Origin: Phycisphaerae bacterium
GTDB taxonomy: Bacteria; Planctomycetota; Phycisphaerae; UBA1845; PWPN01
DNA length: 64,000 nt
Direction of reading: 5' to 3'
NCBI GenBank assembly: GCA_018003015.1
Contig: JAGNEZ010000010.1
Span: 62,001-126,000, forward strand
The notes below the pieces were generated by a model. It was not told the origin of the DNA. It saw only the letters and a program-made list of their open reading frames with translations, and made no database searches. A program made the position numbers and the translations under genes. How positions within the stretch are numbered: the first letter of the stretch is position 1; the number at the start of each line of letters is the position of its first letter. Shown piece after piece: positions 1 to 64,000 of the stretch.

Positions 1-887
1 TCGATCACCACATAGCGAATGCCCTGGTCGGTTTCCAGGAGGCGGATGGCTTCGGCCCCGGTCTCGGCCACATATCCCCCGGCGCCCGCGGCTTCGAGCA
101 CGGAATGGAGAAGCTGCCGGATCAAGCGGTCGTCGTCGATCGCCAGCACCCGGCCCTTGAACGGCCACCGTTTCGGCCTCTCACCCTTGATCTCGAGCAG
201 GATCTGGACCAGCTGGTTGCCGAGGTGATGGGGGTCTTCGGGCAGGAGCATCACCACCAGCCGCGTTCCGGGGCCGCGGGGGCTTTGGGAGCGGAGGTGC
301 CAGTTGAGGTGCCGCCTGGACCGGGGGCATGCGACGACCCAGCGCTCGATGGCCGCGTCGAGATTGGGCACGCCCTGCTCGCCGAACACGGCCGCGAGAC
401 TGGCCGCTTCGACGCCTGCGTCGATGTCCAGGAAGAGCTCCCGGGCTCGCCGGTTGGCGTAGACGATCGATCCGGCCGGATCGACCTCCAGGACGCCGAC
501 GGGGGGAATGGTGACCGGTCGCTCCGGAGCCTCGACCGCCTGGCGGACGGCGTCAACGATCTCGTCCAGCTCGAAGGGTTTCTCCACGAAGCCGTACAAG
601 CCGGCCTGGTTCGCTTCCGACCGCAGATCGTTCGAGGCGAAGCCGGTGATCAAGATGGTCCGCAGGCTTGCCCAGACCACGCGTAGGGCCGCGGACACGT
701 GCAATCCGTGAATGGCGTCTTTCAGCATCCAATCGGCGACCAGCACATCGGGGCGGAATCGGGCGCCGATATCGATCGCGTCGCGTCCGTTGCCGGCGCT
801 GCGGGTTTCGTAGCCCGCATGTGAGAGGATGATTTCCAGTTGCTCACGGTAATCGCGTTCATCGTCAACGATCAGGACTTTCGCCAC
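1..887 (-). CDS. REC-PAS-REC response regulator (partial, runs off the left edge)
   Basis: This is the output or relay half of a two-component system. I read it from a GTG at 887 with a GGAGG ribosome site just upstream. Residues 1-120 are a receiver domain: acidic pair D8-D9, acceptor D52 in LVADWML, T81 in LITGF and K103 in VEKPF. A PAS-like segment follows at about 125-235, and a second receiver begins near residue 245 (GRVLAIDDD). The rest of the second receiver and any output domain lie outside the window. It sits 13 bp downstream of the large histidine kinase at 901-4437 on the same strand, so it is probably that kinase's partner and co-transcribed. No DNA-binding domain is visible in the part present. 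Confidence 0.85.
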   Translation of the reverse strand, partial: MAKVLIVDDERDYREQLEIILSHAGYETRSAGNGRDAIDIGARFRPDVLVADWMLKDAIHGLHVSAALRVVWASLRTILITGFASNDLRSEANQAGLYGFVEKPFELDEIVDAVRQAVEAPERPVTIPPVGVLEVDPAGSIVYANRRARELFLDIDAGVEAASLAAVFGEQGVPNLDAAIERWVVACPRSRRHLNWHLRSQSPRGPGTRLVVMLLPEDPHHLGNQLVQILLEIKGERPKRWPFKGRVLAIDDDRLIRQLLHSVLEAAGAGGYVAETGAEAIRLLETDQGIRYVVI

Positions 888-900
888 GGGCAACCTCCGT

Positions 901-3900
901 CTACACGACCGCCGCGCAGGGCAGATCGATGGTGAACGTCGTGCCGCGACCCGGTCGGCTATCCACCGCGATCAACCCGCCGTGCTCGGTGATGATACCG
1001 TGCACGATACTCAAGCCCAAACCGGTCCCGCCGCGGTGTTGGCGCGTCGTGTAGAAGGGATCGAAGAGGTGCTTGAGTTGGTCGTCGGTCATGCCCCGAC
1101 CCCAATCCTGCACGACCAATCGAGCGCCGAGCGATCCGCGGGCGGTTCGGATGCTGACCCGCCCGCCCGCCTCTGCCGCCTCGACGGCGTTCTTCACCAG
1201 GTTCACCACGACCTGCTCGATCTGCATGGGATTGATGATCGCGTTGGGCAGATCCGCGGCCAAGTCGGTCTCCAGGGCCGTGTCGCGATCCCGGGCGTAA
1301 CCCGACACCGCCTGGCACGCTGCGGTGACCGCCAAATTGAGGCTGGCGGACCACTTCTCGGTCGGCTCCTGCCGGGCGAACTGGAGGACGCCGCGCACGA
1401 TCTGTCCGCACCGCCGGGCGTTGCTCACGATGCGGTTCAGCGACTGCTCGATGAGCTCCGGTCCGCGGGGGTGGCTGCGATAGCGCATTGCCGCCTGGGC
1501 CGCCAGCAGCATCATACCCACCGGGTTGTTGATCTCGTGGGCGATTCCCGCGGCCAGGGTGCCGATCGACGCCAGCTGCTCCGCCCGCACAAGCTGCTCT
1601 CGGGAGGTTTCGAGCTCCATCGTTCGCTTCTCGACGAGCTCTTCCAGATTGGCCCGATGGCGGGCCACTTCCCGCTCGGCCCGGGTTCGGTCGGTGACAT
1701 CGCGGAAGCTCCAGACCCACCCGGCCCGCCGCCGGCCGATGTACTGGGGGAGGCAGGAGCACTCGAAGACCCGCCCGTCGACGGTTTCCACCGCCCCGCG
1801 ATTGTCCTGGGCCGAGCGCTCGTTCACCTCGCTCATCCGGGCCAGGAACGCGCCGGGGTCGCTGACTTCCTGCCCGGCATGTTCGAGGAAAGCGGCGAGG
1901 TTCTGGGCTGGTGGTGATCCGGCGCTGATTCCCCAGAGAACCAGAAACCTCTTGTTGGCCAGCCGGATCCGGCCGTTCGGATCGACGACCAGAATACCGT
2001 CCCCGGTGGACTCCAGCGTGGCTTCCAGCAGCGAGAGCGTCGCCTCCCGCTCCTGCTCGACTTGTTTGCGTTCAGTGATGTCCTCGACGATTCCGTCGTA
2101 GTGGACCATCCGTCCCTCGGTGTCGCGGTGGGGCACCATGGTGTCGCGGATCCAGCGCACGGATCCTCCGCGGTGGATGATCCGGTGCTCGATAGGCGGG
2201 ACGTCTTCCCCGCTCAGCAGTCGATTGATGTGGTCGCGGACCGCGGGGCGATCCTCGGGATGGACCATGGTGAACCACAGATGCGGGTCGCGGGCATAGT
2301 CTCCGGGGGTGTAGCCGGTGACGGCCGCGCAGCCCGCCCCGTGCTCGGTCCGGATCGCCACACCGTCGCGCGTATCGACCGCGTACCGATAGGAGCTGAC
2401 CGAAGCCAGCATGACCTGGTAGCGTTCCTGGCTTTCCTCCAGGGCCTCCTCGACCTTGCGGCGCTCGGCGATCTCCATCCGCAGCAAACGGTTGGCTTCC
2501 TCCAGATCCGCGGTTCGGGCCAGAACGCGCCGTTCGAGCTCGTCGCGCGCCTTGCTGAGCGTCCGCTCCGCCAGTTTGCGGTCGGTTACATCCTGTCCAT
2601 GGGCGTGAACCAGATCGTGGCCCACCAAGGGGTGGAATGACCAGCTCAGGGTGACGTCTTTCACCGTCTGCTCTCGCACCACGACATCGCGGTGCTCGCC
2701 AAGACACTGCCGGACGAAGTCGCGGAAGCCGGTCGGCAGCAGCAGCTCGGGCTGGTCGAGCGGCAGCCCCAGATGCACCAGGTATCTCCCGCAGGCCGGA
2801 TTCTGATAGGTGATGTCCCCGGCAGGTCCCAGTTCCATCACCGGAGAGGGGTCCTCTTGCGGGAAGCTCGACAGCCGCCGGATCTCCATTTCCACCCGTC
2901 GTCGCTCGGTGATATCGCGGCCCAGCAGCGCCACCCGCACGACCTGCCCGGAAGGCTCGCGGATCGGCCACAGGACATTGTCGTACCATATGCCCTGACG
3001 GTCGTCCTCAAACCGAACCGGTCGTCCAGATCTACATACCTCCTCCACCCACCTAGCCCAGTCGGCGGCCATCGGGGCGGCGACCAGGTTCCACAAGCAG
3101 GCGCCGACGACCTTGCCTCGTTCCAGCCCCAGCCGCCGGCAGATGGTCTCGTTGGCCTCGAGGATGGTGCCGCGGGCGTCCAGCAGCATGGCCACATCCG
3201 TCGGGGCGCTGACCAGGGCGGTCACGTCCCGCTCCTTATCCACGAGGTGGAGTTCGGCGAGCTTGTGGGCCGTCACATCCAGTACGCAGAGGACCAGCCC
3301 CACCACCTTCCCGGTGGGATTGCGGATCGGCGTCAACGTCCAATCCCAGTAGGTGGTACCCCGCTCGGGGTGGTCTGCAAAGACATACGGAGAAGCCGAG
3401 GCGGCGTAGGGTTCGCCCGTCTCGGCGACCCGGCGAAACAGCTCGGCACTCTGTTGGTCAGGAAAGAAATCGAAGAGACTCCTGCCGACGAAGGAGTCCG
3501 GTTCGTGTCCGCCAATCTCGGCGAATGTCTCGTTCACCCGCACCAGCTTCAGGTCCACATCAAGGTAAGCGATGGCCTGGTGGGTCTGGGCGAAGATGGC
3601 CTCCAGCAACTCGTTGCTGTCGCGGAGCGCGGACTCGACCTGGGTGCGATTGACGATTTCATGCCGCAGCTGCTGGTTGGCCTCGCGCAGCTCCGCCGTG
3701 CGCTGGGCCACTCTTTCCTCGAGCTCGAGCCTGGTACGGCTCAATTCCATCTCCGCGGCTTCGCGATCGCGGATGCTGTTCAACAGCCGCTCGATTTCGC
3801 ACTCGGTTCCCCGCTCGCCCGGGGACTCCTCGGGGGGGATGTAATAGGCGTTGCGGCACACCGTCTCGCGATAGACTACCAGCGGATGAGTCCGAATGAC

Positions 3901-4437
3901 GCCCGCGATCACATTTGCCGGGAACTTCCAGCGGTTGTACTGGCAGATGGCCAAGCACGGCTCGACGGGGAAGAGGCGGTTCAGTTTTGCCTCATACTCG
4001 ATCAGGCGGCCCGAACCGACATCGCCGGCCAGCACCCAGGTCATCTCCCCGGTAACGCGGAGGGCGGTGTAGCCCTCGGACAACGCGGTTCGGGTCGCCT
4101 CCGCCAGGAAGGCCATCATCCGGTCGGGGTCGAAGCCGCCTTCGCGGAGGTATGTCTCCTGGCGGGTAGCCAGCACCAAGGCGCCGGACCGCGTGGCCGC
4201 GTCGACCGCGATTCCGTCGGCCCGCATCGCGGCCAGCACGGTCTCGGCGCTGTTTTCATCGGCGATGTACACGCACTTCTCGTGGCGCTCGATCCCCATG
4301 CGGATGAACGGAATCGCCGCCCCGAACTGCTCCTCCTGCGTCTCGTAGATCAGACAGAGATGCTCGTGCGGGCCCAGCTGCTCGAGCGCCTGCAGGAACC
4401 GCTGGCGATCCAACTGGTTTGCCGACAGGGCGGTCAT
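901..4437 (-). CDS. MEDS and multi-PAS sensor histidine kinase
   Basis: The protein has 1178 residues, which is very long for a histidine kinase. Residues 1-190 match the MEDS sensory domain known from DcmR-type regulators (HEHLCLIYET near the start). A coiled coil follows at about 220-265, and then about five PAS/PAC units to about residue 930. The kinase core comes last: phospho-acceptor H967 in AHEINNP, an N box near N1083 (NLVKNAVEA), DWGRGM, and the GTGLGLSI glycine box near the C terminus. No transmembrane segment is evident, so sensing is probably cytoplasmic. Its ATG overlaps the stop of the upstream MFS transporter by 4 bp, and the response regulator follows 13 bp downstream. The operon suggests a stimulus linked to the sugar transporter, which is inference. 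Confidence 0.9.
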   Translation of the reverse strand: MTALSANQLDRQRFLQALEQLGPHEHLCLIYETQEEQFGAAIPFIRMGIERHEKCVYIADENSAETVLAAMRADGIAVDAATRSGALVLATRQETYLREGGFDPDRMMAFLAEATRTALSEGYTALRVTGEMTWVLAGDVGSGRLIEYEAKLNRLFPVEPCLAICQYNRWKFPANVIAGVIRTHPLVVYRETVCRNAYYIPPEESPGERGTECEIERLLNSIRDREAAEMELSRTRLELEERVAQRTAELREANQQLRHEIVNRTQVESALRDSNELLEAIFAQTHQAIAYLDVDLKLVRVNETFAEIGGHEPDSFVGRSLFDFFPDQQSAELFRRVAETGEPYAASASPYVFADHPERGTTYWDWTLTPIRNPTGKVVGLVLCVLDVTAHKLAELHLVDKERDVTALVSAPTDVAMLLDARGTILEANETICRRLGLERGKVVGACLWNLVAAPMAADWARWVEEVCRSGRPVRFEDDRQGIWYDNVLWPIREPSGQVVRVALLGRDITERRRVEMEIRRLSSFPQEDPSPVMELGPAGDITYQNPACGRYLVHLGLPLDQPELLLPTGFRDFVRQCLGEHRDVVVREQTVKDVTLSWSFHPLVGHDLVHAHGQDVTDRKLAERTLSKARDELERRVLARTADLEEANRLLRMEIAERRKVEEALEESQERYQVMLASVSSYRYAVDTRDGVAIRTEHGAGCAAVTGYTPGDYARDPHLWFTMVHPEDRPAVRDHINRLLSGEDVPPIEHRIIHRGGSVRWIRDTMVPHRDTEGRMVHYDGIVEDITERKQVEQEREATLSLLEATLESTGDGILVVDPNGRIRLANKRFLVLWGISAGSPPAQNLAAFLEHAGQEVSDPGAFLARMSEVNERSAQDNRGAVETVDGRVFECSCLPQYIGRRRAGWVWSFRDVTDRTRAEREVARHRANLEELVEKRTMELETSREQLVRAEQLASIGTLAAGIAHEINNPVGMMLLAAQAAMRYRSHPRGPELIEQSLNRIVSNARRCGQIVRGVLQFARQEPTEKWSASLNLAVTAACQAVSGYARDRDTALETDLAADLPNAIINPMQIEQVVVNLVKNAVEAAEAGGRVSIRTARGSLGARLVVQDWGRGMTDDQLKHLFDPFYTTRQHRGGTGLGLSIVHGIITEHGGLIAVDSRPGRGTTFTIDLPCAAVV

Positions 4438-5819
4438 TCCACGGTCACCTCAGACCCCGACCGAGGCACCCAGCCGCGTTCAATCTGCTCCAGCGACTTG
4501 CCTTTCGTCTCTGGAACGTACAGCAGTACGAACATGAAAGCCACGGCGCACATGGCTGCGTACACGAAGAACACATACCCCGCCAGCCACGCAAGCATGA
4601 GCGGGAAGAACTGCGACACTGCGAAGCACGACACCCACAGGCACACGGTCGCGATGGACATCGCCACGCCGCGAATTCGGGTCGGGAAGATCTCGGACAT
4701 CACCACCCAGACCACCGGCCCCATCGCCACCGCAAAGGAGGCCACGTAGCCCAGCACGAAGACCAGGACCCCCGGGCCTCCGAGCCGGCCAAGAACAAAC
4801 GCCCCGCCGAGCAAGGTGAGAGACACTCCCATGCCGATCGAAGTTGCCAGCAGCAGCGGCCGGCGCCCCACCCGGTCCACGACCCAGATAGCCACCACCG
4901 TGAACACCAGGTTGACGACGCCGACAATCACCGTGTTATTCAGGGCCGTCGACGTCTCCATGCCGGCGCTCTTGAAGATCTCCGGCGCATAGTAGAGCAC
5001 GACATTGATGCCGGTGACCTGTTGAAGCACCGCCAGGACGACCCCAATCACCAGTGGAGCTCGAACCTCCGGGCGAAACAGAAGGGCGACGGCGCTGCCC
5101 TCATGGGCAATCGCATCCTTGATCTCGGCCAACTCCGCACGGGCACGATCCATACCGCCCACGCGGGTTAGCACCACCAAGGCCTCGTCCGACCGGCCTC
5201 GTTTGGTGAGCCAGCGCGGGCTCTCGGGAATGAACAGCACCAGCAGGCCAAAGACCACCGCCGGTGCCAGACCGGACGCAAACATCCACCGCCAGCCCTG
5301 GGCGATGTTCCAGTGCTCATTTCCGCTCCGGGCGATCAGCGTATTCACGAGATACACCACGAGCATGCCGGAGATGATCGCGAACTGGTTCACTGAAACC
5401 AGCCGGCCGCGAGCTCCAGCCGGGGAGATCTCCGCGATATAGAGAGGCGAGGTCATCGAAGCGACGCCGATGCCGATGCCGCCCAACACCCGTGCCACCA
5501 CGAAGGTCGTCAGGTCAACCGGGATCGCCGCCCCGACGGCTGAAACCGAAAACAGTCCTGCGGCCAGGAGCATCACTTTCTTGCGACCCGCCCAATCGCT
5601 CAGCACGCCGGCGCCAGCCGCCCCCAGAATGCAGCCCACCAAAGCGCAGGACGCCGCCCACCCCTTCTGCAGCTCATCCAGTTCGAAGTGCTGCTGCAGG
5701 AAGCCGATCGCACCTGAGATGACGGCCGTATCATATCCGAACAGCAGGCCACCCATGGCCGCCACGAGGACCAGAAGGAAAACGTAACTGGCATTCCCTT
5801 CTTGTTGGTGCGTTTCCAT
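4434..5819 (-). CDS. MFS sugar porter family transporter
   Basis: This is a 12-helix major facilitator transporter of the sugar porter family, probably a sugar:H+ symporter in the inner membrane. Family signatures visible are LLFGYDTAVISGA in helix 1, PESPRWLTKRG after helix 6, DRVGRRPLLL in the second half and PETKGKSLEQIE at the C terminus. I chose the ATG at 5819 (461 residues) because it begins just before the hydrophilic N terminus and helix 1. A GTG two codons upstream (VAMETH) sits better behind the AGGGAG at about 15 bp and is possible; the frame stays open to 5933. It is the first gene of an operon with the histidine kinase, overlapping it by 4 bp. The transported sugar cannot be told. 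Confidence 0.88.
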   Translation of the reverse strand: METHQQEGNASYVFLLVLVAAMGGLLFGYDTAVISGAIGFLQQHFELDELQKGWAASCALVGCILGAAGAGVLSDWAGRKKVMLLAAGLFSVSAVGAAIPVDLTTFVVARVLGGIGIGVASMTSPLYIAEISPAGARGRLVSVNQFAIISGMLVVYLVNTLIARSGNEHWNIAQGWRWMFASGLAPAVVFGLLVLFIPESPRWLTKRGRSDEALVVLTRVGGMDRARAELAEIKDAIAHEGSAVALLFRPEVRAPLVIGVVLAVLQQVTGINVVLYYAPEIFKSAGMETSTALNNTVIVGVVNLVFTVVAIWVVDRVGRRPLLLATSIGMGVSLTLLGGAFVLGRLGGPGVLVFVLGYVASFAVAMGPVVWVVMSEIFPTRIRGVAMSIATVCLWVSCFAVSQFFPLMLAWLAGYVFFVYAAMCAVAFMFVLLYVPETKGKSLEQIERGWVPRSGSEVTVE

Positions 5820-6007
5820 GGCCACAATGATTACCGCTCCCTGACCTGAAGGACAAACCGGCGGCGGAGATCCGACCTGCGGCCACGGCCTCCGAAGCGT
5901 CGGGCCGCATTGGGCCGGGTACTGCCATTCCAAGGTAAGTGACCACCAGCGTACCGCAACCGGCAGTGCTTGTACAAGCCTGCCGTTCGCGCTACCATGT
6001 CCGGTGG

Positions 6008-6280
6008 ATGCACGACTTACGGACGATCCCAGGCGTCGGCCCGCGCATGGCCGAGGACCTCATTCAGCTCGGATACGGACGAGTGCGCGATCTTCGCGGG
6101 CAGGATCCCGAGGAGATGTACCGCCGCCTCGGTCGGCTGCGGGGTGCGCCCATCGATCGCTGCGTGCTCTACGTCTTCCGGTGTGCGGTCTACTTTGCCA
6201 GTCACGACCGACACGAGCCCAGGCTGCTCAAGTGGTGGAGTTGGAAGGACACACATGCCCCCGGTTCAAAACGCCGCTAG
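6008..6280 (+). CDS. Small helix-hairpin-helix protein, Cdd1 (pathogenicity locus)-like
   Basis: A protein of about 90 residues starting MHDLRTIPGVGP. It carries a helix-hairpin-helix turn (IPGVGPRMAEDLIQLG) and the downstream pattern LRGQDPEEMYRR, CVLYVFRCAVYFA that I associate with the Cdd1/pathogenicity locus family (PF11731). HhH motifs usually bind DNA backbone, but the function of this family is not established. The start is uncertain: the frame is open from a GTG at 5939. Its 3' end overlaps the start of the ABC ATPase by 26 bp, so the two are translationally linked. It is divergent from the MFS transporter. Confidence 0.7.
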   Translation: MHDLRTIPGVGPRMAEDLIQLGYGRVRDLRGQDPEEMYRRLGRLRGAPIDRCVLYVFRCAVYFASHDRHEPRLLKWWSWKDTHAPGSKRR

Positions 6281-7787
6281 CGTCCCGATCCTCCGGTTCG
6301 ACGGCATCTCCAAGTTCTTTGCCGGGGTCACCGCCCTCCGGCAGGTGAGCTTCCAGATCCAAGCCGGGCACTGCCACGCTCTCCTCGGTGAGAACGGGGC
6401 AGGCAAGTCTACCCTGGGCAAGATTGTCGCCGGGATTCATCTCCCCAACGAAGGCGGGCTGTACCTCGACGAGAAACCGGTGCGCTTCGCGTCGCCCCTG
6501 GACGCCGTCCGGGCCGGCGTCGGCATGGTCCACCAGGAGCTGTGCTTCTGTCCGAACCTGACCGTCGCGGAGAATCTCTGCCTCGGCAATCTCCCCACCC
6601 GGTTCGGGCTGCTCAACCACTCGGCAATGCGCCGCCGCGCCCGGACCATGCTCGCCGAAATTGGGGCCGACATCGACGTCGATCTGCCCATCGCCTCCCT
6701 CTCCACCGGCCAGGAACAGATAGTCCAGATCGCGGCGGCTGTAGGCACAGGGGCCCGCATCATCGTGATGGACGAGCCCACCAGCTCGTTGGCGACCGCC
6801 GAGGTTGAGCGCCTCTTCCAACTGGTCGACCGCCTCAAGCGGCGCGGAGCCACCCTGATCTACGTGTCCCACCGTCTGGAGGAGATCTTCCGGCTGTGTG
6901 ACGCGGTAACCGTGCTGCGTGACGGGCAGCACATCGAAACCGCACCGGTGGCCGGCATGACCATGGAGCGAATCGTGCAGCTGATGATCGGGCGACCGGT
7001 GAAGGACTACTTCCCCGAGCACCTCGCGGCTTCACCCGGCACCGAGCGACTTCGGGTTGAGAACCTCACCTCGCCCGGCAAGTTCGGGGGTATCTCCTTC
7101 AGTGTGCGGTCCGGAGAGGTTGTCGGCTTGGCCGGTCTGGTCGGCGCGGGACGCAGCGAGATTGCCCAGGCCATCTTTGGGCTGGACTCCAAGTCGAGTG
7201 GAAACATCTTCATCGACGGTCGGAAACGCGTGGTTCGCTCGCCTCGCCAAGCGATGGCCCTCGGAATCGGCTACCTGCCTGAAGATCGCAAAACCCAGGG
7301 TTTGGTGCTGAGTATGGGCGGGCGGGCGAACCTGAGCCTGCCGATCCTCGATCGGTTGAGCCGGTTGGGCGTGGTGAGGGCGAACTCTGAGCGTCTCCTC
7401 ACGCGCAAGTACTTCGACCGACTACGGGTGCGGACCCCGCATATGGACACCGCCGTGTCCTCGTTGTCCGGGGGCAACCAACAGAAGATCGCCATGGCCA
7501 AGTGGCTGGCCAGCGAGTGTGGCATCCTGCTCATCGACGAGCCTACGCGCGGTGTTGACGTCGGGGCCAAAGCGGAGATCCACGCCCTCATCGATGAACT
7601 CGCCCGCGATGGGGCGGCGATTCTCCTGATCTCTTCGGAACTGCCGGAGATTCTGAACCTGAGCACGCGAATCGTGGTTCTGCGGGCTGGCCGACGGATG
7701 GGCGAGCTTACCCGCGGCCAAGCCACCCAGGAGGCCATCATGCGTTTGATGGCCGGCGTTACCGAGCCCGCCGCAGCGACCCGCTAA
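6255..7787 (+). CDS. Sugar ABC transporter ATP-binding protein, RbsA/MglA type
   Basis: A 510-residue tandem ATPase that would energise monosaccharide import. The first domain has Walker A GENGAGKST (residues 45-53), a degenerate signature LSTGQEQ and Walker B IIVMDEPTSSL. The second has the typical degenerate P-loop GLVGAGRSE, an intact signature LSGGNQQK and LLIDEPTRGVDVGAK. This asymmetry is normal for the CUT2 family. The start at 6255 is supported by GGAAGGAC directly upstream and by the N terminus of homologues. The odd point is that no permease or periplasmic binding protein lies beside it: the next gene, gyrB, is convergent. Its partners must be encoded elsewhere, or the system was broken up. 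Confidence 0.92.
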   Translation: MPPVQNAASVPILRFDGISKFFAGVTALRQVSFQIQAGHCHALLGENGAGKSTLGKIVAGIHLPNEGGLYLDEKPVRFASPLDAVRAGVGMVHQELCFCPNLTVAENLCLGNLPTRFGLLNHSAMRRRARTMLAEIGADIDVDLPIASLSTGQEQIVQIAAAVGTGARIIVMDEPTSSLATAEVERLFQLVDRLKRRGATLIYVSHRLEEIFRLCDAVTVLRDGQHIETAPVAGMTMERIVQLMIGRPVKDYFPEHLAASPGTERLRVENLTSPGKFGGISFSVRSGEVVGLAGLVGAGRSEIAQAIFGLDSKSSGNIFIDGRKRVVRSPRQAMALGIGYLPEDRKTQGLVLSMGGRANLSLPILDRLSRLGVVRANSERLLTRKYFDRLRVRTPHMDTAVSSLSGGNQQKIAMAKWLASECGILLIDEPTRGVDVGAKAEIHALIDELARDGAAILLISSELPEILNLSTRIVVLRAGRRMGELTRGQATQEAIMRLMAGVTEPAAATR

Positions 7788-8173
7788 TGGGTCCGGACCC
7801 CTTCAAAACGAGCGAGGGCCGCAAGTTCTCCCCAAACTTGCGACCCTCACCGGTTGAAGCCAATGACAGCTTCACGGACCAGCCGGGAACGGCGAGACCT
7901 CATCTCCCCAGCGAGTCCTCACCAGCCCACAACCTTCCGCGAAGCTGTCCGTCGCAGAAGCTTCTCGCCTCCTACTGGTCCCCATCATTGCACGTGCCGT
8001 ACCAGCCGGGGCGATAATGTTGTTAAATCGATTAAATTGTTATATGGCACGGGTTTATGGCGGGAAACGCGAGCCTGGGGAGAGTCCCTGCGGTCCGTAG
8101 TTGGGGAATAGTGCCCGGAAGCCTCTCCCACGCGCGGGTAAATCTGCCCACCGGTTGCCGTTCCGCTGCTTGG
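7788..8173. other. Convergent intergenic region between the ABC ATPase and gyrB
   Basis: 386 bp without a supportable gene. It contains one clear hairpin (7814-7848), listed separately, and an AT-rich patch near 8015-8045. A short open frame at 7854-8111 has no ribosome site and no recognisable protein features. Confidence 0.6.
7814..7848. terminator. Hairpin between convergent genes
   Basis: Inverted repeat: GAGGG (7814-7818) plus CGCAAGTT (7820-7827) pair with AACTTGCG (7835-7842) and CCCTC (7844-7848), with one mismatch and a 7-nt loop. It begins 27 bp after the ABC ATPase stop. There is no T-tract on either strand, so it may be a weak or factor-assisted terminator or a 3' stabilising stem. 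Confidence 0.5.
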
Positions 8174-11177
<3,004 letters not shown>

Positions 11178-11181
<4 letters not shown>

Positions 11182-12278
11182 ACCAGACTGACCGGCATCA
11201 CCAAGTAAACGAAATCACCGCCCACCCGGAAGATACCCGGGCGCGTTCCGTCCTTTAGCTCCGCGGTCACCACCGGCGACGCCGCCACCCGAAGTGCCTC
11301 GGTCAGGAACACCGGATTAAAGCCAATCTCCAGAGGCGGACCCGCATAGTCGACCGCCATCGACACGGTTGCCTCACCCTGTTCGGGAGCCCGACTGGTG
11401 AGCACCAGCTTGCCATCACCAAAACGCAGCCGGACGCCCTTGGACTGGTCATTCGCCAGGAGTGAGGCCCGCCGAACAGCACTCAAGAAGCTCTCCGTCG
11501 GCAGCTCGATACGCTTGTCGTTATCCTGAGGGATCACTTCCTCGTATGGCGGAAAATGCCCCTCAACCAGCGCTGAGCTTACCGTGTACCCCGCCCCAGC
11601 CACAAGAACCTGATTATCACTAAACTGAACAGCCACTTCCCGCTCGATGCTACCTAGAACACGCTGAAGGATCGAGACCGTCTTGGCTGGAACGATCATC
11701 TTGCGATCATCGTCGGCGTTGACTCGCTCTGCGCTACCGGTTGCCCACGCCAGCCGCCGCCCGTCCGTCGCTACCAACGCAAGCTTCTGACCACGCTTCT
11801 CCCATAATACACCATTAATCGCGTAACGCGTATTCTCCTTTGCTACCGAGAACACCGTCCGCTCAATCAACCGGTGGAGCACTTGGCTGTCGATCTCCAG
11901 GTCCCCCGGCCCCTCGAGATCCGGCACCGGCGGGTACTCATGAGGATCATGTCCATAGATATCAAAGACGCTGTCCTGACCTGTAATATGACACTTCTCA
12001 CCATCGTCCTCGATGCTCAGGGTCTCGTCCACGCTCTCGCGTGCAATCTGCATCAGCTTGTCTGCAGGCAGTAGTGACTCACCAGGGCTCCTCACCTCGA
12101 CTTGACGTACCACCCCTCGGAGGCCGACTTCCAGGTCTGTTGCACTGATGAGCAGCCCGTCATCGGTGGTCGTGAGGCGAACACACTTAAGGATATCTTT
12201 AGGGGTGCGGCTTGCCACAACGCTGGTGGCCAGATTCAGGACTTCCACTAACCCACTGCGGTTAACGATGGCGTGCAT
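11178..12278 (-). CDS. dnaN: DNA polymerase III beta sliding clamp
   Basis: 366 residues, the usual clamp length, with three repeated clamp folds. Recognisable stretches include the N terminus MHAIVNRSGLVEVL, the middle ERTVFSVAKENTRYAINGVLWE, ATDGRRLAWATG, and the C-terminal VMPVSLV, a version of the conserved VMPMRL tail that lines the protein-binding pocket. The start at 12278 has a GGAAGGAG site about 12 bp upstream. It follows dnaA after a 330-bp gap that carries DnaA boxes, and it overlaps the DUF721 gene. Confidence 0.96.
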
Positions 12279-12318
12279 AACGTACCGGCTCCTTCCATCA
12301 AGTGGAGGTCTCGAGCGT

Positions 12319-12357
12319 CCCTATCTCCTACTAAAGCTCATTGAAAGGAAGATAGGG
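12319..12357. promoter_or_regulatory. Dyad in the dnaN leader
   Basis: CCCTATCTCC (12319-12328) pairs with the GG-A-AGATAGGG run ending at 12357, with one bulged A and about 18 nt of loop. It lies 41 bp upstream of the dnaN start in the transcript. It could be a leader hairpin, a weak terminator after dnaA, or an origin element; there is no T-tract. Confidence 0.4.
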
Positions 12358-12453
12358 GTCGTAGGGCCTGTGAGTTGTGCGTAAGCCAGGGCCACGATAG
12401 CTCTAACCATCTTTCCTATCATCACTTGCACATTTTATCCGGGCCACGAGCCT

Positions 12454-12462
12454 TGTGGATAA
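12454..12462 (-). promoter_or_regulatory. DnaA box, perfect consensus
   Basis: TGTGGATAA on the plus strand is the reverse complement of TTATCCACA, the high-affinity DnaA binding site. It lies between dnaA and dnaN. Confidence 0.8.
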
Positions 12463-12566
12463 CCTGTTGGCAAGTAGGTGGCGTTTGCCAGCGGCATTCG
12501 GTTCGGCAGCAATGGCTCTGCCGGGCTCCTCAAGTTTGGGTGTCAGGATACCGCAAACGGGACAGT

Positions 12567-12575
12567 TTATCCACC
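12567..12575 (+). promoter_or_regulatory. DnaA box, one mismatch
   Basis: TTATCCACC differs from TTATCCACA only in the last base. It is 113 bp start-to-start from the perfect box, in the opposite orientation, just past the dnaA stop codon. Confidence 0.65.
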
Positions 12576-12608
12576 GTTGAAGAGGCCCGTGGTGTGTGCT
12601 CGAAAGGA

Positions 12609-13949
12609 TCAGGGGATACGGTGGTGAAGGGCCTCGGTGAGTTGCAGCAGGCTGTGGTGGAGGTCGGCCTGTTGGGTCCGCTGTTCAGCAATGGTACGAG
12701 TGGCGTGCAAGACGGTGGTATGGTCGCGCCCTCCAAAGTAGCCGCCGATTTCCTCCAGGCTCATAGCGGTGAGCTCTCGGGCGAGGTACATGCAGATCTG
12801 TCGAGGGAACGCCAGAGATCGGTTGCGGCGTTTTCCCTGGAGGTCAGCGGCCCGGACGTTGAAGTGCTGGGTCACAACTTCCAAGATATCGGTAATCCCG
12901 ATCAAGCGGCGGGAAGTGGAGAGGTGGTCGCCAAGGGCCTTCTTGGCGATGTCGAGGTTGACGAGTCCGCCGTATTGCTGGCTGGTAGCGAGGACTTTCG
13001 TCAAGGCGCCCTCGAGTTCACGGGTGTTAGACTCTACGGTGGCGGCGATGAAGTGGATGACGTCTTCTGGGAGCTCGGCGCACCGAAGGGTGGCTTTCTT
13101 GTGGAGAATCGCCATGCGTGTCTCAAGGCAAGGAGGGTCGATCCTGACCACCAAGCCCCAGCTGAATCGGCTGACGAGGCGGTCTTCCAGGCCGTTAATA
13201 CCATTGGGAGCCTCGTCTGCGGAGAGGATGATCTGCTTCTGAGATTGGTAGAGAGTGTTGAAGGTGTGGAAAAACTCTTCCCGGCTGCGCTCGCGGGCTC
13301 CTAGAAACTGGATGTCATCGATGACTAGAGCGTCGACATGACGGTACCGATAGCGGAATTGATGGAGAGCGCCGCGTTCGATGGCTTCGACAAAGTGGTT
13401 GGTGAATGTTTCACAGGTCAGATAGAGGATGCGAGGTCCGTGGCCGTTGCCATTGGTGAACAGACGATGGCAGACCGCCTGGAGGAGGTGCGTCTTGCCA
13501 AGGCCCACGCTACCGTGGAGGAAGAGGGGGTTGTACACTCGTCCTGGGGCGTCCCCGACGGCGACGCTGGCCGCATGGGCGAGGCGGTTATTGGGCCCAA
13601 TCACGAAGTTGTCGAAGGTGTAGTCAGGGTTGAGAATGGGCTTGTCGCCCTCCTCCTCGAAGGACAGAGGGCGGTCGGGCGGTGTGGTCTCAGTAGGAGC
13701 CACGAACTCTACGGTGACCAAGCGGTTGAGCGTCGTCTGAGCAGCTTGGTTGAAGGCGACCTGGCACTGCTGGCGGAGATACTGCCGCTGGGTTTCGGTG
13801 GGTGTACGAACCCGCATGACCCCGAACTGGAGATCGGTCGGCTCAAGCGTGTTAAACCAGGGCCGGGCTAGTTCGGGACACTCGCTGCGCAGCGCGAGGA
13901 GAATGTCACTCCAGATACGTGGGCTGACGTTCCCCATAGCTTGATTCAA
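12609..13949 (-). CDS. dnaA: Chromosomal replication initiator DnaA
   Basis: 446 residues. Domain I lies at about 1-85; a short linker follows; the AAA+ domain starts near TFDNFVIG (111-118) with Walker A GSVGLGKT (146-153), Walker B LVIDDIQFL and a sensor region. The C-terminal helix-turn-helix domain IV has the box-binding signature GGRDHTTV. The longest frame begins with TTG at 13949 (MNQAMGN); the ATG at 13937 (MGNVSP) is an equally good start. It heads the replication row dnaA-dnaN-DUF721-gyrB. No recF is present between dnaN and gyrB. Confidence 0.97.
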   Translation of the reverse strand: MNQAMGNVSPRIWSDILLALRSECPELARPWFNTLEPTDLQFGVMRVRTPTETQRQYLRQQCQVAFNQAAQTTLNRLVTVEFVAPTETTPPDRPLSFEEEGDKPILNPDYTFDNFVIGPNNRLAHAASVAVGDAPGRVYNPLFLHGSVGLGKTHLLQAVCHRLFTNGNGHGPRILYLTCETFTNHFVEAIERGALHQFRYRYRHVDALVIDDIQFLGARERSREEFFHTFNTLYQSQKQIILSADEAPNGINGLEDRLVSRFSWGLVVRIDPPCLETRMAILHKKATLRCAELPEDVIHFIAATVESNTRELEGALTKVLATSQQYGGLVNLDIAKKALGDHLSTSRRLIGITDILEVVTQHFNVRAADLQGKRRNRSLAFPRQICMYLARELTAMSLEEIGGYFGGRDHTTVLHATRTIAEQRTQQADLHHSLLQLTEALHHRIP

Positions 13950-14008
13950 TAGCCCCGTCTACGATCTGAGCAGCGTCAACCGAGCCGGGCATGCCAATGA
14001 TCCTTAAG

Positions 14009-14038
14009 TGTATATAAGGTAAGTAGTTAAAGCTGCAA
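14009..14038 (-). promoter_or_regulatory. Possible dnaA promoter
   Basis: Read on the minus strand, TTGCAG (14033-14038) and TATACA (14009-14014) are separated by 18 bp in a locally AT-rich stretch about 60 bp upstream of dnaA. The -35 match is poor. Confidence 0.3.
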
Positions 14039-14140
14039 AGACTCGTGACAGCCACCGAGCGCGATTATACCGGTCCGATGCGAAAAAGCCAGCCACAAAA
14101 TATAGGGGGCGGAATGGGTGTGGCCTCCATATAAGGGATC

Positions 14141-14170
14141 TTCACGAATTAGCCGGTCGGACGGTATGAT
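14141..14170 (+). promoter_or_regulatory. Possible hemL promoter
   Basis: TTCACG (14141-14146), an 18-bp spacer and TATGAT (14165-14170). If real, transcription would start near 14177, which would leave almost no leader before the ATG at 14180 and would favour the ATG at 14219. Confidence 0.3.
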
Positions 14171-14179
14171 GTTGCCCAA

Positions 14180-15541
14180 ATGAAACCGAGGGAAGATTCA
14201 GTTGACGCTGGTTCGGGTATGGCTGGGAGCTTGAAGGGCTTGCGGCCTGAGGGAGGATCCACCTTCGCCTTCGCAGCGGCACAGAAGGTCCTGGCGGGTG
14301 GGGTCAACTCACCGGTTCGGGCATTCAAGGCGGTGGGGGGTGTTCCTCGCTTTATGAGTCGGGCGCAAGGGGCGGTTCTGGTCGACGTCGACGGGAACGA
14401 GTACGTTGACTATGTAGGTGGCTGGGGTCCAATGATCCTGGGTCACGTTGATGAGCGGGCCAAGGCCGCTGCGGGCAAAGCTCTCTGCAAGGGGTGGTGT
14501 TTTGGCACCCCCACGGCGCAGGAGACGGCCATTGCTGAGCGGGTCATTGCCGATATTCCGTCTATCGAGGTCATTCGGTTCGTGAACTCGGGTACCGAGG
14601 CGACGATGAGCGCCATTCGTCTGGCTCGGGGGTTTACGGGGCGGGATCTGATTGTGAAGTGTGATGGCTGTTACCACGGTCATGCCGATGGGCTGCTGGT
14701 GGAAGCGGGTTCGGGTGCGACGACCTTCGGCGCGCCTTCATCGGCGGGTGTCCCGGCGGCGATGGCGGCGGGCACGTTGCGGGTGCCCTACAACGATCTT
14801 GGTTCAGCCGGGGCGCTGTTTGCGGCCCACGGGCGGTCGATTGCGGCGTTTATCCTGGAGCCGATTGCGGGCAACATGGGCTGTGTTCCACCGGCCGAGG
14901 GTTACCTTGCGGGTCTGCGTTCGCTGTGTGACGAATACGGCGTTCTTCTGGTTTTTGATGAGGTCATCACTGGTTATCGGGTAGGGTTGGGGGGTGCTCA
15001 AGGGCGATACGGCGTGCGTCCGGACATCACCTGCCTTGGAAAGATCATCGGTGGCGGGCTACCGGTGGGGGCGTATGGGGCCCGGCGTGAGATCATGGAG
15101 TGGCTGAGCCCACTGGGCCCGGTCTACCAAGCTGGCACACTGGCTGGCAACCCGCTGGCGATGGCGGTGGGGCTGGCCACGCTGGAGGCGCTGCACGAGC
15201 CGGGGGTGTATGCCCGGCTCGAGAGTCTCTCCGCCCGTCTGGCGGATGGCCTTGGGGCGGCGGCCCGGGCTGCCGGCGTTCCCATCTGTCAGAACCGCGT
15301 GGGCAGCATGAGCACCGTGTTCTTTCAGGCGGGTCCGGTCACGAACTATGCGAGTGCAAAAAAGAGCGATGTCCGCGCTTACGGTCTTTTCTTCCAGGAG
15401 ATGCTCAATAGAGGTTTTTACCTCCCACCAGCCCAATTCGAGGCTGCGTTCGTATCCCTGACCCACACCGAGAGGCAGATTGACGAAACCCTCGCGGCGG
15501 CGGAAAGGGCGTTTGCCCGCGTCGCGGGTTGGGCGGCGTGA
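14180..15541 (+). CDS. hemL: Glutamate-1-semialdehyde 2,1-aminomutase
   Basis: This PLP enzyme converts glutamate-1-semialdehyde to 5-aminolevulinate, the C5-route precursor of haem and other tetrapyrroles. The 453 residues show the family N terminus KVLAGGVNSPVRAF, GTEATMSAIRLAR, the cofactor-binding LLVFDEVITGYR, and the Schiff-base lysine K288 in CLGKIIGGGLPVGAYG. The N terminus is about 20 residues longer than usual; an ATG at 14219 would remove 13 of them, and neither start has a clear ribosome site. The gene stands alone, divergent from dnaA and 75 bp before a histidine kinase. Confidence 0.96.
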   Translation: MKPREDSVDAGSGMAGSLKGLRPEGGSTFAFAAAQKVLAGGVNSPVRAFKAVGGVPRFMSRAQGAVLVDVDGNEYVDYVGGWGPMILGHVDERAKAAAGKALCKGWCFGTPTAQETAIAERVIADIPSIEVIRFVNSGTEATMSAIRLARGFTGRDLIVKCDGCYHGHADGLLVEAGSGATTFGAPSSAGVPAAMAAGTLRVPYNDLGSAGALFAAHGRSIAAFILEPIAGNMGCVPPAEGYLAGLRSLCDEYGVLLVFDEVITGYRVGLGGAQGRYGVRPDITCLGKIIGGGLPVGAYGARREIMEWLSPLGPVYQAGTLAGNPLAMAVGLATLEALHEPGVYARLESLSARLADGLGAAARAAGVPICQNRVGSMSTVFFQAGPVTNYASAKKSDVRAYGLFFQEMLNRGFYLPPAQFEAAFVSLTHTERQIDETLAAAERAFARVAGWAA

Positions 15542-15616
15542 AAACCCGGTTTTGAGCCGCCAGCGGGGCGTATGCTCACCTCGGCGGAGAACTGAAGTCA
15601 CAAGGAAGCCCTGGAT

Positions 15617-17635
15617 GTGAAGCGTAACCCGACGATCGCGGAACTGAAGGCTCGTGTTCAGGAGCTCCAGACCCGGCTGGCGGAGCAGGAACGAGTTGAA
15701 GCGACGCTGGCCGAGAGCCAGCGAGTGCTGTCGACCCTGATCAGCAATCTGCCGGGCATGGTCTATCGCTGCCGGAACGACCGCTTGCGGACGATGTTGT
15801 ACCTGAGCGAGCAGGTGTTGAAGCTGACTGGTTATCCGGCGGCGGATCTGGTCGGCAATGCCCGAATCAGCAGCGCGGACCTGATCCATCCCGAGGATCG
15901 GGAGCGGATCTGGGAAGTGGTCCAGGAAGCCGTGAAGGTGCGGAAGCCATTCCACACCACTTTTCGGATCACGGCGGCGAATGGGGAGGAGAAGTGGTTA
16001 TGGGACAATGGGCAGGGGGTGTACGCGCCGAGCGGGGAACTCATTGCCATCGAGGGGTACATCACGGACATCACTCGCCGGACGCGGACGGAGGAGCACA
16101 GTCGTCTGTTGTCTCTCGCGATTGAGCAGGTCGGTGAAGGGATTGCGATCGTTGACCTCAAGCGGCGGCTTCTCTTCGTGAACCAGGCGTTTGCGCTGGC
16201 CCACGGGTACACCCCGGAGGAAGTCGTCGGGGAGCAGATAGCGATCTTCCACACTCCGGAGCAGATGGATGCGGTGTTGGCCGCGAACGAGGAGGCGGAT
16301 CGTGCGGGCTCTTTCAGGGGTGAGATCTGGCACGCGCGGCGCGACGGCACCCCTTTTCCGGCGTACATGGAGGTGTGGTTTCTTCGGGACGAGCGCGGGC
16401 GGGCGATTGGCGTGATCGGGACGTTGCGGGATCTGACTGAACAGCGGCGAGCCGAGGAGGAGCGGGCCCGGCTGGAGAACCAGCTTTACCAGATTCAGAA
16501 GCTGAAGGCGATCGGTCAGCTGGCCGGGGGAGTAGCCCACGATTTCAATAATCTCCTGGCGGTGATCCTGGGCAATGCGTCGGTGGTGCAGAGAGAGTCG
16601 TCTCTGCCGCCGAAAGTCCGGGAGGCGATGCTTGATATCGTCGAAGCTGCCGAGCGGGGTTCATCGCTTACCCGGCATTTGCTGGCTTATGCCCGTGGTG
16701 GTTTGCAGAAGCCTGTGGCGACGGACCTGAACCGGCTGATTCGATCGATGGTCCCGATGCTGGAGCGGGCAGCGCCGTCCGGGATTGGATTCCGTCTTGA
16801 TCTGGCCGGCGACCTGCCCACGGTGGTGGCCGATCCGCCGCGCATCGAGCAGATCGTCATGAATCTCTGCCTGAACGCGGTCCAGGCCAGCCAGCCGCCG
16901 GCGAGGATCGCGATCGTGACCCGCGCGGTGGACCTGGACGAGGCCCAGGCCGGCGAGCTGAGGTTGACGGCCGGGCCGTACATCCTTTTTCAGGTGGTCG
17001 ACCAGGGATGCGGTATCGCGTTGGAGCTGCGCGAGCGGATCTTCGAACCGTTCTTCACCACCCGGGAGATGGGCCGGGGCATGGGGCTCTCGGTCGCGCA
17101 CGGCATTATCGAGAGCCACCGTGGCCACATCTCGGTAGAGACTGAGCTTGGCCGCGGCTCCACCTTCTCGGTGTGGCTGCCGGCCTCGAATGAGCCGGAG
17201 ACGGCCCTGCAGGCGTCGGCGGACCTGCCCCGGCGGGAACGGCCGCCACGGGGCTCGGAGACGATTCTGATCGTTGACGATGAGGCGCCGGTGGCTCGGA
17301 CCATCGAGCAGATGGCGTCATCGCTGGGATACTGCGCGGTCTCCCACGGCAACGCGGACGGGGCGCTGGCTTTTCTGCAACATAATGCCGAGGACGTTGA
17401 TCTGGTGCTCTGCGACGTGAGCATGCCGGAGCGCAACGGCTGGGAGATTGCGGCGTTCGTTGCCGAGCGCTGTCCGCACGTGGCCGTGGTGCTTACCACC
17501 GGTGATGAGCGCATCAGCGATACGGAAGGCCGTCCGGGAGTGGCGGGTTTTCTGCACAAGCCGTTCACGCTCATGTCGCTGGCCAGGGCGATTCGGGCGA
17601 TCCTGGACAGCAGGGGGCCGAGGGAGGGGGCGTGA
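15617..17635 (+). CDS. PAS hybrid histidine kinase with C-terminal receiver
   Basis: A 672-residue cytoplasmic hybrid kinase that starts at GTG 15617 behind AAGGAAG. An N-terminal coiled coil (about 1-40) is followed by two PAS/PAC units (about 35-155 and 165-280). HisKA has the acceptor H308 in [10 protein letters not shown], the HATPase has an N box (MNLCLNAVQ) and GRGMGLSVAHGI, and a receiver starts at about 546 with acceptor D600 in LCDVSMPE and K648 in LHKPF. No transmembrane segment is visible. It stands between hemL and the convergent glpP gene, without a separate response regulator, so its output partner is unknown. Confidence 0.93.
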   Translation: MKRNPTIAELKARVQELQTRLAEQERVEATLAESQRVLSTLISNLPGMVYRCRNDRLRTMLYLSEQVLKLTGYPAADLVGNARISSADLIHPEDRERIWEVVQEAVKVRKPFHTTFRITAANGEEKWLWDNGQGVYAPSGELIAIEGYITDITRRTRTEEHSRLLSLAIEQVGEGIAIVDLKRRLLFVNQAFALAHGYTPEEVVGEQIAIFHTPEQMDAVLAANEEADRAGSFRGEIWHARRDGTPFPAYMEVWFLRDERGRAIGVIGTLRDLTEQRRAEEERARLENQLYQIQKLKAIGQLAGGVAHDFNNLLAVILGNASVVQRESSLPPKVREAMLDIVEAAERGSSLTRHLLAYARGGLQKPVATDLNRLIRSMVPMLERAAPSGIGFRLDLAGDLPTVVADPPRIEQIVMNLCLNAVQASQPPARIAIVTRAVDLDEAQAGELRLTAGPYILFQVVDQGCGIALELRERIFEPFFTTREMGRGMGLSVAHGIIESHRGHISVETELGRGSTFSVWLPASNEPETALQASADLPRRERPPRGSETILIVDDEAPVARTIEQMASSLGYCAVSHGNADGALAFLQHNAEDVDLVLCDVSMPERNGWEIAAFVAERCPHVAVVLTTGDERISDTEGRPGVAGFLHKPFTLMSLARAIRAILDSRGPREGA

Positions 17636-17655
17636 TCGGGCGGAGGGGGCGCGGC

Positions 17656-18276
17656 TCACGGCGTGGTATTCAGGTTCCACAGCTGCTCGTTGCTCGTGCT
17701 GACGGCTCGGCAGCCGCTCGCCAGGATGCGTTGAGCCAGATCGGCGCTGCGGACCAGGCCGCCGGCGATGCGTGGAATGGGCAGGGCACTGAACTGGGCG
17801 GCGGTTTCGATGGCGGCCACGCCGGGTATCAGCTCGATCACGTCGGGGTGGGCCTGGTCGATGATGTGCAGGCCGCGGTCAACGGCCCGTCCGTCCTGAA
17901 GGAAAAGCCGGAGAATGGCCGCCAGGCCCATTCGCCGGGCGGCGGCGATGAGGTGGGAGCGGACGGTAATGATGCCGTCGATTCGCTTGTGGCCCACCAG
18001 GTAGCGCAGGCCAGGTTCATCGCTGGTCAGGCCGGCAAGAAGATCGATGTGCAGCATGAGGGGAATGTCGGTGAGGGGCGGGCGAGTGAGACCCTCGAGC
18101 ACGCCGGGCAGCGCCGCCAGCTCGCCGCCCTGCAGGAAAATGAGGCTGGCCTGGGCCAAGGAAGTGCAGTCCATCTGGCCGACGTCCCAGACCACTGGGA
18201 TGATCGGCTTTGCGAACCATCTCTCGATTGGCTGGTGGCGGCGGTCCTTCTTCATGGCGTGGTCCCAGGTTGACAT
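17656..18276 (-). CDS. glpP: Glycerol-3-phosphate responsive antiterminator GlpP
   Basis: GlpP-family proteins bind glycerol 3-phosphate and the leader RNA of glp genes, letting polymerase read through a leader terminator. The 206 residues match this family through most of their length: MLHIDLLAGL, a DGIITVRSHLIAAARR stretch, LRLFLQDGRAV, PDVIELIPG, IAGGLVRSADLAQ and the tail AVSTSNEQLWNL. The fold is a TIM-barrel-like phosphate binder. The start is ATG 18276 or ATG 18255. The gene is divergent from the glycerophosphate operon, whose leader carries a strong intrinsic terminator. This context strongly supports the assignment. Confidence 0.9.
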   Translation of the reverse strand: MSTWDHAMKKDRRHQPIERWFAKPIIPVVWDVGQMDCTSLAQASLIFLQGGELAALPGVLEGLTRPPLTDIPLMLHIDLLAGLTSDEPGLRYLVGHKRIDGIITVRSHLIAAARRMGLAAILRLFLQDGRAVDRGLHIIDQAHPDVIELIPGVAAIETAAQFSALPIPRIAGGLVRSADLAQRILASGCRAVSTSNEQLWNLNTTP

Positions 18277-18298
18277 TGATGGATCAGCGTGTTAGTGT
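18270..18298 (+). promoter_or_regulatory. Candidate promoter of the glycerophosphate operon
   Basis: A perfect -35 TTGACA (18270-18275), a 17-bp spacer and TAGTGT (18293-18298) as a poor -10. It overlaps the glpP start codon on the other strand, so the two divergent units would share control sequence. It lies about 65 bp upstream of the leader terminator. Confidence 0.5.
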
Positions 18299-18361
18299 AT
18301 GAGTAGTGACAACTTGAAGCCAGTGTCTATCGCCTGGTGGGCCAGAGAATAAAGAGAAAGG

Positions 18362-18391
18362 CCCTCGCGACGCGATCGCGAGGGTTTTTTT
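18362..18391 (+). terminator. Leader terminator ahead of the glycerophosphate operon
   Basis: CCCTCGCGA (18362-18370) pairs perfectly with TCGCGAGGG (18376-18384) around a 5-nt loop and is followed at once by seven T residues (18385-18391). That is a textbook intrinsic terminator on the plus strand only. No plus-strand gene ends nearby (the last ends at 17635, beyond glpP), and the next start codon is about 115 bp downstream, so it is placed to attenuate the operon. GlpP would be the antiterminator. Upstream, GGGCC (18339-18343) can pair with GGCCC (18360-18364), which would take the base of the terminator stem and may be part of an alternative structure. Confidence 0.85.
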
Positions 18392-18507
18392 GCGCGCGCC
18401 GGATCGAGAACGGCGACGGTGTTCAGGTGTCGAGCGGCCGTCGCAGGTGGCGTGTTCGGTTTTGGGTTGTTGCCCTGGCGGGTGGGCAGACGGGGCGGGG
18501 TGAGGTC

Positions 18508-19440
18508 ATGGTACACATGAGGTGTGAAACCGGGATTCGGTTGATGGGAGCCCTGGGTATGGCTCTGCTGGCGGCCGTTGTGATCGGGTGCGGACGGCAT
18601 CCGTCGGGTGTTGGCGATTCCGGGTTCGCTTTGATCATTCAAGCCCATCGCGGGGCGGGCAACCTCGCCCCTGAGAATACGCTTCCGACGTTCGAGCTGG
18701 CCTGGGGGATTGGCACGGTTCCGGAGGCCGACATTCGCGTCACTCGGGATGGCGTGCCGGTGGCGTTTCACGACACCCACTTTGGTCGGCTGGTGAAGGG
18801 CGCTTCGCCGGTCCTGCAGAAGAAGGGGGTGGCGGACCTGACCTGGCAGGAGTTGTCCGCCCTGGATGTAGGAGCGTGGAGGGGGGACGAGTTTGTTGGG
18901 CAGCGTGTTCCGCGGATGGCGGACGTCTTTGCCGCCATGCGCGGGCGGCCTTCGCGGTCGTTGTACATGGACATCAAGAAGGTGCCGCTGGACCAACTGG
19001 TTGCCCTGGCTCGGGAGTACGGTGTCGAGGGCCAGCTCATTCAGGCCTCGACCAAGTACGACGAGGTGCGCGCGTGGAAGTCCCTTTCGCCGACCTCTCG
19101 AACATTGCTGTGGATGGGGGGTACGGAGGCGAGTCTCGGCAAACGATTGGAGGAGTTGCGGGCGGTCGATTTCGCGTACGTGGATCAGCTGCAGATCCAT
19201 GTGAAGGTCGGCGACCTGAAGGCGGAGGATCCATTCGTACCTTCGTCGGCGTTTCTGCAGTCGGTAGGCCAGGAGTTGGCGGCACGGAAGATCCTCTTTC
19301 AGACGCTGCCATCCGGCAGCAGCGATCCGATGGCCTTTCATCGGCTGATGGATCTCGGGGTGAACTCCTTCGCGACGGACGATCCGAAGATCGCCGTTGA
19401 GGCGGTGAAGGCGTATCTTCGGGCACGGGGCCGGGAGTGA
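18508..19440 (+). CDS. Secreted glycerophosphodiester phosphodiesterase (lipoprotein)
   Basis: The enzyme hydrolyses glycerophosphodiesters to glycerol phosphate and an alcohol. Catalytic family motifs are all present: QAHRGAGNLAPENT, EADIRVTRDG, PVAFHDTHFGR and the late segment FATDDP. From ATG 18508 (or 18517) the N terminus is a lipoprotein signal with lipobox VVIGC, so the mature enzyme should be membrane-anchored outside the cytoplasm. The frame is open back to 18337, but that region contains the leader terminator and codes for implausible protein. The start is preceded by GGGGTGAGG. First gene of the operon; its stop overlaps a GTG of the next frame. Confidence 0.9.
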   Translation: MVHMRCETGIRLMGALGMALLAAVVIGCGRHPSGVGDSGFALIIQAHRGAGNLAPENTLPTFELAWGIGTVPEADIRVTRDGVPVAFHDTHFGRLVKGASPVLQKKGVADLTWQELSALDVGAWRGDEFVGQRVPRMADVFAAMRGRPSRSLYMDIKKVPLDQLVALAREYGVEGQLIQASTKYDEVRAWKSLSPTSRTLLWMGGTEASLGKRLEELRAVDFAYVDQLQIHVKVGDLKAEDPFVPSSAFLQSVGQELAARKILFQTLPSGSSDPMAFHRLMDLGVNSFATDDPKIAVEAVKAYLRARGRE

Positions 19441-19460
19441 AGGGGTTTGGCGGCACGGCC

Positions 19461-20846
19461 ATGGACATGAGGCTCATTCAACAGCGGATTGCAGCGGCCT
19501 TGGCGATGGCCACGGACACGCGGGATCTCCGGCTGGGCGATGGTGTGGTGCGGGAGGCCGCGGAGGTCTTTGGCCGGTGTTTTGATGAGGACCGGGCCCT
19601 GCTGGTCGCCGACGCGAACACGTTCCAGGCGGCCGGTGGGGCGGTGGCGGGCGTGCTGCGCGGGGCGGGCATCGAATTGCCGGAAGCCCTGGTATTCGAC
19701 GAGCCTTCGCTGCACGCCGACTACGAGCACGTGGAGTTGGTGAAGCGGGCGATCGAGACGCGCGGGGGCGTTCCCGTGGCGGTGGGCTCGGGCACGATCA
19801 ACGATCTGAGCAAGCTGGCCGCTCACGAATGTGGACGGCCTTACATGGTCGTGGCTACGGCCGCATCGATGGACGGTTACACGGCGTACGGGGCGTCGGT
19901 GGTCCGGGATGGCTCCAAGCAGACGTTTTTCTGCCCGGCGCCGCGGGCGGTGATCGCCGACCTGGAAGTGATCTGCGCGGCCCCGGGCGAGCTGAACGCG
20001 GCCGGCTACGCGGATCTGCTGGCCAAGACCACGGCCGGGGCGGACTGGCTGCTGGCGGACGCTCTGGATATCGAGCCCATCGATGCCCGGGCGTGGGATC
20101 TGGTGCACAGGCGTCTTCATGACTGGACGGGCAATCCGGAGTGTGTGCGTCGCGGCGACCGGGACACGATCGTGGGGCTGGTGGAGGGCCTCATGATGAC
20201 CGGCTTCGCGATGCAGTGGTGCAAGTCGAGCCGGCCAGCCTCCGGCGCCGAACACCAGTTCAGCCACTTGTGGGACATGCAGGGCCACACCTATCGGGGG
20301 GGGACACCCCTGCACGGCCACAAGGTCGGGATCGGCACCTTGGCGGTGACGCTGCTGTATGAACGGCTGATGGCTGAGCCGCTGGCAGGGATCGGTGGGG
20401 GTTCGGTCGGCTGGCCCGATCTGGAGGAGCTCAGGCGGCTGGTCGAGTTGACCCATGAGAAGGCCGATTTGCGGGCCGTGGCGTGGCGCGAGAGCCAGGC
20501 CAAGCACATGGATCGGGAGACCTGGCAGCTCCTGCTCGAGCGGATACGGACGGCTTGGCCGGCGCTGCAGCATCAGCTTCACGAACAACTCGTCCCGGCT
20601 GACGAAGTCGGGGACATGCTCCGCGCGGCCGGAGCGCCCAACCATCCGGCGGACATCGGCATCGATTCCACTCGTCTCCGGCGCAGCTACATTGAGGCCC
20701 AGCAGATCCGGCGTCGGTTTACGGTGCTGGATGTGGCCGTACTGACCGGATGCCTGGTTCGCTGCCTGGATGCCATTCCTCTGGTGGGTGAGGGGGCGGC
20801 GGCGGTGGTGGGATCGGACGAATGCCGAACGCGAGGGGGGCACTGA
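19461..20846 (+). CDS. sn-Glycerol-1-phosphate dehydrogenase family protein (EgsA/AraM)
   Basis: A member of the iron-containing alcohol dehydrogenase-like family that interconverts DHAP and sn-glycerol 1-phosphate with NAD(P)H. This is the enantiomer used in archaeal lipids and, in some Firmicutes, made by AraM. Seen here: nucleotide-binding GSGTINDLSKLAA, PYMVVATAASMDGY, metal-site candidates in AGYADLLAK, SGAEHQFSHLWDM and HGHKVGIG. It is 461 residues from ATG 19461; a GTG at 19437 overlapping the previous stop is also possible. It sits between a glycerophosphodiesterase and a GlpT-like transporter, so it likely acts on imported glycerol phosphate. The distinction from glycerol dehydrogenases rests on these motifs and context. 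Confidence 0.88.
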   Translation: MDMRLIQQRIAAALAMATDTRDLRLGDGVVREAAEVFGRCFDEDRALLVADANTFQAAGGAVAGVLRGAGIELPEALVFDEPSLHADYEHVELVKRAIETRGGVPVAVGSGTINDLSKLAAHECGRPYMVVATAASMDGYTAYGASVVRDGSKQTFFCPAPRAVIADLEVICAAPGELNAAGYADLLAKTTAGADWLLADALDIEPIDARAWDLVHRRLHDWTGNPECVRRGDRDTIVGLVEGLMMTGFAMQWCKSSRPASGAEHQFSHLWDMQGHTYRGGTPLHGHKVGIGTLAVTLLYERLMAEPLAGIGGGSVGWPDLEELRRLVELTHEKADLRAVAWRESQAKHMDRETWQLLLERIRTAWPALQHQLHEQLVPADEVGDMLRAAGAPNHPADIGIDSTRLRRSYIEAQQIRRRFTVLDVAVLTGCLVRCLDAIPLVGEGAAAVVGSDECRTRGGH

Positions 20847-22264
20847 TGTTGGCCGCCGCCGTCAACCTGTTTCGGCCTGCGGGGCTTGCGGAGCGAAGGG
20901 TGCCCGCTGCCGAGGTCCAGGCTCACTACCGATATTGGCGACGGCGTATCCTGTATGCCAGTCTGATCGGCTATGCCCTGTTCTATTTGGTACGCAAGAA
21001 CCTGTCCCTGGCCATGCCGATGATGGAGAAAGACCTGGGGGTGACGAAGTCGGACCTGGGGTTGTTCCTGACGTTGCACGGGGTTCTTTACGGTTTCTCG
21101 AAGTTCGCCAACGGCTTTCTCGGCGATCGCACCAACCCGCGGTACTTCATGGCCTTGGGTCTGGTTCTTTCGGCGGTCATGAATCTCTGCTTCGGCCTGA
21201 GCAGCGCCGTTTATACGCTGGGTTTCTTCTGGCTGCTCAACGGGTGGTTCCAGGGGATGGGCTTTCCGCCCTGTGCCCGCAGTCTCACTCACTGGTTCGC
21301 GCCGGAGGAGCGCGGAACCCGTTTTGCGATCTGGAACACCTCGCATTCGATCGGGGCGGCGGCCGCACTGCTGTTATGCAGTTTTCTGGTCAGCGCCGAT
21401 TGGCGGCTGTGCTTCCTGGTGCCTGCGGTTCTGGCCTTCGGCGGTGCGGTGTTTCTCGTCGAGCGGCTTCGGGACACGCCGGGCTCGGTGGGTCTGCCGC
21501 CGATTGAGGAGTACGGGCAAGTGCCATCCGGAGGTTTCCCGGTCCAGGTGGTGGCTTGCACGGGTGGCGACGGTCTGGACCCCTGCCCGGTCGGGCAGGC
21601 CGGGTGCAGACGAGGGACCGAAGATGGGGATCTCTGGCGGTTCACGGTGCGGCAGGTGTTCCTCAATCCGCTGATCTGGACGGTCAGTGTGGCGAATTTC
21701 TTTGTCTACACGATTCGGTATGCCGTGCTCGACTGGGGTCCGACGATTCTGGCGGAGATGAAGGGGGTGAAGCTTCAGCATGCGGGCTGGACTGTGGCGG
21801 GCTACGAGGTAGCCGGCGTCTTCGGCATGCTGCTTGGTGGGTGGCTGACGGATCGGGTCTTTCGGAGTCACGGCGGGCGGACTTGTCTGGTCTACATGCT
21901 GATGTGTACGGTGTTTGTGGCCCTGTTCTGGAAGCTCGCTTCTCACTCGGCCGTGGCCAACGCGGCGCTGCTCGGTGCCATGGGTTTCTGCATTTACGGT
22001 CCGCAGTGTCTGGTCGGCGTGATCGCCGCCAATCTGGCGACGCAGCGAGCGGCCGCCACCGCCATCGGGCTGACCGGTCTGTTCGGTTATTTGAGTGGAG
22101 TCCTCTCCGGCTGGGGCTTGGGCTATCTGGCCGAGCATACCGGGTGGTCTTCAGTCTTCGGCCTGCTCATTGTCTCGGGTCTCATTGCGAGCGTTCTGTT
22201 CGCGCTGTGCTGGAACGCCGGTCACGGACCGAGCGAGAGCCGGGCGGTGGGCCCCGCGAGGTGA
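20846..22264 (+). CDS. GlpT-type organophosphate:phosphate antiporter, copy 1
   Basis: A 472-residue MFS protein of the OPA family, whose members import glycerol 3-phosphate or hexose phosphates in exchange for phosphate. Seen: YALFYLVRKNLSLAMP in helix 1, GVLYGFSKFANGFLGDRTNPR after helix 2, WFQGMGFPPCARSLTHWF, FAIWNTSHSIG, and a large mid-loop after GLPPIEEY. The start overlaps the previous stop (TGATG) with a GAGGGGGGC ribosome site, so it is translationally coupled. Context makes glycerol phosphate the likely substrate. A paralogue ends the operon at 24812-26230. Confidence 0.9.
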   Translation: MLAAAVNLFRPAGLAERRVPAAEVQAHYRYWRRRILYASLIGYALFYLVRKNLSLAMPMMEKDLGVTKSDLGLFLTLHGVLYGFSKFANGFLGDRTNPRYFMALGLVLSAVMNLCFGLSSAVYTLGFFWLLNGWFQGMGFPPCARSLTHWFAPEERGTRFAIWNTSHSIGAAAALLLCSFLVSADWRLCFLVPAVLAFGGAVFLVERLRDTPGSVGLPPIEEYGQVPSGGFPVQVVACTGGDGLDPCPVGQAGCRRGTEDGDLWRFTVRQVFLNPLIWTVSVANFFVYTIRYAVLDWGPTILAEMKGVKLQHAGWTVAGYEVAGVFGMLLGGWLTDRVFRSHGGRTCLVYMLMCTVFVALFWKLASHSAVANAALLGAMGFCIYGPQCLVGVIAANLATQRAAATAIGLTGLFGYLSGVLSGWGLGYLAEHTGWSSVFGLLIVSGLIASVLFALCWNAGHGPSESRAVGPAR

Positions 22265-22274
22265 GTCGACGCTC

Positions 22275-23120
22275 ATGAGTACGACGAAGCTGACATCGGT
22301 TCGACATCTCGCCCTGGATATGGACGGGACGATCTACAAGGGCGGGACCGTGTTTGAATTCACGTTGCCGTTCCTGGAGCGGATGGGCAAGCTGGGGATC
22401 GGCTACACATTCCTGACCAACAACTCTTCCAAGAGTGTGGTGGATTACCTCCAGTCCCTGGGGCGCATGGGTATCCCGGCCGATCGTGAACAGGTATTCA
22501 CCTCGACCGGGTGTGCGGTGTACTACCTTCGCCAGGCGCTTCCGACGGTGAAGCGGCTGTATGTGTTGGGCACGCCGAGCCTGCAGGGCGAGCTGGCCAT
22601 GGCCGGCTTCACCGTGGTCGGCGACGAGGAGGAGCCGGAGGGGGTGGTGGTTGGATTTGACACCGGGCTGGTGTACCCCCGGCTGTGCAAGGCGGCCTGG
22701 TGGATCAAGCGGGGCAAGCCTTTCATCGCCACTCACCCGGATCGGATCTGTCCGACGGATCGGCCGACGGTTCTGGTGGACTGTGGGGCGGTGTGCGCCT
22801 GCCTTGAGAGTGCGACGGGCCAGTCGCCCCAGGCGGTTCTGGGCAAGCCCGACCCGTGGATGCTGCGCGGAATCCTGGACCGGCACCGGCTGCAGCCGCA
22901 CGAATTGGCCATGGTCGGGGACCGTCTGTACACCGACATGGTCATGGCCCGCCGGGCCGGTTCCGTGGGTGTGCTGGTGCTGACCGGAGAGGCGACGGTG
23001 GATGACACCCTGCATCTGCACGAGCCGCCGGACGTGATCGTGCCCAGCCTGAAGGAACTGGGAGAGATGCTGGCCCAGGCCCGGGAGCAGGCCGGGGCCA
23101 TGGCCGGGTCACCGAGTTGA
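22275..23120 (+). CDS. HAD-IIA phosphatase, NagD / phosphoglycolate phosphatase-like
   Basis: 281 residues. The HAD motifs are clear: nucleophile motif LALDMDGTIYKGG (D15, D17), motif II TNNSSKS, the lysine in GKPDPWM and motif III AMVGDRLYTDMVMA. The cap type fits subfamily IIA (NagD, 4-nitrophenylphosphatase, phosphoglycolate/glycerol-phosphate phosphatases). In this operon it could dephosphorylate excess glycerol phosphate or repair a side product; the substrate is inferred only from position. The start at 22275 follows the GlpT stop by 10 bp; the frame extends upstream inside glpT but without family similarity. Confidence 0.88.
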   Translation: MSTTKLTSVRHLALDMDGTIYKGGTVFEFTLPFLERMGKLGIGYTFLTNNSSKSVVDYLQSLGRMGIPADREQVFTSTGCAVYYLRQALPTVKRLYVLGTPSLQGELAMAGFTVVGDEEEPEGVVVGFDTGLVYPRLCKAAWWIKRGKPFIATHPDRICPTDRPTVLVDCGAVCACLESATGQSPQAVLGKPDPWMLRGILDRHRLQPHELAMVGDRLYTDMVMARRAGSVGVLVLTGEATVDDTLHLHEPPDVIVPSLKELGEMLAQAREQAGAMAGSPS

Positions 23121-23191
23121 CGCCGTGCGGGGGCGATGGGCCTGGATGCTGGAAGGATCGGGCCGCACAGGCAGATATGGGAGTATTGGAG

Positions 23192-24736
23192 ATGACCGTA
23201 GAAGAGACGAAGACGGGTAGTCGTGGCGAGCGCATGGCGCAGCTGAGCCGAGCGACGCTGGACGTGTTGGTGGTCGGCGGCGGGATCGTGGGAGCCGGCG
23301 TGGCCCGGGACGCCGCCCAGCGCGGCCTGAAGGTTGGGCTCGTGGATCAGCACGATTTCGCGTTCGGCACGAGCAGTCGATCGAGCCGCCTGCTGCACGG
23401 CGGGTTGCGCTATCTGGCCCAGGGGCGCATCGGACTGGTTCGCGAGGCGAGTATCGAGAAGCGGGTGATCCATTCCATCGCTCCGCATCTGTCCGGCCCC
23501 CTGGCGTTCGTGTTCCCGACGTACCGCTGCCCGCCGTGGGGAGCCTGGGCCCTGTGGAAGTTGCGGATCGGCGTCAAGCTGTATGATCTGCTATGCGGCG
23601 GCCGGAACCTGGGCAGGTCCAACGCGTTCAACGCTCGTGGCCTGGAGCAGTACCTGCCCGGCATTGACACCAACCGGCTGACCGGCGGCGTGCGCTACTA
23701 CGACGGCCTGACCAACGATGCCCGACTGGTGATCGACACGTTGCGGTCAGCCACGAAGAGCGGCGCCGTGCTGGTCAACTACTGCCGGCTCGATCAAGCC
23801 CGTCCGCGCGGCAGCTCCTGGCAAGGTGTCCTTCAGGACCAGTTGGGCGGCAAGGAGTTGAGCGTGGATGCCCGTTGCGTGGTCAACGCCACCGGGCCCT
23901 GGGCGGATCGTGTTGAGCACAGCTCGGTCGAGCTGCGTCTGACCAAGGGCGTGCATCTGGTGGTGGACCGCGATCGGCTGCCCGTACCGGACGCCGTGGT
24001 CATGACCGAGGGAAGCCGCATTCTGTTCGCGATTCCCTGGGGTGAACGCGTGATCCTCGGGACGACGGACACGGATTACGGAGGCGCGATCGAGGACGTG
24101 AAGACCGAGCCGGGAGATGCCCGGTACATTCTTGAGGTCGTCAACGGTGCCTTTCCGGAGGCGCGGCTCTCCGAGCATGACGTGGTCAGTTCGTGGGCCG
24201 GCCTGCGGCCCCTGATCGCGGACCGGAACGGCAGGCCGTCGGACATCTCCCGGGCCCATGAGATTCGGTCGCCGGAGCCTGGCTGGCTGGACATCGCCGG
24301 CGGCAAGCTGACCACGTATCGACTGATGGCCGAGCAGGCCGTGGACCGTATCGAGGGCCAGCTTGGACGGGGCCGAACCGCGTGCCGGACGGCCGAGGTT
24401 CCGCTCCTGGAGTCCTGGGAGACTGAGGGCCTCAGTGGTATAGTGCCGCCGGACGTGAGCCGCCGGGCGGTGGAGCACTACTGCTCCAACGAATGGGCGG
24501 TGCACCTTGACGACGTCATGCTCCGCCGGGGCGGGTGGCACTACGATCGCCATGACGCCAAGGTGGTCGGTGAGCAGGTGGCCGGCTGGATGGCGGAGCT
24601 GCTCGGCTGGAACGTGGAGCGCAAGGAACAGGAGCTGGCTCGCTACCGGGCAACGGTTGGCCGAGTTGGCCGCTGGTGCGAGGGGCCCTTCACCCGAGCG
24701 ATGGGTGGCGGGACCCGGTCGTGCACCCCGGCGTGA
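23192..24736 (+). CDS. glpD: FAD-dependent glycerol-3-phosphate dehydrogenase
   Basis: Membrane-associated flavoenzyme that oxidises sn-glycerol 3-phosphate to DHAP and passes electrons to quinone. The FAD dinucleotide motif VLVVGGGIVGAGVARDAA begins at about residue 25, followed by the family signature SSRSSRLLHGGLRYL, ILGTTDTDYGG and SWAGLRPLI, and a C-terminal DAO helical domain. Start ATG 23192 has GGGAG 8 bp upstream; the frame is open back to 23117, overlapping the HAD gene. It is 514 residues, a normal GlpD length. With the glycerol-1-phosphate dehydrogenase at 19461, the operon encodes enzymes for both glycerol phosphate enantiomers. Confidence 0.95.
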   Translation: MTVEETKTGSRGERMAQLSRATLDVLVVGGGIVGAGVARDAAQRGLKVGLVDQHDFAFGTSSRSSRLLHGGLRYLAQGRIGLVREASIEKRVIHSIAPHLSGPLAFVFPTYRCPPWGAWALWKLRIGVKLYDLLCGGRNLGRSNAFNARGLEQYLPGIDTNRLTGGVRYYDGLTNDARLVIDTLRSATKSGAVLVNYCRLDQARPRGSSWQGVLQDQLGGKELSVDARCVVNATGPWADRVEHSSVELRLTKGVHLVVDRDRLPVPDAVVMTEGSRILFAIPWGERVILGTTDTDYGGAIEDVKTEPGDARYILEVVNGAFPEARLSEHDVVSSWAGLRPLIADRNGRPSDISRAHEIRSPEPGWLDIAGGKLTTYRLMAEQAVDRIEGQLGRGRTACRTAEVPLLESWETEGLSGIVPPDVSRRAVEHYCSNEWAVHLDDVMLRRGGWHYDRHDAKVVGEQVAGWMAELLGWNVERKEQELARYRATVGRVGRWCEGPFTRAMGGGTRSCTPA

Positions 24737-24811
24737 TGGCCGTTTTGCGGATCCGAGGGACAGAGTCGACAGCCCGCGCTGATCTCGGCGCGAATCAGGA
24801 GAATCGCCCGG

Positions 24812-26230
24812 ATGTTCTCAGCGATCCGCGCCTTTTTTGCCGCCGCACCGCACCTTCCCCGATTGCCGGCCGGCGAGGTTCGCCGGCTCTATCCGCGCTA
24901 TCGCTGGCGGGTCATGGAGGCCACCTACCTCGGCTACGCCACGTTCTACCTGGTGCGGAACAACATCTCCGTGGTTTCCAAGGACATGGAGGTGGCCCTC
25001 GGCTACAACGACGGCCAGATCGGCAGCATCCTGGCCATCACCGCGATCAGCTACGGGCTCGGCAAGTTTCTCATGGGGGCGGTGTCCGACCGCAGCAATC
25101 CGAGAGTCTTCATGGCCTTCGGGCTGCTGCTCACCGCCCTGTGCAATTTTGCGTTCGGGGGCGTGAAGGGCTTCGGGATTCACCTGACGCTCTGGGGACT
25201 CAACGGTTTCTTTCAAGGTATGGGCTGGCCGCCCTGCGGTCGGTCGATGGGCCACTGGTTCAGCCAGAAGGAACGAGGCCTGACGTTCAGCATCTGGAAC
25301 ACGGCCCACAACGTCGGCGGGGGAGTGGCGGGTTACCTGGCCGGTTGGGCGGCACTTCACTTGGGTGGCTGGCAGTACGCGTTTTTCGTGCCCGGGCTGC
25401 TGGCTCTGGTCGGATCGCTGTACCTCTTCTGGCGGTTGTGTGATACCCCGCAGTCGGTCGGCTTGCCGCCGATTGAGGAGTATGCCGCGGGTCATGGCGG
25501 CGGCTTCCCTGTCCAACCGGTCGTCGCAACGGAGACCGAGCAGCACGAGGCCGCTCCGGTCGCGAGCTGTGCTTCGGCTTCGGATGATGCCGAACGAGAA
25601 CTGGGTTTTGGCGAGCTTTTCGTCGACTACGTCTTGACCAACAAGTACGTGTGGCTGCTGGCCATCGCTAACTTCTTCGCGTACGTTTCCCGATACAGCA
25701 TGCTCGACTGGGGTCCCAAGTACCTGCGCGAGGTCAAGGACGCAACGCTTGTCAAGGGTGGCCTGGCGGTCATGGTCCTGGAGTTTGCGGGCATTGCCTC
25801 CACGATTGCCCTGGGTTGGGTTTCCGATCGAGTGGGCGGGCGGCGGGGCATGGTCGCAACGCTCTCGATGGCGCCCATCCTGTTGGCCTTCACCGCGATC
25901 CTGTTTATCCCGGCCGGGTACCTGTGGCTGGACATGGTCATGCTCGGCCTGATCGGCTTCTTCATCTATCCGGTGATCAACCTGATCGTGATCCAGGCTC
26001 TCGACCTGACCAGCAAGAAGGCGATCGGCACGGCCGCCGGTTTCATTGGCTTGCTGGGTTATCTTGGCCGCACCTGCCAGGCCCAGGGTTTCGGCTGGAT
26101 GCTGGACTATTTCAAGCCGCGATATGGAACCGAGGCGGCCTGGGAAATCGTGATTTACTCCATCCTGGGGTGCACCGCTCTGGCGGTCGTCTTGTTGGCA
26201 TTCACCTGGAAGCTCAGGCCCCGAGCCTGA
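24812..26230 (+). CDS. GlpT-type organophosphate:phosphate antiporter, copy 2
   Basis: 472 residues, OPA family MFS, clearly paralogous to copy 1: LGYATFYLVRNNISVVSKDM, LGKFLMGAVSDRSNPRVFM, FFQGMGWPPCGRSMGHWF, FSIWNTAHNVGGG and GLPPIEEYAAGHGGGFPVQ, the same loop as in copy 1. It ends the operon 75 bp after glpD. Two diverged transporters in one operon may divide labour between substrates, such as the two glycerol phosphate enantiomers or glycerol phosphate and another phosphate ester. That is inference. Confidence 0.9.
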   Translation: MFSAIRAFFAAAPHLPRLPAGEVRRLYPRYRWRVMEATYLGYATFYLVRNNISVVSKDMEVALGYNDGQIGSILAITAISYGLGKFLMGAVSDRSNPRVFMAFGLLLTALCNFAFGGVKGFGIHLTLWGLNGFFQGMGWPPCGRSMGHWFSQKERGLTFSIWNTAHNVGGGVAGYLAGWAALHLGGWQYAFFVPGLLALVGSLYLFWRLCDTPQSVGLPPIEEYAAGHGGGFPVQPVVATETEQHEAAPVASCASASDDAERELGFGELFVDYVLTNKYVWLLAIANFFAYVSRYSMLDWGPKYLREVKDATLVKGGLAVMVLEFAGIASTIALGWVSDRVGGRRGMVATLSMAPILLAFTAILFIPAGYLWLDMVMLGLIGFFIYPVINLIVIQALDLTSKKAIGTAAGFIGLLGYLGRTCQAQGFGWMLDYFKPRYGTEAAWEIVIYSILGCTALAVVLLAFTWKLRPRA

Positions 26231-26529
26231 AGCCTGGTTCGCCCATCCGCCGTCCGGCGGTTGTGCCGGCCGAGTCGTCCCCGTTGCCTTAAGCACCGAT
26301 CTGGGGTATGGAAATGCCCGGCTGCCTGGTTGGGCCATGCGGCGGATGTCGTGGTCGGTTTGCTTCGGGGCGTTATGACCAGCCGGTTGTCATGCTCGCG
26401 GCGTACCTTTCTGGATCGATTACGTATTCTCGCCCGACGCCGAGGTCATTTGCGGCCTCAAGCGGCTGGAGTGATCCCGGCATTCGGCTATCATTCGTGC
26501 CGAGCCCTATGGTCGAGAGGAGGTCCGTC
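26231..26529. other. Intergenic region after the glycerophosphate operon
   Basis: About 300 bp. A GC hairpin CCGCCG/CGGCGG lies at 26247-26260, 17 bp after the last glp gene, without a T-tract. A TATCAT at 26489-26494 could be a -10 for the esterase gene but has no good -35. Open frames here show no protein signature. Confidence 0.45.
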
Positions 26530-28563
26530 GTGCGTTCGAGTCACTGGCCTCGGAACGTGTTTTCTCCACGCGTTTGCGCGGTTCTGCTCTCCTGTGCCTC
26601 CGCGCTCATCGCTCAGCAGTTCGATCCGCCCGACGCTCAGCAGCCGGGCGACAAGATGATCCAGGACTACCTGGGCCGAGAAGCCGAACGGCTCGACGGA
26701 CAATTCCTGGAGAGCGTCAAGACGGTCGACGACTGGAACAAAGCCCTTCCCTCGCTCAGGGAGCAATACCTGTACATGCTCGGCCTGTCGCCGATGCCGG
26801 AGCGTACGCCGCTGCAGCCGGTCGTCACCGGCACGCTCGACGGTCAAGGTTACGTGGTCGAGAAGCTCCATTTCCAGAGTTGCCCGAAGCTGTACGTGAC
26901 CGCCAACCTGTACCGCCCGGCGTCGGCCAAGCCGGGGGACAAGCTGCCCGCGGTGCTCTACGTCTGCGGCCACAGCAACGCCGGGCGGGACGGCAACAAA
27001 ACGGCGTACCAGTCCCACGGCATCTGGTTCGCTCGGCACGGCTACCTGTGCCTGACGCTCGACACGCTGCAGCTCGGCGAGATCAAGGGCATCCACCACG
27101 GCACCTATCGGGAGGGCCGCTGGTGGTGGCACTCGCGCGGTTACACACCGGCAGGTGTCGAGTGCTGGAACGGCATTCGGGCCATCGACTACCTGGCCAG
27201 TCGCCCGGAGGTCGATGCGGAGCGAATCGCGGTGACTGGCATCAGCGGTGGTGGGGCGGCGACCTTCTGGATCGCGGCCGCCGACCTGCGCGTCAAGGTG
27301 GCCGTTCCGGTGAGCGGTATGGCCGACCTGGCTTCGTACGTCCCCAACCGCACGGTGAACGGGCACTGCGACTGCATGTTCTGTTACAACACGTTCCGAT
27401 GGCCGTGGACCCGGATCGCCGCCCTGATCGCCCCGCGGCCGCTCCTGTTCGTCAACAGCGATAATGATCGCATCTTCCCCATGGACGCCAACCGCCGCAT
27501 CACCAACCGCCTGGAGCAACTCTACAGCTACTTCGGCGCCGGCGATCTCGTGGACAGCGTGGTGAGCAATGGCGGACACGCGTACCGCAAGGACCTTCGC
27601 CAGGCGGCCTACAGGTTCATCAACATGCACCTGAAGGGCGATCCCGCGGCGATCGGCGACAGCGAGGTTGACTTGGTGACGGAGGAGGACGGCCGCCGCA
27701 TCTTGCCGATCGAGCCGGCCAGGCTCCGTGTTTTTCCCGAAGACAAGGACATCCCCGCCGATGCCCTGAATGGCCGGATTGACGAGAGCTTCGTGCCCAT
27801 GGCCACGGTGCAGCTGCCCGCCGGCGGGCAGTTCGATGCCTGGAAGCAGGGCCTGCTTGCCAGGCTGCGTGAGGTCAGCTTCAATCGTTTGTCGTCGACC
27901 TTGCCGGAGGCAACGCTGGTGGAGCCATTGCCCGGCGGCTGGCTCCGGATGAAGTCGGAGGAGGGTGTCGAGTTCCGCCTTCATGGGACGGCGAAGACTG
28001 GCCCGGGGAAACGGCTCATCCTGGTGGTGAGGAACGCCGACGAAGCCACGAACGCCGATCCACCGGCCTGGGTGAAGGACGTGCTCCCCGCGGATGCCGT
28101 TGTCTGGTTGTGTGACCCCCGCGGCGTCGGCGAGACACGGTGGACGACCAAGCGTCCGCCGAATTACGTCCGCCGGGCGCACGTGTTGATCGGCCACACG
28201 GTCGAGACCGGCCAGGTCTTGGACGTCGCCGCCGCGGCCGGTTACCTTCGCGGTCAGGCCGTCCGATCTGTGTCGGTCGAATTGGCGGGCCGGGGCGCCG
28301 CCGGTGTCCTGGCGGCCTATGCCGCTCTGTTTCAACCCGGCGTTGTGGGTGTGACATTGGTGGCTCCGCCCCTGAGTCACATGCGGCCCGACGCACCGCA
28401 GTTCCTGAACGTGCTCCGCGTGTGTGACCTGCCCGAATCGCTCGGCATGCTCGCTCCGCGATGGCTCACGATCATCGGCCAGGAAGATGAGGATCTGAAC
28501 CGGGTCAGGGCGATCTACGCGACCGCGGGGGCGGCAGGCAAGTTCGTGTTGAGATCACCGTGA
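26530..28563 (+). CDS. Exported alpha/beta hydrolase, acetyl xylan esterase-like
   Basis: 677 residues starting at GTG 26530, chosen because AGGAGG lies exactly 6 bp upstream; the frame is open to 26308. The N terminus is a Sec-type signal (hydrophobic VCAVLLSCASALIA). The first alpha/beta hydrolase domain has nucleophile S239 in GISGGG, acid D311 or D313 in NSDNDRIFP and H350 in NGGHAY. It resembles the large exported acetyl-xylan-esterase-like proteins common in planctomycetes. Residues about 400-677 look like a second, degenerate hydrolase domain (LVVRNADEA, WLCDPRGVGETRW). It likely removes ester groups from polysaccharides. It is followed by the LarA-like gene in the same direction. Confidence 0.8.
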   Translation: MRSSHWPRNVFSPRVCAVLLSCASALIAQQFDPPDAQQPGDKMIQDYLGREAERLDGQFLESVKTVDDWNKALPSLREQYLYMLGLSPMPERTPLQPVVTGTLDGQGYVVEKLHFQSCPKLYVTANLYRPASAKPGDKLPAVLYVCGHSNAGRDGNKTAYQSHGIWFARHGYLCLTLDTLQLGEIKGIHHGTYREGRWWWHSRGYTPAGVECWNGIRAIDYLASRPEVDAERIAVTGISGGGAATFWIAAADLRVKVAVPVSGMADLASYVPNRTVNGHCDCMFCYNTFRWPWTRIAALIAPRPLLFVNSDNDRIFPMDANRRITNRLEQLYSYFGAGDLVDSVVSNGGHAYRKDLRQAAYRFINMHLKGDPAAIGDSEVDLVTEEDGRRILPIEPARLRVFPEDKDIPADALNGRIDESFVPMATVQLPAGGQFDAWKQGLLARLREVSFNRLSSTLPEATLVEPLPGGWLRMKSEEGVEFRLHGTAKTGPGKRLILVVRNADEATNADPPAWVKDVLPADAVVWLCDPRGVGETRWTTKRPPNYVRRAHVLIGHTVETGQVLDVAAAAGYLRGQAVRSVSVELAGRGAAGVLAAYAALFQPGVVGVTLVAPPLSHMRPDAPQFLNVLRVCDLPESLGMLAPRWLTIIGQEDEDLNRVRAIYATAGAAGKFVLRSP

Positions 28564-28802
28564 GGGACAAGTCCCTTTCACCACACGGGGATGGCCCGTT
28601 CGAGTGCCGCCCCGACGTGGCAAACCGGAGAACGATCACGTACACTGGGATGCGGTCATGTGGGGGTCCGGCATGAGCAAGTGGATGGGGCTGCGGGGCG
28701 GGGGCGCAGGCGTGCGCGGTGCACCGCCGCCTTGGTGACGGCCGGGTCTCCTTGCTGCCGCCAAGGGTGAGGCCGGGTGTGGTTCGATCGGTGGGTGCGC
28801 GG

Positions 28803-30086
28803 ATGATCGTTGCACAGGGATCGGAAACGGCGCGGTTGAGCGACGCCGACATTTGTCAGGTGGTCGCCAAGGCGCTGGGCGGGGCCCGGCTGTCGGGCAA
28901 ACGGGTCTTGGCCATCATCCCCGACCACACGCGCAGCGGGCCGACGGGCTTGCTGTTCAGGGCGATCGCCGACACCCTCGTGGGCAAGGCCGCGGCCATC
29001 GATTTCCTGATCGCCCTCGGCACTCACCCGCCGATGAGCGAGGAGAAGATCAACGAGCTGTTGGGGATGGTCGGCGGCGAGCGTGCCGCCAGATATGCGT
29101 CGGTCCAGGTCTTTAACCATCACTGGAACTCGCCTGAGGCCCTGACCCCGATCGGCATGCTGACCCGCTCGCGGGTCGAGGAACTCTCCGGCGGCCTGTT
29201 GAGCATGGAGGTTCCCGTCCTGATCAACAAGCTGGTCCTGGCGTACGACCACCTGGTGATCGCCGGGCCTGTTTTTCCGCACGAAGTCGTCGGCTTCTCT
29301 GGCGGGCACAAGTACCTGTTTCCCGGCATTGCTGCTCCGCAGGTCATCAACTTCACCCACTGGCTGGGCGCCCTGGTCACCAACCCGCTCATCAACGGCA
29401 CGCGCGACACGCCGGTCCGGGCGGCTATCGAAGCCGCGGCCGATCTCCTTCCCATCGAGCGGACACTTCTGGGCTACGTGGTCAGCGGCAGTGAGGTGGT
29501 CGGCATCTTCGGCGGCCCGGTGGGCGAGGCCTGGCGGGCAGCCACCGAACTCAGCGCCCGGATCCACGTCAAGTACTGCGAGAAGCCGTTCAAGACCATC
29601 CTCTCGTGTGCCCCCCCGATGTACGACGACATCTGGACGGCCGGCAAGTGCATGTACAAGCTCGAGCCGATCGTGGCCGACGGCGGCACGCTGATCATCT
29701 ACGCCCCGCACATCGACGAGGTTTCGTACTCGCATGGCCAGGTCATCGACCAAGTCGGCTACCATGTGCGCGACTACTTCACCAAGCAGTGGCACCGGTT
29801 CAAGCACTTCCCCTGGGGCGTACTGGCCCACAGTACCCACGTGAAGGGCGTCGGTCGGTTCGAGAACGGCCTCGAGACGCCGCGGGTCAACGTCGTACTG
29901 GCCACGCGGATCCCCGAGGCCCGCTGCCGGAAGATCAACCTCGGCTACATAGATCCGGCCAAGGTCCACCCCGATGAATACCGGGGCCGTGAGGACGAGG
30001 GCGTGCTCATGGTGTCCAAGGCGGGCGAGACCCTCTTCCGACTCAACGATATGAGCAGGTTCAAATCGGTGGGGACGCTTGCGTAG
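28803..30086 (+). CDS. LarA family (DUF2088) racemase/epimerase homologue
   Basis: LarA is lactate racemase, which uses a covalently bound nickel pincer cofactor. Numbering from ATG 28803 (427 residues), the LarA active-site positions are matched: D41 and R44 in DHTRS, H75 in GTHPP, H160 in FPHEVVGFSGG, the cofactor-anchoring lysine candidate K170 in GGHKYLFPG and H186 in NFTHWLG. So it is probably an active 2-hydroxyacid racemase or epimerase; the substrate is unknown. LarB, LarC and LarE are not in this window. The frame is open back to 28719. A DUF362 gene follows 18 bp downstream, with lactonase and isomerase genes after it. Confidence 0.87.
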   Translation: MIVAQGSETARLSDADICQVVAKALGGARLSGKRVLAIIPDHTRSGPTGLLFRAIADTLVGKAAAIDFLIALGTHPPMSEEKINELLGMVGGERAARYASVQVFNHHWNSPEALTPIGMLTRSRVEELSGGLLSMEVPVLINKLVLAYDHLVIAGPVFPHEVVGFSGGHKYLFPGIAAPQVINFTHWLGALVTNPLINGTRDTPVRAAIEAAADLLPIERTLLGYVVSGSEVVGIFGGPVGEAWRAATELSARIHVKYCEKPFKTILSCAPPMYDDIWTAGKCMYKLEPIVADGGTLIIYAPHIDEVSYSHGQVIDQVGYHVRDYFTKQWHRFKHFPWGVLAHSTHVKGVGRFENGLETPRVNVVLATRIPEARCRKINLGYIDPAKVHPDEYRGREDEGVLMVSKAGETLFRLNDMSRFKSVGTLA

Positions 30087-30104
30087 CAGACGGGAGATTC
30101 GACC

Positions 30105-31187
30105 ATGGAACACAGATTGTCACGCCGGAGTGTGATCTGGTCCGCCGCGGCCGCGGCGGCGTCTGGCAAGTTTCTGCTGGCCCAGGAGACACCCGTCGCA
30201 CCCCCGCTGCCGGCGCCGGCCGGCGCAACCGAACGCCGCCCGGTGGTCTCGATCGTCAAGGGCGACCGCCGGCGCCAGAACGTCTGCGACGCGCTGGTGG
30301 CGATCGAGGACCAGATTCTGCCAGTGCTCAAGACGAAGAAGTACGTGGTCATCAAGCCGAACATCGTAAATACGAGAAACCAACTCGCCTCGACACACGT
30401 GGATTCGCTCCACGGCATCCTGGATTTCCTGGCCCCGCGATTCAAGGGGCCGGCGGTCATTGCGGAGTCGGCGGCCGCCCACACCCCGGAGGGTTACGAG
30501 CACTTCCATTACCCGGAGGCCCTTTCGGAGCACAAGCCGCTGCAAGTCAGCCTGGTGGACCTGAATGAGGAGGCCAAGTTCCAGACATGCACCATCCTGG
30601 ATGGCAATCTGCATGCCGTCCCCGTCCGCCTTGCCGCCCGGCTACTGGACCCCGAGGCGTACATCATCTGCTCGGCGATCCTCAAGACGCACAACACCGT
30701 GATCGCGACCCTCTCCATCAAGAATATGGCCCTGGGTGCCCCGCTGCACAGCACCCGAGGGCAAGGCAAGTGGTGGAACGACAAGCGCCTCTACCATGGC
30801 GGCGTCCGCCAGACGCACTTTGGCATTCTGATGACCGCCCAGCGGCTGCAGCCGTGCTGGGGGGCAACGGTGATCGACGGCTACGAGGGGATGGAGGGCA
30901 ACGGGCCCAACGACGGGACCCCGGTTCCGTCGCGCGTGGCCATCGCGTCGACCGACTACGTTGCCGCAGACCGCGTGGGCGTCGAGGCGATGGGCATCGA
31001 TCCGTCCTGGATCGGGTACCTGCAGTTCTGCGGCCAGGCCGGCCTCGGGCACGTGGATCTCGCCAAGATCGATATTCGCGGGGCCAAGCCCGCGGACGTC
31101 GCCCGCAAGTACAAGATGCACGCGGACATCGAGCGTGAGCTGCGCTGGATGGGTGAAATGAAGGACGTGCCGGAGAAGCTGGGGTGA
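30105..31187 (+). CDS. Tat-exported DUF362 protein
   Basis: 360 residues. The N terminus has a twin-arginine motif (SRRSVIW) followed by an alanine-rich hydrophobic stretch ending near LLAQE. The body matches DUF362: VVIKPNIVN, IAESAAAHTPEGY, SAILKTHNTVIATLSIKNM and VIDGYEGMEGNGP. No iron-sulphur cysteine cluster is seen, unlike some DUF362 proteins fused to ferredoxin domains. The biochemical role of the family is not firmly known. It lies between the LarA-like and SMP-30-like genes, and its stop overlaps the frame of the next gene. A role in the same pathway is inference. Confidence 0.85.
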   Translation: MEHRLSRRSVIWSAAAAAASGKFLLAQETPVAPPLPAPAGATERRPVVSIVKGDRRRQNVCDALVAIEDQILPVLKTKKYVVIKPNIVNTRNQLASTHVDSLHGILDFLAPRFKGPAVIAESAAAHTPEGYEHFHYPEALSEHKPLQVSLVDLNEEAKFQTCTILDGNLHAVPVRLAARLLDPEAYIICSAILKTHNTVIATLSIKNMALGAPLHSTRGQGKWWNDKRLYHGGVRQTHFGILMTAQRLQPCWGATVIDGYEGMEGNGPNDGTPVPSRVAIASTDYVAADRVGVEAMGIDPSWIGYLQFCGQAGLGHVDLAKIDIRGAKPADVARKYKMHADIERELRWMGEMKDVPEKLG

Positions 31188-31273
31188 CTCCCGCTTTGCG
31201 TATCCCCACGCCGGGAAGTGGAGAGTGGAGAATCGGGGCAAAGGCCGACGAAAGCTGCATGAGGGAATTGAAC

Positions 31274-32269
31274 ATGAACGCTGTGAAATTGACGCTCGGG
31301 ATCGTGTTGACCTCCGTGATCTGCGTTGCCCCCGTCCTGGGCGCCGAGGGCGGTGTGACCGCGCCGGGTGCCAAGGTCGAGAAGCTCTCCGGGGAGTTCG
31401 AGTTCACCGAAGGGGCGACCTGCGACCGGGACGGCAACGTGTTCTTCACCGATCAGCCCAACGATCGCATTGTCCGGTGGAGCGTGGACGGCAAGTTGTC
31501 CACCTGGATGAAGCCGTCCGGACGCTCCAACGGGATGGTCTTCGACCCTCTCGGCAACCTCATCTCGTGCGCGGACGAGAAGAACGAGCTGTGGATCATC
31601 ACCCCCGACAAGAAGACGACGGTGCTGGTCAGGAGCTACAAGGGCAAGCTGCTCAACGCGCCCAACGATGTGTGGCTCCGGCCGTCGGGCGGGCTGTACT
31701 TCACGGACCCGTGGTACAAGCGCGACTATTGGAAGCGCGGGCCCAAGGAGCAGGATGTCGAAGGGGTCTACTACCTCCCCGGGCGCAAGCCGGCGAAGCC
31801 GGCCGACAAGCCTGCTGCCGCCGCGAAGGACGACAGCGAGCATGCCGACCAGGCCCTGCCCTATGAGCCGGGCGAGCCAATTCGGGTCATCGACGATCTC
31901 AAGACGCCCAACGGGATCACCGGCACGCCGGACGGCAAGACCCTGTACATCAGCGATCTCGGCTCGCACCGCACCTACGCCTACGACATCCGCCCCAACG
32001 GTTCGCTGGCCAACAAGCGGCTGTTCTGTGAACTCGGGTCGGACGGCATGACCATCGACAGCGAAGGCAACGTCTACCTGACCGGCAAGGGTGTGACCGT
32101 GTTCGACAAGGCCGGCAAGAGGATCGACCACATCGACGTGCCCGAGCCCTGGTCGGCCAATGTCTGCTTCGGCGGCGCGGACCGCAAGACGCTGTTTATT
32201 AACGCCAGTAAATGCCTCTACAGGGTCAAGATGCGCGTCCAGGGGGCCAATGAGAAAGGGGGCAAGTGA
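31274..32269 (+). CDS. Exported SMP-30/gluconolactonase-like protein
   Basis: 331 residues, a six-bladed beta-propeller of the SMP-30/gluconolaconase/LRE family, which hydrolyses sugar lactones with a bound divalent metal. Seen: FTEGATCDRDGNVFFTDQ, FDPLGNLISCAD, LNAPNDVWLRPSGGLYFTDP and KTPNGITGTPDGKTLYISD. The start ATG 31274 is preceded by GAGGGA and gives a clean Sec signal (LGIVLTSVICVAPVLGAE). A lysine/alanine-rich insert (about 175-195, KPAKPADKP) is unusual. It is in line with the DUF362 and isomerase genes; lactone opening would fit a sugar-acid pathway. Confidence 0.85.
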   Translation: MNAVKLTLGIVLTSVICVAPVLGAEGGVTAPGAKVEKLSGEFEFTEGATCDRDGNVFFTDQPNDRIVRWSVDGKLSTWMKPSGRSNGMVFDPLGNLISCADEKNELWIITPDKKTTVLVRSYKGKLLNAPNDVWLRPSGGLYFTDPWYKRDYWKRGPKEQDVEGVYYLPGRKPAKPADKPAAAAKDDSEHADQALPYEPGEPIRVIDDLKTPNGITGTPDGKTLYISDLGSHRTYAYDIRPNGSLANKRLFCELGSDGMTIDSEGNVYLTGKGVTVFDKAGKRIDHIDVPEPWSANVCFGGADRKTLFINASKCLYRVKMRVQGANEKGGK

Positions 32270-32273
32270 CATC

Positions 32274-33290
32274 ATGCACCTGACCTCGAGACCGGGATTA
32301 CCGCTCACCGTGGCTCCCACTCGTCGCGCATTCCTGCGTGGTTCGGCGGCCGTGGCTTTCGGCACGGCGGCCGCGGCGGGTATCGGCAGGCCGGGTGGGG
32401 CCGCGGCGGGAGATGCCAAGGCCACCGGGGCCGAAGATCGCAAGTTCAAGGTCTGCCTGAGCCCGGGCCTGATCGGCGTGCGGGCCAGCCTCAGCGAATC
32501 GATCGATCTGGCCGTTCGATTCGGGTTCGAGGCGATCGAGCCAGCGGCCGGCGAGTTGGGCTCGATGTCCGAGGACGCCGTCAAGCAGTTGCGCAACGGT
32601 ATGGCGGCCAGGAACCTCGTCTGGGGGGCCACCAGCATCGACTCGCCGTTTGGGCGTTCGGACGAGGACTTCAAAGGCCTGCTGGACAAGCTGCCGGAGA
32701 CGGCTTTCGCCCTGCAACGTGCCGGAGCCAGGCGTGTGGGGACCTGGATCACGCCCGGGGACAAGCAGTTGACCTATCTCGAGAATTTCCGGCGGCACGT
32801 CCGTCGGGTCCGGGAGATCGCCCGGATTCTCGGCGACCGCGGTCTCAGCTTCGGTCTCGAATACGTCGGCCCGCGGACCAGTTGGAGCCGCTCGCGCTTC
32901 CCGTTCATCCACACCCTGCGGGAGATGCGCGAGTTGATCGCCGAGACCAGTTGCCCGAACGTCGGCCTGCTGCTGGACAGCTGGCACTGGTACACCGCCG
33001 GCGAGACACCGGCCGACCTCAAGGCCCTGGCCAACGCGGACATCGTGGCAGTGCACCTCAACGATGCCCCGTCCGGCGTTCCGACCGATCAGCAGGTGGA
33101 CAACCGCCGCACGCTGCCCGCGGCCACCGGCGTGATCGACATCGGTGCCTTCCTCGGGGCCCTCCTTGCGGTGGGCTACGACGGCCCGGTGGCGGCCGAG
33201 CCCTTCGACGCCTCGCTGCGCGATCTGCCGCGCGATCAGGCAGTCGGTCGCACATCCGAGGCGATCAAGAAGGCACTGAAGCGCATATAG
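32274..33290 (+). CDS. Tat-exported sugar phosphate isomerase/epimerase (xylose isomerase-like TIM barrel)
   Basis: 338 residues from ATG 32274, four bases after the lactonase stop. The N terminus has a Tat motif (TRRAFLRGSAAVAFG). The rest is an AP-endonuclease-2-type TIM barrel: RFGFEAIEPAAGE, SFGLEYVGPR (metal Glu), VGLLLDSWHWYTAG, IVAVHLNDAP and a final PVAAEPFD with the last metal Glu. Such proteins isomerise or epimerise sugars or keto acids; the substrate is unknown. It is the last gene of the rightward cluster, and the next gene is convergent. Confidence 0.85.
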   Translation: MHLTSRPGLPLTVAPTRRAFLRGSAAVAFGTAAAAGIGRPGGAAAGDAKATGAEDRKFKVCLSPGLIGVRASLSESIDLAVRFGFEAIEPAAGELGSMSEDAVKQLRNGMAARNLVWGATSIDSPFGRSDEDFKGLLDKLPETAFALQRAGARRVGTWITPGDKQLTYLENFRRHVRRVREIARILGDRGLSFGLEYVGPRTSWSRSRFPFIHTLREMRELIAETSCPNVGLLLDSWHWYTAGETPADLKALANADIVAVHLNDAPSGVPTDQQVDNRRTLPAATGVIDIGAFLGALLAVGYDGPVAAEPFDASLRDLPRDQAVGRTSEAIKKALKRI

Positions 33291-33408
33291 GAGCCCATCT
33301 CCGCAGACTCCGTGAGACAGACAAGCCGCTTGAACCAGCACCGGCGGGACGCCAAGGCTACGTTCCCTGAAGCGGGCTCCAAAAGCTTCTCAGATTCTGT
33401 CGCCACCC

Positions 33409-33434
33409 GGCCGATAGGCCGGTCCTGCAGGGCT
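33409..33434. repeat. Short dispersed repeat with hairpin, copy 1
   Basis: GGCC-ATAG-CCGGTC-T-GCAGGGCT, almost the same as 54432-54458. Here the left part forms the stem CCGGCC/GGCCGG (33407-33412 with 33417-33422, loop GATA), between convergent genes, where it may also help end transcription. Confidence 0.5.
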
Positions 33435-34444
33435 CACTCCTGTTGCCTGACGGCTCGTGAGACCATTTGGCGGGCGATGAGCAGCACGACCAGGCCGACG
33501 AGGCTGAAAACAAGCCCTGCGAGTTGCGCGCTGCCCGAAGTGATCAGCAGCCAGGAGTCCCACGGATTGCCGGATGGTGCGAGCCGCCCAGCCGCCGCCA
33601 GATGGCGGTAGAGGATCGGATCAAGCGGAAGGCGCGCGGCCGCACCCAGTGCGGAGACGACGACAAAGAGGGTGAAAGGCCATGTCCGAACTCGTTCCCG
33701 GCGGGCGAGGTCCCGGAGATAGAGACCCAGGAGCAGCGCTCCCACCTCGCCGACGATTCGTAGTGGCGTGAAGAGGAGGGAGCAGGCCAGTAACCACCCG
33801 TTCACGCCGGAACCCGGGGATACTGCCGGTCCTAGGTTGTGCCATTGGCTCAGGAGCAGGAGAAGCAGGTTCAGGCCCCTGTTCACCAGCCATGCGATCG
33901 GGGCGAGGATCCCCAGGATTCGGATCCAGTGTTTCAGACGCCAGCCCCGCGGGTCCTGTTCCCGAGTTGGTTCGGGCGTGGCGACGAGCAGGAGGCCGAT
34001 GCACCAGATGATGCGGTCTCCTAAGGTCAGGAGGAAGATGTGAGACCATGCGATCGTCGCGGGACCCCCGAAGCGTACGAGCAACACCGGTAGGTACAGG
34101 AGGATGAGGCTCAGAGCGCACGCCATGGCCGCCAGGCTCAGGCCGAGCCGGATGGTTCGGAGCCAGCGGGTGTCTGCGAAGCGGAGATCGTCGGGGCGCA
34201 GGGACTTCCAGACCGGGGCGGCGCACTCCGGGCAGACGGAGTCCAGGGCCAGGGTTTGAAGGTTGTAGCCGCACGCGACGCAGGCTACGCTGGTGTTGAC
34301 GGTTCCCGTTGCGGGGTCGAGGGCGGCGACGTTGAGCGAACGGCTCGCCGGCAAGCCGCACCTCCCGCAGCAGGCGTCGAGCGACAATCCCGCCAGCGTC
34401 TCACCGCAACCAGTGCACCGCAACTCGAAGTTGACCATGGTCAT
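33434..34444 (-). CDS. Zinc-ribbon membrane protein of unknown function
   Basis: 336 residues, start ATG 34444 with GAGGGG 6 bp upstream. The first 80 residues carry two CxxC pairs twice over (CTGC/CGRC, then CVAC/CPEC), which is two zinc ribbons in tandem. After them come about seven hydrophobic segments (for example LGLSLAAMACALSLILLYLP, IIWCIGLLLVA, LVFSLVGLVVLLIA). I do not recognise a named family; similar ribbon-plus-membrane proteins are common in planctomycetes. It stands alone, convergent with the isomerase and divergent from pdxJ. No function is proposed. Confidence 0.75.
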   Translation of the reverse strand: MTMVNFELRCTGCGETLAGLSLDACCGRCGLPASRSLNVAALDPATGTVNTSVACVACGYNLQTLALDSVCPECAAPVWKSLRPDDLRFADTRWLRTIRLGLSLAAMACALSLILLYLPVLLVRFGGPATIAWSHIFLLTLGDRIIWCIGLLLVATPEPTREQDPRGWRLKHWIRILGILAPIAWLVNRGLNLLLLLLSQWHNLGPAVSPGSGVNGWLLACSLLFTPLRIVGEVGALLLGLYLRDLARRERVRTWPFTLFVVVSALGAAARLPLDPILYRHLAAAGRLAPSGNPWDSWLLITSGSAQLAGLVFSLVGLVVLLIARQMVSRAVRQQE

Positions 34445-34596
34445 GCAAGGCCCCTCAAAGAACGACCTTGGATCTCAATACACGCGACCGGGCGATTCCG
34501 GGAGAGGCGTTGCTCCAGGGCGATCCCGGAGGCGTGAAGACGGTCATCATCGTGTCGCTTGTTCCCTGTGTCTAGATCCCACGGCCAGCGGGGCGG

Positions 34597-34624
34597 TTTA
34601 CGGCCTGGCTTAGCGGCATATAAT
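34597..34624 (+). promoter_or_regulatory. Candidate pdxJ promoter
   Basis: TTTACG (34597-34602), a 16-bp spacer and a perfect TATAAT (34619-34624). It lies about 75 bp before the pdxJ start in an intergenic stretch. Confidence 0.55.
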
Positions 34625-34703
34625 GATGCTGCTCGTCGGATGGTTTTCTCGGCTCTGCATGAGCCGTTCCGAGGAGTACTCTTTTGCGATGGGATGGCCT
34701 GCC

Positions 34704-35423
34704 ATGCCGCGACTAGGTGTGAATATCGATCATGTGGCCACCGTTCGCCAGGCCCGCCGCACGTACGAGCCCGACCCGGTCTGGGCGGCGGCCGAGGCCC
34801 AACTCGGTGGGGCCGACGGGATTACCTTCCACCTTCGCGAGGACCGGCGGCACATCAACGACCGCGACGCCCGCCTGCTCAAGGAAGTCGTCACCTGCAA
34901 GCTCAACATGGAGATGTCGATCAACCGGGCGATCGTGGCCATCGCCCGGCAGCTCAAGCCCGACCAGTGCACCCTGGTCCCCGAGCGGCGCGAGGAACTG
35001 ACCACCGAGGGCGGCCTGGACGTCGTCCGGCTGGCCAGGCGGGTCCGGCCGGCGGTCGAGGCCCTGCGCGGCAAAGGCATCGAGGTCAGCGCCTTCATCG
35101 AGCCGATCCCCGACCAGGTCCGGGCCGCGGCCGACGCTGGCTGCGACGCGGTCGAACTCTGGACCGGCGAGTACGCCCACGCCAAGGGCCCCCGGGCCGT
35201 GCGCGCCGCCCTAAAACACCTGGACACCGCCATCGAGGTCGGCCACTCCCGAGATATCCTCGTTCACGGCGGCCACGGCCTGACCTACACGAACATCAAG
35301 CCGGTGGCCGCACTGATGGGTTTCGAGGAGTTCAACATCGGCCACTCGATCATCGCCCGGGCAGTCTTTGTCGGGCTCCGCAAGGCCGTGCGGGAAATGA
35401 AAGCTCTCATTGGCGACGATTGA
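34704..35423 (+). CDS. pdxJ: Pyridoxine 5'-phosphate synthase
   Basis: PdxJ condenses 1-deoxyxylulose 5-phosphate with 3-amino-2-oxopropyl phosphate in the DXP-dependent vitamin B6 route. The 239-residue protein has the family N terminus MPRLGVNIDHVATVRQAR, the substrate loop HLREDRRHIND, EGGLDVV, SAFIEP, ELWTGEYA, and the glycine-rich HGGHGLTYTNIKP. The frame is open back to 34623, but the conserved start is at 34704; ATG 34689 is the only other plausible start. It stands alone 190 bp before dapA. Confidence 0.96.
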   Translation: MPRLGVNIDHVATVRQARRTYEPDPVWAAAEAQLGGADGITFHLREDRRHINDRDARLLKEVVTCKLNMEMSINRAIVAIARQLKPDQCTLVPERREELTTEGGLDVVRLARRVRPAVEALRGKGIEVSAFIEPIPDQVRAAADAGCDAVELWTGEYAHAKGPRAVRAALKHLDTAIEVGHSRDILVHGGHGLTYTNIKPVAALMGFEEFNIGHSIIARAVFVGLRKAVREMKALIGDD

Positions 35424-35613
35424 GATTGATCTTTTCGCCCCGATTCGGTACAAACTCTCCCTGTCGTGCCTCGCGTCGCCGACCCCCGCCACCGCTTGTT
35501 TTCCGGGGACGCTCATCGGTTGTCAGCAGGGTCTCGGTGCGTGAGCACCTGGGAGAGGCCGGCGCGGGCCGGCGAAGCTGTCCCTGGATGTCCCTAACGT
35601 AAGGAATCCGATC

Positions 35614-36483
35614 GTGTTCAAAGGAAGCATGGTTGCCCTGGTGACGCCGTTCAAAAACGGCAGCGTGGACTGGAAGACCCTGGAAGCCCTGGTTGACTTC
35701 CACGTGGACGCCGGCACCGACGTGCTCGTACCCTGCGGTACGACCGGCGAGAGCCCAACGCTGACCCACGAGGAGAACAACGAGGTCATCGCTAAGGTGG
35801 CCAAGCGGGCCAAGGGCCGCATCCCTGTCCTCGGCGGAACCGGCTCCAACAGTACGGCCGAGGCCATCGAAATGACCCTCGAGGCCAGGAAGAACGGCGC
35901 CGACGGCTCACTCCAGGTCGCTCCCTACTACAACAAACCGACCCAGGAGGGCCTCTATCAGCACTTCGCGGCCATCGCCAAGGCGGTCGACTTCCCCCAT
36001 GTGCTGTACAACATCCCGGGCCGCTGCGGCGTCGAGATCGCGGCAGACACCATCGCCCGGCTGCGGAAGGACTTCCCCAACATCGTCGCGGTCAAGCACG
36101 CGACCGGTGCCATGGATTCGGCCAGCGACCTGATGAGCAAGAGCGACATTGCCATCCTCAGCGGCGACGACTCCATGACCCTCCCGCTGATGGCCATCGG
36201 TGGGGTGGGGGTGGTCAGCGTCCTGGCCAACATCGTTCCCAAGGATGTCAAGGCCCTGACCGACGCCGCCCTGGGCGGCGACTGGGACATCGCCCGCCGC
36301 TGGCATCACAAGATGTTCAAGCTGGCCAAGGGCCTGCTCACGCTCGAGGTCAACCCGATCCCGATCAAGACGGCCATGGCCATCAAGGGCATGATTTCCG
36401 ACGAAATGCGCCTCCCGCTGACCAAGATGGCCCCGGCCAACCGAGAGAAGCTCGCCGCCGCCCTGACCGAATACGGCCTGTAG
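35614..36483 (+). CDS. dapA: 4-Hydroxy-tetrahydrodipicolinate synthase
   Basis: DapA condenses pyruvate with aspartate semialdehyde in lysine and diaminopimelate synthesis. The 289-residue TIM barrel has all key residues: T43-T44 in GTTGES, Y132 in LYNIPGR, R137, and the Schiff-base lysine K161 in VAVKHATG. It starts at GTG 35614 behind AAGGAA with a 7-bp gap. Other lysine genes are not adjacent; it is convergent with the URO-D-like gene. Confidence 0.96.
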   Translation: MFKGSMVALVTPFKNGSVDWKTLEALVDFHVDAGTDVLVPCGTTGESPTLTHEENNEVIAKVAKRAKGRIPVLGGTGSNSTAEAIEMTLEARKNGADGSLQVAPYYNKPTQEGLYQHFAAIAKAVDFPHVLYNIPGRCGVEIAADTIARLRKDFPNIVAVKHATGAMDSASDLMSKSDIAILSGDDSMTLPLMAIGGVGVVSVLANIVPKDVKALTDAALGGDWDIARRWHHKMFKLAKGLLTLEVNPIPIKTAMAIKGMISDEMRLPLTKMAPANREKLAAALTEYGL

Positions 36484-36544
36484 GCCGTTGCCTGGAACAA
36501 CGCGATTGCTGCCCGGTTCGACGAGAGGGGACGCCTCGCCGGGC

Positions 36545-37675
36545 TCATTTCGTGAGCTTCCGGAGGGTGTGAGCGAGGAAATCGTCGAGCTGGGGCGGCG
36601 TCAACGGGGCCTCCAACAGGATTGCCAGCCCTTCCCAGCGGAGCCCGCGGCAGACTTCGAGAACCTCGCCCGGTGGGCAGAATACCAGCAGCGAACGCCC
36701 GCGGGCCTGGATCTTCTGGAACATGGGCAGCCAGGGTACGGCCGAGGGTGTGCCCGCGCCCGGCGTGAACTGGATGGCCTGGATGTCCGGTACCTCGAGG
36801 ATATCATCGATGTGCCGGGCGGCGTCGGGGCCGTCGAGGTGGAAGACCGCCCGCCCCACGGTGGCTGCCTGGCGAGCGATATCCGGCAGGCAAAGGCCCC
36901 GGAACTGCCGCGGGCTGATCATGGCGTTGAAGTCGCAGGCAGGGATCACGTACGGGCGGTCGGACCACAAACCGAGCCAGTGGATCAGGCCGGCCCCGCG
37001 TCGGGTCGCCCCCCGGTACAGATCGGAGAACACCTGACGCCAGGCGGGGTAGATCCGGTTGATGGCGGCACAAAGGCGCTCGGGCCGGTCAATGACGTCC
37101 AGGCACAGACCGGTCGCGCCGCGGAGGTTGAGCAGCACATCCGCCGAGCCGCCCAGGTCGGGCGTGCAGACAAGGTAGCGCCCCGCAGCATCGGCGCTCA
37201 CCAGATCCACCAGCTTCCCCAGCAGCTGGTACCAGGGATTATCCTGGCGGACGGTCCAGTCGGGCTCGTTGGACCAGTCGTCGTCGATGAAGGCATGGGT
37301 CCAGGCAGTGTCCGAGCCGAACTCGAGCCGCCCGCCGAACAGAGCTCCGAGGAGCACCGGTCCGAAGTCCACGCGGACACTCGGCAAGGCATCGCCGATG
37401 CGGTGCAGCTGGCGAAGGTCAGCCCGCTTGGCTTCGAGCCAGTCATCCGGCTGATGGAGCAGATCGAGTCGGCGGTTGATCGGCCGGGCAGGGTTGGTGT
37501 TGGCGGTGGCTATGAAGATCGGGCGGTCGATCGCATCATGAGCCCACCAGGCCTCGAACCGTCGGGCGATGTCGGGAAAGTCGGGGCAGAACTCGAGGGG
37601 CCGACAGAATCGCTTGAGGGCGGTTGTCCACTCCTGGGCCTCAGATAGAGGCTCGATGGCTGCCCGTGTAGGCAT
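36545..37675 (-). CDS. Uroporphyrinogen decarboxylase-like protein
   Basis: 376 residues from ATG 37675, which has GGAGG about 7 bp upstream. It resembles the divergent URO-D-like proteins frequent in planctomycetes: FEAWWAHDAIDRPIF near the start, LGLWSDRPYVIPACDFNAMI, FHLDGPDAARHIDDIL and IQFTPGAGTP. True HemE residues for porphyrin decarboxylation are not evident, and relatives include corrinoid methyltransferases, so haem synthesis should not be assumed. It is convergent with dapA and single. Confidence 0.65.
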   Translation of the reverse strand: MPTRAAIEPLSEAQEWTTALKRFCRPLEFCPDFPDIARRFEAWWAHDAIDRPIFIATANTNPARPINRRLDLLHQPDDWLEAKRADLRQLHRIGDALPSVRVDFGPVLLGALFGGRLEFGSDTAWTHAFIDDDWSNEPDWTVRQDNPWYQLLGKLVDLVSADAAGRYLVCTPDLGGSADVLLNLRGATGLCLDVIDRPERLCAAINRIYPAWRQVFSDLYRGATRRGAGLIHWLGLWSDRPYVIPACDFNAMISPRQFRGLCLPDIARQAATVGRAVFHLDGPDAARHIDDILEVPDIQAIQFTPGAGTPSAVPWLPMFQKIQARGRSLLVFCPPGEVLEVCRGLRWEGLAILLEAPLTPPQLDDFLAHTLRKLTK

Positions 37676-37869
37676 CAGGTTCCTCCTCTGGTTCGGCGAG
37701 GCTGGCATCCTGGCGATGTCAGGCCGGCCAACCGGATCATAACCATGGAGGCCGGTTCAGGCACTTCCGGGGTAGCCGACCGCCGAGCCGGGTGCCGAGG
37801 AGAGGGTACCGTGCCGCGGGGGTCGGCATGCCGCCGAGAGCCGTGTTCGAACATGGCTCCGGGGCGAAA

Positions 37870-37915
37870 ATGGCATGGCACCAGACGCAGGGTGCGCCTG
37901 GTGCCACTATGCCAT
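37870..37915 (-). terminator. Long hairpin after TadG-like gene A
   Basis: Outer stem ATGGCAT/ATGCCAT (37870-37876 with 37909-37915) and inner stem GGCACCAG/CTGGTGCC (37877-37884 with 37898-37905). On the minus-strand transcript it follows the TadG-like stop and ends in a short run of four T, so it is probably an intrinsic terminator. Confidence 0.65.
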
Positions 37916-37956
37916 GTGTGTGGAGCGTCAGGATACGATGAGTCTACCGCGTCCGC

Positions 37957-39123
37957 CTAACGTACCAGGCGTACAGGCTGGTAGACGAAATAACTGGTAC
38001 CTGAACCGGTAGTCGCGATGGCCCCGTCCTCGACGAAATACTCCGGCTGAATCACCACCTGCTTCTTATTCATTGCTCCGGTCAGTTTGACGTTGAGGAT
38101 TCGGATGCCGCCAAATCCCACGATGGTGAACATCGCGTTTTCGCCGTAGCCGTCCACGCGCGAGAAGATCGGGATGATTCGCTGCTTGCCAACTATCGCG
38201 GCGAGTTCATCGCTGAACCCTGCACTCAGGCCGGTGTCCCCGTTGAGCAACAACGTGCCGTCGGCACCGAGCTTGATTGCGCCGCCGAAGTAAGCCAGGT
38301 CGGTCTCGTTGAGTCCATAGACGATCTGTCTGGCGATCGCGGTGGTGGCGTTGGTGGGCGCGCCCAGGTCGACTGTCCCGAAGTTACCCGGCGGGAGCTG
38401 GTCGGCACCCGCCCCGGGGTACAGGTTGAATTCCGGGATGCCGTCAGAAGTGGCCGTCGCCGTCTGGGCGGCCTTGTCGTAGGAGTAGTTGTCGAGGATG
38501 GCTCCGGCCGGGTGAATCAGGCTGTTCCAGGAGTCGATGTGCAGGGCAAAGGGCAGCATGTCGACGGTGTCGGCCGGACTGGTGGTCCTGAAGCCGATCA
38601 CGCCGTCCTTGAACACCGCCGTGGCCTTGGCAGTGACGTCGGCACTGGTGAGGCCGAAGATCCGGCCGAAGAGCAGCGGGATGGCGCCGTTCTGAAGGGA
38701 GTCCCGGCGGACAATGACCTGCACCGAGTTGTAGGTGCTGGGATCTCCGGTCGTGATTTCCTCGGCGAGGTTGTTGGGGTTGCTGATGTACCCCACGACC
38801 ACATCTGCAGTCCGCAGACTCGGCGCTTCCCCGGCCACCTTGTTCCTGCCCGCGTAGGCGCTGGCCTCGCTGATCGCGGCGTTGATCTCCTCGGACATGT
38901 CCGGCAGGCCCATGAGCCTCTCCGGATCGAGGAGCTGCCAGGCGGCGGCCATGGCGGCGGAGTCTGCGGTGCGCTGGAGCTCGGCCTTGACGTTGTAGAG
39001 GATGCCCATGTCCACGGCCAGGGCGGCGAAGCCCACCAGGACGGTCATGCTGATCGCGGTGAGGACGACGGCCGTTCCGCGGCGGGAAGTCTGACAACCG
39101 GGGGTTGGCGACTGGGGTTGCAT
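37957..39123 (-). CDS. TadG-like exported protein, copy A
   Basis: 388 residues from ATG 39123, with AAGGAG 9 bp upstream. The N terminus is the Flp pilus assembly TadE/G-like segment: a basic stretch with RRGTAVVLTAIS, one membrane helix (MTVLVGFAALAVDMGILYNV) and the typical LQRTADSAAMAAAWQLLD. The rest would be outside the membrane and is rich in beta-prone sequence and Gly/Asn; I do not recognise a domain there. It follows the small secreted-protein gene and has a tandem paralogue at 40355-41518. No other tad genes lie nearby. A role in pilus or surface assembly is inference. Confidence 0.75.
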   Translation of the reverse strand: MQPQSPTPGCQTSRRGTAVVLTAISMTVLVGFAALAVDMGILYNVKAELQRTADSAAMAAAWQLLDPERLMGLPDMSEEINAAISEASAYAGRNKVAGEAPSLRTADVVVGYISNPNNLAEEITTGDPSTYNSVQVIVRRDSLQNGAIPLLFGRIFGLTSADVTAKATAVFKDGVIGFRTTSPADTVDMLPFALHIDSWNSLIHPAGAILDNYSYDKAAQTATATSDGIPEFNLYPGAGADQLPPGNFGTVDLGAPTNATTAIARQIVYGLNETDLAYFGGAIKLGADGTLLLNGDTGLSAGFSDELAAIVGKQRIIPIFSRVDGYGENAMFTIVGFGGIRILNVKLTGAMNKKQVVIQPEYFVEDGAIATTGSGTSYFVYQPVRLVR

Positions 39124-39202
39124 GTTCGGCGTCTCCTTGCTTCTTTCGATCACGCGGTCCCTACCGACTGATAGGGGAATCCGGTGACAGTCCCATGATC
39201 AC

Positions 39203-39871
39203 TCACTCGACCTCGGACACGGCGGAAATGACCCTGGGCGTGCTGTCGGTGTAGAGCAGGCCGCCCTCTCCGTACCAGCGCACCTCGATGATCACCAGCT
39301 GGGTCACGCGGTTGCTGCCGTAGGTGACGCAAGAGTTGCTGACCGAGACCTGGGTGTTATAGGCGTTCAAGTTGGAGGTCGTGCTCGACTGCTGGAGACG
39401 CATGTCCTTGCCGAACGAGCCCCAGGTGGTCGACTGGCCGTTGATGATGTCGAAGAACAACTCCCCTTCGACGATTTCGAGGACCTGCGTCCATCGGATG
39501 GTCTCGGCGGTCGTGCTCAGCGGGATGATGCGGGCAGTCTTGCTGTTGACCATCTGCTCGCCGTTCCAGCCCTGGAGCTGAAGGCCGCCAGCGGCGAACT
39601 CGGGGACTTCCCGGTAGTTCCACAGAACCTGGGCGTAGGAACTGTCCATGTTGCCCACCGGCGACATGACCGTGTGGAACTGAGGCGAGGTGATGGCATC
39701 GTCGGGCTCGTTGAGCACCAGGACCCAGTCCTCCTCGACGCGGGTTACGGATTCAGTGAACTGCGTCAGGGAGAGTAGGCTGGGTGCTGGCCAGAAAGCC
39801 GCCATCAACGCAAGGCCGGACGAGATCGACCTGCTTCTCGACCAGAAACCTCTTGTGTTCTTCCTCGCCAT
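39203..39871 (-). CDS. Secreted protein of unknown function, copy A
   Basis: 222 residues from ATG 39871, the position matching copy B and lying about 8 bp after GGGAGGG. The N terminus has a basic stretch and one hydrophobic segment (SSGLALMAAFWPAPSLLSL), probably an export signal or anchor. The mature part (VEEDWVLVLNEPDDAITSPQ, SPVGNMDSSYAQVLWNYRE, TTAETIRWTQVLEIVEGELF) is strongly conserved between the copies but matches no family I know. It is always paired with the TadG-like gene, so the two products may work together. Confidence 0.6.
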   Translation of the reverse strand: MARKNTRGFWSRSRSISSGLALMAAFWPAPSLLSLTQFTESVTRVEEDWVLVLNEPDDAITSPQFHTVMSPVGNMDSSYAQVLWNYREVPEFAAGGLQLQGWNGEQMVNSKTARIIPLSTTAETIRWTQVLEIVEGELFFDIINGQSTTWGSFGKDMRLQQSSTTSNLNAYNTQVSVSNSCVTYGSNRVTQLVIIEVRWYGEGGLLYTDSTPRVISAVSEVE

Positions 39872-40354
39872 GTTCATTCCCTCCCAATAAGGCTCGTCGC
39901 CCTATCAACGCCTCTGTACGCCTGCTCCGAGAGACGATCGAACGTCTTCCCGAGGTTTCGTCGTCCTCGTGGTGTCCGAGACACCGGTGTTAAAATACGA
40001 TGTGTTGTCCAGCAGGCGGAATAGTCTCTATGGGCCATACTGGGCGCGCCGCGAGCGCATCCGCCGCGGTATTATCGGCCACACCTCGGCCAGCCCCCTT
40101 TGGGTGGTAAGACGGGTAAGTTGAACCCCTGGTGATGTCGAGCTCCTCAAAGGAGAAGCGGCAACGCGTCGTTCGAAGTGCGCCGGACAGGTCTTCGATC
40201 GGGGTCGTCCGCTACCGGCCACGGCGGCGTGACTGAGCCATGGCCGAAGGGTAGCCCAATGGCATGGCACCGGGTGCAGAGCGCGCCCGGTGCCGTCAGG
40301 CCATGTGTGTATGGAGCGTCAGGTACGAAGAGTCTACCGCGGTCGCCTGGTGGT
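39872..40354. other. Junction between the two tandem modules
   Basis: About 480 bp without a gene. From left to right: the upstream region of module A (to about 40096, homologous to that of module B), about 155 bp of unmatched DNA, then the 3' hairpin of module B (40259-40304). No promoter stands out. Confidence 0.6.
40259..40304 (-). terminator. Long hairpin after TadG-like gene B
   Basis: Outer ATGGC/GCCAT (40259-40263 with 40300-40304) and inner GGCACCGGG/CCCGGTGCC (40266-40274 with 40286-40294). Same position and design as the hairpin of copy A with compensating base changes, which suggests the structure is kept. It lacks a clear T-tract. Confidence 0.55.
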
Positions 40355-41518
40355 TTAGCGTGCCAGACGGACGGGCTGGTAGACGAAGTAGCTGGTGCCG
40401 GAGCCGGTCGTCGTGATGGCTCCCTCTTCGGTGACATAGGCCGGCTGAATGATGACGGCCTTGTTGTTCATTGCCCCGGTCAGTTTGACGTACATGATTC
40501 GAATGCCCACGAACTCCACGATCGTGTACATGGCGTTGTTGCCGTTACCCGTCACTTCCGTGAACAGCGGGATGATGCGGGGCTTGCCGATGATGGACTG
40601 GAGATCGTCCTTGATGGCGGCGCTGAGTCCGGTGTCGCCGTTGAGCAGCAATGTGCCGCTTTCGCTGAGCTTGAGTTCGCCACCGTGGTAAGCCAGGTCG
40701 GTCTCATTGATCCCGTAGCGGATCTGGCGGGACAGGGTGGCGGTGCTGTTGTTCGCGGAGCCGATGTCCACCGTCCCGAAGTTGCCCGGCGGGAGCTGAC
40801 CGGCACCCGAACCTGGGTACAGGTTGACTTCCAGGATGTTGTCGGGGGATGACAGGACCGTTCCGGTCTCCTCGTCGTACTTGTAGTTGTCGTTGGTGGT
40901 TCCCCGGGCCATCAGGTTGTACCAGACATTTCGGTGGAGGGCCAGGGGCAGTAGCTGGACGGTGTCCGTTGAACTGGTGGTCCTGAAGCCGACCACGCCG
41001 TCCTTGAAAACGGCTGTCGCCTTGGCGTTGACGTCGGCACTGTTCAAGCCGAAGATCTGGCCGAAGAGCAGCGGTATGGGGCCGTTCTGGAGAGCGTCCC
41101 GGCGGACCGTGACTTCCACGGCGTTGTAGGTGTTGGGATCGTCGGTCGACATCTGCTCGGCGAGGTTGCTGGGATTGTCGAGATGGCCGACCACTACGTC
41201 AGCACTCCGCAGGCCGGGTGCCGCTCCGGCCACCTTGTTCCTGGCCGCGTAGGCCGTAGCCTCGCTGATCGCGGCGTTGATCTCCTCGGACATGTCCGGC
41301 AGGCCCATGAGCTTCTCCGGATCCAGGAGTTGCCAGGCGGCGGCCATCGCCGCCGAGTCCGCGCTGCGCTGGAGCTCGGCCTTGACGTTGTAGAGGATGC
41401 CCATGTCAACAGCCAGAGCAGCGAAGCCGATTAGGGTGGTCAGGCTGACCGCGGTGAGGACCACAGCCGTTCCGCGGCGATGGGTTCGATGGCTGGTCTT
41501 TGGTGCTTGAGGTTTCAT
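40355..41518 (-). CDS. TadG-like exported protein, copy B
   Basis: 387 residues from ATG 41518 behind AAGGAG, paralogous over its full length to copy A. The same features are visible: HRRGTAVVLTAVSLTTLIG, FAALAVDMGILYNVKAELQR, ADSAAMAAAWQLLDPEKLMG and the C-terminal GSGTSYFVYQPVRLAR. The two copies are most alike in the N-terminal helix region and at the C terminus and differ most around residues 205-245. Downstream of the copy B secreted-protein gene and of the CHASE4 kinase/regulator pair, all on the minus strand. Confidence 0.75.
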   Translation of the reverse strand: MKPQAPKTSHRTHRRGTAVVLTAVSLTTLIGFAALAVDMGILYNVKAELQRSADSAAMAAAWQLLDPEKLMGLPDMSEEINAAISEATAYAARNKVAGAAPGLRSADVVVGHLDNPSNLAEQMSTDDPNTYNAVEVTVRRDALQNGPIPLLFGQIFGLNSADVNAKATAVFKDGVVGFRTTSSTDTVQLLPLALHRNVWYNLMARGTTNDNYKYDEETGTVLSSPDNILEVNLYPGSGAGQLPPGNFGTVDIGSANNSTATLSRQIRYGINETDLAYHGGELKLSESGTLLLNGDTGLSAAIKDDLQSIIGKPRIIPLFTEVTGNGNNAMYTIVEFVGIRIMYVKLTGAMNNKAVIIQPAYVTEEGAITTTGSGTSYFVYQPVRLAR

Positions 41519-41597
41519 TCTCGACGTCTCCTTGCTTCTTTCGATCATGCGGTCCCTACAGACTGATACAGGAGCCTGATGGCGCTTCGAGGCTCGC

Positions 41598-42266
41598 TCA
41601 TTCGACCGCAGAGACGGCGGAAATGACCTTGGGCGTGCTGTCGGTATAGAGCAGGCCGCTCTCCCCGTACCAGCGCACCTCGGTGATGACCAGTTGGGTC
41701 ACGCGGTTGCTGCCGTAGGTGATGCAGGAGTTGTTCACCGAGACCTGGGTGTTGTAGGCGTTCAAGTCGGAGGCCGTGCCTGCCTGCTGGAGACGCATGT
41801 CCCGACCGAACCAGCCCCAGGTGGTTGACTGGCCGTTGACGATGTCGAAGAACAGTTCCCCTTCGACGATTTCGAGGACCTGCGTCCATCGAATGGTCTC
41901 CGCGGTTGTGCTCAGCGGGGTGACGCGGACGGTCTTGCTGTTGACTATCTGCTCGCCGTTCCAGCCCTGGAGCTGGAGGCCGCCGGCGACGAACCCCGGG
42001 GCTTCCCGGTAATTCCACAGGACCTGGGCGTAGGAACCCTCGAGGTTGCCCACCGGCGACATGACCGTATGGAACTGGGGTGAGGTGATGGCGTCGTCGG
42101 GCTCATTGAGCACCAGGACCCAGTCCTCCTCGACCCGGGTGGCGGGCTCGCTGAACTCTTGAACGGAGAGCACGCTGGGTGCCGGCCACAAGACCGCCAC
42201 CAATGCGAGACCGGCCGAGAGTGCTCCCATGCTCGACCCGATGCCGTTGATCTTATTCCCCACCAT
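41598..42266 (-). CDS. Secreted protein of unknown function, copy B
   Basis: 222 residues from ATG 42266, with GGAGGG 7 bp upstream. N-terminal hydrophobic segment (LSAGLALVAVLWPAPSVLSV), then a mature part nearly the same as copy A. The conserved single C region (NNSCITYGSNRVTQLV) and the ending DSTPKVISAVSAVE are shared. It begins 213 bp downstream of the response regulator gene, so it may be under that system's control. Confidence 0.6.
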   Translation of the reverse strand: MVGNKINGIGSSMGALSAGLALVAVLWPAPSVLSVQEFSEPATRVEEDWVLVLNEPDDAITSPQFHTVMSPVGNLEGSYAQVLWNYREAPGFVAGGLQLQGWNGEQIVNSKTVRVTPLSTTAETIRWTQVLEIVEGELFFDIVNGQSTTWGWFGRDMRLQQAGTASDLNAYNTQVSVNNSCITYGSNRVTQLVITEVRWYGESGLLYTDSTPKVISAVSAVE

Positions 42267-42479
42267 GTTCTTTCCCTCCCCAAAAGGCCCGTTGCCCCAC
42301 GAATGCGTCCGAACGCCGGCGTCGAGGAACGACGATCGTCCATCCTGGACCGCTGTCGTCCGCGCGGTGTTGCGGACACGAACACCGGTGAGAACTTACG
42401 ATGTAGGGCCTAGCGGGCGGAATAGTGCAAATGGGCCATATCGCGCGTCGCATCGATGCGGCCGCCGAGCTTTTATCGG

Positions 42480-43160
42480 TCACGCCTCGGCGAGGCCCTC
42501 GCGGATCGCGAAGCATGCGAGCTGGACGCGGTCGTGGATGTCGAGCTTGGTCATGATGCTGTCGGTGTGGCGATTCACCGTATTGACGCTGATGTGCATG
42601 AGTTCGGCGATTTCCTTCTTGGCCAGGCCGCGGACCAGGTAGCGGAGGATCTCGAGTTCGCGCTGGGTGAGGGTGGAAGTCCGGCTGTGGCGGCTCTCGG
42701 GCAGGGACACGCCGTCGGAGGTGACCACGACGCGGGCCAGGATTTCGGCGGAGTAGTAGGATTCACCGGCGGCGACGGTTCGGATGGCCTTGAGCAGGGC
42801 CTCGGGCGGTTCGTTCTTGGTCACATAACCGGAGGCCTCGACGGCCAGGGCCTGTTCGATGTAGCGGTCGTGGAAGAAGGCGCTGAGGAAGAGGATTCGG
42901 GTATCGGGGCAACGGGTCCGGATCATGCGGGCGGCGTCGAAGCAGAGCATTCCGGGCATATCGATATCCATGAGCACGATATCGGGCTTCAGCCGGATGG
43001 CCTCGTTGAGTGCGGTTTCGGCATCGCAGGCCACGCCGGCGACGCACAGATCGGTAGAGGCCGCGATGCAGTCGGCGAGCATGTTCCGCACCAGGGCGTG
43101 GTCGTCGACGATCAGGATCGACTTGCGATGGCTGGATACTGTGGTCTGGCTCTGGTTCAT
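42480..43160 (-). CDS. NarL/LuxR-type response regulator
   Basis: 226 residues from ATG 43160; the frame is open upstream but only inside the kinase gene. Receiver domain 1-125 with D19-D20, acceptor D65 in VLMDIDMPG, and K in YVTKNEPP. The C-terminal LuxR helix-turn-helix is at about 160-215 (LTQRELEILRYLVRGLAKKE, ISVNTVNRHT). The start codon overlaps the stop of the CHASE4 kinase by 4 bp (ATGA), so they are a translationally coupled pair. Its likely targets include the two TadG-like modules directly downstream, by position only. Confidence 0.93.
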   Translation of the reverse strand: MNQSQTTVSSHRKSILIVDDHALVRNMLADCIAASTDLCVAGVACDAETALNEAIRLKPDIVLMDIDMPGMLCFDAARMIRTRCPDTRILFLSAFFHDRYIEQALAVEASGYVTKNEPPEALLKAIRTVAAGESYYSAEILARVVVTSDGVSLPESRHSRTSTLTQRELEILRYLVRGLAKKEIAELMHISVNTVNRHTDSIMTKLDIHDRVQLACFAIREGLAEA

Positions 43161-45364
43161 TCTTTCGACTCCTGGTCTCGTTTCAGCATGCGCTGGACTT
43201 GTCGCCCCAGGTCGGCCATGCTGAACGGTTTGTAGAGTAGGATTGCATTTTCCACCAGGTCGTCGTCCAGATCGGCGTTGGGGTTTCCGGTGATGAGGAT
43301 AGCGGGGGTGCGGATTCCCGCCCGGCGCAGGGCGCGCAGGCAATCGGTTCCGGTGCAACCCGGCAGATCGATGTCCAGGATGCAGAGGCGCACCTCGTCA
43401 GCGTGTTCGCGATAGCGGCTCAGGACCGAGGGGCCCTCGGCCACATGGATGACCTGGTAGCCGAAGGACCGCAGGGCGGATGAAGCCAGTTCGCGAACGT
43501 GCCGGTTGTCCTCGGCCAGGAGGAGCGCCTCGCCCTGGCCGGTGGGCAGGGCCTGGAGCTCGGCATCAGACGAGAAGGTGGGCTCGACCTCAATTAGAGG
43601 CAAAAAGATCCTAAACGATGATCCGACGCCGGCTTCCGATTCGACCTCGACCCGGCCGTTGTGATCCTCGATGATTCCGTGGACGATGGCCAGGCCGAGG
43701 CCGGTGCCGTGGCCGCGCGGCTTGGTGGTGAAGAACGGGTCGAAGATCTGCGGGCGGATTTCCGGAGGGATGCCGGTCCCGGTGTCGGCCACCGTGATGC
43801 GGGCCCAACCTTGCTCCGGCTGTTCCGCGGTGTTGGCGGCGGCATCCCCGCCGGGCTTCACTCCGGCGACGGTGATGGCGAGTTCTCCCCCGTCGGGCAT
43901 GGCGTCGCGGGCGTTGATGGCCAGATTCAGGAGCACCTGCTGGAGGTGGGTCGCGTTGCCGTTGACCCACAGGGGCCCGTTACCGTCGGCGGAGATGGAG
44001 AGCCTGACGGAGGCCGGGAGTACATGTCGGAAGAGCTGGGATGCGCCCGGGATCGCCGCCCGGAGATCGATGGGGTGTTTCTCGATCGGCATTCGATGCG
44101 CGAAGGTGAGCAGGGAGTGGGTCATGGTCTGGCCCTGGCGGGCGGCTTCCTCGAGGGTGTTGACCGCTTCGGACAGGTCGGCGGCGGTCGGATTGGACCT
44201 CCGGAGTCTGGCGGCGCAACCGAGGATGACGGTGAGCAGGTTGTTGAAATCGTGGGCCAGGCCGCTGGCCAGCTGGCCGACCGCCTCCATTTTCTGCATC
44301 TGGAGGAGTTGCTGATTGCGCTCGTCCAGGCGTGCGACCATGGTGCCGAACTCGCGGGCCAACGTGCCGATCTCGTCCTTGGAGGTCAGGGGCGGCTTCT
44401 TCGGCCCCTCGGCGCCCTGTCCAGTTCGGAGGGCGTAGTCGGTGAGTGCGGTCACGGGCTTGACCACCAGGCGCTGAAACGTGATCCAGACCAGGAGGAC
44501 GATGATCGCCCCGGCTAGGACGTGCGAGACTGCGGCGAAGCCCATCGCGATCCGTCCCCGGGAGGTGATGGCTCGGGGGATCTCGGCCTTGAGCAGGAGC
44601 GCCGGCTGGCCACGCAGGTCGGGGAAGGTGGCGTAGACGTCGAGGTGCTGGTTGTCCCTGATCTGCAGGGTGGGTGCGCCTTTTCTGGAGCACTGAGCCA
44701 AGGCTTCTCGTTCTGCCGGGAGGAGGTGGTTGTCCTGGACGGACCGGGCGGTGAATGTCACTTGTGTCTGGATGGCGAGGGACTGGGTCAACTTGAGGTC
44801 GAGGAACCGGCCCATCACCATGGTGCCGCGAATGGGTCCTTCGTTGTTGCTGCTGACCACGGGTCGGGACGCCACCAGCAGGGGTCCGTGCTCGGTGATC
44901 ATGAGTCCGGTGACCAGGCTGCCCGGATCGCGGTGCCCCAGCAGCGGGCTGTCCGAATCCAATCGTTCCGCCGCGAATTCTCGGAGGCGTACCTCCTTCA
45001 TGGACGGGACCTCGTAGACGCCGCTCCAGACCTTGCGGCCGCTGAGGTCGCCCATCCAGAGGAGGTTCAGACGGTTGGTGATGAAGGTTGAAGGCATCAG
45101 GTTCTTGGCCTGGTACTGATTATCCTGCCCGCTGACGAAATCGCGGGTATCGTCCCAGGCGGCCCAATCGCCGAGGAACAGGGAAAGGTGGTTCAGCTCG
45201 GTGCGGATGGCGTCCTTGGCCCGGTTGATATCCGTGATCGCCGCCTCGTTTTCGAGGCGTTCGAAGCTGGGCATGATGATGGCGCGCTGGACGAGGTCCG
45301 TGGTGACCACGAACAATGCGTAGACCACGGTGAGGAGCGAAGCGACTTTCCATCTCAGCGACAT
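43157..45364 (-). CDS. CHASE4 membrane hybrid histidine kinase
   Basis: 735 residues. One membrane helix at about 8-25 and another at about 275-297 bracket an extracellular CHASE4-type sensor with [13 protein letters not shown] (65-77). A HAMP linker (about 298-352) leads to HisKA with acceptor H371 in SGLAHDFNN, an HATPase ([27 protein letters not shown]) and a C-terminal receiver from about 612 with D664 in CILDIDLPG and K712 in LYKPF. It is coupled to the LuxR-type regulator. The signal is unknown; CHASE4 domains bind small extracellular ligands in general. Confidence 0.92.
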
Positions 45365-45471
45365 TCGATTCTGTCCGTCCCCGGCGTTCTGCCTGCGACG
45401 CCCGATAACGCTGATGGCGATGGGCGCGCGGATCCTGCCTAATCAAGTATCGCCTGTCTGGCGGCCGCTCG

Positions 45472-46428
45472 TTAGCGTGGCGCGCTCAAGACCTGCTGGA
45501 AATAGGCGACGGTCCGTCGCAGGCCTTCTTCGAGCGGCACGTGCGGTTCATAGCCGAGCAGCGTGCGGGCCCGGGTCAGGTCGGGTCGTCGCCGCGCGGG
45601 GTCGTCGGGCGGCAGTGGTCGGCTCACGGTCTTGAGTGGCCGGCCGAGCGTGGTCTCGATTCCCTTGACGAGGTCGAGCATGGACACTTCGCGATCGTTG
45701 CCGAGGTTGACCGGCTCAGTGGTGTCGCTGTCCATGAGTCGCATCAGGCCGTCGACCAGGTCGGAGACGTAGCAGAAGCTGCGAGTCTGTTCCCCGTTGC
45801 CGTAGACGGTGATGGCCTCGTCGCGCAAGGCCTGGCAGATGAAGTTGCTCATCACACGGCCGTCGTTAACGGCCATGTTCGGCCCATAGGTGTTGAAGAT
45901 CCGGGCGATGCGAACGGCGAGGTTGTGCTGACGGTGGTAATCCATCATCAGGGTTTCGGCCACGCGTTTGCCTTCGTCGTAGCAGCTCCGCACGCCGATC
46001 GGGTTGACGTGTCCCCAGTAGGTTTCCGGCTGAGGGTGCACCTGGGGGTCGCCGTAGACCTCGGATGTGCTGGCCAGGAGGATGCGAGCCTTGACCCGTT
46101 TGGCGAGGCCGAGCATGTGGTAGGTGCCGAGCACGTTGGTCTTGATGGTCTTGACCGGGTTGTACTGGTAGTGGACCGGGCTGGCCGGGCAGGCCAGGTG
46201 GAAGATGCGGTCGATTTCCAGGACGATGGGGTCGATGACGTCGTGGCGGACGAATTCGAAGCGGCCGCTGAGGATCAACTCCTGGTATCGGTCGCCGAAG
46301 TTATCTCGCCGGCCGGTGAAGTAGTTGTCCAGGCAGATGACATGGCAGCCCTCCTCGAACAGCCGGAGGCACAGGTGCGAGCCGATGAAGCCGGCCCCGC
46401 CGGTGACCAGGATGGTTTGTTTAGCCAT
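45472..46428 (-). CDS. UDP-glucuronate decarboxylase (UDP-xylose synthase)-like epimerase
   Basis: 318 residues, an extended short-chain dehydrogenase. N-terminal NAD motif [11 protein letters not shown], then the UXS signatures [38 protein letters not shown] and the catalytic pair in SCYDEGKR. The enzyme oxidises and decarboxylates UDP-glucuronate to UDP-xylose for surface polysaccharides. Related dTDP-glucose dehydratases lack the [10 protein letters not shown] stretch. It follows the sialidase-like gene on the same strand by 29 bp and stands after the CHASE4 kinase. Confidence 0.9.
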
Positions 46429-46457
46429 GGACGATCCTCAAGGGCAACACAGGGATT

Positions 46458-48239
46458 TTAGTGTTTATCGGCACCTGCGGCCCGCGTATTGAATGACAAT
46501 GCGTTGGCGACCGCCTCTGAAGTGCGCAGATATCGGTCGTAGACGCGAAGTACGGACAGTTGGCCATCGAGTGAGGTGGCCAGGCGCAGGGTTTGGTCGC
46601 CGTTCACGTTGGCCAGCTCGGATGGAAACCTGGACCAGCCGCTTCGCCGAGTCGGGCCGCCGTCACACAATCGGCCATCGACGACGAAGGTGATGATTTT
46701 GGGTCCGCCGTCGACAATGGCGGTGAGGTGGTGGTATCTGCCGGGGATGAGGGAGCCGGGATCGCACTCCCCGGTGGCCCGGTTGAGGCCGTCGCACATC
46801 TCGATTCGTACGGTGGCGTCCGAACCGGTGACCAGGGTCAATCCTCGGCCGCGGTGGTTCTGTGTTTCGAGGATGACTTGGCCTGGGGTGATGCGGTTGA
46901 GTTTCAGGGTCAGGTCGAGGGTGAAGCCGCCGCCGGTGGCGAGGTTGGGCAGTAGTGGGATGTGGACCTGGGTCTGGTTGCCGGCGGACAGATCGAGGTC
47001 GAGGATCAAGCCCCTGCGGGCGACCTGGCGGTTGTTTTGCTGGTTCCACGCTCCGTGGAGGAGGGTCGGGTCGATTTCATGGACTCGGGCGATGCTCTTT
47101 TGGGTTTCGGTGATCCAATAGCGGCCTTCCTGTTCGATCAGGTCGGGGTAGCTGATTCGCGTGGCCGGGTCGCGGTCGTAGAGCAGGATTTCCGGTTGTG
47201 ACCAAAGGAGGTGTCCTTCGCGTTCGATGCCGCCGCAGATCCAAGCCGGATTGCGGTCGAGGAAGTCTCGGCCCCCGTGGTTATGGAACCAGAGGAGGTA
47301 GTGACCGTTGCGGGCCCGGAAGAGTCGCGGGCAGGCCCGGGGCTGTTTGATGGGCTGGCCGCCGGGCGTGTAGGTGGCGATCTCGGGTTTGCTCCAGGTT
47401 CGTCCGCGGTCGCGGCTGTAGGTATGGACGGCCCGGCCGGTGGTGGTGCGATAGATGCAGTAGAGGTCGCCGTTGGCGAGGGGGACGATGTTGTGTTCTT
47501 CCTGGACGGAACCGAACTCGGGGGCGCGGATACCTTGTTCTCCCTCGGGGAGCATGAGCCATTTGATGCTGTTGGGGTCGGGTTCAGTGAGGATGTTATC
47601 GGAGCGGAACAGCCATCCTTCGCCCTGGTCGAGCAAGTAGGCTCCGAGCTTGGTGAAGGCGAAGAGCGCGGAGGGTCCGCAGGTATCGGGTTTGTCGATG
47701 CCCCAGAGGATCTGGACTTTGCCTTTCCAGTCGTTGGTCCGGTCGCAATCGGTGAGTCGGACGGGGAGGCGATAACGTTCCTTGGACCAGGTCCGGCCGC
47801 CGTCGTCGGAGTACTTGAAGGCGTACCAGCCGAGCATGTCGAAGCGGTTGATCTTCTTGCCGCCGAGGGTTTGGGGTCCGACGCGGTCGCCGTTGTAGTT
47901 GTAGAAGGCGTAGACCCGGCCGGTGGGGGTGATGAGTGGTGTTGCCCACGAGGCGTCGGGTCCGTTGGCGGGTTCGATGTCGGTGAGTTTCGACCAGCTG
48001 GATCCGTGGTTGGTGCTGATGGTTGAGACGACGTGTTGTCCGCCCTGGCCTTCTTCGCCCTTGCCGGTGGTGAGCACGCAGAGCCAGTGGCCCTCGCGGG
48101 TGACGATGACGTAGGGCTGGTCGCAGTAGCCCTCGTCGGGGATGGGCGACCCATAGCGGATATCGCGAGGGTCTGGGCCGAGGCTGCAGCCGGCTGGCAG
48201 CAGCAGGCACGCGGCCATCCATGGGCGTGGGGGTTTCAT
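46458..48239 (-). CDS. Lipoprotein with sialidase-like propeller and LamG-like C terminus
   Basis: 593 residues from ATG 48239. The N terminus is a lipoprotein signal with lipobox LPAGC. Three Asp-box motifs of the sialidase/BNR type are visible (STNHGSSWS, SDDGGRTWS, SRDRGRTWS), so the first 400 residues form a beta-propeller. The C-terminal 180 residues look like a concanavalin/LamG fold (FTLDLTLKLNRITPG, VIPGRYHHL-like LIPGRYHHLTAIVDGG). It probably binds or cleaves a glycan at the cell surface; sialidase activity itself is not shown, because the arginine triad cannot be placed with confidence. Confidence 0.75.
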   Translation of the reverse strand: MKPPRPWMAACLLLPAGCSLGPDPRDIRYGSPIPDEGYCDQPYVIVTREGHWLCVLTTGKGEEGQGGQHVVSTISTNHGSSWSKLTDIEPANGPDASWATPLITPTGRVYAFYNYNGDRVGPQTLGGKKINRFDMLGWYAFKYSDDGGRTWSKERYRLPVRLTDCDRTNDWKGKVQILWGIDKPDTCGPSALFAFTKLGAYLLDQGEGWLFRSDNILTEPDPNSIKWLMLPEGEQGIRAPEFGSVQEEHNIVPLANGDLYCIYRTTTGRAVHTYSRDRGRTWSKPEIATYTPGGQPIKQPRACPRLFRARNGHYLLWFHNHGGRDFLDRNPAWICGGIEREGHLLWSQPEILLYDRDPATRISYPDLIEQEGRYWITETQKSIARVHEIDPTLLHGAWNQQNNRQVARRGLILDLDLSAGNQTQVHIPLLPNLATGGGFTLDLTLKLNRITPGQVILETQNHRGRGLTLVTGSDATVRIEMCDGLNRATGECDPGSLIPGRYHHLTAIVDGGPKIITFVVDGRLCDGGPTRRSGWSRFPSELANVNGDQTLRLATSLDGQLSVLRVYDRYLRTSEAVANALSFNTRAAGADKH

Positions 48240-48350
48240 GACGTCGCCATCTCCGTTGTCCTGGTCACGTTGTGTTACCTCCAATACCCACCATAACACT
48301 CCTCTGGAAGCCCTTGGGCGCGGGGCCCGGGCTTTTCTCTCGTTTGGCGT

Positions 48351-49955
48351 TCATTGCTGGAACTGGAACGCATAGAGGTCCGCGTCTCGGACCTGGAATC
48401 GCAGCCGGACGCTTTTGCCGGCCAGGGAGCTCACATCGCTGTGGCGTTGCCAGGTGACCACGCGGCTGATCTCGTTGGCGGTGTGGATCAGGTCGCATTT
48501 CTCGGGGGCGAAGTGATCGAGGGCGGAGCCGTCGGCGTCAAGGAGGCCGACCTGGACGATGCCGGTGGCGGACGTATCCACGTTGAGGAGCAACCGGCTG
48601 CCTTTGAAGATCAGCGGGCAGGTGGTGAACTCGCCGCCGGTGTAGGCTCCGCGGGCGGAGACGAATCCGTCGCGGCGAAGCACGAGGCGGCTGAGGACGG
48701 CGATGTTCTGATCGGCGCCGAGTCCGGCCTCGGTGAGCAGTTGCTTGTTGCGTTCGTTGCGGTCCCAGCCGTGGAGCCAGTCGCTGCCCCGGTAGTAGAG
48801 GAACATTTCGCGGCCGCTCAGGTCGGGCACGAGGCCCCAGACGACCCGTGCCGACGCCCAGTCGAAATCGCCTTTGATGCCCAGGGGGACGAATGCCCGG
48901 CGGCGGTACCGTTCCCAGCGGACGCCGTCGCGGCTGGCGGCGAACTGCGTATCCAGCGGCCCGGCGTTCATGGGCAGCTCCCGGGGGAACTCGGCGAGGA
49001 CTCCGCCGATGTAGTGGTAGTAGGCGGTGGGGAACATGTAGTAGGCGTTTTCGGCCCAAGGGTACTTGATTGTGGCGCTCATGTAGTAGTCCACGACCTG
49101 GTTTTCGCCGTGGAACAGGTCATTGCGGTCCGGTCCGAGGACGACGGGCAGATCCTGCACCGGTGGGAAGGCGAGGGTGTCGGACTCGCCGCGGGCGATG
49201 GATCGTCCCTGGGAGCCCTTCTCGGTGACGTTCTTGCGCATGTAGGCCACGTACTTGCGGATCTGGTCGTCCCAGAAGATGACGTTCTGGGAGTCGAGAT
49301 GGTGGCCCTTGGTTTGCGGTCGGGCGTTGAGCACGGCCTGGTGGGTGGGTTTCCAGTGGATTCCGTCGGGTGAGGAGAACAGGTGGACGCCCTCGCCCAG
49401 CTCGCCGTAGCGGATGGCCAGGCGGAACTGTTCGTTCTTTGGGGCGAGCGGGTCGTGGAAGACCATTCCGCCGTCCTGGCCGATGCGTACCCCGGAAGCC
49501 CCGTGTCCGAAGACGATGTTGTTGTCTTTTCGGCCCTGGTACTCGGTGAGTCCGATTACAGTTTTTTCCCACTTTATACCATCTTTGGACCGGGCGTAGC
49601 AGACCGCCCCGTTGGTCTTGCCGGTGTCCCAGTGCGCGGTGTCCATGGCGTGGTACCACATGTGGTAGGTGTCGCCGAGTTTCATCACGCTGCTGTAGGG
49701 TCCGATGCCGCCTTTTTCCCAGGGATGTTCGGGCCGGATGGTCATTTCGCCGGTCTTGCGGGGCGGGTGGACGCACAGTTCGATGCCGCGGGCGTTTTGG
49801 AGGAATGTCTGGTCGATGAAGACCTGCCGGCGGTCGGCGATGTCCAGGGGGCTGTTGGCCGGGGTGGGGGGGGGGTCGGTGTTGGCTGCTGGAGCGAGGG
49901 TGAGCCAGAGCCAGGAGAGCATCAGGGACGAGGAGGCGGAGGTGAGGAGGTTCAT
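48351..49955 (-). CDS. Exported glycosidase-like five-bladed propeller protein
   Basis: 534 residues with GGAG a few bases before ATG 49955. A signal peptide (LMLSWLWLTLAPAANT) is followed by a fold rich in Trp/Asp loops typical of GH43/GH32-like propellers: YSSVMKLGDTYHMWYHAMDT, GAVCYARSKDGIKWEK, HLFSSPDGIHWKPT and FAASRDGVRWERYRRR. A beta-sandwich C-terminal part (about 430-534) follows. The exact glycosidase family cannot be settled by eye. It lies in a row with the sialidase-like lipoprotein and the exported isomerase, which suggests a glycan use locus. Confidence 0.65.
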   Translation of the reverse strand: MNLLTSASSSLMLSWLWLTLAPAANTDPPPTPANSPLDIADRRQVFIDQTFLQNARGIELCVHPPRKTGEMTIRPEHPWEKGGIGPYSSVMKLGDTYHMWYHAMDTAHWDTGKTNGAVCYARSKDGIKWEKTVIGLTEYQGRKDNNIVFGHGASGVRIGQDGGMVFHDPLAPKNEQFRLAIRYGELGEGVHLFSSPDGIHWKPTHQAVLNARPQTKGHHLDSQNVIFWDDQIRKYVAYMRKNVTEKGSQGRSIARGESDTLAFPPVQDLPVVLGPDRNDLFHGENQVVDYYMSATIKYPWAENAYYMFPTAYYHYIGGVLAEFPRELPMNAGPLDTQFAASRDGVRWERYRRRAFVPLGIKGDFDWASARVVWGLVPDLSGREMFLYYRGSDWLHGWDRNERNKQLLTEAGLGADQNIAVLSRLVLRRDGFVSARGAYTGGEFTTCPLIFKGSRLLLNVDTSATGIVQVGLLDADGSALDHFAPEKCDLIHTANEISRVVTWQRHSDVSSLAGKSVRLRFQVRDADLYAFQFQQ

Positions 49956-50193
49956 TCTTTTCTCCTTTTGCGGATCGGGTCGAAGGCTTGATAGCCGGCA
50001 AGTCGGGCGTTCGGGTTCGGTGGTCGCAGCCGGCCGCCGGTTCCCGTTTTCGCCGGCGGGGTCTGAGCCGAGGCGTCGGGGGGACCGGCGGTCGGGCCTG
50101 TGGCAAGGCTTGCGGAGGTTGGGCGGCGCTGCCGGTTGGACGGGAGCGTCGCGCGTGGCCGGTCACTGTGCCGGACGGTCTGCATCGAGGTCA

Positions 50194-51069
50194 TCAGACG
50201 TCGCAGATCCTGAACGCTTGTTCGAGGGCTTTCAGGGCATCGCCTTTGGGGACGAATTCCTGTCCCACGAAACCCTTGTAGCCGGTGTCGGCGATGGCCT
50301 TCATGACGGCGGTGTAGTTGATTTCCTGGCTTTCGTCGATCTCGTTGCGTCCCGGGTTGCCGCCGGTGTGGTAGTGGAGGATGTACTCGTGGTTGGCCCG
50401 GATGGTGCGAATGATATCGCCCTCCATGATCTGGGCGTGGTAAATGTCGTAGAGAATGCCGAAGCGGGGGGACCCGACCTGTCTGGCGATGGCCGTACCG
50501 AAAGCGATGTGGTCGCATTGGTAGTCCTTGTGATCGACCTTGCTGTTGAGGTATTCCATGCAGATATTGATTTTTTTCTTTTCGGCGTAGCCGATGATTC
50601 GCTTGAGGCCCTCGACGCAGTTGCGGATGCCCTCGTCGTCTGCCTGTCCCTTGCGGTTGCCGGAGAAGGTAATGACGTTGGGCAGGCCCGCGTCGGCGGC
50701 GAGGTCGATATTCTTGCGGAACTCGGCCTCGAGGCGTGGGTGGTTTTCGCGGCGGTTGAGTCCGTCGCCGATGCTGCCGGCGCCGGGCACCATGGAGGCG
50801 GTCAGCCCGTGTTTTTTGGCCATGGCCCATTCGTCGGGGCCGATCAGGTCGATTGCCTGGTAGCCGATGCGGGCGGCGTGTTTGCACAGGTCCTCGTAGC
50901 TGAGTTTGCCGTTGTAGCACCACCGGGAGACGGACTGGCGGATCCGTCCCTTGGGTTTTGCGGTTGGCGGCTCGTCAGCCGCGCCCGCCTGGGCCGCGAC
51001 CACTCCGCCGGCGATCCCGGTGGCCATCCAACCCATCACTGACCGACGCGAAACGCGAGTCTTGGACAT
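50194..51069 (-). CDS. Tat-exported hydroxypyruvate isomerase-like TIM barrel
   Basis: 291 residues. N-terminal Tat signal (SRRSVMGWMATGIAGGVVA). The barrel matches the hydroxypyruvate isomerase branch of the AP-endonuclease-2 family: NVITFSGNRKG, NICMEYLNSKVDH (metal Glu), FGILYDIYHAQIMEGD, YILHYHTGGNPGRNEID and GFVGQEFVPKGD (last metal Glu). All four metal ligands can be placed. The substrate is unknown; the name reflects similarity only. Last minus-strand gene before the phage-gene pair. Confidence 0.85.
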   Translation of the reverse strand: MSKTRVSRRSVMGWMATGIAGGVVAAQAGAADEPPTAKPKGRIRQSVSRWCYNGKLSYEDLCKHAARIGYQAIDLIGPDEWAMAKKHGLTASMVPGAGSIGDGLNRRENHPRLEAEFRKNIDLAADAGLPNVITFSGNRKGQADDEGIRNCVEGLKRIIGYAEKKKINICMEYLNSKVDHKDYQCDHIAFGTAIARQVGSPRFGILYDIYHAQIMEGDIIRTIRANHEYILHYHTGGNPGRNEIDESQEINYTAVMKAIADTGYKGFVGQEFVPKGDALKALEQAFRICDV

Positions 51070-51366
51070 GATTCACCTCGAAGGGGTTCTTGCGGAGGCC
51101 GGATTTGCCGGTTCCGGCCGGCTCTGCCAGGGTATCCCTCATACCCGCTCCGGTTCACGCGTATCACTATGCTCGGACTCGCACTGAAAGGCAAGCCGAG
51201 GGTAGTGCGGGGGGTCGTCGTGGAGCGGGGCGACGGTTGCGGAACGACGTGGAGGGGTGTCAGGGTCGGGGGGTGGTTTTCCGGGACGGGCGTCGTGTTA
51301 TTCATGGCTTGTTTTTCACTGGGGCGGTGACGGGTTCGTTCACGGCTCGTGTTCGAGGGTCTGGAC

Positions 51367-51401
51367 GCCGAAAAGCGCCAGCGCCAAACGAAGCCAATGG
51401 G
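51367..51401. repeat. 35-bp direct repeat, copy 1
   Basis: Core GCCGAAAAGCGCCAGCGCCA continuing through AACGAAGCCAATGGG. It is identical to 51440-51474, with a 73-bp period. The two-copy array lies 150 bp before the terminase gene. Confidence 0.85.
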
Positions 51402-51439
51402 TGGACGCAGTGGTCGAATCCGCGATTTCGAGCTCAGAT

Positions 51440-51474
51440 GCCGAAAAGCGCCAGCGCCAAACGAAGCCAATGGG
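51440..51474. repeat. 35-bp direct repeat, copy 2
   Basis: Exact second copy of 51367-51401, followed like copy 1 by a GTGG. The spacer between copies is 38 bp, and there is no third copy, so it is not a CRISPR array. Confidence 0.85.
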
Positions 51475-51554
51475 GTGGTCCACGTCTGGGCGGTCCGCGG
51501 TTTGCCGAGGCGAGGGGACGGCCGGTGTGTTGTCTGCTGCTGAGGCATACAGGC

Positions 51555-52907
51555 ATGACCGAAGGCACCTCCGACGCGCTGACAACAAGCCGGCTGGTCC
51601 GGGAGTCGGGTGTTGTTCGGCCGCTCCTCCCGCTCCTGGAGTACCAGAAGCGGGACATTGAATCACCTGCCCGGTTCAGCTGGTGCTGCTGGTCGCGGCA
51701 GATTGGCAAGAGCTTCACCAAGTCGCTTCGCCGTTTGTTGCGGGGAATTGAGCGGCGGCGGACGCAGGTTTTTCTTTCGGCCGGTGAGCGTCAGAGTCGG
51801 GAGCTGATGCTGAAGGTTCGGCAGCATTGCCGGGCGCTCAATCTGGCCGCCAGTTTCCAGGGGAGTCGTGATTTCGCGGGCACCCGTTTTCGGCAATTGA
51901 CGATCGAGCTGCCCAATGGTGTTCGGGTCATTGGCCTGCCGGCGAATCCGATCACGGCCCGGGGATTCACCGGTGACGTTTTTCTGGACGAGTTTGCGAT
52001 GCACCGTGAGGACCGGGAGATCTGGGCGGCCGTGTTCCCGACGGTGCTTCGCGGTGGTGGGGAGCTTGACGTGGCCTCGACGCCCAAAGGGCGTGACAAC
52101 CTGTTTGCGGAGCTGCGTGACAACGACCAGTTTGCGCATTCGATCGTGACGCTGGATGATGCCATTGCCGCGGGGCTCGAGATCGACGCCGGGCAGATTC
52201 GTCGCTCGATGCACGATGACGAGCTTTACCGCCAGGAGTTCGGGTGCGAGTTTCTTGACGAAGAGTCGGCCTTTCTGACCTATGAGCAGATCCAGCGGGT
52301 TGAGGATCCGGGGCTGGAGAGGGGTTTCGACCAGGGCTTGCTGGCCGCCTGCAAGGGGCCGCTGTATGTCGGCGTGGACATTGGTCGGCATCGCGACCTG
52401 ACGGTGATGTGGGTTGTGGAGCGATGCGAAGGCGTACTGATCACGCGTGGCGTGCGTGAGAGCCGGGGAGAGCTTTTCCGGGGGCAGGTTGAGGTTTTGT
52501 TCCGGTTGCTGGAGCTGCGGCGTGTCTGCCGGTGCTGCATCGACGCCGGGGGTATGGGGATGCCGCTGGCCGAGGCGGTCATGGAGCGGTTTGGGTCGGG
52601 GCGGGTGGAGGCGGTGCAGTTCAGCGCGATGGTCAAGGACTCGTTGGCGAGTGGTCTTCGTCTGCGTGTTGAGGAAGGCACGATTCGGATTCCGGCGGAC
52701 GAATTGATTCGCAACGACTGGCACTCGGTTCGCCGCTCGGTGGCGGTTGTCGGACCGGCTCGTTATGACGCGGCGCGGTCGGGCAGTGGTCATGCCGATC
52801 GATTCTGGGCGGCATGCCTGGCGGTTCGGGCGGCGGCGTGTGAAGGGGGCGTGATCGAGGTTGTGCGTGGCGAGGGTCTGCGGTTCGCGCGAGAAGGCGT
52901 ATGGTAG
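51555..52907 (+). CDS. Phage terminase large subunit
   Basis: Terminases package phage DNA by an ATPase motor and cut it with a nuclease. The 450-residue protein has the motor motifs SRQIGKS (Walker A) and GDVFLDEF (Walker B), the coupling stretch VASTPKGRDN, and the RNase H-like nuclease acids in YVGVDIGRHRDLT, CIDAGGMG and HADRFWA. So both activities look intact. ATG 51555 has GAGG 8 bp upstream; the frame is open to 51090 but only through repeat DNA. It is followed by a portal gene; no small terminase, protease or capsid gene is present. Confidence 0.9.
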   Translation: MTEGTSDALTTSRLVRESGVVRPLLPLLEYQKRDIESPARFSWCCWSRQIGKSFTKSLRRLLRGIERRRTQVFLSAGERQSRELMLKVRQHCRALNLAASFQGSRDFAGTRFRQLTIELPNGVRVIGLPANPITARGFTGDVFLDEFAMHREDREIWAAVFPTVLRGGGELDVASTPKGRDNLFAELRDNDQFAHSIVTLDDAIAAGLEIDAGQIRRSMHDDELYRQEFGCEFLDEESAFLTYEQIQRVEDPGLERGFDQGLLAACKGPLYVGVDIGRHRDLTVMWVVERCEGVLITRGVRESRGELFRGQVEVLFRLLELRRVCRCCIDAGGMGMPLAEAVMERFGSGRVEAVQFSAMVKDSLASGLRLRVEEGTIRIPADELIRNDWHSVRRSVAVVGPARYDAARSGSGHADRFWAACLAVRAAACEGGVIEVVRGEGLRFAREGVW

Positions 52908-53083
52908 GCAAGCCGAGGGCCGAAGGGTCGAGCGCGGAAGGGGTGGAGGGCAGGCTGCAACCGGTTGGCGGAGCGATGGGCGGTGGTGGGTCCTGGGTGT
53001 GAGCCGGGGCTTGGCGATGGCGGGGTGATCGGCGGGGCGGGATGACGAGGTTGAGGGGGGTCTGAAGAGGAGGGGTGGGCACG

Positions 53084-54367
53084 ATGAGTTTGCGGGCCTG
53101 GATTGCTCATGCGGTGGGTGGCCGGCGGGATGGGGGTGGGCGGGTGCGGCTGGGGCGGATGGTGCGGCCGCTAGCGTTGGATCGGTGGCGGGACTATCCG
53201 GCGGATGGACTCACGCCCTCGCGGCTGGTGACTCTTCTGCGGGCGGCGGACGACGGGGCGGTGGACCAGGCGATGGCCTTATTTCAGCAGATGGAGGAGA
53301 AGGACGCCCATCTGCATTCGGTTGCGAACACGCGGCGACTGGCGTTGACCGGTCTGGGTTGGGAGATCGTGTCGGCGGTGGAGGTTCGCGAGGGTGTGGA
53401 TCGGACGGCGGCGGATGAAGCGGCCGACCATGCCCGCGGGGTTCTGGCCGACATTGAGGGATTTGACGAGGCGTTGCAGCATCTGTCGATGGCCATGGGT
53501 CGCAACGTGGCCGTGGCCGAGAACGTGTATGACGTTGTCGAGGGGGAGCTGAGGCTGACGGATGTCATCCCGGTGGGTTTCGAGCGGCTCGCGTTTGACG
53601 CTTACGGTCGGGTGCGGATTCTCACCGAGCAGGAGCCGCAAGCCGGCATCGAGCTACCGGCTCACAAGTTTGTGGTGCATACGCCGCACACGGCCTGTGG
53701 TCATCCGATGCGTGGTGGGCTGCTGCGTGTCAGTGCGTTGTCCTATCTGGGCAAGCATTACGCGATGAAGGACTGGATGGTGTTCGCGGAGGTCTTTGGC
53801 ATGCCGGTTCGGGTTGCGCGATACGAACCGTCGGCCACGCCGGAGGAGAAGCAGGAGTTGCTGGGCATGTTGCGTTCGCTTGGCACGGACGCGTCGGCGG
53901 TGTTCAGCAAGGCGGTGGAGCTGCAGCTGCTCGAGGCTGGCCAGGGCAAGTCACCGCCGCCGTACGAGAGCATGTGCAACTTCTTCAACCGCGAGTTGTC
54001 GAAGGCCTGGCTGGGCGGCACGTTGACCGTCGAGACCAGCGGGCAGACGGGCACGTTCAGTACCGCCCAGATCCACGACGAGGTCCGGCTTGATCTTCGC
54101 CAGGACGACATGGCCAAGGAGGCCCGGACGATCCGGCGGGACGTTCTCGCGCCGATCACGCGGTTGCAGTTCGGCCCGGGCGCGCCGGTCCCGTTTTTCC
54201 GGCGGCGGTATGAACCGCCGCATGATCTTCGCGAGCTAGCCGGCGTGTTGGACATTGCGGTGAACGATCTGGGCATGGCGGTGCCTGATCGCTGGGCTCG
54301 TCACGCGCTCGGTGTGCCGGTTGCAGCGGAAGGGGAGGCGGTTCTCCACGGCAAGCCGCCGGGGTGA
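53084..54367 (+). CDS. DUF935 (Mu gp29-like) phage portal protein
   Basis: 427 residues from ATG 53084, with AGGAGGGG 8 bp upstream. It matches the Mu gp29 portal family: MEEKDAHLHSVANTRRLALT, GLGWEIVSA, IPVGFERLAFDAYGR, KHYAMKDWMVFAEVFGMPVR and FNRELSKAWLGGTLTVET. The portal forms the ring through which terminase drives DNA, so it is the direct partner of the upstream gene, in the Mu gene order (gp28, gp29). It is somewhat shorter than Mu gp29. A 176-bp gap separates the two genes, and no further head or tail genes follow. Confidence 0.87.
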   Translation: MSLRAWIAHAVGGRRDGGGRVRLGRMVRPLALDRWRDYPADGLTPSRLVTLLRAADDGAVDQAMALFQQMEEKDAHLHSVANTRRLALTGLGWEIVSAVEVREGVDRTAADEAADHARGVLADIEGFDEALQHLSMAMGRNVAVAENVYDVVEGELRLTDVIPVGFERLAFDAYGRVRILTEQEPQAGIELPAHKFVVHTPHTACGHPMRGGLLRVSALSYLGKHYAMKDWMVFAEVFGMPVRVARYEPSATPEEKQELLGMLRSLGTDASAVFSKAVELQLLEAGQGKSPPPYESMCNFFNRELSKAWLGGTLTVETSGQTGTFSTAQIHDEVRLDLRQDDMAKEARTIRRDVLAPITRLQFGPGAPVPFFRRRYEPPHDLRELAGVLDIAVNDLGMAVPDRWARHALGVPVAAEGEAVLHGKPPG

Positions 54368-54431
54368 CGGTGCTGCCGGCCGGGATGGTTATTGATGCTG
54401 GTTGGGTCAGCAGTCTCTCCCACCAAAGGCG

Positions 54432-54458
54432 GGCCCATAGACCGGTCTTTGCAGGGCT
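54432..54458. repeat. Short dispersed repeat, copy 2
   Basis: Matches 33409-33434 (GGCC-ATAG-CCGGTC-T-GCAGGGCT) with four differences. It lies 65 bp after the portal gene. Confidence 0.5.
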
Positions 54459-54555
54459 AGTCGGCGAACGACCTTGGTGGTAATCTCCTTCTTGAGATTA
54501 GCCCGCTTCACGGGGCTTCGCATTCTACGTGTCGTGCAACCGGGACTTTCCCATC

Positions 54556-54612
54556 ATGCCCAGGAACGTCCACAGCGAGATCAACCTCCACATGATGAGG
54601 TGGTCGCATTAA
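54556..54612 (+). pseudogene. Remnant of a Y1 (REP-associated) transposase N terminus
   Basis: ATG followed by 17 codons reading MPRNVHSEINLHMMRWSH and a stop. The first 12 residues match the usual opening of REP-associated tyrosine transposases (…NVxSEIxLHxxWHTK). The catalytic HUH motif and tyrosine are absent. It is too short to be functional and may be chance, although the nearby palindrome supports a former REP/RAYT element. Confidence 0.4.
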
Positions 54613-54751
54613 TGAACTGGAGGCGGCTCGAGGTGGGCGAGGATGCGGTTCTTGCTCTTTCTTTCTGCAAGCCCGCGCCTTGATGGTTGTCTTCTTCAGG
54701 TCTCGGCTGAGTTGAGTCACGACTAACCCGGTTGCTGGAGGATGGTCGGTG

Positions 54752-56884
54752 ATGAGCAGATCCCATCTGATGACGTGGGGGTTCGGGATTGTGGGTTGGG
54801 CCGCCGTTGCCTTGGCGGCCGATTCGCAGGCGACACGACCGGGGGCCGGGCGTGTGGGCCTGGTTGGTGAGGCGGGCATCGAGTTTTCGCTGGTGGCGGG
54901 CCGGCTGCATCTGGTGTCGTTGCGTGGTGGGCGGGGCATGGAATGGGTGGTGGCTTCTTCGGGGAAGGCCTCGCTGTGGGGACTGGCTCTGCGCGGGCCG
55001 GGGGGAGCTGCCGCGGAACTCGAGAGTGATGCCTTGTCCGCGCCGGAGGCGAAGGGTGACGGCTCGGGGGTGGGGTTCAGGTGGAAGGCCCGTGTGGGCG
55101 AAGGGGAGGTCCAGGTGAGCCTGACCGCATCGAGCAGCGGCCATGACGGTCTATCGAGCTGGCGACTGGGTGCGGTACTTCCTGACGGCTGGAGTGTTGT
55201 CCGGGCCGACTGGCCGATTCTGGCGCACCTGCGAACCGGGTCCGGTCTGAAGATGGCGGCGCCGTTTGGCTGGGGGCTTGAATACGAGGTGAAGCCGGGC
55301 ATGGGCTACGAAGCCACCTATCCTTCGCTGGTCGCGTCGATGCCGTTTGTGGCGTTCTACGGTGGCGGCGAGGGGCTGTACGTCGGCATGCACGACCCGA
55401 AGGGCAACCACAAGCATCTGGCGGTCAAGGCCCGGGAGGACGGTGTGGGTGTGACCTTCACGCACTGGGCGGCCGCCTCCGACACGGTGAGTGGCCGGTA
55501 CGCACCTGGCTTTGAGGCGGTCATTGGTGTTTTTGACGGCGACTACTGGGACGCCGCCCAGATCTATCGAGCTTTCACCTACCAGACGCCGTGGGGTGGG
55601 GCGTGCCATGGCCTGAAGCTCTCGGACCCGAAGCGGGCGGTGCCTGCCTGGCTGAAGGACATTGAGCTCTGGCTGATGCCTGGTCCGGAGCCGCTCAAGA
55701 ATGTGGACATGTGCCGCAAGGCTGCGGAGTTCTTCGGCGTCCCGATTGCCCTGCACTGGTACAACTGGCACGAGATTCCGTTTGACACGCTCTATCCCGA
55801 GTATTTTCCGGCCAAGCCGGATTTCCGGGAGGGGGTGAAGGCTCTCCAGGGTGCGGGCTTGCGGGTCATGCCATACATCAACGGTCGGCTGTGTGACCGG
55901 AACTCGAAGACCTGGGTGCAGGAGGGCGGGGACAAGGCCGCGGCCCGGCAGGAGAATGGTCAGCCGTACACGGAGGTTTACGGCTCGAAGGTTCCTCTCA
56001 ACGTCATGTGTCCGGCCACGGTGCAGTGGCAGAACAAGATCGCGGGCATTGTCGACCGGTTATTCAGCGAATGTGGTGTGGACGGTGTGTACATTGATCA
56101 GATTGGGGCGGCCGGTGCGGTCCGCTGCTTTGATGCGGGGCATGGTCATTCCGTGGGCGGGGGCACGTTCTGGTTCGACGGCTACCGCAAGATGCTGGAC
56201 CGGATCCGCGCGAGGATGCCCGAGGACCGGATGCTGACGACGGAGGAGAACGCCGAATGCTGGAACGACCAGCTCGACGCCTTGCTCATGGTCAACACAC
56301 CGGCGGTGGGTGGCCGACGGGTCATTCCGCTCATGCCGACCGTTTATGGCGGGCGGGTGATCACGTTTGGGTTTCAGTACATGCACGGGAGCGACATTCC
56401 CAAGTCGCTGCCGTTTCGGGCGAAGATGGTTCGCGACTTTCTGTGGGGTGCGCAGCTTGGTTGGCTGGGTGTGGAGGGGATCATGGCCGACGGCGCCCGC
56501 AAGGAGGCCGAGTTCCTGCGTAACCTAGCCAAGGCTCGTCGGGGAGGGCATGAGTTCCTGCTGGAAGGTCAGTTTCTCGGCGAGGTTGAAGTGATTGGTG
56601 ATCAGCCGCGGCTCAAGGGTGCAGGCTCGGCGGGCGGCGGTGAGTACGCGATCGATCTGCCGGTGGTGATGGCCACAGCCTGGCTGGCCGCGGACGGCAC
56701 GATGGGGTTGGCGGTGGCGAACATCAGTGACGAGCCGCGGGCGGTGGAGCTCCGCCCGCCGTGGGGCCGATTGCGTCTGGCGCGTGCCTGGTGTGGAGAA
56801 GGGGTCGAGGCGGCCGGGGAAGGCTCGAAGACGATTCCGGTTTCTGTTCCCGCCGGTGGGGCCTGTGTTGTCCGTGCCCGCTAG
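54752..56884 (+). CDS. Exported DUF6259-like glycoside hydrolase
   Basis: 710 residues from ATG 54752, GGAGG 10 bp upstream. A signal peptide (WGFGIVGWAAVALAAD) precedes a beta-rich N-terminal domain (about 30-290) and a TIM barrel. Barrel motifs are LWLMPGPEP, HWYNWHEIPFDTLYPEYF, RVMPYINGRLCD, VDGVYIDQIGA and LTTEENAE, with likely catalytic acids in the last two. The pattern is that of the DUF6259 family of presumed glycosidases. A beta-sandwich closes the protein. The substrate is unknown; the GH36 gene 2 kb downstream suggests galactoside-containing glycans. Confidence 0.75.
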   Translation: MSRSHLMTWGFGIVGWAAVALAADSQATRPGAGRVGLVGEAGIEFSLVAGRLHLVSLRGGRGMEWVVASSGKASLWGLALRGPGGAAAELESDALSAPEAKGDGSGVGFRWKARVGEGEVQVSLTASSSGHDGLSSWRLGAVLPDGWSVVRADWPILAHLRTGSGLKMAAPFGWGLEYEVKPGMGYEATYPSLVASMPFVAFYGGGEGLYVGMHDPKGNHKHLAVKAREDGVGVTFTHWAAASDTVSGRYAPGFEAVIGVFDGDYWDAAQIYRAFTYQTPWGGACHGLKLSDPKRAVPAWLKDIELWLMPGPEPLKNVDMCRKAAEFFGVPIALHWYNWHEIPFDTLYPEYFPAKPDFREGVKALQGAGLRVMPYINGRLCDRNSKTWVQEGGDKAAARQENGQPYTEVYGSKVPLNVMCPATVQWQNKIAGIVDRLFSECGVDGVYIDQIGAAGAVRCFDAGHGHSVGGGTFWFDGYRKMLDRIRARMPEDRMLTTEENAECWNDQLDALLMVNTPAVGGRRVIPLMPTVYGGRVITFGFQYMHGSDIPKSLPFRAKMVRDFLWGAQLGWLGVEGIMADGARKEAEFLRNLAKARRGGHEFLLEGQFLGEVEVIGDQPRLKGAGSAGGGEYAIDLPVVMATAWLAADGTMGLAVANISDEPRAVELRPPWGRLRLARAWCGEGVEAAGEGSKTIPVSVPAGGACVVRAR

Positions 56885-56920
56885 ATGGAGGGGCCAGTCT
56901 GAGGATCGTCGTCGCACGGG

Positions 56921-56949
56921 GTGACAGGCGGTGGTTATCTGGCTATAAT
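56921..56949 (+). promoter_or_regulatory. Near-consensus sigma-70 type promoter
   Basis: GTGACA (56921-56926), exactly 17 bp, then a perfect TATAAT (56944-56949). It would start transcription about 38 bp before the CsgG-like gene. It is the best promoter match I saw in the window. Confidence 0.7.
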
Positions 56950-56993
56950 GCTGTCGCCGCAGACCTGCCCCGGGTGGAAGACGGAGATTCAGC

Positions 56994-58349
56994 ATGCGAC
57001 TGGGAGGTTGTCTTGTTGCGGCCGCCATCCTGTTGGCGGTCGGCCATTGGATTCCCTGCGAAGCGAGGGAGAGGCAGGCGGTCACGATTTCGTACGTAGT
57101 CGGTCCGCCCCAGCCGCTGCCTGACGGGCTCAAGGCGGTTGCGGTCATTGACTCGGGGGTCAAGACGGAGGGTGCTCGGCAGGACGATCGTGAGCGGAAG
57201 TGGTCGACGATTGCCGCGGACATGATCGAGTCGATGCTCCAGAATGGCGTCCAGTTCGGCTCGCCGGTGGTGGTGGCCAAGCGACGAGAGACGCAGAAGG
57301 TTCTGGCGGAGCGCGATTTGAAGCTGGCTGGCCTGGTCGAGGGTGAGGTCGCCGCCCGGGCGGGGAAGCTGCTTGACGTCCAGGGTCTGGTCACCAGCCG
57401 GATCACGGTCAGGGTGGACGTTGAGAAGAGCAGCAAGTCGACGGTTGACTGGCTGAGCATCATGGGCGGGTTTGCGGATCAGATAGGCGAAGTACGATCG
57501 CCGCGGGCTCGAGACCGCGAAGGTGAAGTCCGGCGGCCGCGTGTCTATGGCCAGCCGCGGTATGTGTATGATCCGCGGGAGGCTTACTCGCATGATCCGC
57601 GTTACTCGGTTGATCCGCGGATGGTGCGGATCAGGCCGCTGCCGGGGAGCCCGTACGCTCCGGTTGGTCCGGTTGTGGTTGTTCCTCCGGGGCCGGCGGT
57701 TGTGCCGGCACCGCCGGTCACGTCCCTTTCCGGGCGCGCGGCGAGCGGTGGGCTGACGTTGAAGACCAAGGAAGTTGAGGAGATCAGCAGGCACCTGACG
57801 GTGCAGTGTTCGTTCTGCCTGATTGACGCCGTCACCGGTGCGGCGATCGTGCAGTACTCCACGACGCCGATCCAGAAGAAGGACACGAAGTCGCCGGATT
57901 TTTTCTTCGGGGGCAGCATTGACGAGGGTGATTTGGATCCGGTGGATCATTTCATTGGGGAGCTGGTTGAGCGTGCGACGCAGGAGTTTGCGGGGCAGGT
58001 TGTACCGATTCGGGTGCGGTACAGCACTGAGGTGGTTGGTCATGGCAAGGCTGGCGAGGGTGCGGTTCGAGCGCTTCGGGCGGACGATTATGCGGCCGCG
58101 TTTCGGGGCTTCGCGGCCCGGCTTCGCAAGGAGCCGGAGGAGGCGGACACGGCTTACGCGATGGGGGTGGTGGCGGAGCTGATGAGCGATCCGGTTGGGG
58201 CTCTGGAGCTGTACCGCCGGGCGGCGTCGACGGCTGGTGTGGACAAGGAGGAGCTGGCCGTGTATATGGCCGCCAAGGAGCGGCTGACCGCTCACCTGCA
58301 CAGGATTCTGGTACCGCTGGCCAGTCAGCCAGCTGCGTCGCGGCGGTGA
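56994..58349 (+). CDS. CsgG-like secreted protein with DPR repeats
   Basis: 451 residues, GGAG 8 bp before ATG 56994, with an N-terminal signal (VAAAILLAVGHWIPCEA; a Cys is present but no good lipobox). Residues about 40-140 have the pattern of CsgG/TolB-like periplasmic proteins (AADMIESMLQNGVQFGSPVV, LAERDLKLAGLVEGE, AARAGKLLDVQGLVTSRI). A middle Pro/Arg/Tyr-rich linker repeats YDPR/HDPR/VDPR (about 180-205). The C terminus (about 345-440) looks like TPR-type helices (DDYAAAFRGFAARL, DPVGALELYRRAAS). It may be part of an envelope or secretion assembly. A strong promoter precedes it. Confidence 0.6.
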   Translation: MRLGGCLVAAAILLAVGHWIPCEARERQAVTISYVVGPPQPLPDGLKAVAVIDSGVKTEGARQDDRERKWSTIAADMIESMLQNGVQFGSPVVVAKRRETQKVLAERDLKLAGLVEGEVAARAGKLLDVQGLVTSRITVRVDVEKSSKSTVDWLSIMGGFADQIGEVRSPRARDREGEVRRPRVYGQPRYVYDPREAYSHDPRYSVDPRMVRIRPLPGSPYAPVGPVVVVPPGPAVVPAPPVTSLSGRAASGGLTLKTKEVEEISRHLTVQCSFCLIDAVTGAAIVQYSTTPIQKKDTKSPDFFFGGSIDEGDLDPVDHFIGELVERATQEFAGQVVPIRVRYSTEVVGHGKAGEGAVRALRADDYAAAFRGFAARLRKEPEEADTAYAMGVVAELMSDPVGALELYRRAASTAGVDKEELAVYMAAKERLTAHLHRILVPLASQPAASRR

Positions 58350-58475
58350 GCTGGGGGGGGATGAGAGGCGGCATTGGGCGGGTTGGAGTGTGTGCCGGGC
58401 GGGGGTGGACGAGGGCCGGGTGGTGGTTTTCCCTGGTTTTCTCGATGAAGGTCTTCTGGCGGAGGGGGCTACCTG

Positions 58476-59003
58476 ATGCTCATGCCCTTCGCCTTTGACC
58501 TCTTTTTCCTACTTATTAACACCATATGGCTACTGCTGGTAGTTTTGGGTTTGCCGGGCAACTGGCTGATCGTGGCCACGACGGCGGGGGTTGCGTGGTG
58601 GCAGTGGGATCCGGATCATCAGCTTTTCAGTCCGTGGACGTTGGTTGTTCTGGTGGCTGTTGCGGCGGTGGGGGAGGTGCTGGAGATGGTGGCCGGTGCC
58701 GCGGGCGCCAAGCAGGCGGGCGGATCGGCTCGTGGTTCGGCGGGGGCTCTTGTCGGAGGGCTGATTGGAGCGTTGGCGGGCACGGTGATGATTCCGATTC
58801 CGCTGATTGGCTCGCTGATGGGGGCTGCAGGCGGTGCGGCGGTGGGTGCGTGGGCGATGGAGATGAGCGGCGGCCAGGAGATGGAGGTTTCGGTCCGGAT
58901 TGGGGTAGGCGCGGGCATTGGGCGTCTGGTGGGCACGCTGGTCAAGCTGGGGGCAGGGGTGGTCCTGTGGCTGATCGCGGCGGTGGCGCTGTTTTGGCGA
59001 TAG
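58476..59003 (+). CDS. DUF456 membrane protein
   Basis: 175 residues, GGAGG 10 bp upstream of ATG 58476. The DUF456 pattern is clear: LLLVVLGLPGNWLI in the first helix, a conserved AVGEVLEMVAGAAGAKQAGGS, and a Gly/Ala-rich hairpin region with several membrane helices (ALVGGLIGALAGTVMIPI). Family function is unknown. It lies between the CsgG-like and alpha-galactosidase genes in the same direction. Confidence 0.85.
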   Translation: MLMPFAFDLFFLLINTIWLLLVVLGLPGNWLIVATTAGVAWWQWDPDHQLFSPWTLVVLVAVAAVGEVLEMVAGAAGAKQAGGSARGSAGALVGGLIGALAGTVMIPIPLIGSLMGAAGGAAVGAWAMEMSGGQEMEVSVRIGVGAGIGRLVGTLVKLGAGVVLWLIAAVALFWR

Positions 59004-59025
59004 GGTTTTTTCCCAGGAGGAGAAC

Positions 59026-61563
59026 ATGAGTCGAGGGATCTCGGTTTTGTGGATGGTGTGTGCGAGCCTGCTTCTGGTGGGAGGAGGTGTGCGGGCCGCC
59101 GAGGATGACCTGCCCGCCGGCGAGGTTGACGACGCGGTCATGGCCTCGGCTGAGGAAGTGAAGGCGATGAGCGGCTGGGTGGGGGGTGCGTTTCTCGGGC
59201 AGCCGGCCCCGGTTTCACCTCGGGTGATCCCGATCGAGGTTCGCCGCCAGGATCACAGTTTCCTGCACTTTGGCCGGTCGTGCATGGAAACGCCTCTGCG
59301 TATTGGCGATCGCGATTTCGCGCATGGTTTGGGGACGCACGCCCACAGTGAGATCGTGGTGACCGTGCCCAAGGGGGCCAAGCGGTTCAAGGCATTTGCC
59401 GGCATCGACCACAACTTCGACACCCGGGGCGTGAACGGCAGCGTACAGTTGAGCGTGGAGATTGGCGGCCGGGAGGTGGTTCGGACGGCGACGCTGCGTG
59501 GCGGTGACACGGCGGTGCCGATTGACGTTGACCTGCCGGAGGGGCTGGACAAGCTGGTGCTGAAGGCAGACACCACGGCCGACGGACCGGCCTACGATCA
59601 GTGTGACTGGGCTGATGCCCAGCTGGTCATGGAGGACAGCAGTGTTCGATGGCTGGACGAAGGGTATGGGGTGGAGCCGTTCATGGGTCCGAAGGTGCCG
59701 TTTTCGTTTGTGTACGGCGGCAAGGAATCGAAGGTCCTGATGGGGGGTTGGAAGCGGACGGTTGAGACCGCGGAGCGTGACGACCGTCTGGTACACAGCG
59801 TGAGATGGGCCGATCCTGAAACGGGTCTGGAGGTCACCGCGGTTGTGAGCGTTTTTCGCCGATATCCGGCGGTTGACTGGGTTCTCCACTTCGAGAACAA
59901 GGGTGGCCGTGACACGCCGATTATGGAGAGGATCCAGGCTCTAGATCTGGAGCTGGCGACCGGCAACAACAGACAAGCGGTTGTCCTGAACCAGATCAAC
60001 GGGGACACCTGCAGTGCGGCCGCGTTTCAGCCGGTAGCGACGTCGTTGGACATCGGCAGGAATATCCGGCTTGCCCCGACTGGCGGCCGGCCGGCGTCGA
60101 TCAGCGCGTTTCCCTTTTTGGACGTGCAGTATGGCGGTCAGGGTCTGATCACCGCGATCGGCTGGACGGGCCAGTGGGCGGCTTCGCTGGAGCGTGGCCA
60201 GGGTGGCCGGACCCTATTGCGGGCGGGCATGGAGCAGACTCACCTTCTGCTGCATCCGGGAGAGCGGATTCGCAGTCCGCGCATTCTTCTGCTGGGTTGG
60301 ACGGGTGATCGCCGGGCGGCCCACAATCGTTTTCGTCGCCTGATGTTGTTCCACTACATTCCGAAGCGCGGTGGGCGGCCGGTGCGGATGCCGATTGCGA
60401 TTCAGACGTTTGACCGTTACTGGAAGCGGCCGGGGTGGGCGACGGAGGCTGGCCAGCTCGAGTACGTCCGGGTAGCCGCGCAGCTGGGTGTTGATTCGGT
60501 TTGGCTCGACGCGGCATGGTTTCCCGGCGATTTTCCCAACGGGGTCGGCAACTGGTTTGCCAAGCCGGAAGCCTTTCCCCGGGGTCTCAAGCCGGTCAGC
60601 GATGCCTGCCATGCCAAGGGGATGCGGTTCATTCTGTGGTTTGAGCCGGAGCGGGTTGGGGCCAACACGGCGATCGCCAGGGAGCATCCCGAGTTTGTCT
60701 TTGGGGGCAAGGAGGGTGGCCTGTTCAAGCTCAATGATCCTGAGGCCCGGCGGTTTTTGACGGACTTATTGGCCCGGCGGATTGAGGAATATGGTCTGGA
60801 CGTGTATCGCAACGACTTCAACATCGATCCGTTGTCGTTCTGGCGCAAGAATGACGGGCCGGACCGGCAGGGGATGACCGAGATCCGTTACGTGGAGGGT
60901 CTTTACGCGATGTGGGATGAATTGCTTGCCCGACGTCCCGGTCTGGTCATTGACAACTGTGCCAGCGGCGGGCGGCGGATCGATCTGGAGATGTGTTCGC
61001 GTTCCGTGCCGCTCTGGCGAAGCGACACCGGCTGTTCGCCCGGTCACCCGGAATGGAACCAGAGTCAGTGTCAAGGCCTTGGCGAGTATGTGCCGCTTCA
61101 CGCGTTGGGATGCTGGTCGCCCGAGGCCTACGAGTGCCGGAGCGCGGTGACGGCGGGGGCGATCTGCGAGTGGGGTTACCTGGAGGAGGGTTTTCCGACG
61201 GCCACGGCCAAGGCGGCGGTGGCCGAATCACGAGCCAACCAGCGGTACTGGTATGGTGATTTCTATCCGCTGACGCCCGTTTCGCTGGCCGCGGATGCGT
61301 TTGTGGCCCATCAGTATCATCGGCCCGATCTTGATGCGGGCCTGGTGCTCGCCTTCCGGCGCAGCGAGTGTGGTTATGTGGGGATCATCGTCGGGCTGGC
61401 CGGGGTGAAGCCGGACGTGAGCTACGATGTCGAGTTCATTGATGAGGCCCGAACGAGCACGCGTCGGACGATGCGCGGCAAGGAATTGCAGGCTGGGCTT
61501 GATCTGCGCATTCCTGTTCAGGGCCACAGTCTGGTGGTGCGATACGCCCCGGTGGGCGGCTGA
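59026..61563 (+). CDS. Exported GH36-type alpha-galactosidase with NPCBM domain
   Basis: 845 residues; AGGAGGAGAAC directly before ATG 59026. A signal peptide ends near GVRAAED. Residues about 65-205 are an NPCBM carbohydrate-binding domain (FAHGLGTHAHSEI, FKAFAGIDHNF). The GH36/clan D barrel follows: VWLDAAWFPGDFPNGVGNW, MRFILWFEPERVG, the nucleophile D597 in DVYRNDFN, DNCASGGRRIDLEM and the acid/base D667 in LWRSDTGC. It should release alpha-linked galactose outside the cytoplasm. It is convergent with aat (22-bp gap) and is the last of a rightward row. Confidence 0.92.
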   Translation: MSRGISVLWMVCASLLLVGGGVRAAEDDLPAGEVDDAVMASAEEVKAMSGWVGGAFLGQPAPVSPRVIPIEVRRQDHSFLHFGRSCMETPLRIGDRDFAHGLGTHAHSEIVVTVPKGAKRFKAFAGIDHNFDTRGVNGSVQLSVEIGGREVVRTATLRGGDTAVPIDVDLPEGLDKLVLKADTTADGPAYDQCDWADAQLVMEDSSVRWLDEGYGVEPFMGPKVPFSFVYGGKESKVLMGGWKRTVETAERDDRLVHSVRWADPETGLEVTAVVSVFRRYPAVDWVLHFENKGGRDTPIMERIQALDLELATGNNRQAVVLNQINGDTCSAAAFQPVATSLDIGRNIRLAPTGGRPASISAFPFLDVQYGGQGLITAIGWTGQWAASLERGQGGRTLLRAGMEQTHLLLHPGERIRSPRILLLGWTGDRRAAHNRFRRLMLFHYIPKRGGRPVRMPIAIQTFDRYWKRPGWATEAGQLEYVRVAAQLGVDSVWLDAAWFPGDFPNGVGNWFAKPEAFPRGLKPVSDACHAKGMRFILWFEPERVGANTAIAREHPEFVFGGKEGGLFKLNDPEARRFLTDLLARRIEEYGLDVYRNDFNIDPLSFWRKNDGPDRQGMTEIRYVEGLYAMWDELLARRPGLVIDNCASGGRRIDLEMCSRSVPLWRSDTGCSPGHPEWNQSQCQGLGEYVPLHALGCWSPEAYECRSAVTAGAICEWGYLEEGFPTATAKAAVAESRANQRYWYGDFYPLTPVSLAADAFVAHQYHRPDLDAGLVLAFRRSECGYVGIIVGLAGVKPDVSYDVEFIDEARTSTRRTMRGKELQAGLDLRIPVQGHSLVVRYAPVGG

Positions 61564-61585
61564 GGGGAGGGCGGCTCGGGGGGGT

Positions 61586-62191
61586 TCATGGGGGCGGGGC
61601 ATCTGGATCGACGAATTGGGCGTCGACATCGAGTGCGGCCGCCAGGCGGTCGAGGTATTCCTCGCGGGTGATTTCGGCGATGCCGAACTGTTCGAGATGG
61701 GGCGTGGTGAACTGGACGTCGAGCAAGGCGAAGCCGCGGTTTCGCAGTCGCTCGACGAGGGCCACGAGGGCGACCTTGGAGGCGTCGGTACGGCGGTGGA
61801 ACATAGACTCGCCGAAGAAGGCGCCGCGGAGGGCCACGCCGTAGAGTCCGCCGGCCAGCTCGCCGTCCTGCCATGTTTCGACGGAGTGGGCCAGTCCGAG
61901 CTGATGCAGCCGGACGTAGGCGGCGATGATGGGTTGGGAGATCCAGGTTCCCTCCTCGCGGTCGCCGCAGGCCCGGATCACCCGTTCGAAGCAGGTGTTG
62001 AGCCGGATCTCAAACTGGCCGCTGCGACATCGCCGGCCGAGGTTTTTGGATACCCGGAACGCATCGAGCGGCAGGATGGCCCGCGGGTCGGGGCTGAACC
62101 ACTCGACCTGGCCGTCGACATCCATGGGGAAGATGCCGTGGGCGTAAGCGGAGACCAGTACCTCGGGGGTGAGGGGGATTACGGTCGACAT
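61586..62191 (-). CDS. aat: Leucyl/phenylalanyl-tRNA--protein transferase
   Basis: Aat adds Leu or Phe to proteins with N-terminal Arg/Lys, marking them for ClpS/ClpAP degradation. The 201 residues carry the family blocks SAYAHGIFPM, EWFSPDPRAILPLD, TWISQPIIAAYVRLH, LAHSVETW, GGLYGVALRGAFFGESMF, SKVALVALV and DVQFTTPHLEQFG. Length is normal for the short form. It follows pilT by 48 bp on the same strand. Confidence 0.96.
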   Translation of the reverse strand: MSTVIPLTPEVLVSAYAHGIFPMDVDGQVEWFSPDPRAILPLDAFRVSKNLGRRCRSGQFEIRLNTCFERVIRACGDREEGTWISQPIIAAYVRLHQLGLAHSVETWQDGELAGGLYGVALRGAFFGESMFHRRTDASKVALVALVERLRNRGFALLDVQFTTPHLEQFGIAEITREEYLDRLAAALDVDAQFVDPDAPPP

Positions 62192-62239
62192 CAGCCACCG
62201 CCGACCGATGGTATCGGGTGGTCATTGCCTTGGGCAAGT

Positions 62240-63499
62240 CTAGCCCAGGATAGAGCCGCTGCCGGTACTGATGCCCTTGAGGCGCATCTTGAGTTCCTGG
62301 GGGTTTGGCGAAGCGGCGTAGGCCACGTGGATATCGATAAACTCGGTTTCCACCAGCCGCTTAAGGCACTCGTTCATATCGAGCATGCCCTCGTTCTGCG
62401 ACGCCCGGATGACCTTACTGAGTTCGTCGTCGCGTTTCTCGTCGATGAGTTTGCGCACGGTTGGGCTGCCGAACATGATTTCGACGGCGGGGACGCGGGC
62501 GACGCCGGGCTTGATGCTGGGCAGGAGTTTCTGGCAGATGACCGCCTGGAGGTTGAACACCAGGGTCTGGCGGACCAGGTCGCGTGAGCCCTCGGGGATG
62601 AGGTCGAGGATGCGGTTGATGGTCTGGGCGGCGCTGGAGGCGTGGACGGTTCCGAAGACCAGGTGCCCGGTCTCGGCGGCGTTGAGGGCGGCGGTGAAGG
62701 TTTCCTCGTCGCGCATTTCGCCGATGAGTACGACGTCGGGGTCCTCGCGCATGAGGTACTTGAGGGCGTCGGCGAAAGTCTGGACGTCGACGTGTACCTC
62801 GCGCTGGTTGACGAGGGCCTTGCGATCGGTGAACAGGTACTCGATCGGGTCTTCGATGGTGACGATGTGGCAGGCCCGGTGGGCGTTAATGTAGTCGAGG
62901 GCGGCGGCGATGGTGGTGGACTTTCCGGAGCCGGTGATGCCGGCCAGAAGGACGAGTCCCTGGTGGAACTCGGTGATCTTGTAGATTGACTTGGGCAGGT
63001 AGAGCTCATCGAAGTTCAGGATGTTCTTGTTGACGCGGCGGGCGGCGACGCTGAGCGAACCGCGCTGGCGGAAGATGTTGACACGGAAGCGGTCGGAGTC
63101 GCCGAGCTGGTAGGCGAAGTCGGAAGCGCCCTTTTCGAGGAGCTGTTTTCTCTGGTGATCGTTCATGATTTCGAACCACAGGCGTTCGACTTCCTCGGGT
63201 GACAGGGGCGGGCCCTTGATGGGCTTGAGATCGCCCTTGTGGCGAACGTGGACCTGGGCGCCGCTTTTGAAGTGCAGGTCGGATGCCTTGATGTCGATGA
63301 CGTAGCGGAGGTACTTGTGGATTTTGGGTTCGCGAGGTCTGGTTCGGTGTCGTTCGACGGCGGCTGCGGGTTGGGCGTCGAGGATGGCCACGTCGCCGTC
63401 GCCGGTTTCGATCTCCTCCAGTGCCGGAGCGGTCTCGACGGGCTCGTCGCCCACGTGGGTGCGTTCGCTGGCACGTTCGTACATTTCGGTATCAGCCAT
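62240..63499 (-). CDS. pilT: Type IV pilus retraction ATPase PilT
   Basis: PilT is the hexameric motor that pulls type IV pili back for twitching. The 419-residue protein has Walker A GITGSGKST, the Asp box TIEDPIEYLF, Walker B DVVLIGEMRDEET and the His box GHLVFGTVHASSA. The N terminus has an extra acidic stretch of about 60 residues (ETAPALEEIETGDGD), unlike short PilT proteins. No pilin or other pil genes are visible nearby; the TadG-like genes at 38-41 kb belong to a different system. Confidence 0.94.
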   Translation of the reverse strand: MADTEMYERASERTHVGDEPVETAPALEEIETGDGDVAILDAQPAAAVERHRTRPREPKIHKYLRYVIDIKASDLHFKSGAQVHVRHKGDLKPIKGPPLSPEEVERLWFEIMNDHQRKQLLEKGASDFAYQLGDSDRFRVNIFRQRGSLSVAARRVNKNILNFDELYLPKSIYKITEFHQGLVLLAGITGSGKSTTIAAALDYINAHRACHIVTIEDPIEYLFTDRKALVNQREVHVDVQTFADALKYLMREDPDVVLIGEMRDEETFTAALNAAETGHLVFGTVHASSAAQTINRILDLIPEGSRDLVRQTLVFNLQAVICQKLLPSIKPGVARVPAVEIMFGSPTVRKLIDEKRDDELSKVIRASQNEGMLDMNECLKRLVETEFIDIHVAYAASPNPQELKMRLKGISTGSGSILG

Positions 63500-63534
63500 T
63501 CCGCATTCTCCGCGACTCTAGACCCGATGACCTC

Positions 63535-64000
63535 TCACAGTCGTACGGGTATTCCCCGGTCGGCCATGAGCCGTTTTGTTTCCTTGATGGTGTACGTTCC
63601 GAAGTGGTAGATGCTGGCCGCGAGGGCGGCGTCCGCCTTGCCGAGCGTCACCGCGTCGGCGAGGTGTTCCGGCCTGCCTGCGCCGCCCGAGGCCACCACC
63701 GGGATGGTGACCGCTTCGGATACGGCCCGGGTGATTTCGAGGTCGTAGCCGTTTTGTGTGCCGTCGGCGTCCATGCAGGTGAGTACGATTTCGCCGGCCC
63801 CCAGTTTTTCGACCTGTCTGGCCCAGGAGACGGCTTCCAGTCCGGTCGGTCGCCGCCCGCCGTGGATGTGGACGTCCCAGACTTCCCGGTCGTGGTCGCG
63901 GATTCGTTTGGGGTCGATGTTGACCACGATGCACTGTCGCCCGAATCGTTCGGCTGCCCGGCGGATGAAGTGGGGGTTCTTGACTGCGGCGGAGTTGATT
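63535..64000 (-). CDS. hisF: Imidazole glycerol phosphate synthase cyclase subunit HisF (partial)
   Basis: The C-terminal 155 codons are present; the 5' part lies beyond 64000. HisF makes imidazole glycerol phosphate and AICAR in histidine synthesis, using ammonia from HisH. Seen: the start of the second half [19 protein letters not shown], the phosphate-binding [18 protein letters not shown] with catalytic Asp (equivalent of D130), and PVVASGGAG near the end. Insert-free and ending normally at GIPVRL. It is 35 bp upstream of pilT on the same strand. Confidence 0.94.

Follow-up and report, generated by a model that had tools for sequence, protein, structure and literature searches.

Transcription antitermination by GlpP in response to glycerol 3-phosphate (G3P) is established at the glpD, glpFK and glpT leaders of Bacillus subtilis (PMC9604022, PMC7430163). 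Two other antiterminator proteins serve as comparisons: LicT, which contacts two bulges in its antiterminator, and HutP, which binds NAG triplets (PMC7430163). The literature that we searched describes GlpP antitermination for Bacillus, and we found no account of it for Planctomycetota; Rfam has no entry for a GlpP RNA target that can adopt an alternative structure.

Our analysis of a 64,000-nucleotide stretch of planctomycete DNA (the window) indicates that it very probably holds a GlpP-type transcription-antitermination system. As at the glpD, glpFK and glpTQ leaders of B. subtilis, the locus combines a PF04309 protein with a promoter followed by a leader that carries a predicted conditional terminator, and the presumed targets are genes for G3P transport, G3P oxidation and glycerophosphodiester cleavage. 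The hairpin-plus-terminator architecture with a GAGA-N-GAGA motif is the one that we find in the Bacillota relatives Cytobacillus, Paenibacillus and Listeria. Unlike the B. subtilis system, this one lies in another phylum, its GlpP belongs to a separate clade, and glpP is divergent to the operon, which adds a glycerol-1-phosphate (G1P) dehydrogenase-like gene and a HAD-IIA phosphatase; genes of the glycerol kinase family here stand without the element, whereas the predicted regulon includes operons for pseudopilins and secreted proteins. The proposed mechanism resembles that of BglG, SacY and LicT with their RAT hairpins, in that a protein would stabilize an RNA hairpin overlapping the 5′ arm of a terminator, but the protein family is unrelated and the short stem here encloses a purine loop that carries two GAGA boxes. 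HutP offers a second parallel, as a protein activated by a small ligand (by inference also the case here) that acts on repeated short purine-containing leader motifs to prevent termination; it too is unrelated to GlpP, and its two clusters of NAG repeats contrast with two GAGA boxes in a single loop.

The glpP gene and its divergent operon

The source genome, whose named relatives are Phycisphaerae and other Planctomycetota MAGs, is represented by a 6.86-Mb assembly that encodes one GlpP. The glpP gene occupies positions 17656-18276 of the minus strand, with an alternative start possible at the ATG at 18255. Its product is a PF04309 protein (134.5 bits against a cut-off of 27) related to the solved GlpP-family structures 3kts (Listeria) and 1vkf, in agreement with the initial annotation, which had recognized a GlpP homologue divergent to the operon and proposed aligning it with Bacillus GlpP. 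An alignment with Bacillota GlpP shows the conserved motifs of the family (GII, D-x-x-E, PG, AGGL and ST) to be common to both groups and invariant or nearly so. Planctomycete GlpP forms a separate clade at about 25-30% identity to Bacillota GlpP, and in our tree its 18 members group together (99/99), apart both from a second planctomycete clade (L050-L052) and from the Bacillota proteins.

The divergent operon comprises six genes on the plus strand. The first encodes a lipoprotein-like glycerophosphodiester phosphodiesterase (GDPD; 18508-19440; PF03009, 82 bits) and the second an iron-dependent alcohol dehydrogenase (Fe-ADH) resembling G1P dehydrogenase (19437-20846; PF13685, NF002022 below its cut-off, PDB 9h4x). 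These are followed by a GlpT-like MFS transporter (20822-22264; PF07690, TIGR00712 below its cut-off) and a HAD-IIA phosphatase (22257-23120; TIGR01460 over its cut-off), whose PDB relatives include the G3P phosphatases 7po7 and 4i9f and which is possibly itself a G3P phosphatase. The last two genes encode GlpD, an FAD-dependent G3P dehydrogenase (23165-24736; PF01266; NF008899 at 322 bits, cut-off 360), and a second GlpT-like MFS transporter (24812-26230; PF07690; TIGR00712 at 382 bits, below its cut-off). The domain matches thus bear out the phosphodiesterase, two transporters and two dehydrogenases named before, and identify the sixth gene as the HAD-IIA phosphatase. A G1P dehydrogenase homologue under a regulator of glycerophosphate catabolism, as predicted here, would bear on whether such bacterial genes are read as serving archaeal-type lipid synthesis or the use of G1P.

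Competing hairpins in the leader

The plus-strand promoter (18270-18298) consists of TTGACA at 18270-18275 and a poor -10 hexamer, TAGTGT, at 18293-18298, spaced 17 nt apart; its -35 element overlaps the earliest of the possible start codons of glpP. A scan for the sigma-70 consensus did not list this promoter in the window. Despite that scan we consider it credible because its position is conserved: a TTGA-type promoter with a recognizable -10 lies 43-63 nt 5′ of the element described below in 15 of 17 loci, the window included.

Between this promoter and the glycerophosphate genes, positions 18362-18391 form an intrinsic terminator that we predict to be conditional, with a 9-bp stem and a 5-nt loop (CCCTCGCGA-CGCGA-TCGCGAGGG) followed by seven T (-16.1 kcal/mol). 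A GCGCGCGCC tract conserved in many planctomycete leaders directly follows the T-tract (18392-18401), and the GDPD ATG at 18508 lies 117 nt 3′ of it. The plus-strand gene before it codes for a histidine kinase and stops at 17635, some 730 nt 5′ of the hairpin, so the hairpin is not the terminator of that gene. These observations uphold what the initial annotation had read from the leader, namely a perfect 9-bp stem with seven T, a TTGACA promoter 5′ of it (kept in position across loci though its -10 is poor), a first start codon about 115 bp downstream, and no plus-strand gene ending at the hairpin. Where that annotation had marked the hairpin as the regulatory structure, the terminator proved real, but the conserved element begins 5′ of it, at 18339.

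This element, GGGCC-[AGAGA..AGAGAAA]-GGCCC at 18339-18364, stands just 5′ of the terminator hairpin. Its stem pairs GGGCC (18339-18343), the 5′ strand, with GGCCC (18360-18364), the 3′ strand; the two strands covary. They enclose a purine loop (AGAGAATAAAGAGAAA; 18344-18359) that carries two GAGA boxes and is the best conserved part of the element among 43 examples from three phyla as well as the putative recognition site of GlpP. The CCC of the 3′ strand is also the start of the terminator 5′ arm, and the two hairpins are therefore mutually exclusive. In folding predictions, nascent RNA extending to 18366 forms the antiterminator first (-7.8 kcal/mol for that hairpin alone), and the full leader folds into the terminator at -16.1 kcal/mol. 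This predicted order is what one would expect of a switch whose default state is off and which requires a stabilizer. The antiterminator strand, the conserved GAGA-box loop and a second target site in the genome had all escaped the initial annotation.

We propose that RNA polymerase would start at the TTGACA promoter and by default stop at the leader terminator (18362-18391), because the competing hairpin 5′ of it is the less stable of the two. When G3P accumulates, GlpP would recognize the GAGA-box purine loop and, bound to G3P, hold the GGGCC/GGCCC antiterminator closed. The closed antiterminator would sequester the terminator 5′ arm and permit readthrough into the six genes for glycerophosphate cleavage, import and oxidation, and a second element, on contig C52, would place a cluster of pseudopilin and secreted-protein genes under the same control. 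In this scheme we infer G3P as the ligand, readthrough, the polarity of the switch and direct contact between GlpP and the GAGA-box loop; ligand, binding and readthrough are carried over by analogy with Bacillus.

Conservation of the element and its co-occurrence with GlpP

In relatives of the window type, glpP is divergent to HAD-GlpD or GDPD-G1PDH-MFS operons, and the intergenic leaders are strikingly alike, with a promoter, the element or a variant of it, a GC-rich hairpin and a T-tract. Their consensus is GGGCC-AGAGA-N-AGAGAAA-GGCCC or a variant, often with GCGCGC after the T-tract. The search of relatives that the initial annotation had suggested thus recovers the leader stem and T-tract 5′ of operons for GDPD or HAD-GlpD that diverge from glpP. 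All predictions of that annotation that are open to a check by sequence were borne out. Two Pirellulales loci (L004 and L006) and others add to the 14 class genomes with window-type GlpP. Two relatives (L009, L010) have no leader between glpP and the HAD gene, yet carry elements at neighbouring operons. In the second planctomycete GlpP lineage (L050-L052), the element is upstream of an MFS gene.

The stem strands change together among these leaders, with GGGCC/GGCCC, GAGCC/GGCTC, GGGCT/AGCCC, GGGCA/TGCCC and AGGCC/GGCCT as compensatory pairs. Counting pairs on MAFFT alignments was abandoned because short stems slip register in them, and for the same reason we used a permutation test that compares how well each 5′ strand can pair at best with the 3′ strand of its own element and with those of other elements, re-optimizing the register for every pairing. 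For 28 planctomycete-type elements, own pairing scored 394, whereas the permuted scores averaged 350 and peaked at 382 (0 of 100,000 permutations), and for all 43 elements it scored 559 against 422, figures that relatedness among the sequences inflates. Nine non-planctomycete-type elements found without a stem criterion gave a modestly significant result (656 of 50,000); for a mixed set that took one planctomycete from each main stem type, the figure was 5 of 50,000. Covariation thus backs a mutually exclusive antiterminator as read from these sequences.

The closest rival to this model keeps GlpP and the site and drops the alternative stem: GlpP, bound to the GAGA-box RNA, would cover the terminator 5′ arm as a single strand, and the GGGCC/GGCCC stem would be incidental or would aid presentation. 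The GAGA boxes, rather than the stem, are the part of the element conserved best, and the antiterminator stem has only 3-5 bp in several Bacillota leaders; in several it is 3-4 bp long with a predicted energy near zero. Against this stand the compensatory stem changes across lineages and the excess of own pairing over the permutations, and we regard such masking as unlikely, at roughly one chance in a handful; the site would be one for GlpP antitermination even so.

Covariance model R2, whose input sequences all come from outside the window's own family, scores the window leader at 42.0 bits (E 2.1e-10). In the same genome it finds a second site, C52:27683-27746 (L101:3684-3746), at 43.8 bits, and its third-best match there reaches 17.3 bits. 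At the glpP locus, R2 gives 25.9 bits or more in all six family members with GlpP, and none of the seven family members that lack GlpP has one above 21.6 bits. GlpP is patchy, being present in 8 of 114 genomes of the order; among 397 genomes of the class it exceeds the Pfam cut-off in 18, of which 17 have a long match and 14 of these 17 are of the window's type. With a model that includes the window sequence (R1), all 14 class genomes with divergent-type GlpP have a match of at least 47 bits, and among the 397 none without GlpP has a match above 31.8 bits; we treated matches of 24-32 bits in GlpP-less genomes as noise. Element and GlpP therefore co-occur genome by genome in these sequence searches. 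At the gathering threshold of Rfam release 15, the window leader has no match, nor do eight other element-bearing loci, save an unrelated tmRNA in one (L108). Sub-threshold resemblances to amino-acid leaders in Rfam were rejected.

The architecture extends beyond Planctomycetota. It precedes glpF and glpD in Cytobacillus, a presumed glpF as well as glpD in Paenibacillus, glpD in Listeria, and an MFS gene divergent to glpP in Enterococcus raffinosus, and it lies downstream of glpP in Acetoanaerobium and, with a 7-bp stem, in Streptomyces clavuligerus. In the Bacillota pattern search, chance matches were about as frequent as in reversed-pattern controls in some records, and we kept only matches 5′ of glp or MFS genes. 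Because the finder that yielded the elements of Acetoanaerobium, Streptomyces and Vescimonas demanded a stem, these elements are not independent support for it. Near the GlpP homologues of Klebsiella and Cupriavidus (L113, L115) we found no GAGA-box element, and these proteins may thus work differently. Sequence comparison points to an RNA target common to GlpP-associated glp genes of Bacillota, as represented by Cytobacillus, Paenibacillus and Listeria. Since the planctomycete, L050-L052 and Bacillota clades of the GlpP tree all have the element, distant GlpP lineages share one RNA motif.

This distribution bears on whether a factor other than GlpP, either another RNA-binding protein or a small-molecule aptamer, might account for an element that merely adjoins glpP. 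The genome-by-genome co-occurrence, the confinement of high-scoring trans sites to GlpP genomes and the same motif at Bacillota glpF and glpD make this very improbable, and a 16-nt loop would be small for a metabolite aptamer. Still less probable is an ordinary constitutive terminator of antisense or upstream transcription with the operon starting 3′ of it, which any hairpin with a T-tract resembles, given the conserved promoter upstream, the conserved competing strand and loop with their covariation, and the recurrence before unrelated operons in GlpP genomes only.

Predicted regulon beyond the glpP locus

We lean towards the broader view that one antiterminator absent from Rfam, with a short covarying stem, a loop of two GAGA boxes and a 3′ strand shared with or abutting the terminator, is the general GlpP site from Bacillota through Actinomycetota to Planctomycetota, and that in planctomycetes the regulon has grown to include secreted proteins linked to pseudopilins, which would tie surface or secreted factors to the sensing of glycerophosphate. 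Within the literature searched, the GlpP system in Planctomycetota, the cross-phylum antiterminator model absent from Rfam and the extended regulon are new; the claim for the element itself is limited, because part of the RNA target in Bacillus may already have been described in the first publications on the glpD leader of B. subtilis. The model is testable and fits leaders in three phyla, making GlpP regulons predictable from sequence, and GlpP control in all likelihood extends to Planctomycetota; the element also stands in front of genes not known to be under such control.

Some elements away from glpP precede genes of the same pathway, namely a GDPD gene (L103), a G1PDH-MFS pair (L054) and a GlpT-like MFS gene (L149). 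In the window's own genome, neither of the two strong elements is on the contigs that carry FGGY-family kinase genes (the best at C71:5684), and the second element, on contig C52, lies between a gene for a secreted GDPD and a pseudopilin cluster. Recurrent candidate targets in trans are operons that encode a pseudopilin (N_methyl/DUF1559) together with a secreted protein, found in this genome (L101), in its sister (L102) and at L104, L105, L010, L009 and L147. Secreted-looking proteins are also encoded 3′ of the elements at L148, L150 and L151.

A glycerol-1-phosphate dehydrogenase homologue in the operon

The predicted GlpP-controlled catabolic operon includes a homologue of glycerol-1-phosphate dehydrogenase (window 19437-20846), and many relatives likewise carry this gene inside such an operon. 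This placement suggests that the enzyme serves glycerol 1-phosphate breakdown, not archaeal-type lipid synthesis.

GlpP elements at other loci

We identified a second GlpP element, a putative GlpP target, in the same genome as the window (G000:C52:27683-27746, corresponding to L101:3684-3747). It is served by a separate promoter (TTGACA/TATACT) and has a secreted glycerophosphodiester phosphodiesterase gene immediately upstream; downstream of it stand a pseudopilin gene and one for a large PKD/dockerin-like secreted protein. In the planctomycete relatives L009 and L010, the interval from glpP to the HAD-IIA phosphatase and GlpD genes contains no leader element, and elements are instead found at neighbouring secreted-protein/pseudopilin operons. 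Three Phycisphaerae MAGs (L050, L051 and L052) encode a distinct second GlpP lineage, with a GlpT-like MFS gene upstream of glpP, a shorter-looped element (GGCT-GAGA-N-GAG-AGCC), and additional element copies 3' of glpP.

Conserved tracts flanking the leader hairpin

Bacilli leaders (L060, L063, L118 and L123) share an extra conserved AAGTTAATA ~10-20 nt 5' of the GAGA hairpin; planctomycetes showed no such tract. In contrast to Bacillota leaders, where its conservation is absent, ~10 planctomycete leaders keep GCGCGCGCC right behind the T-tract, whose 3' end it abuts in the window (18392-18401).
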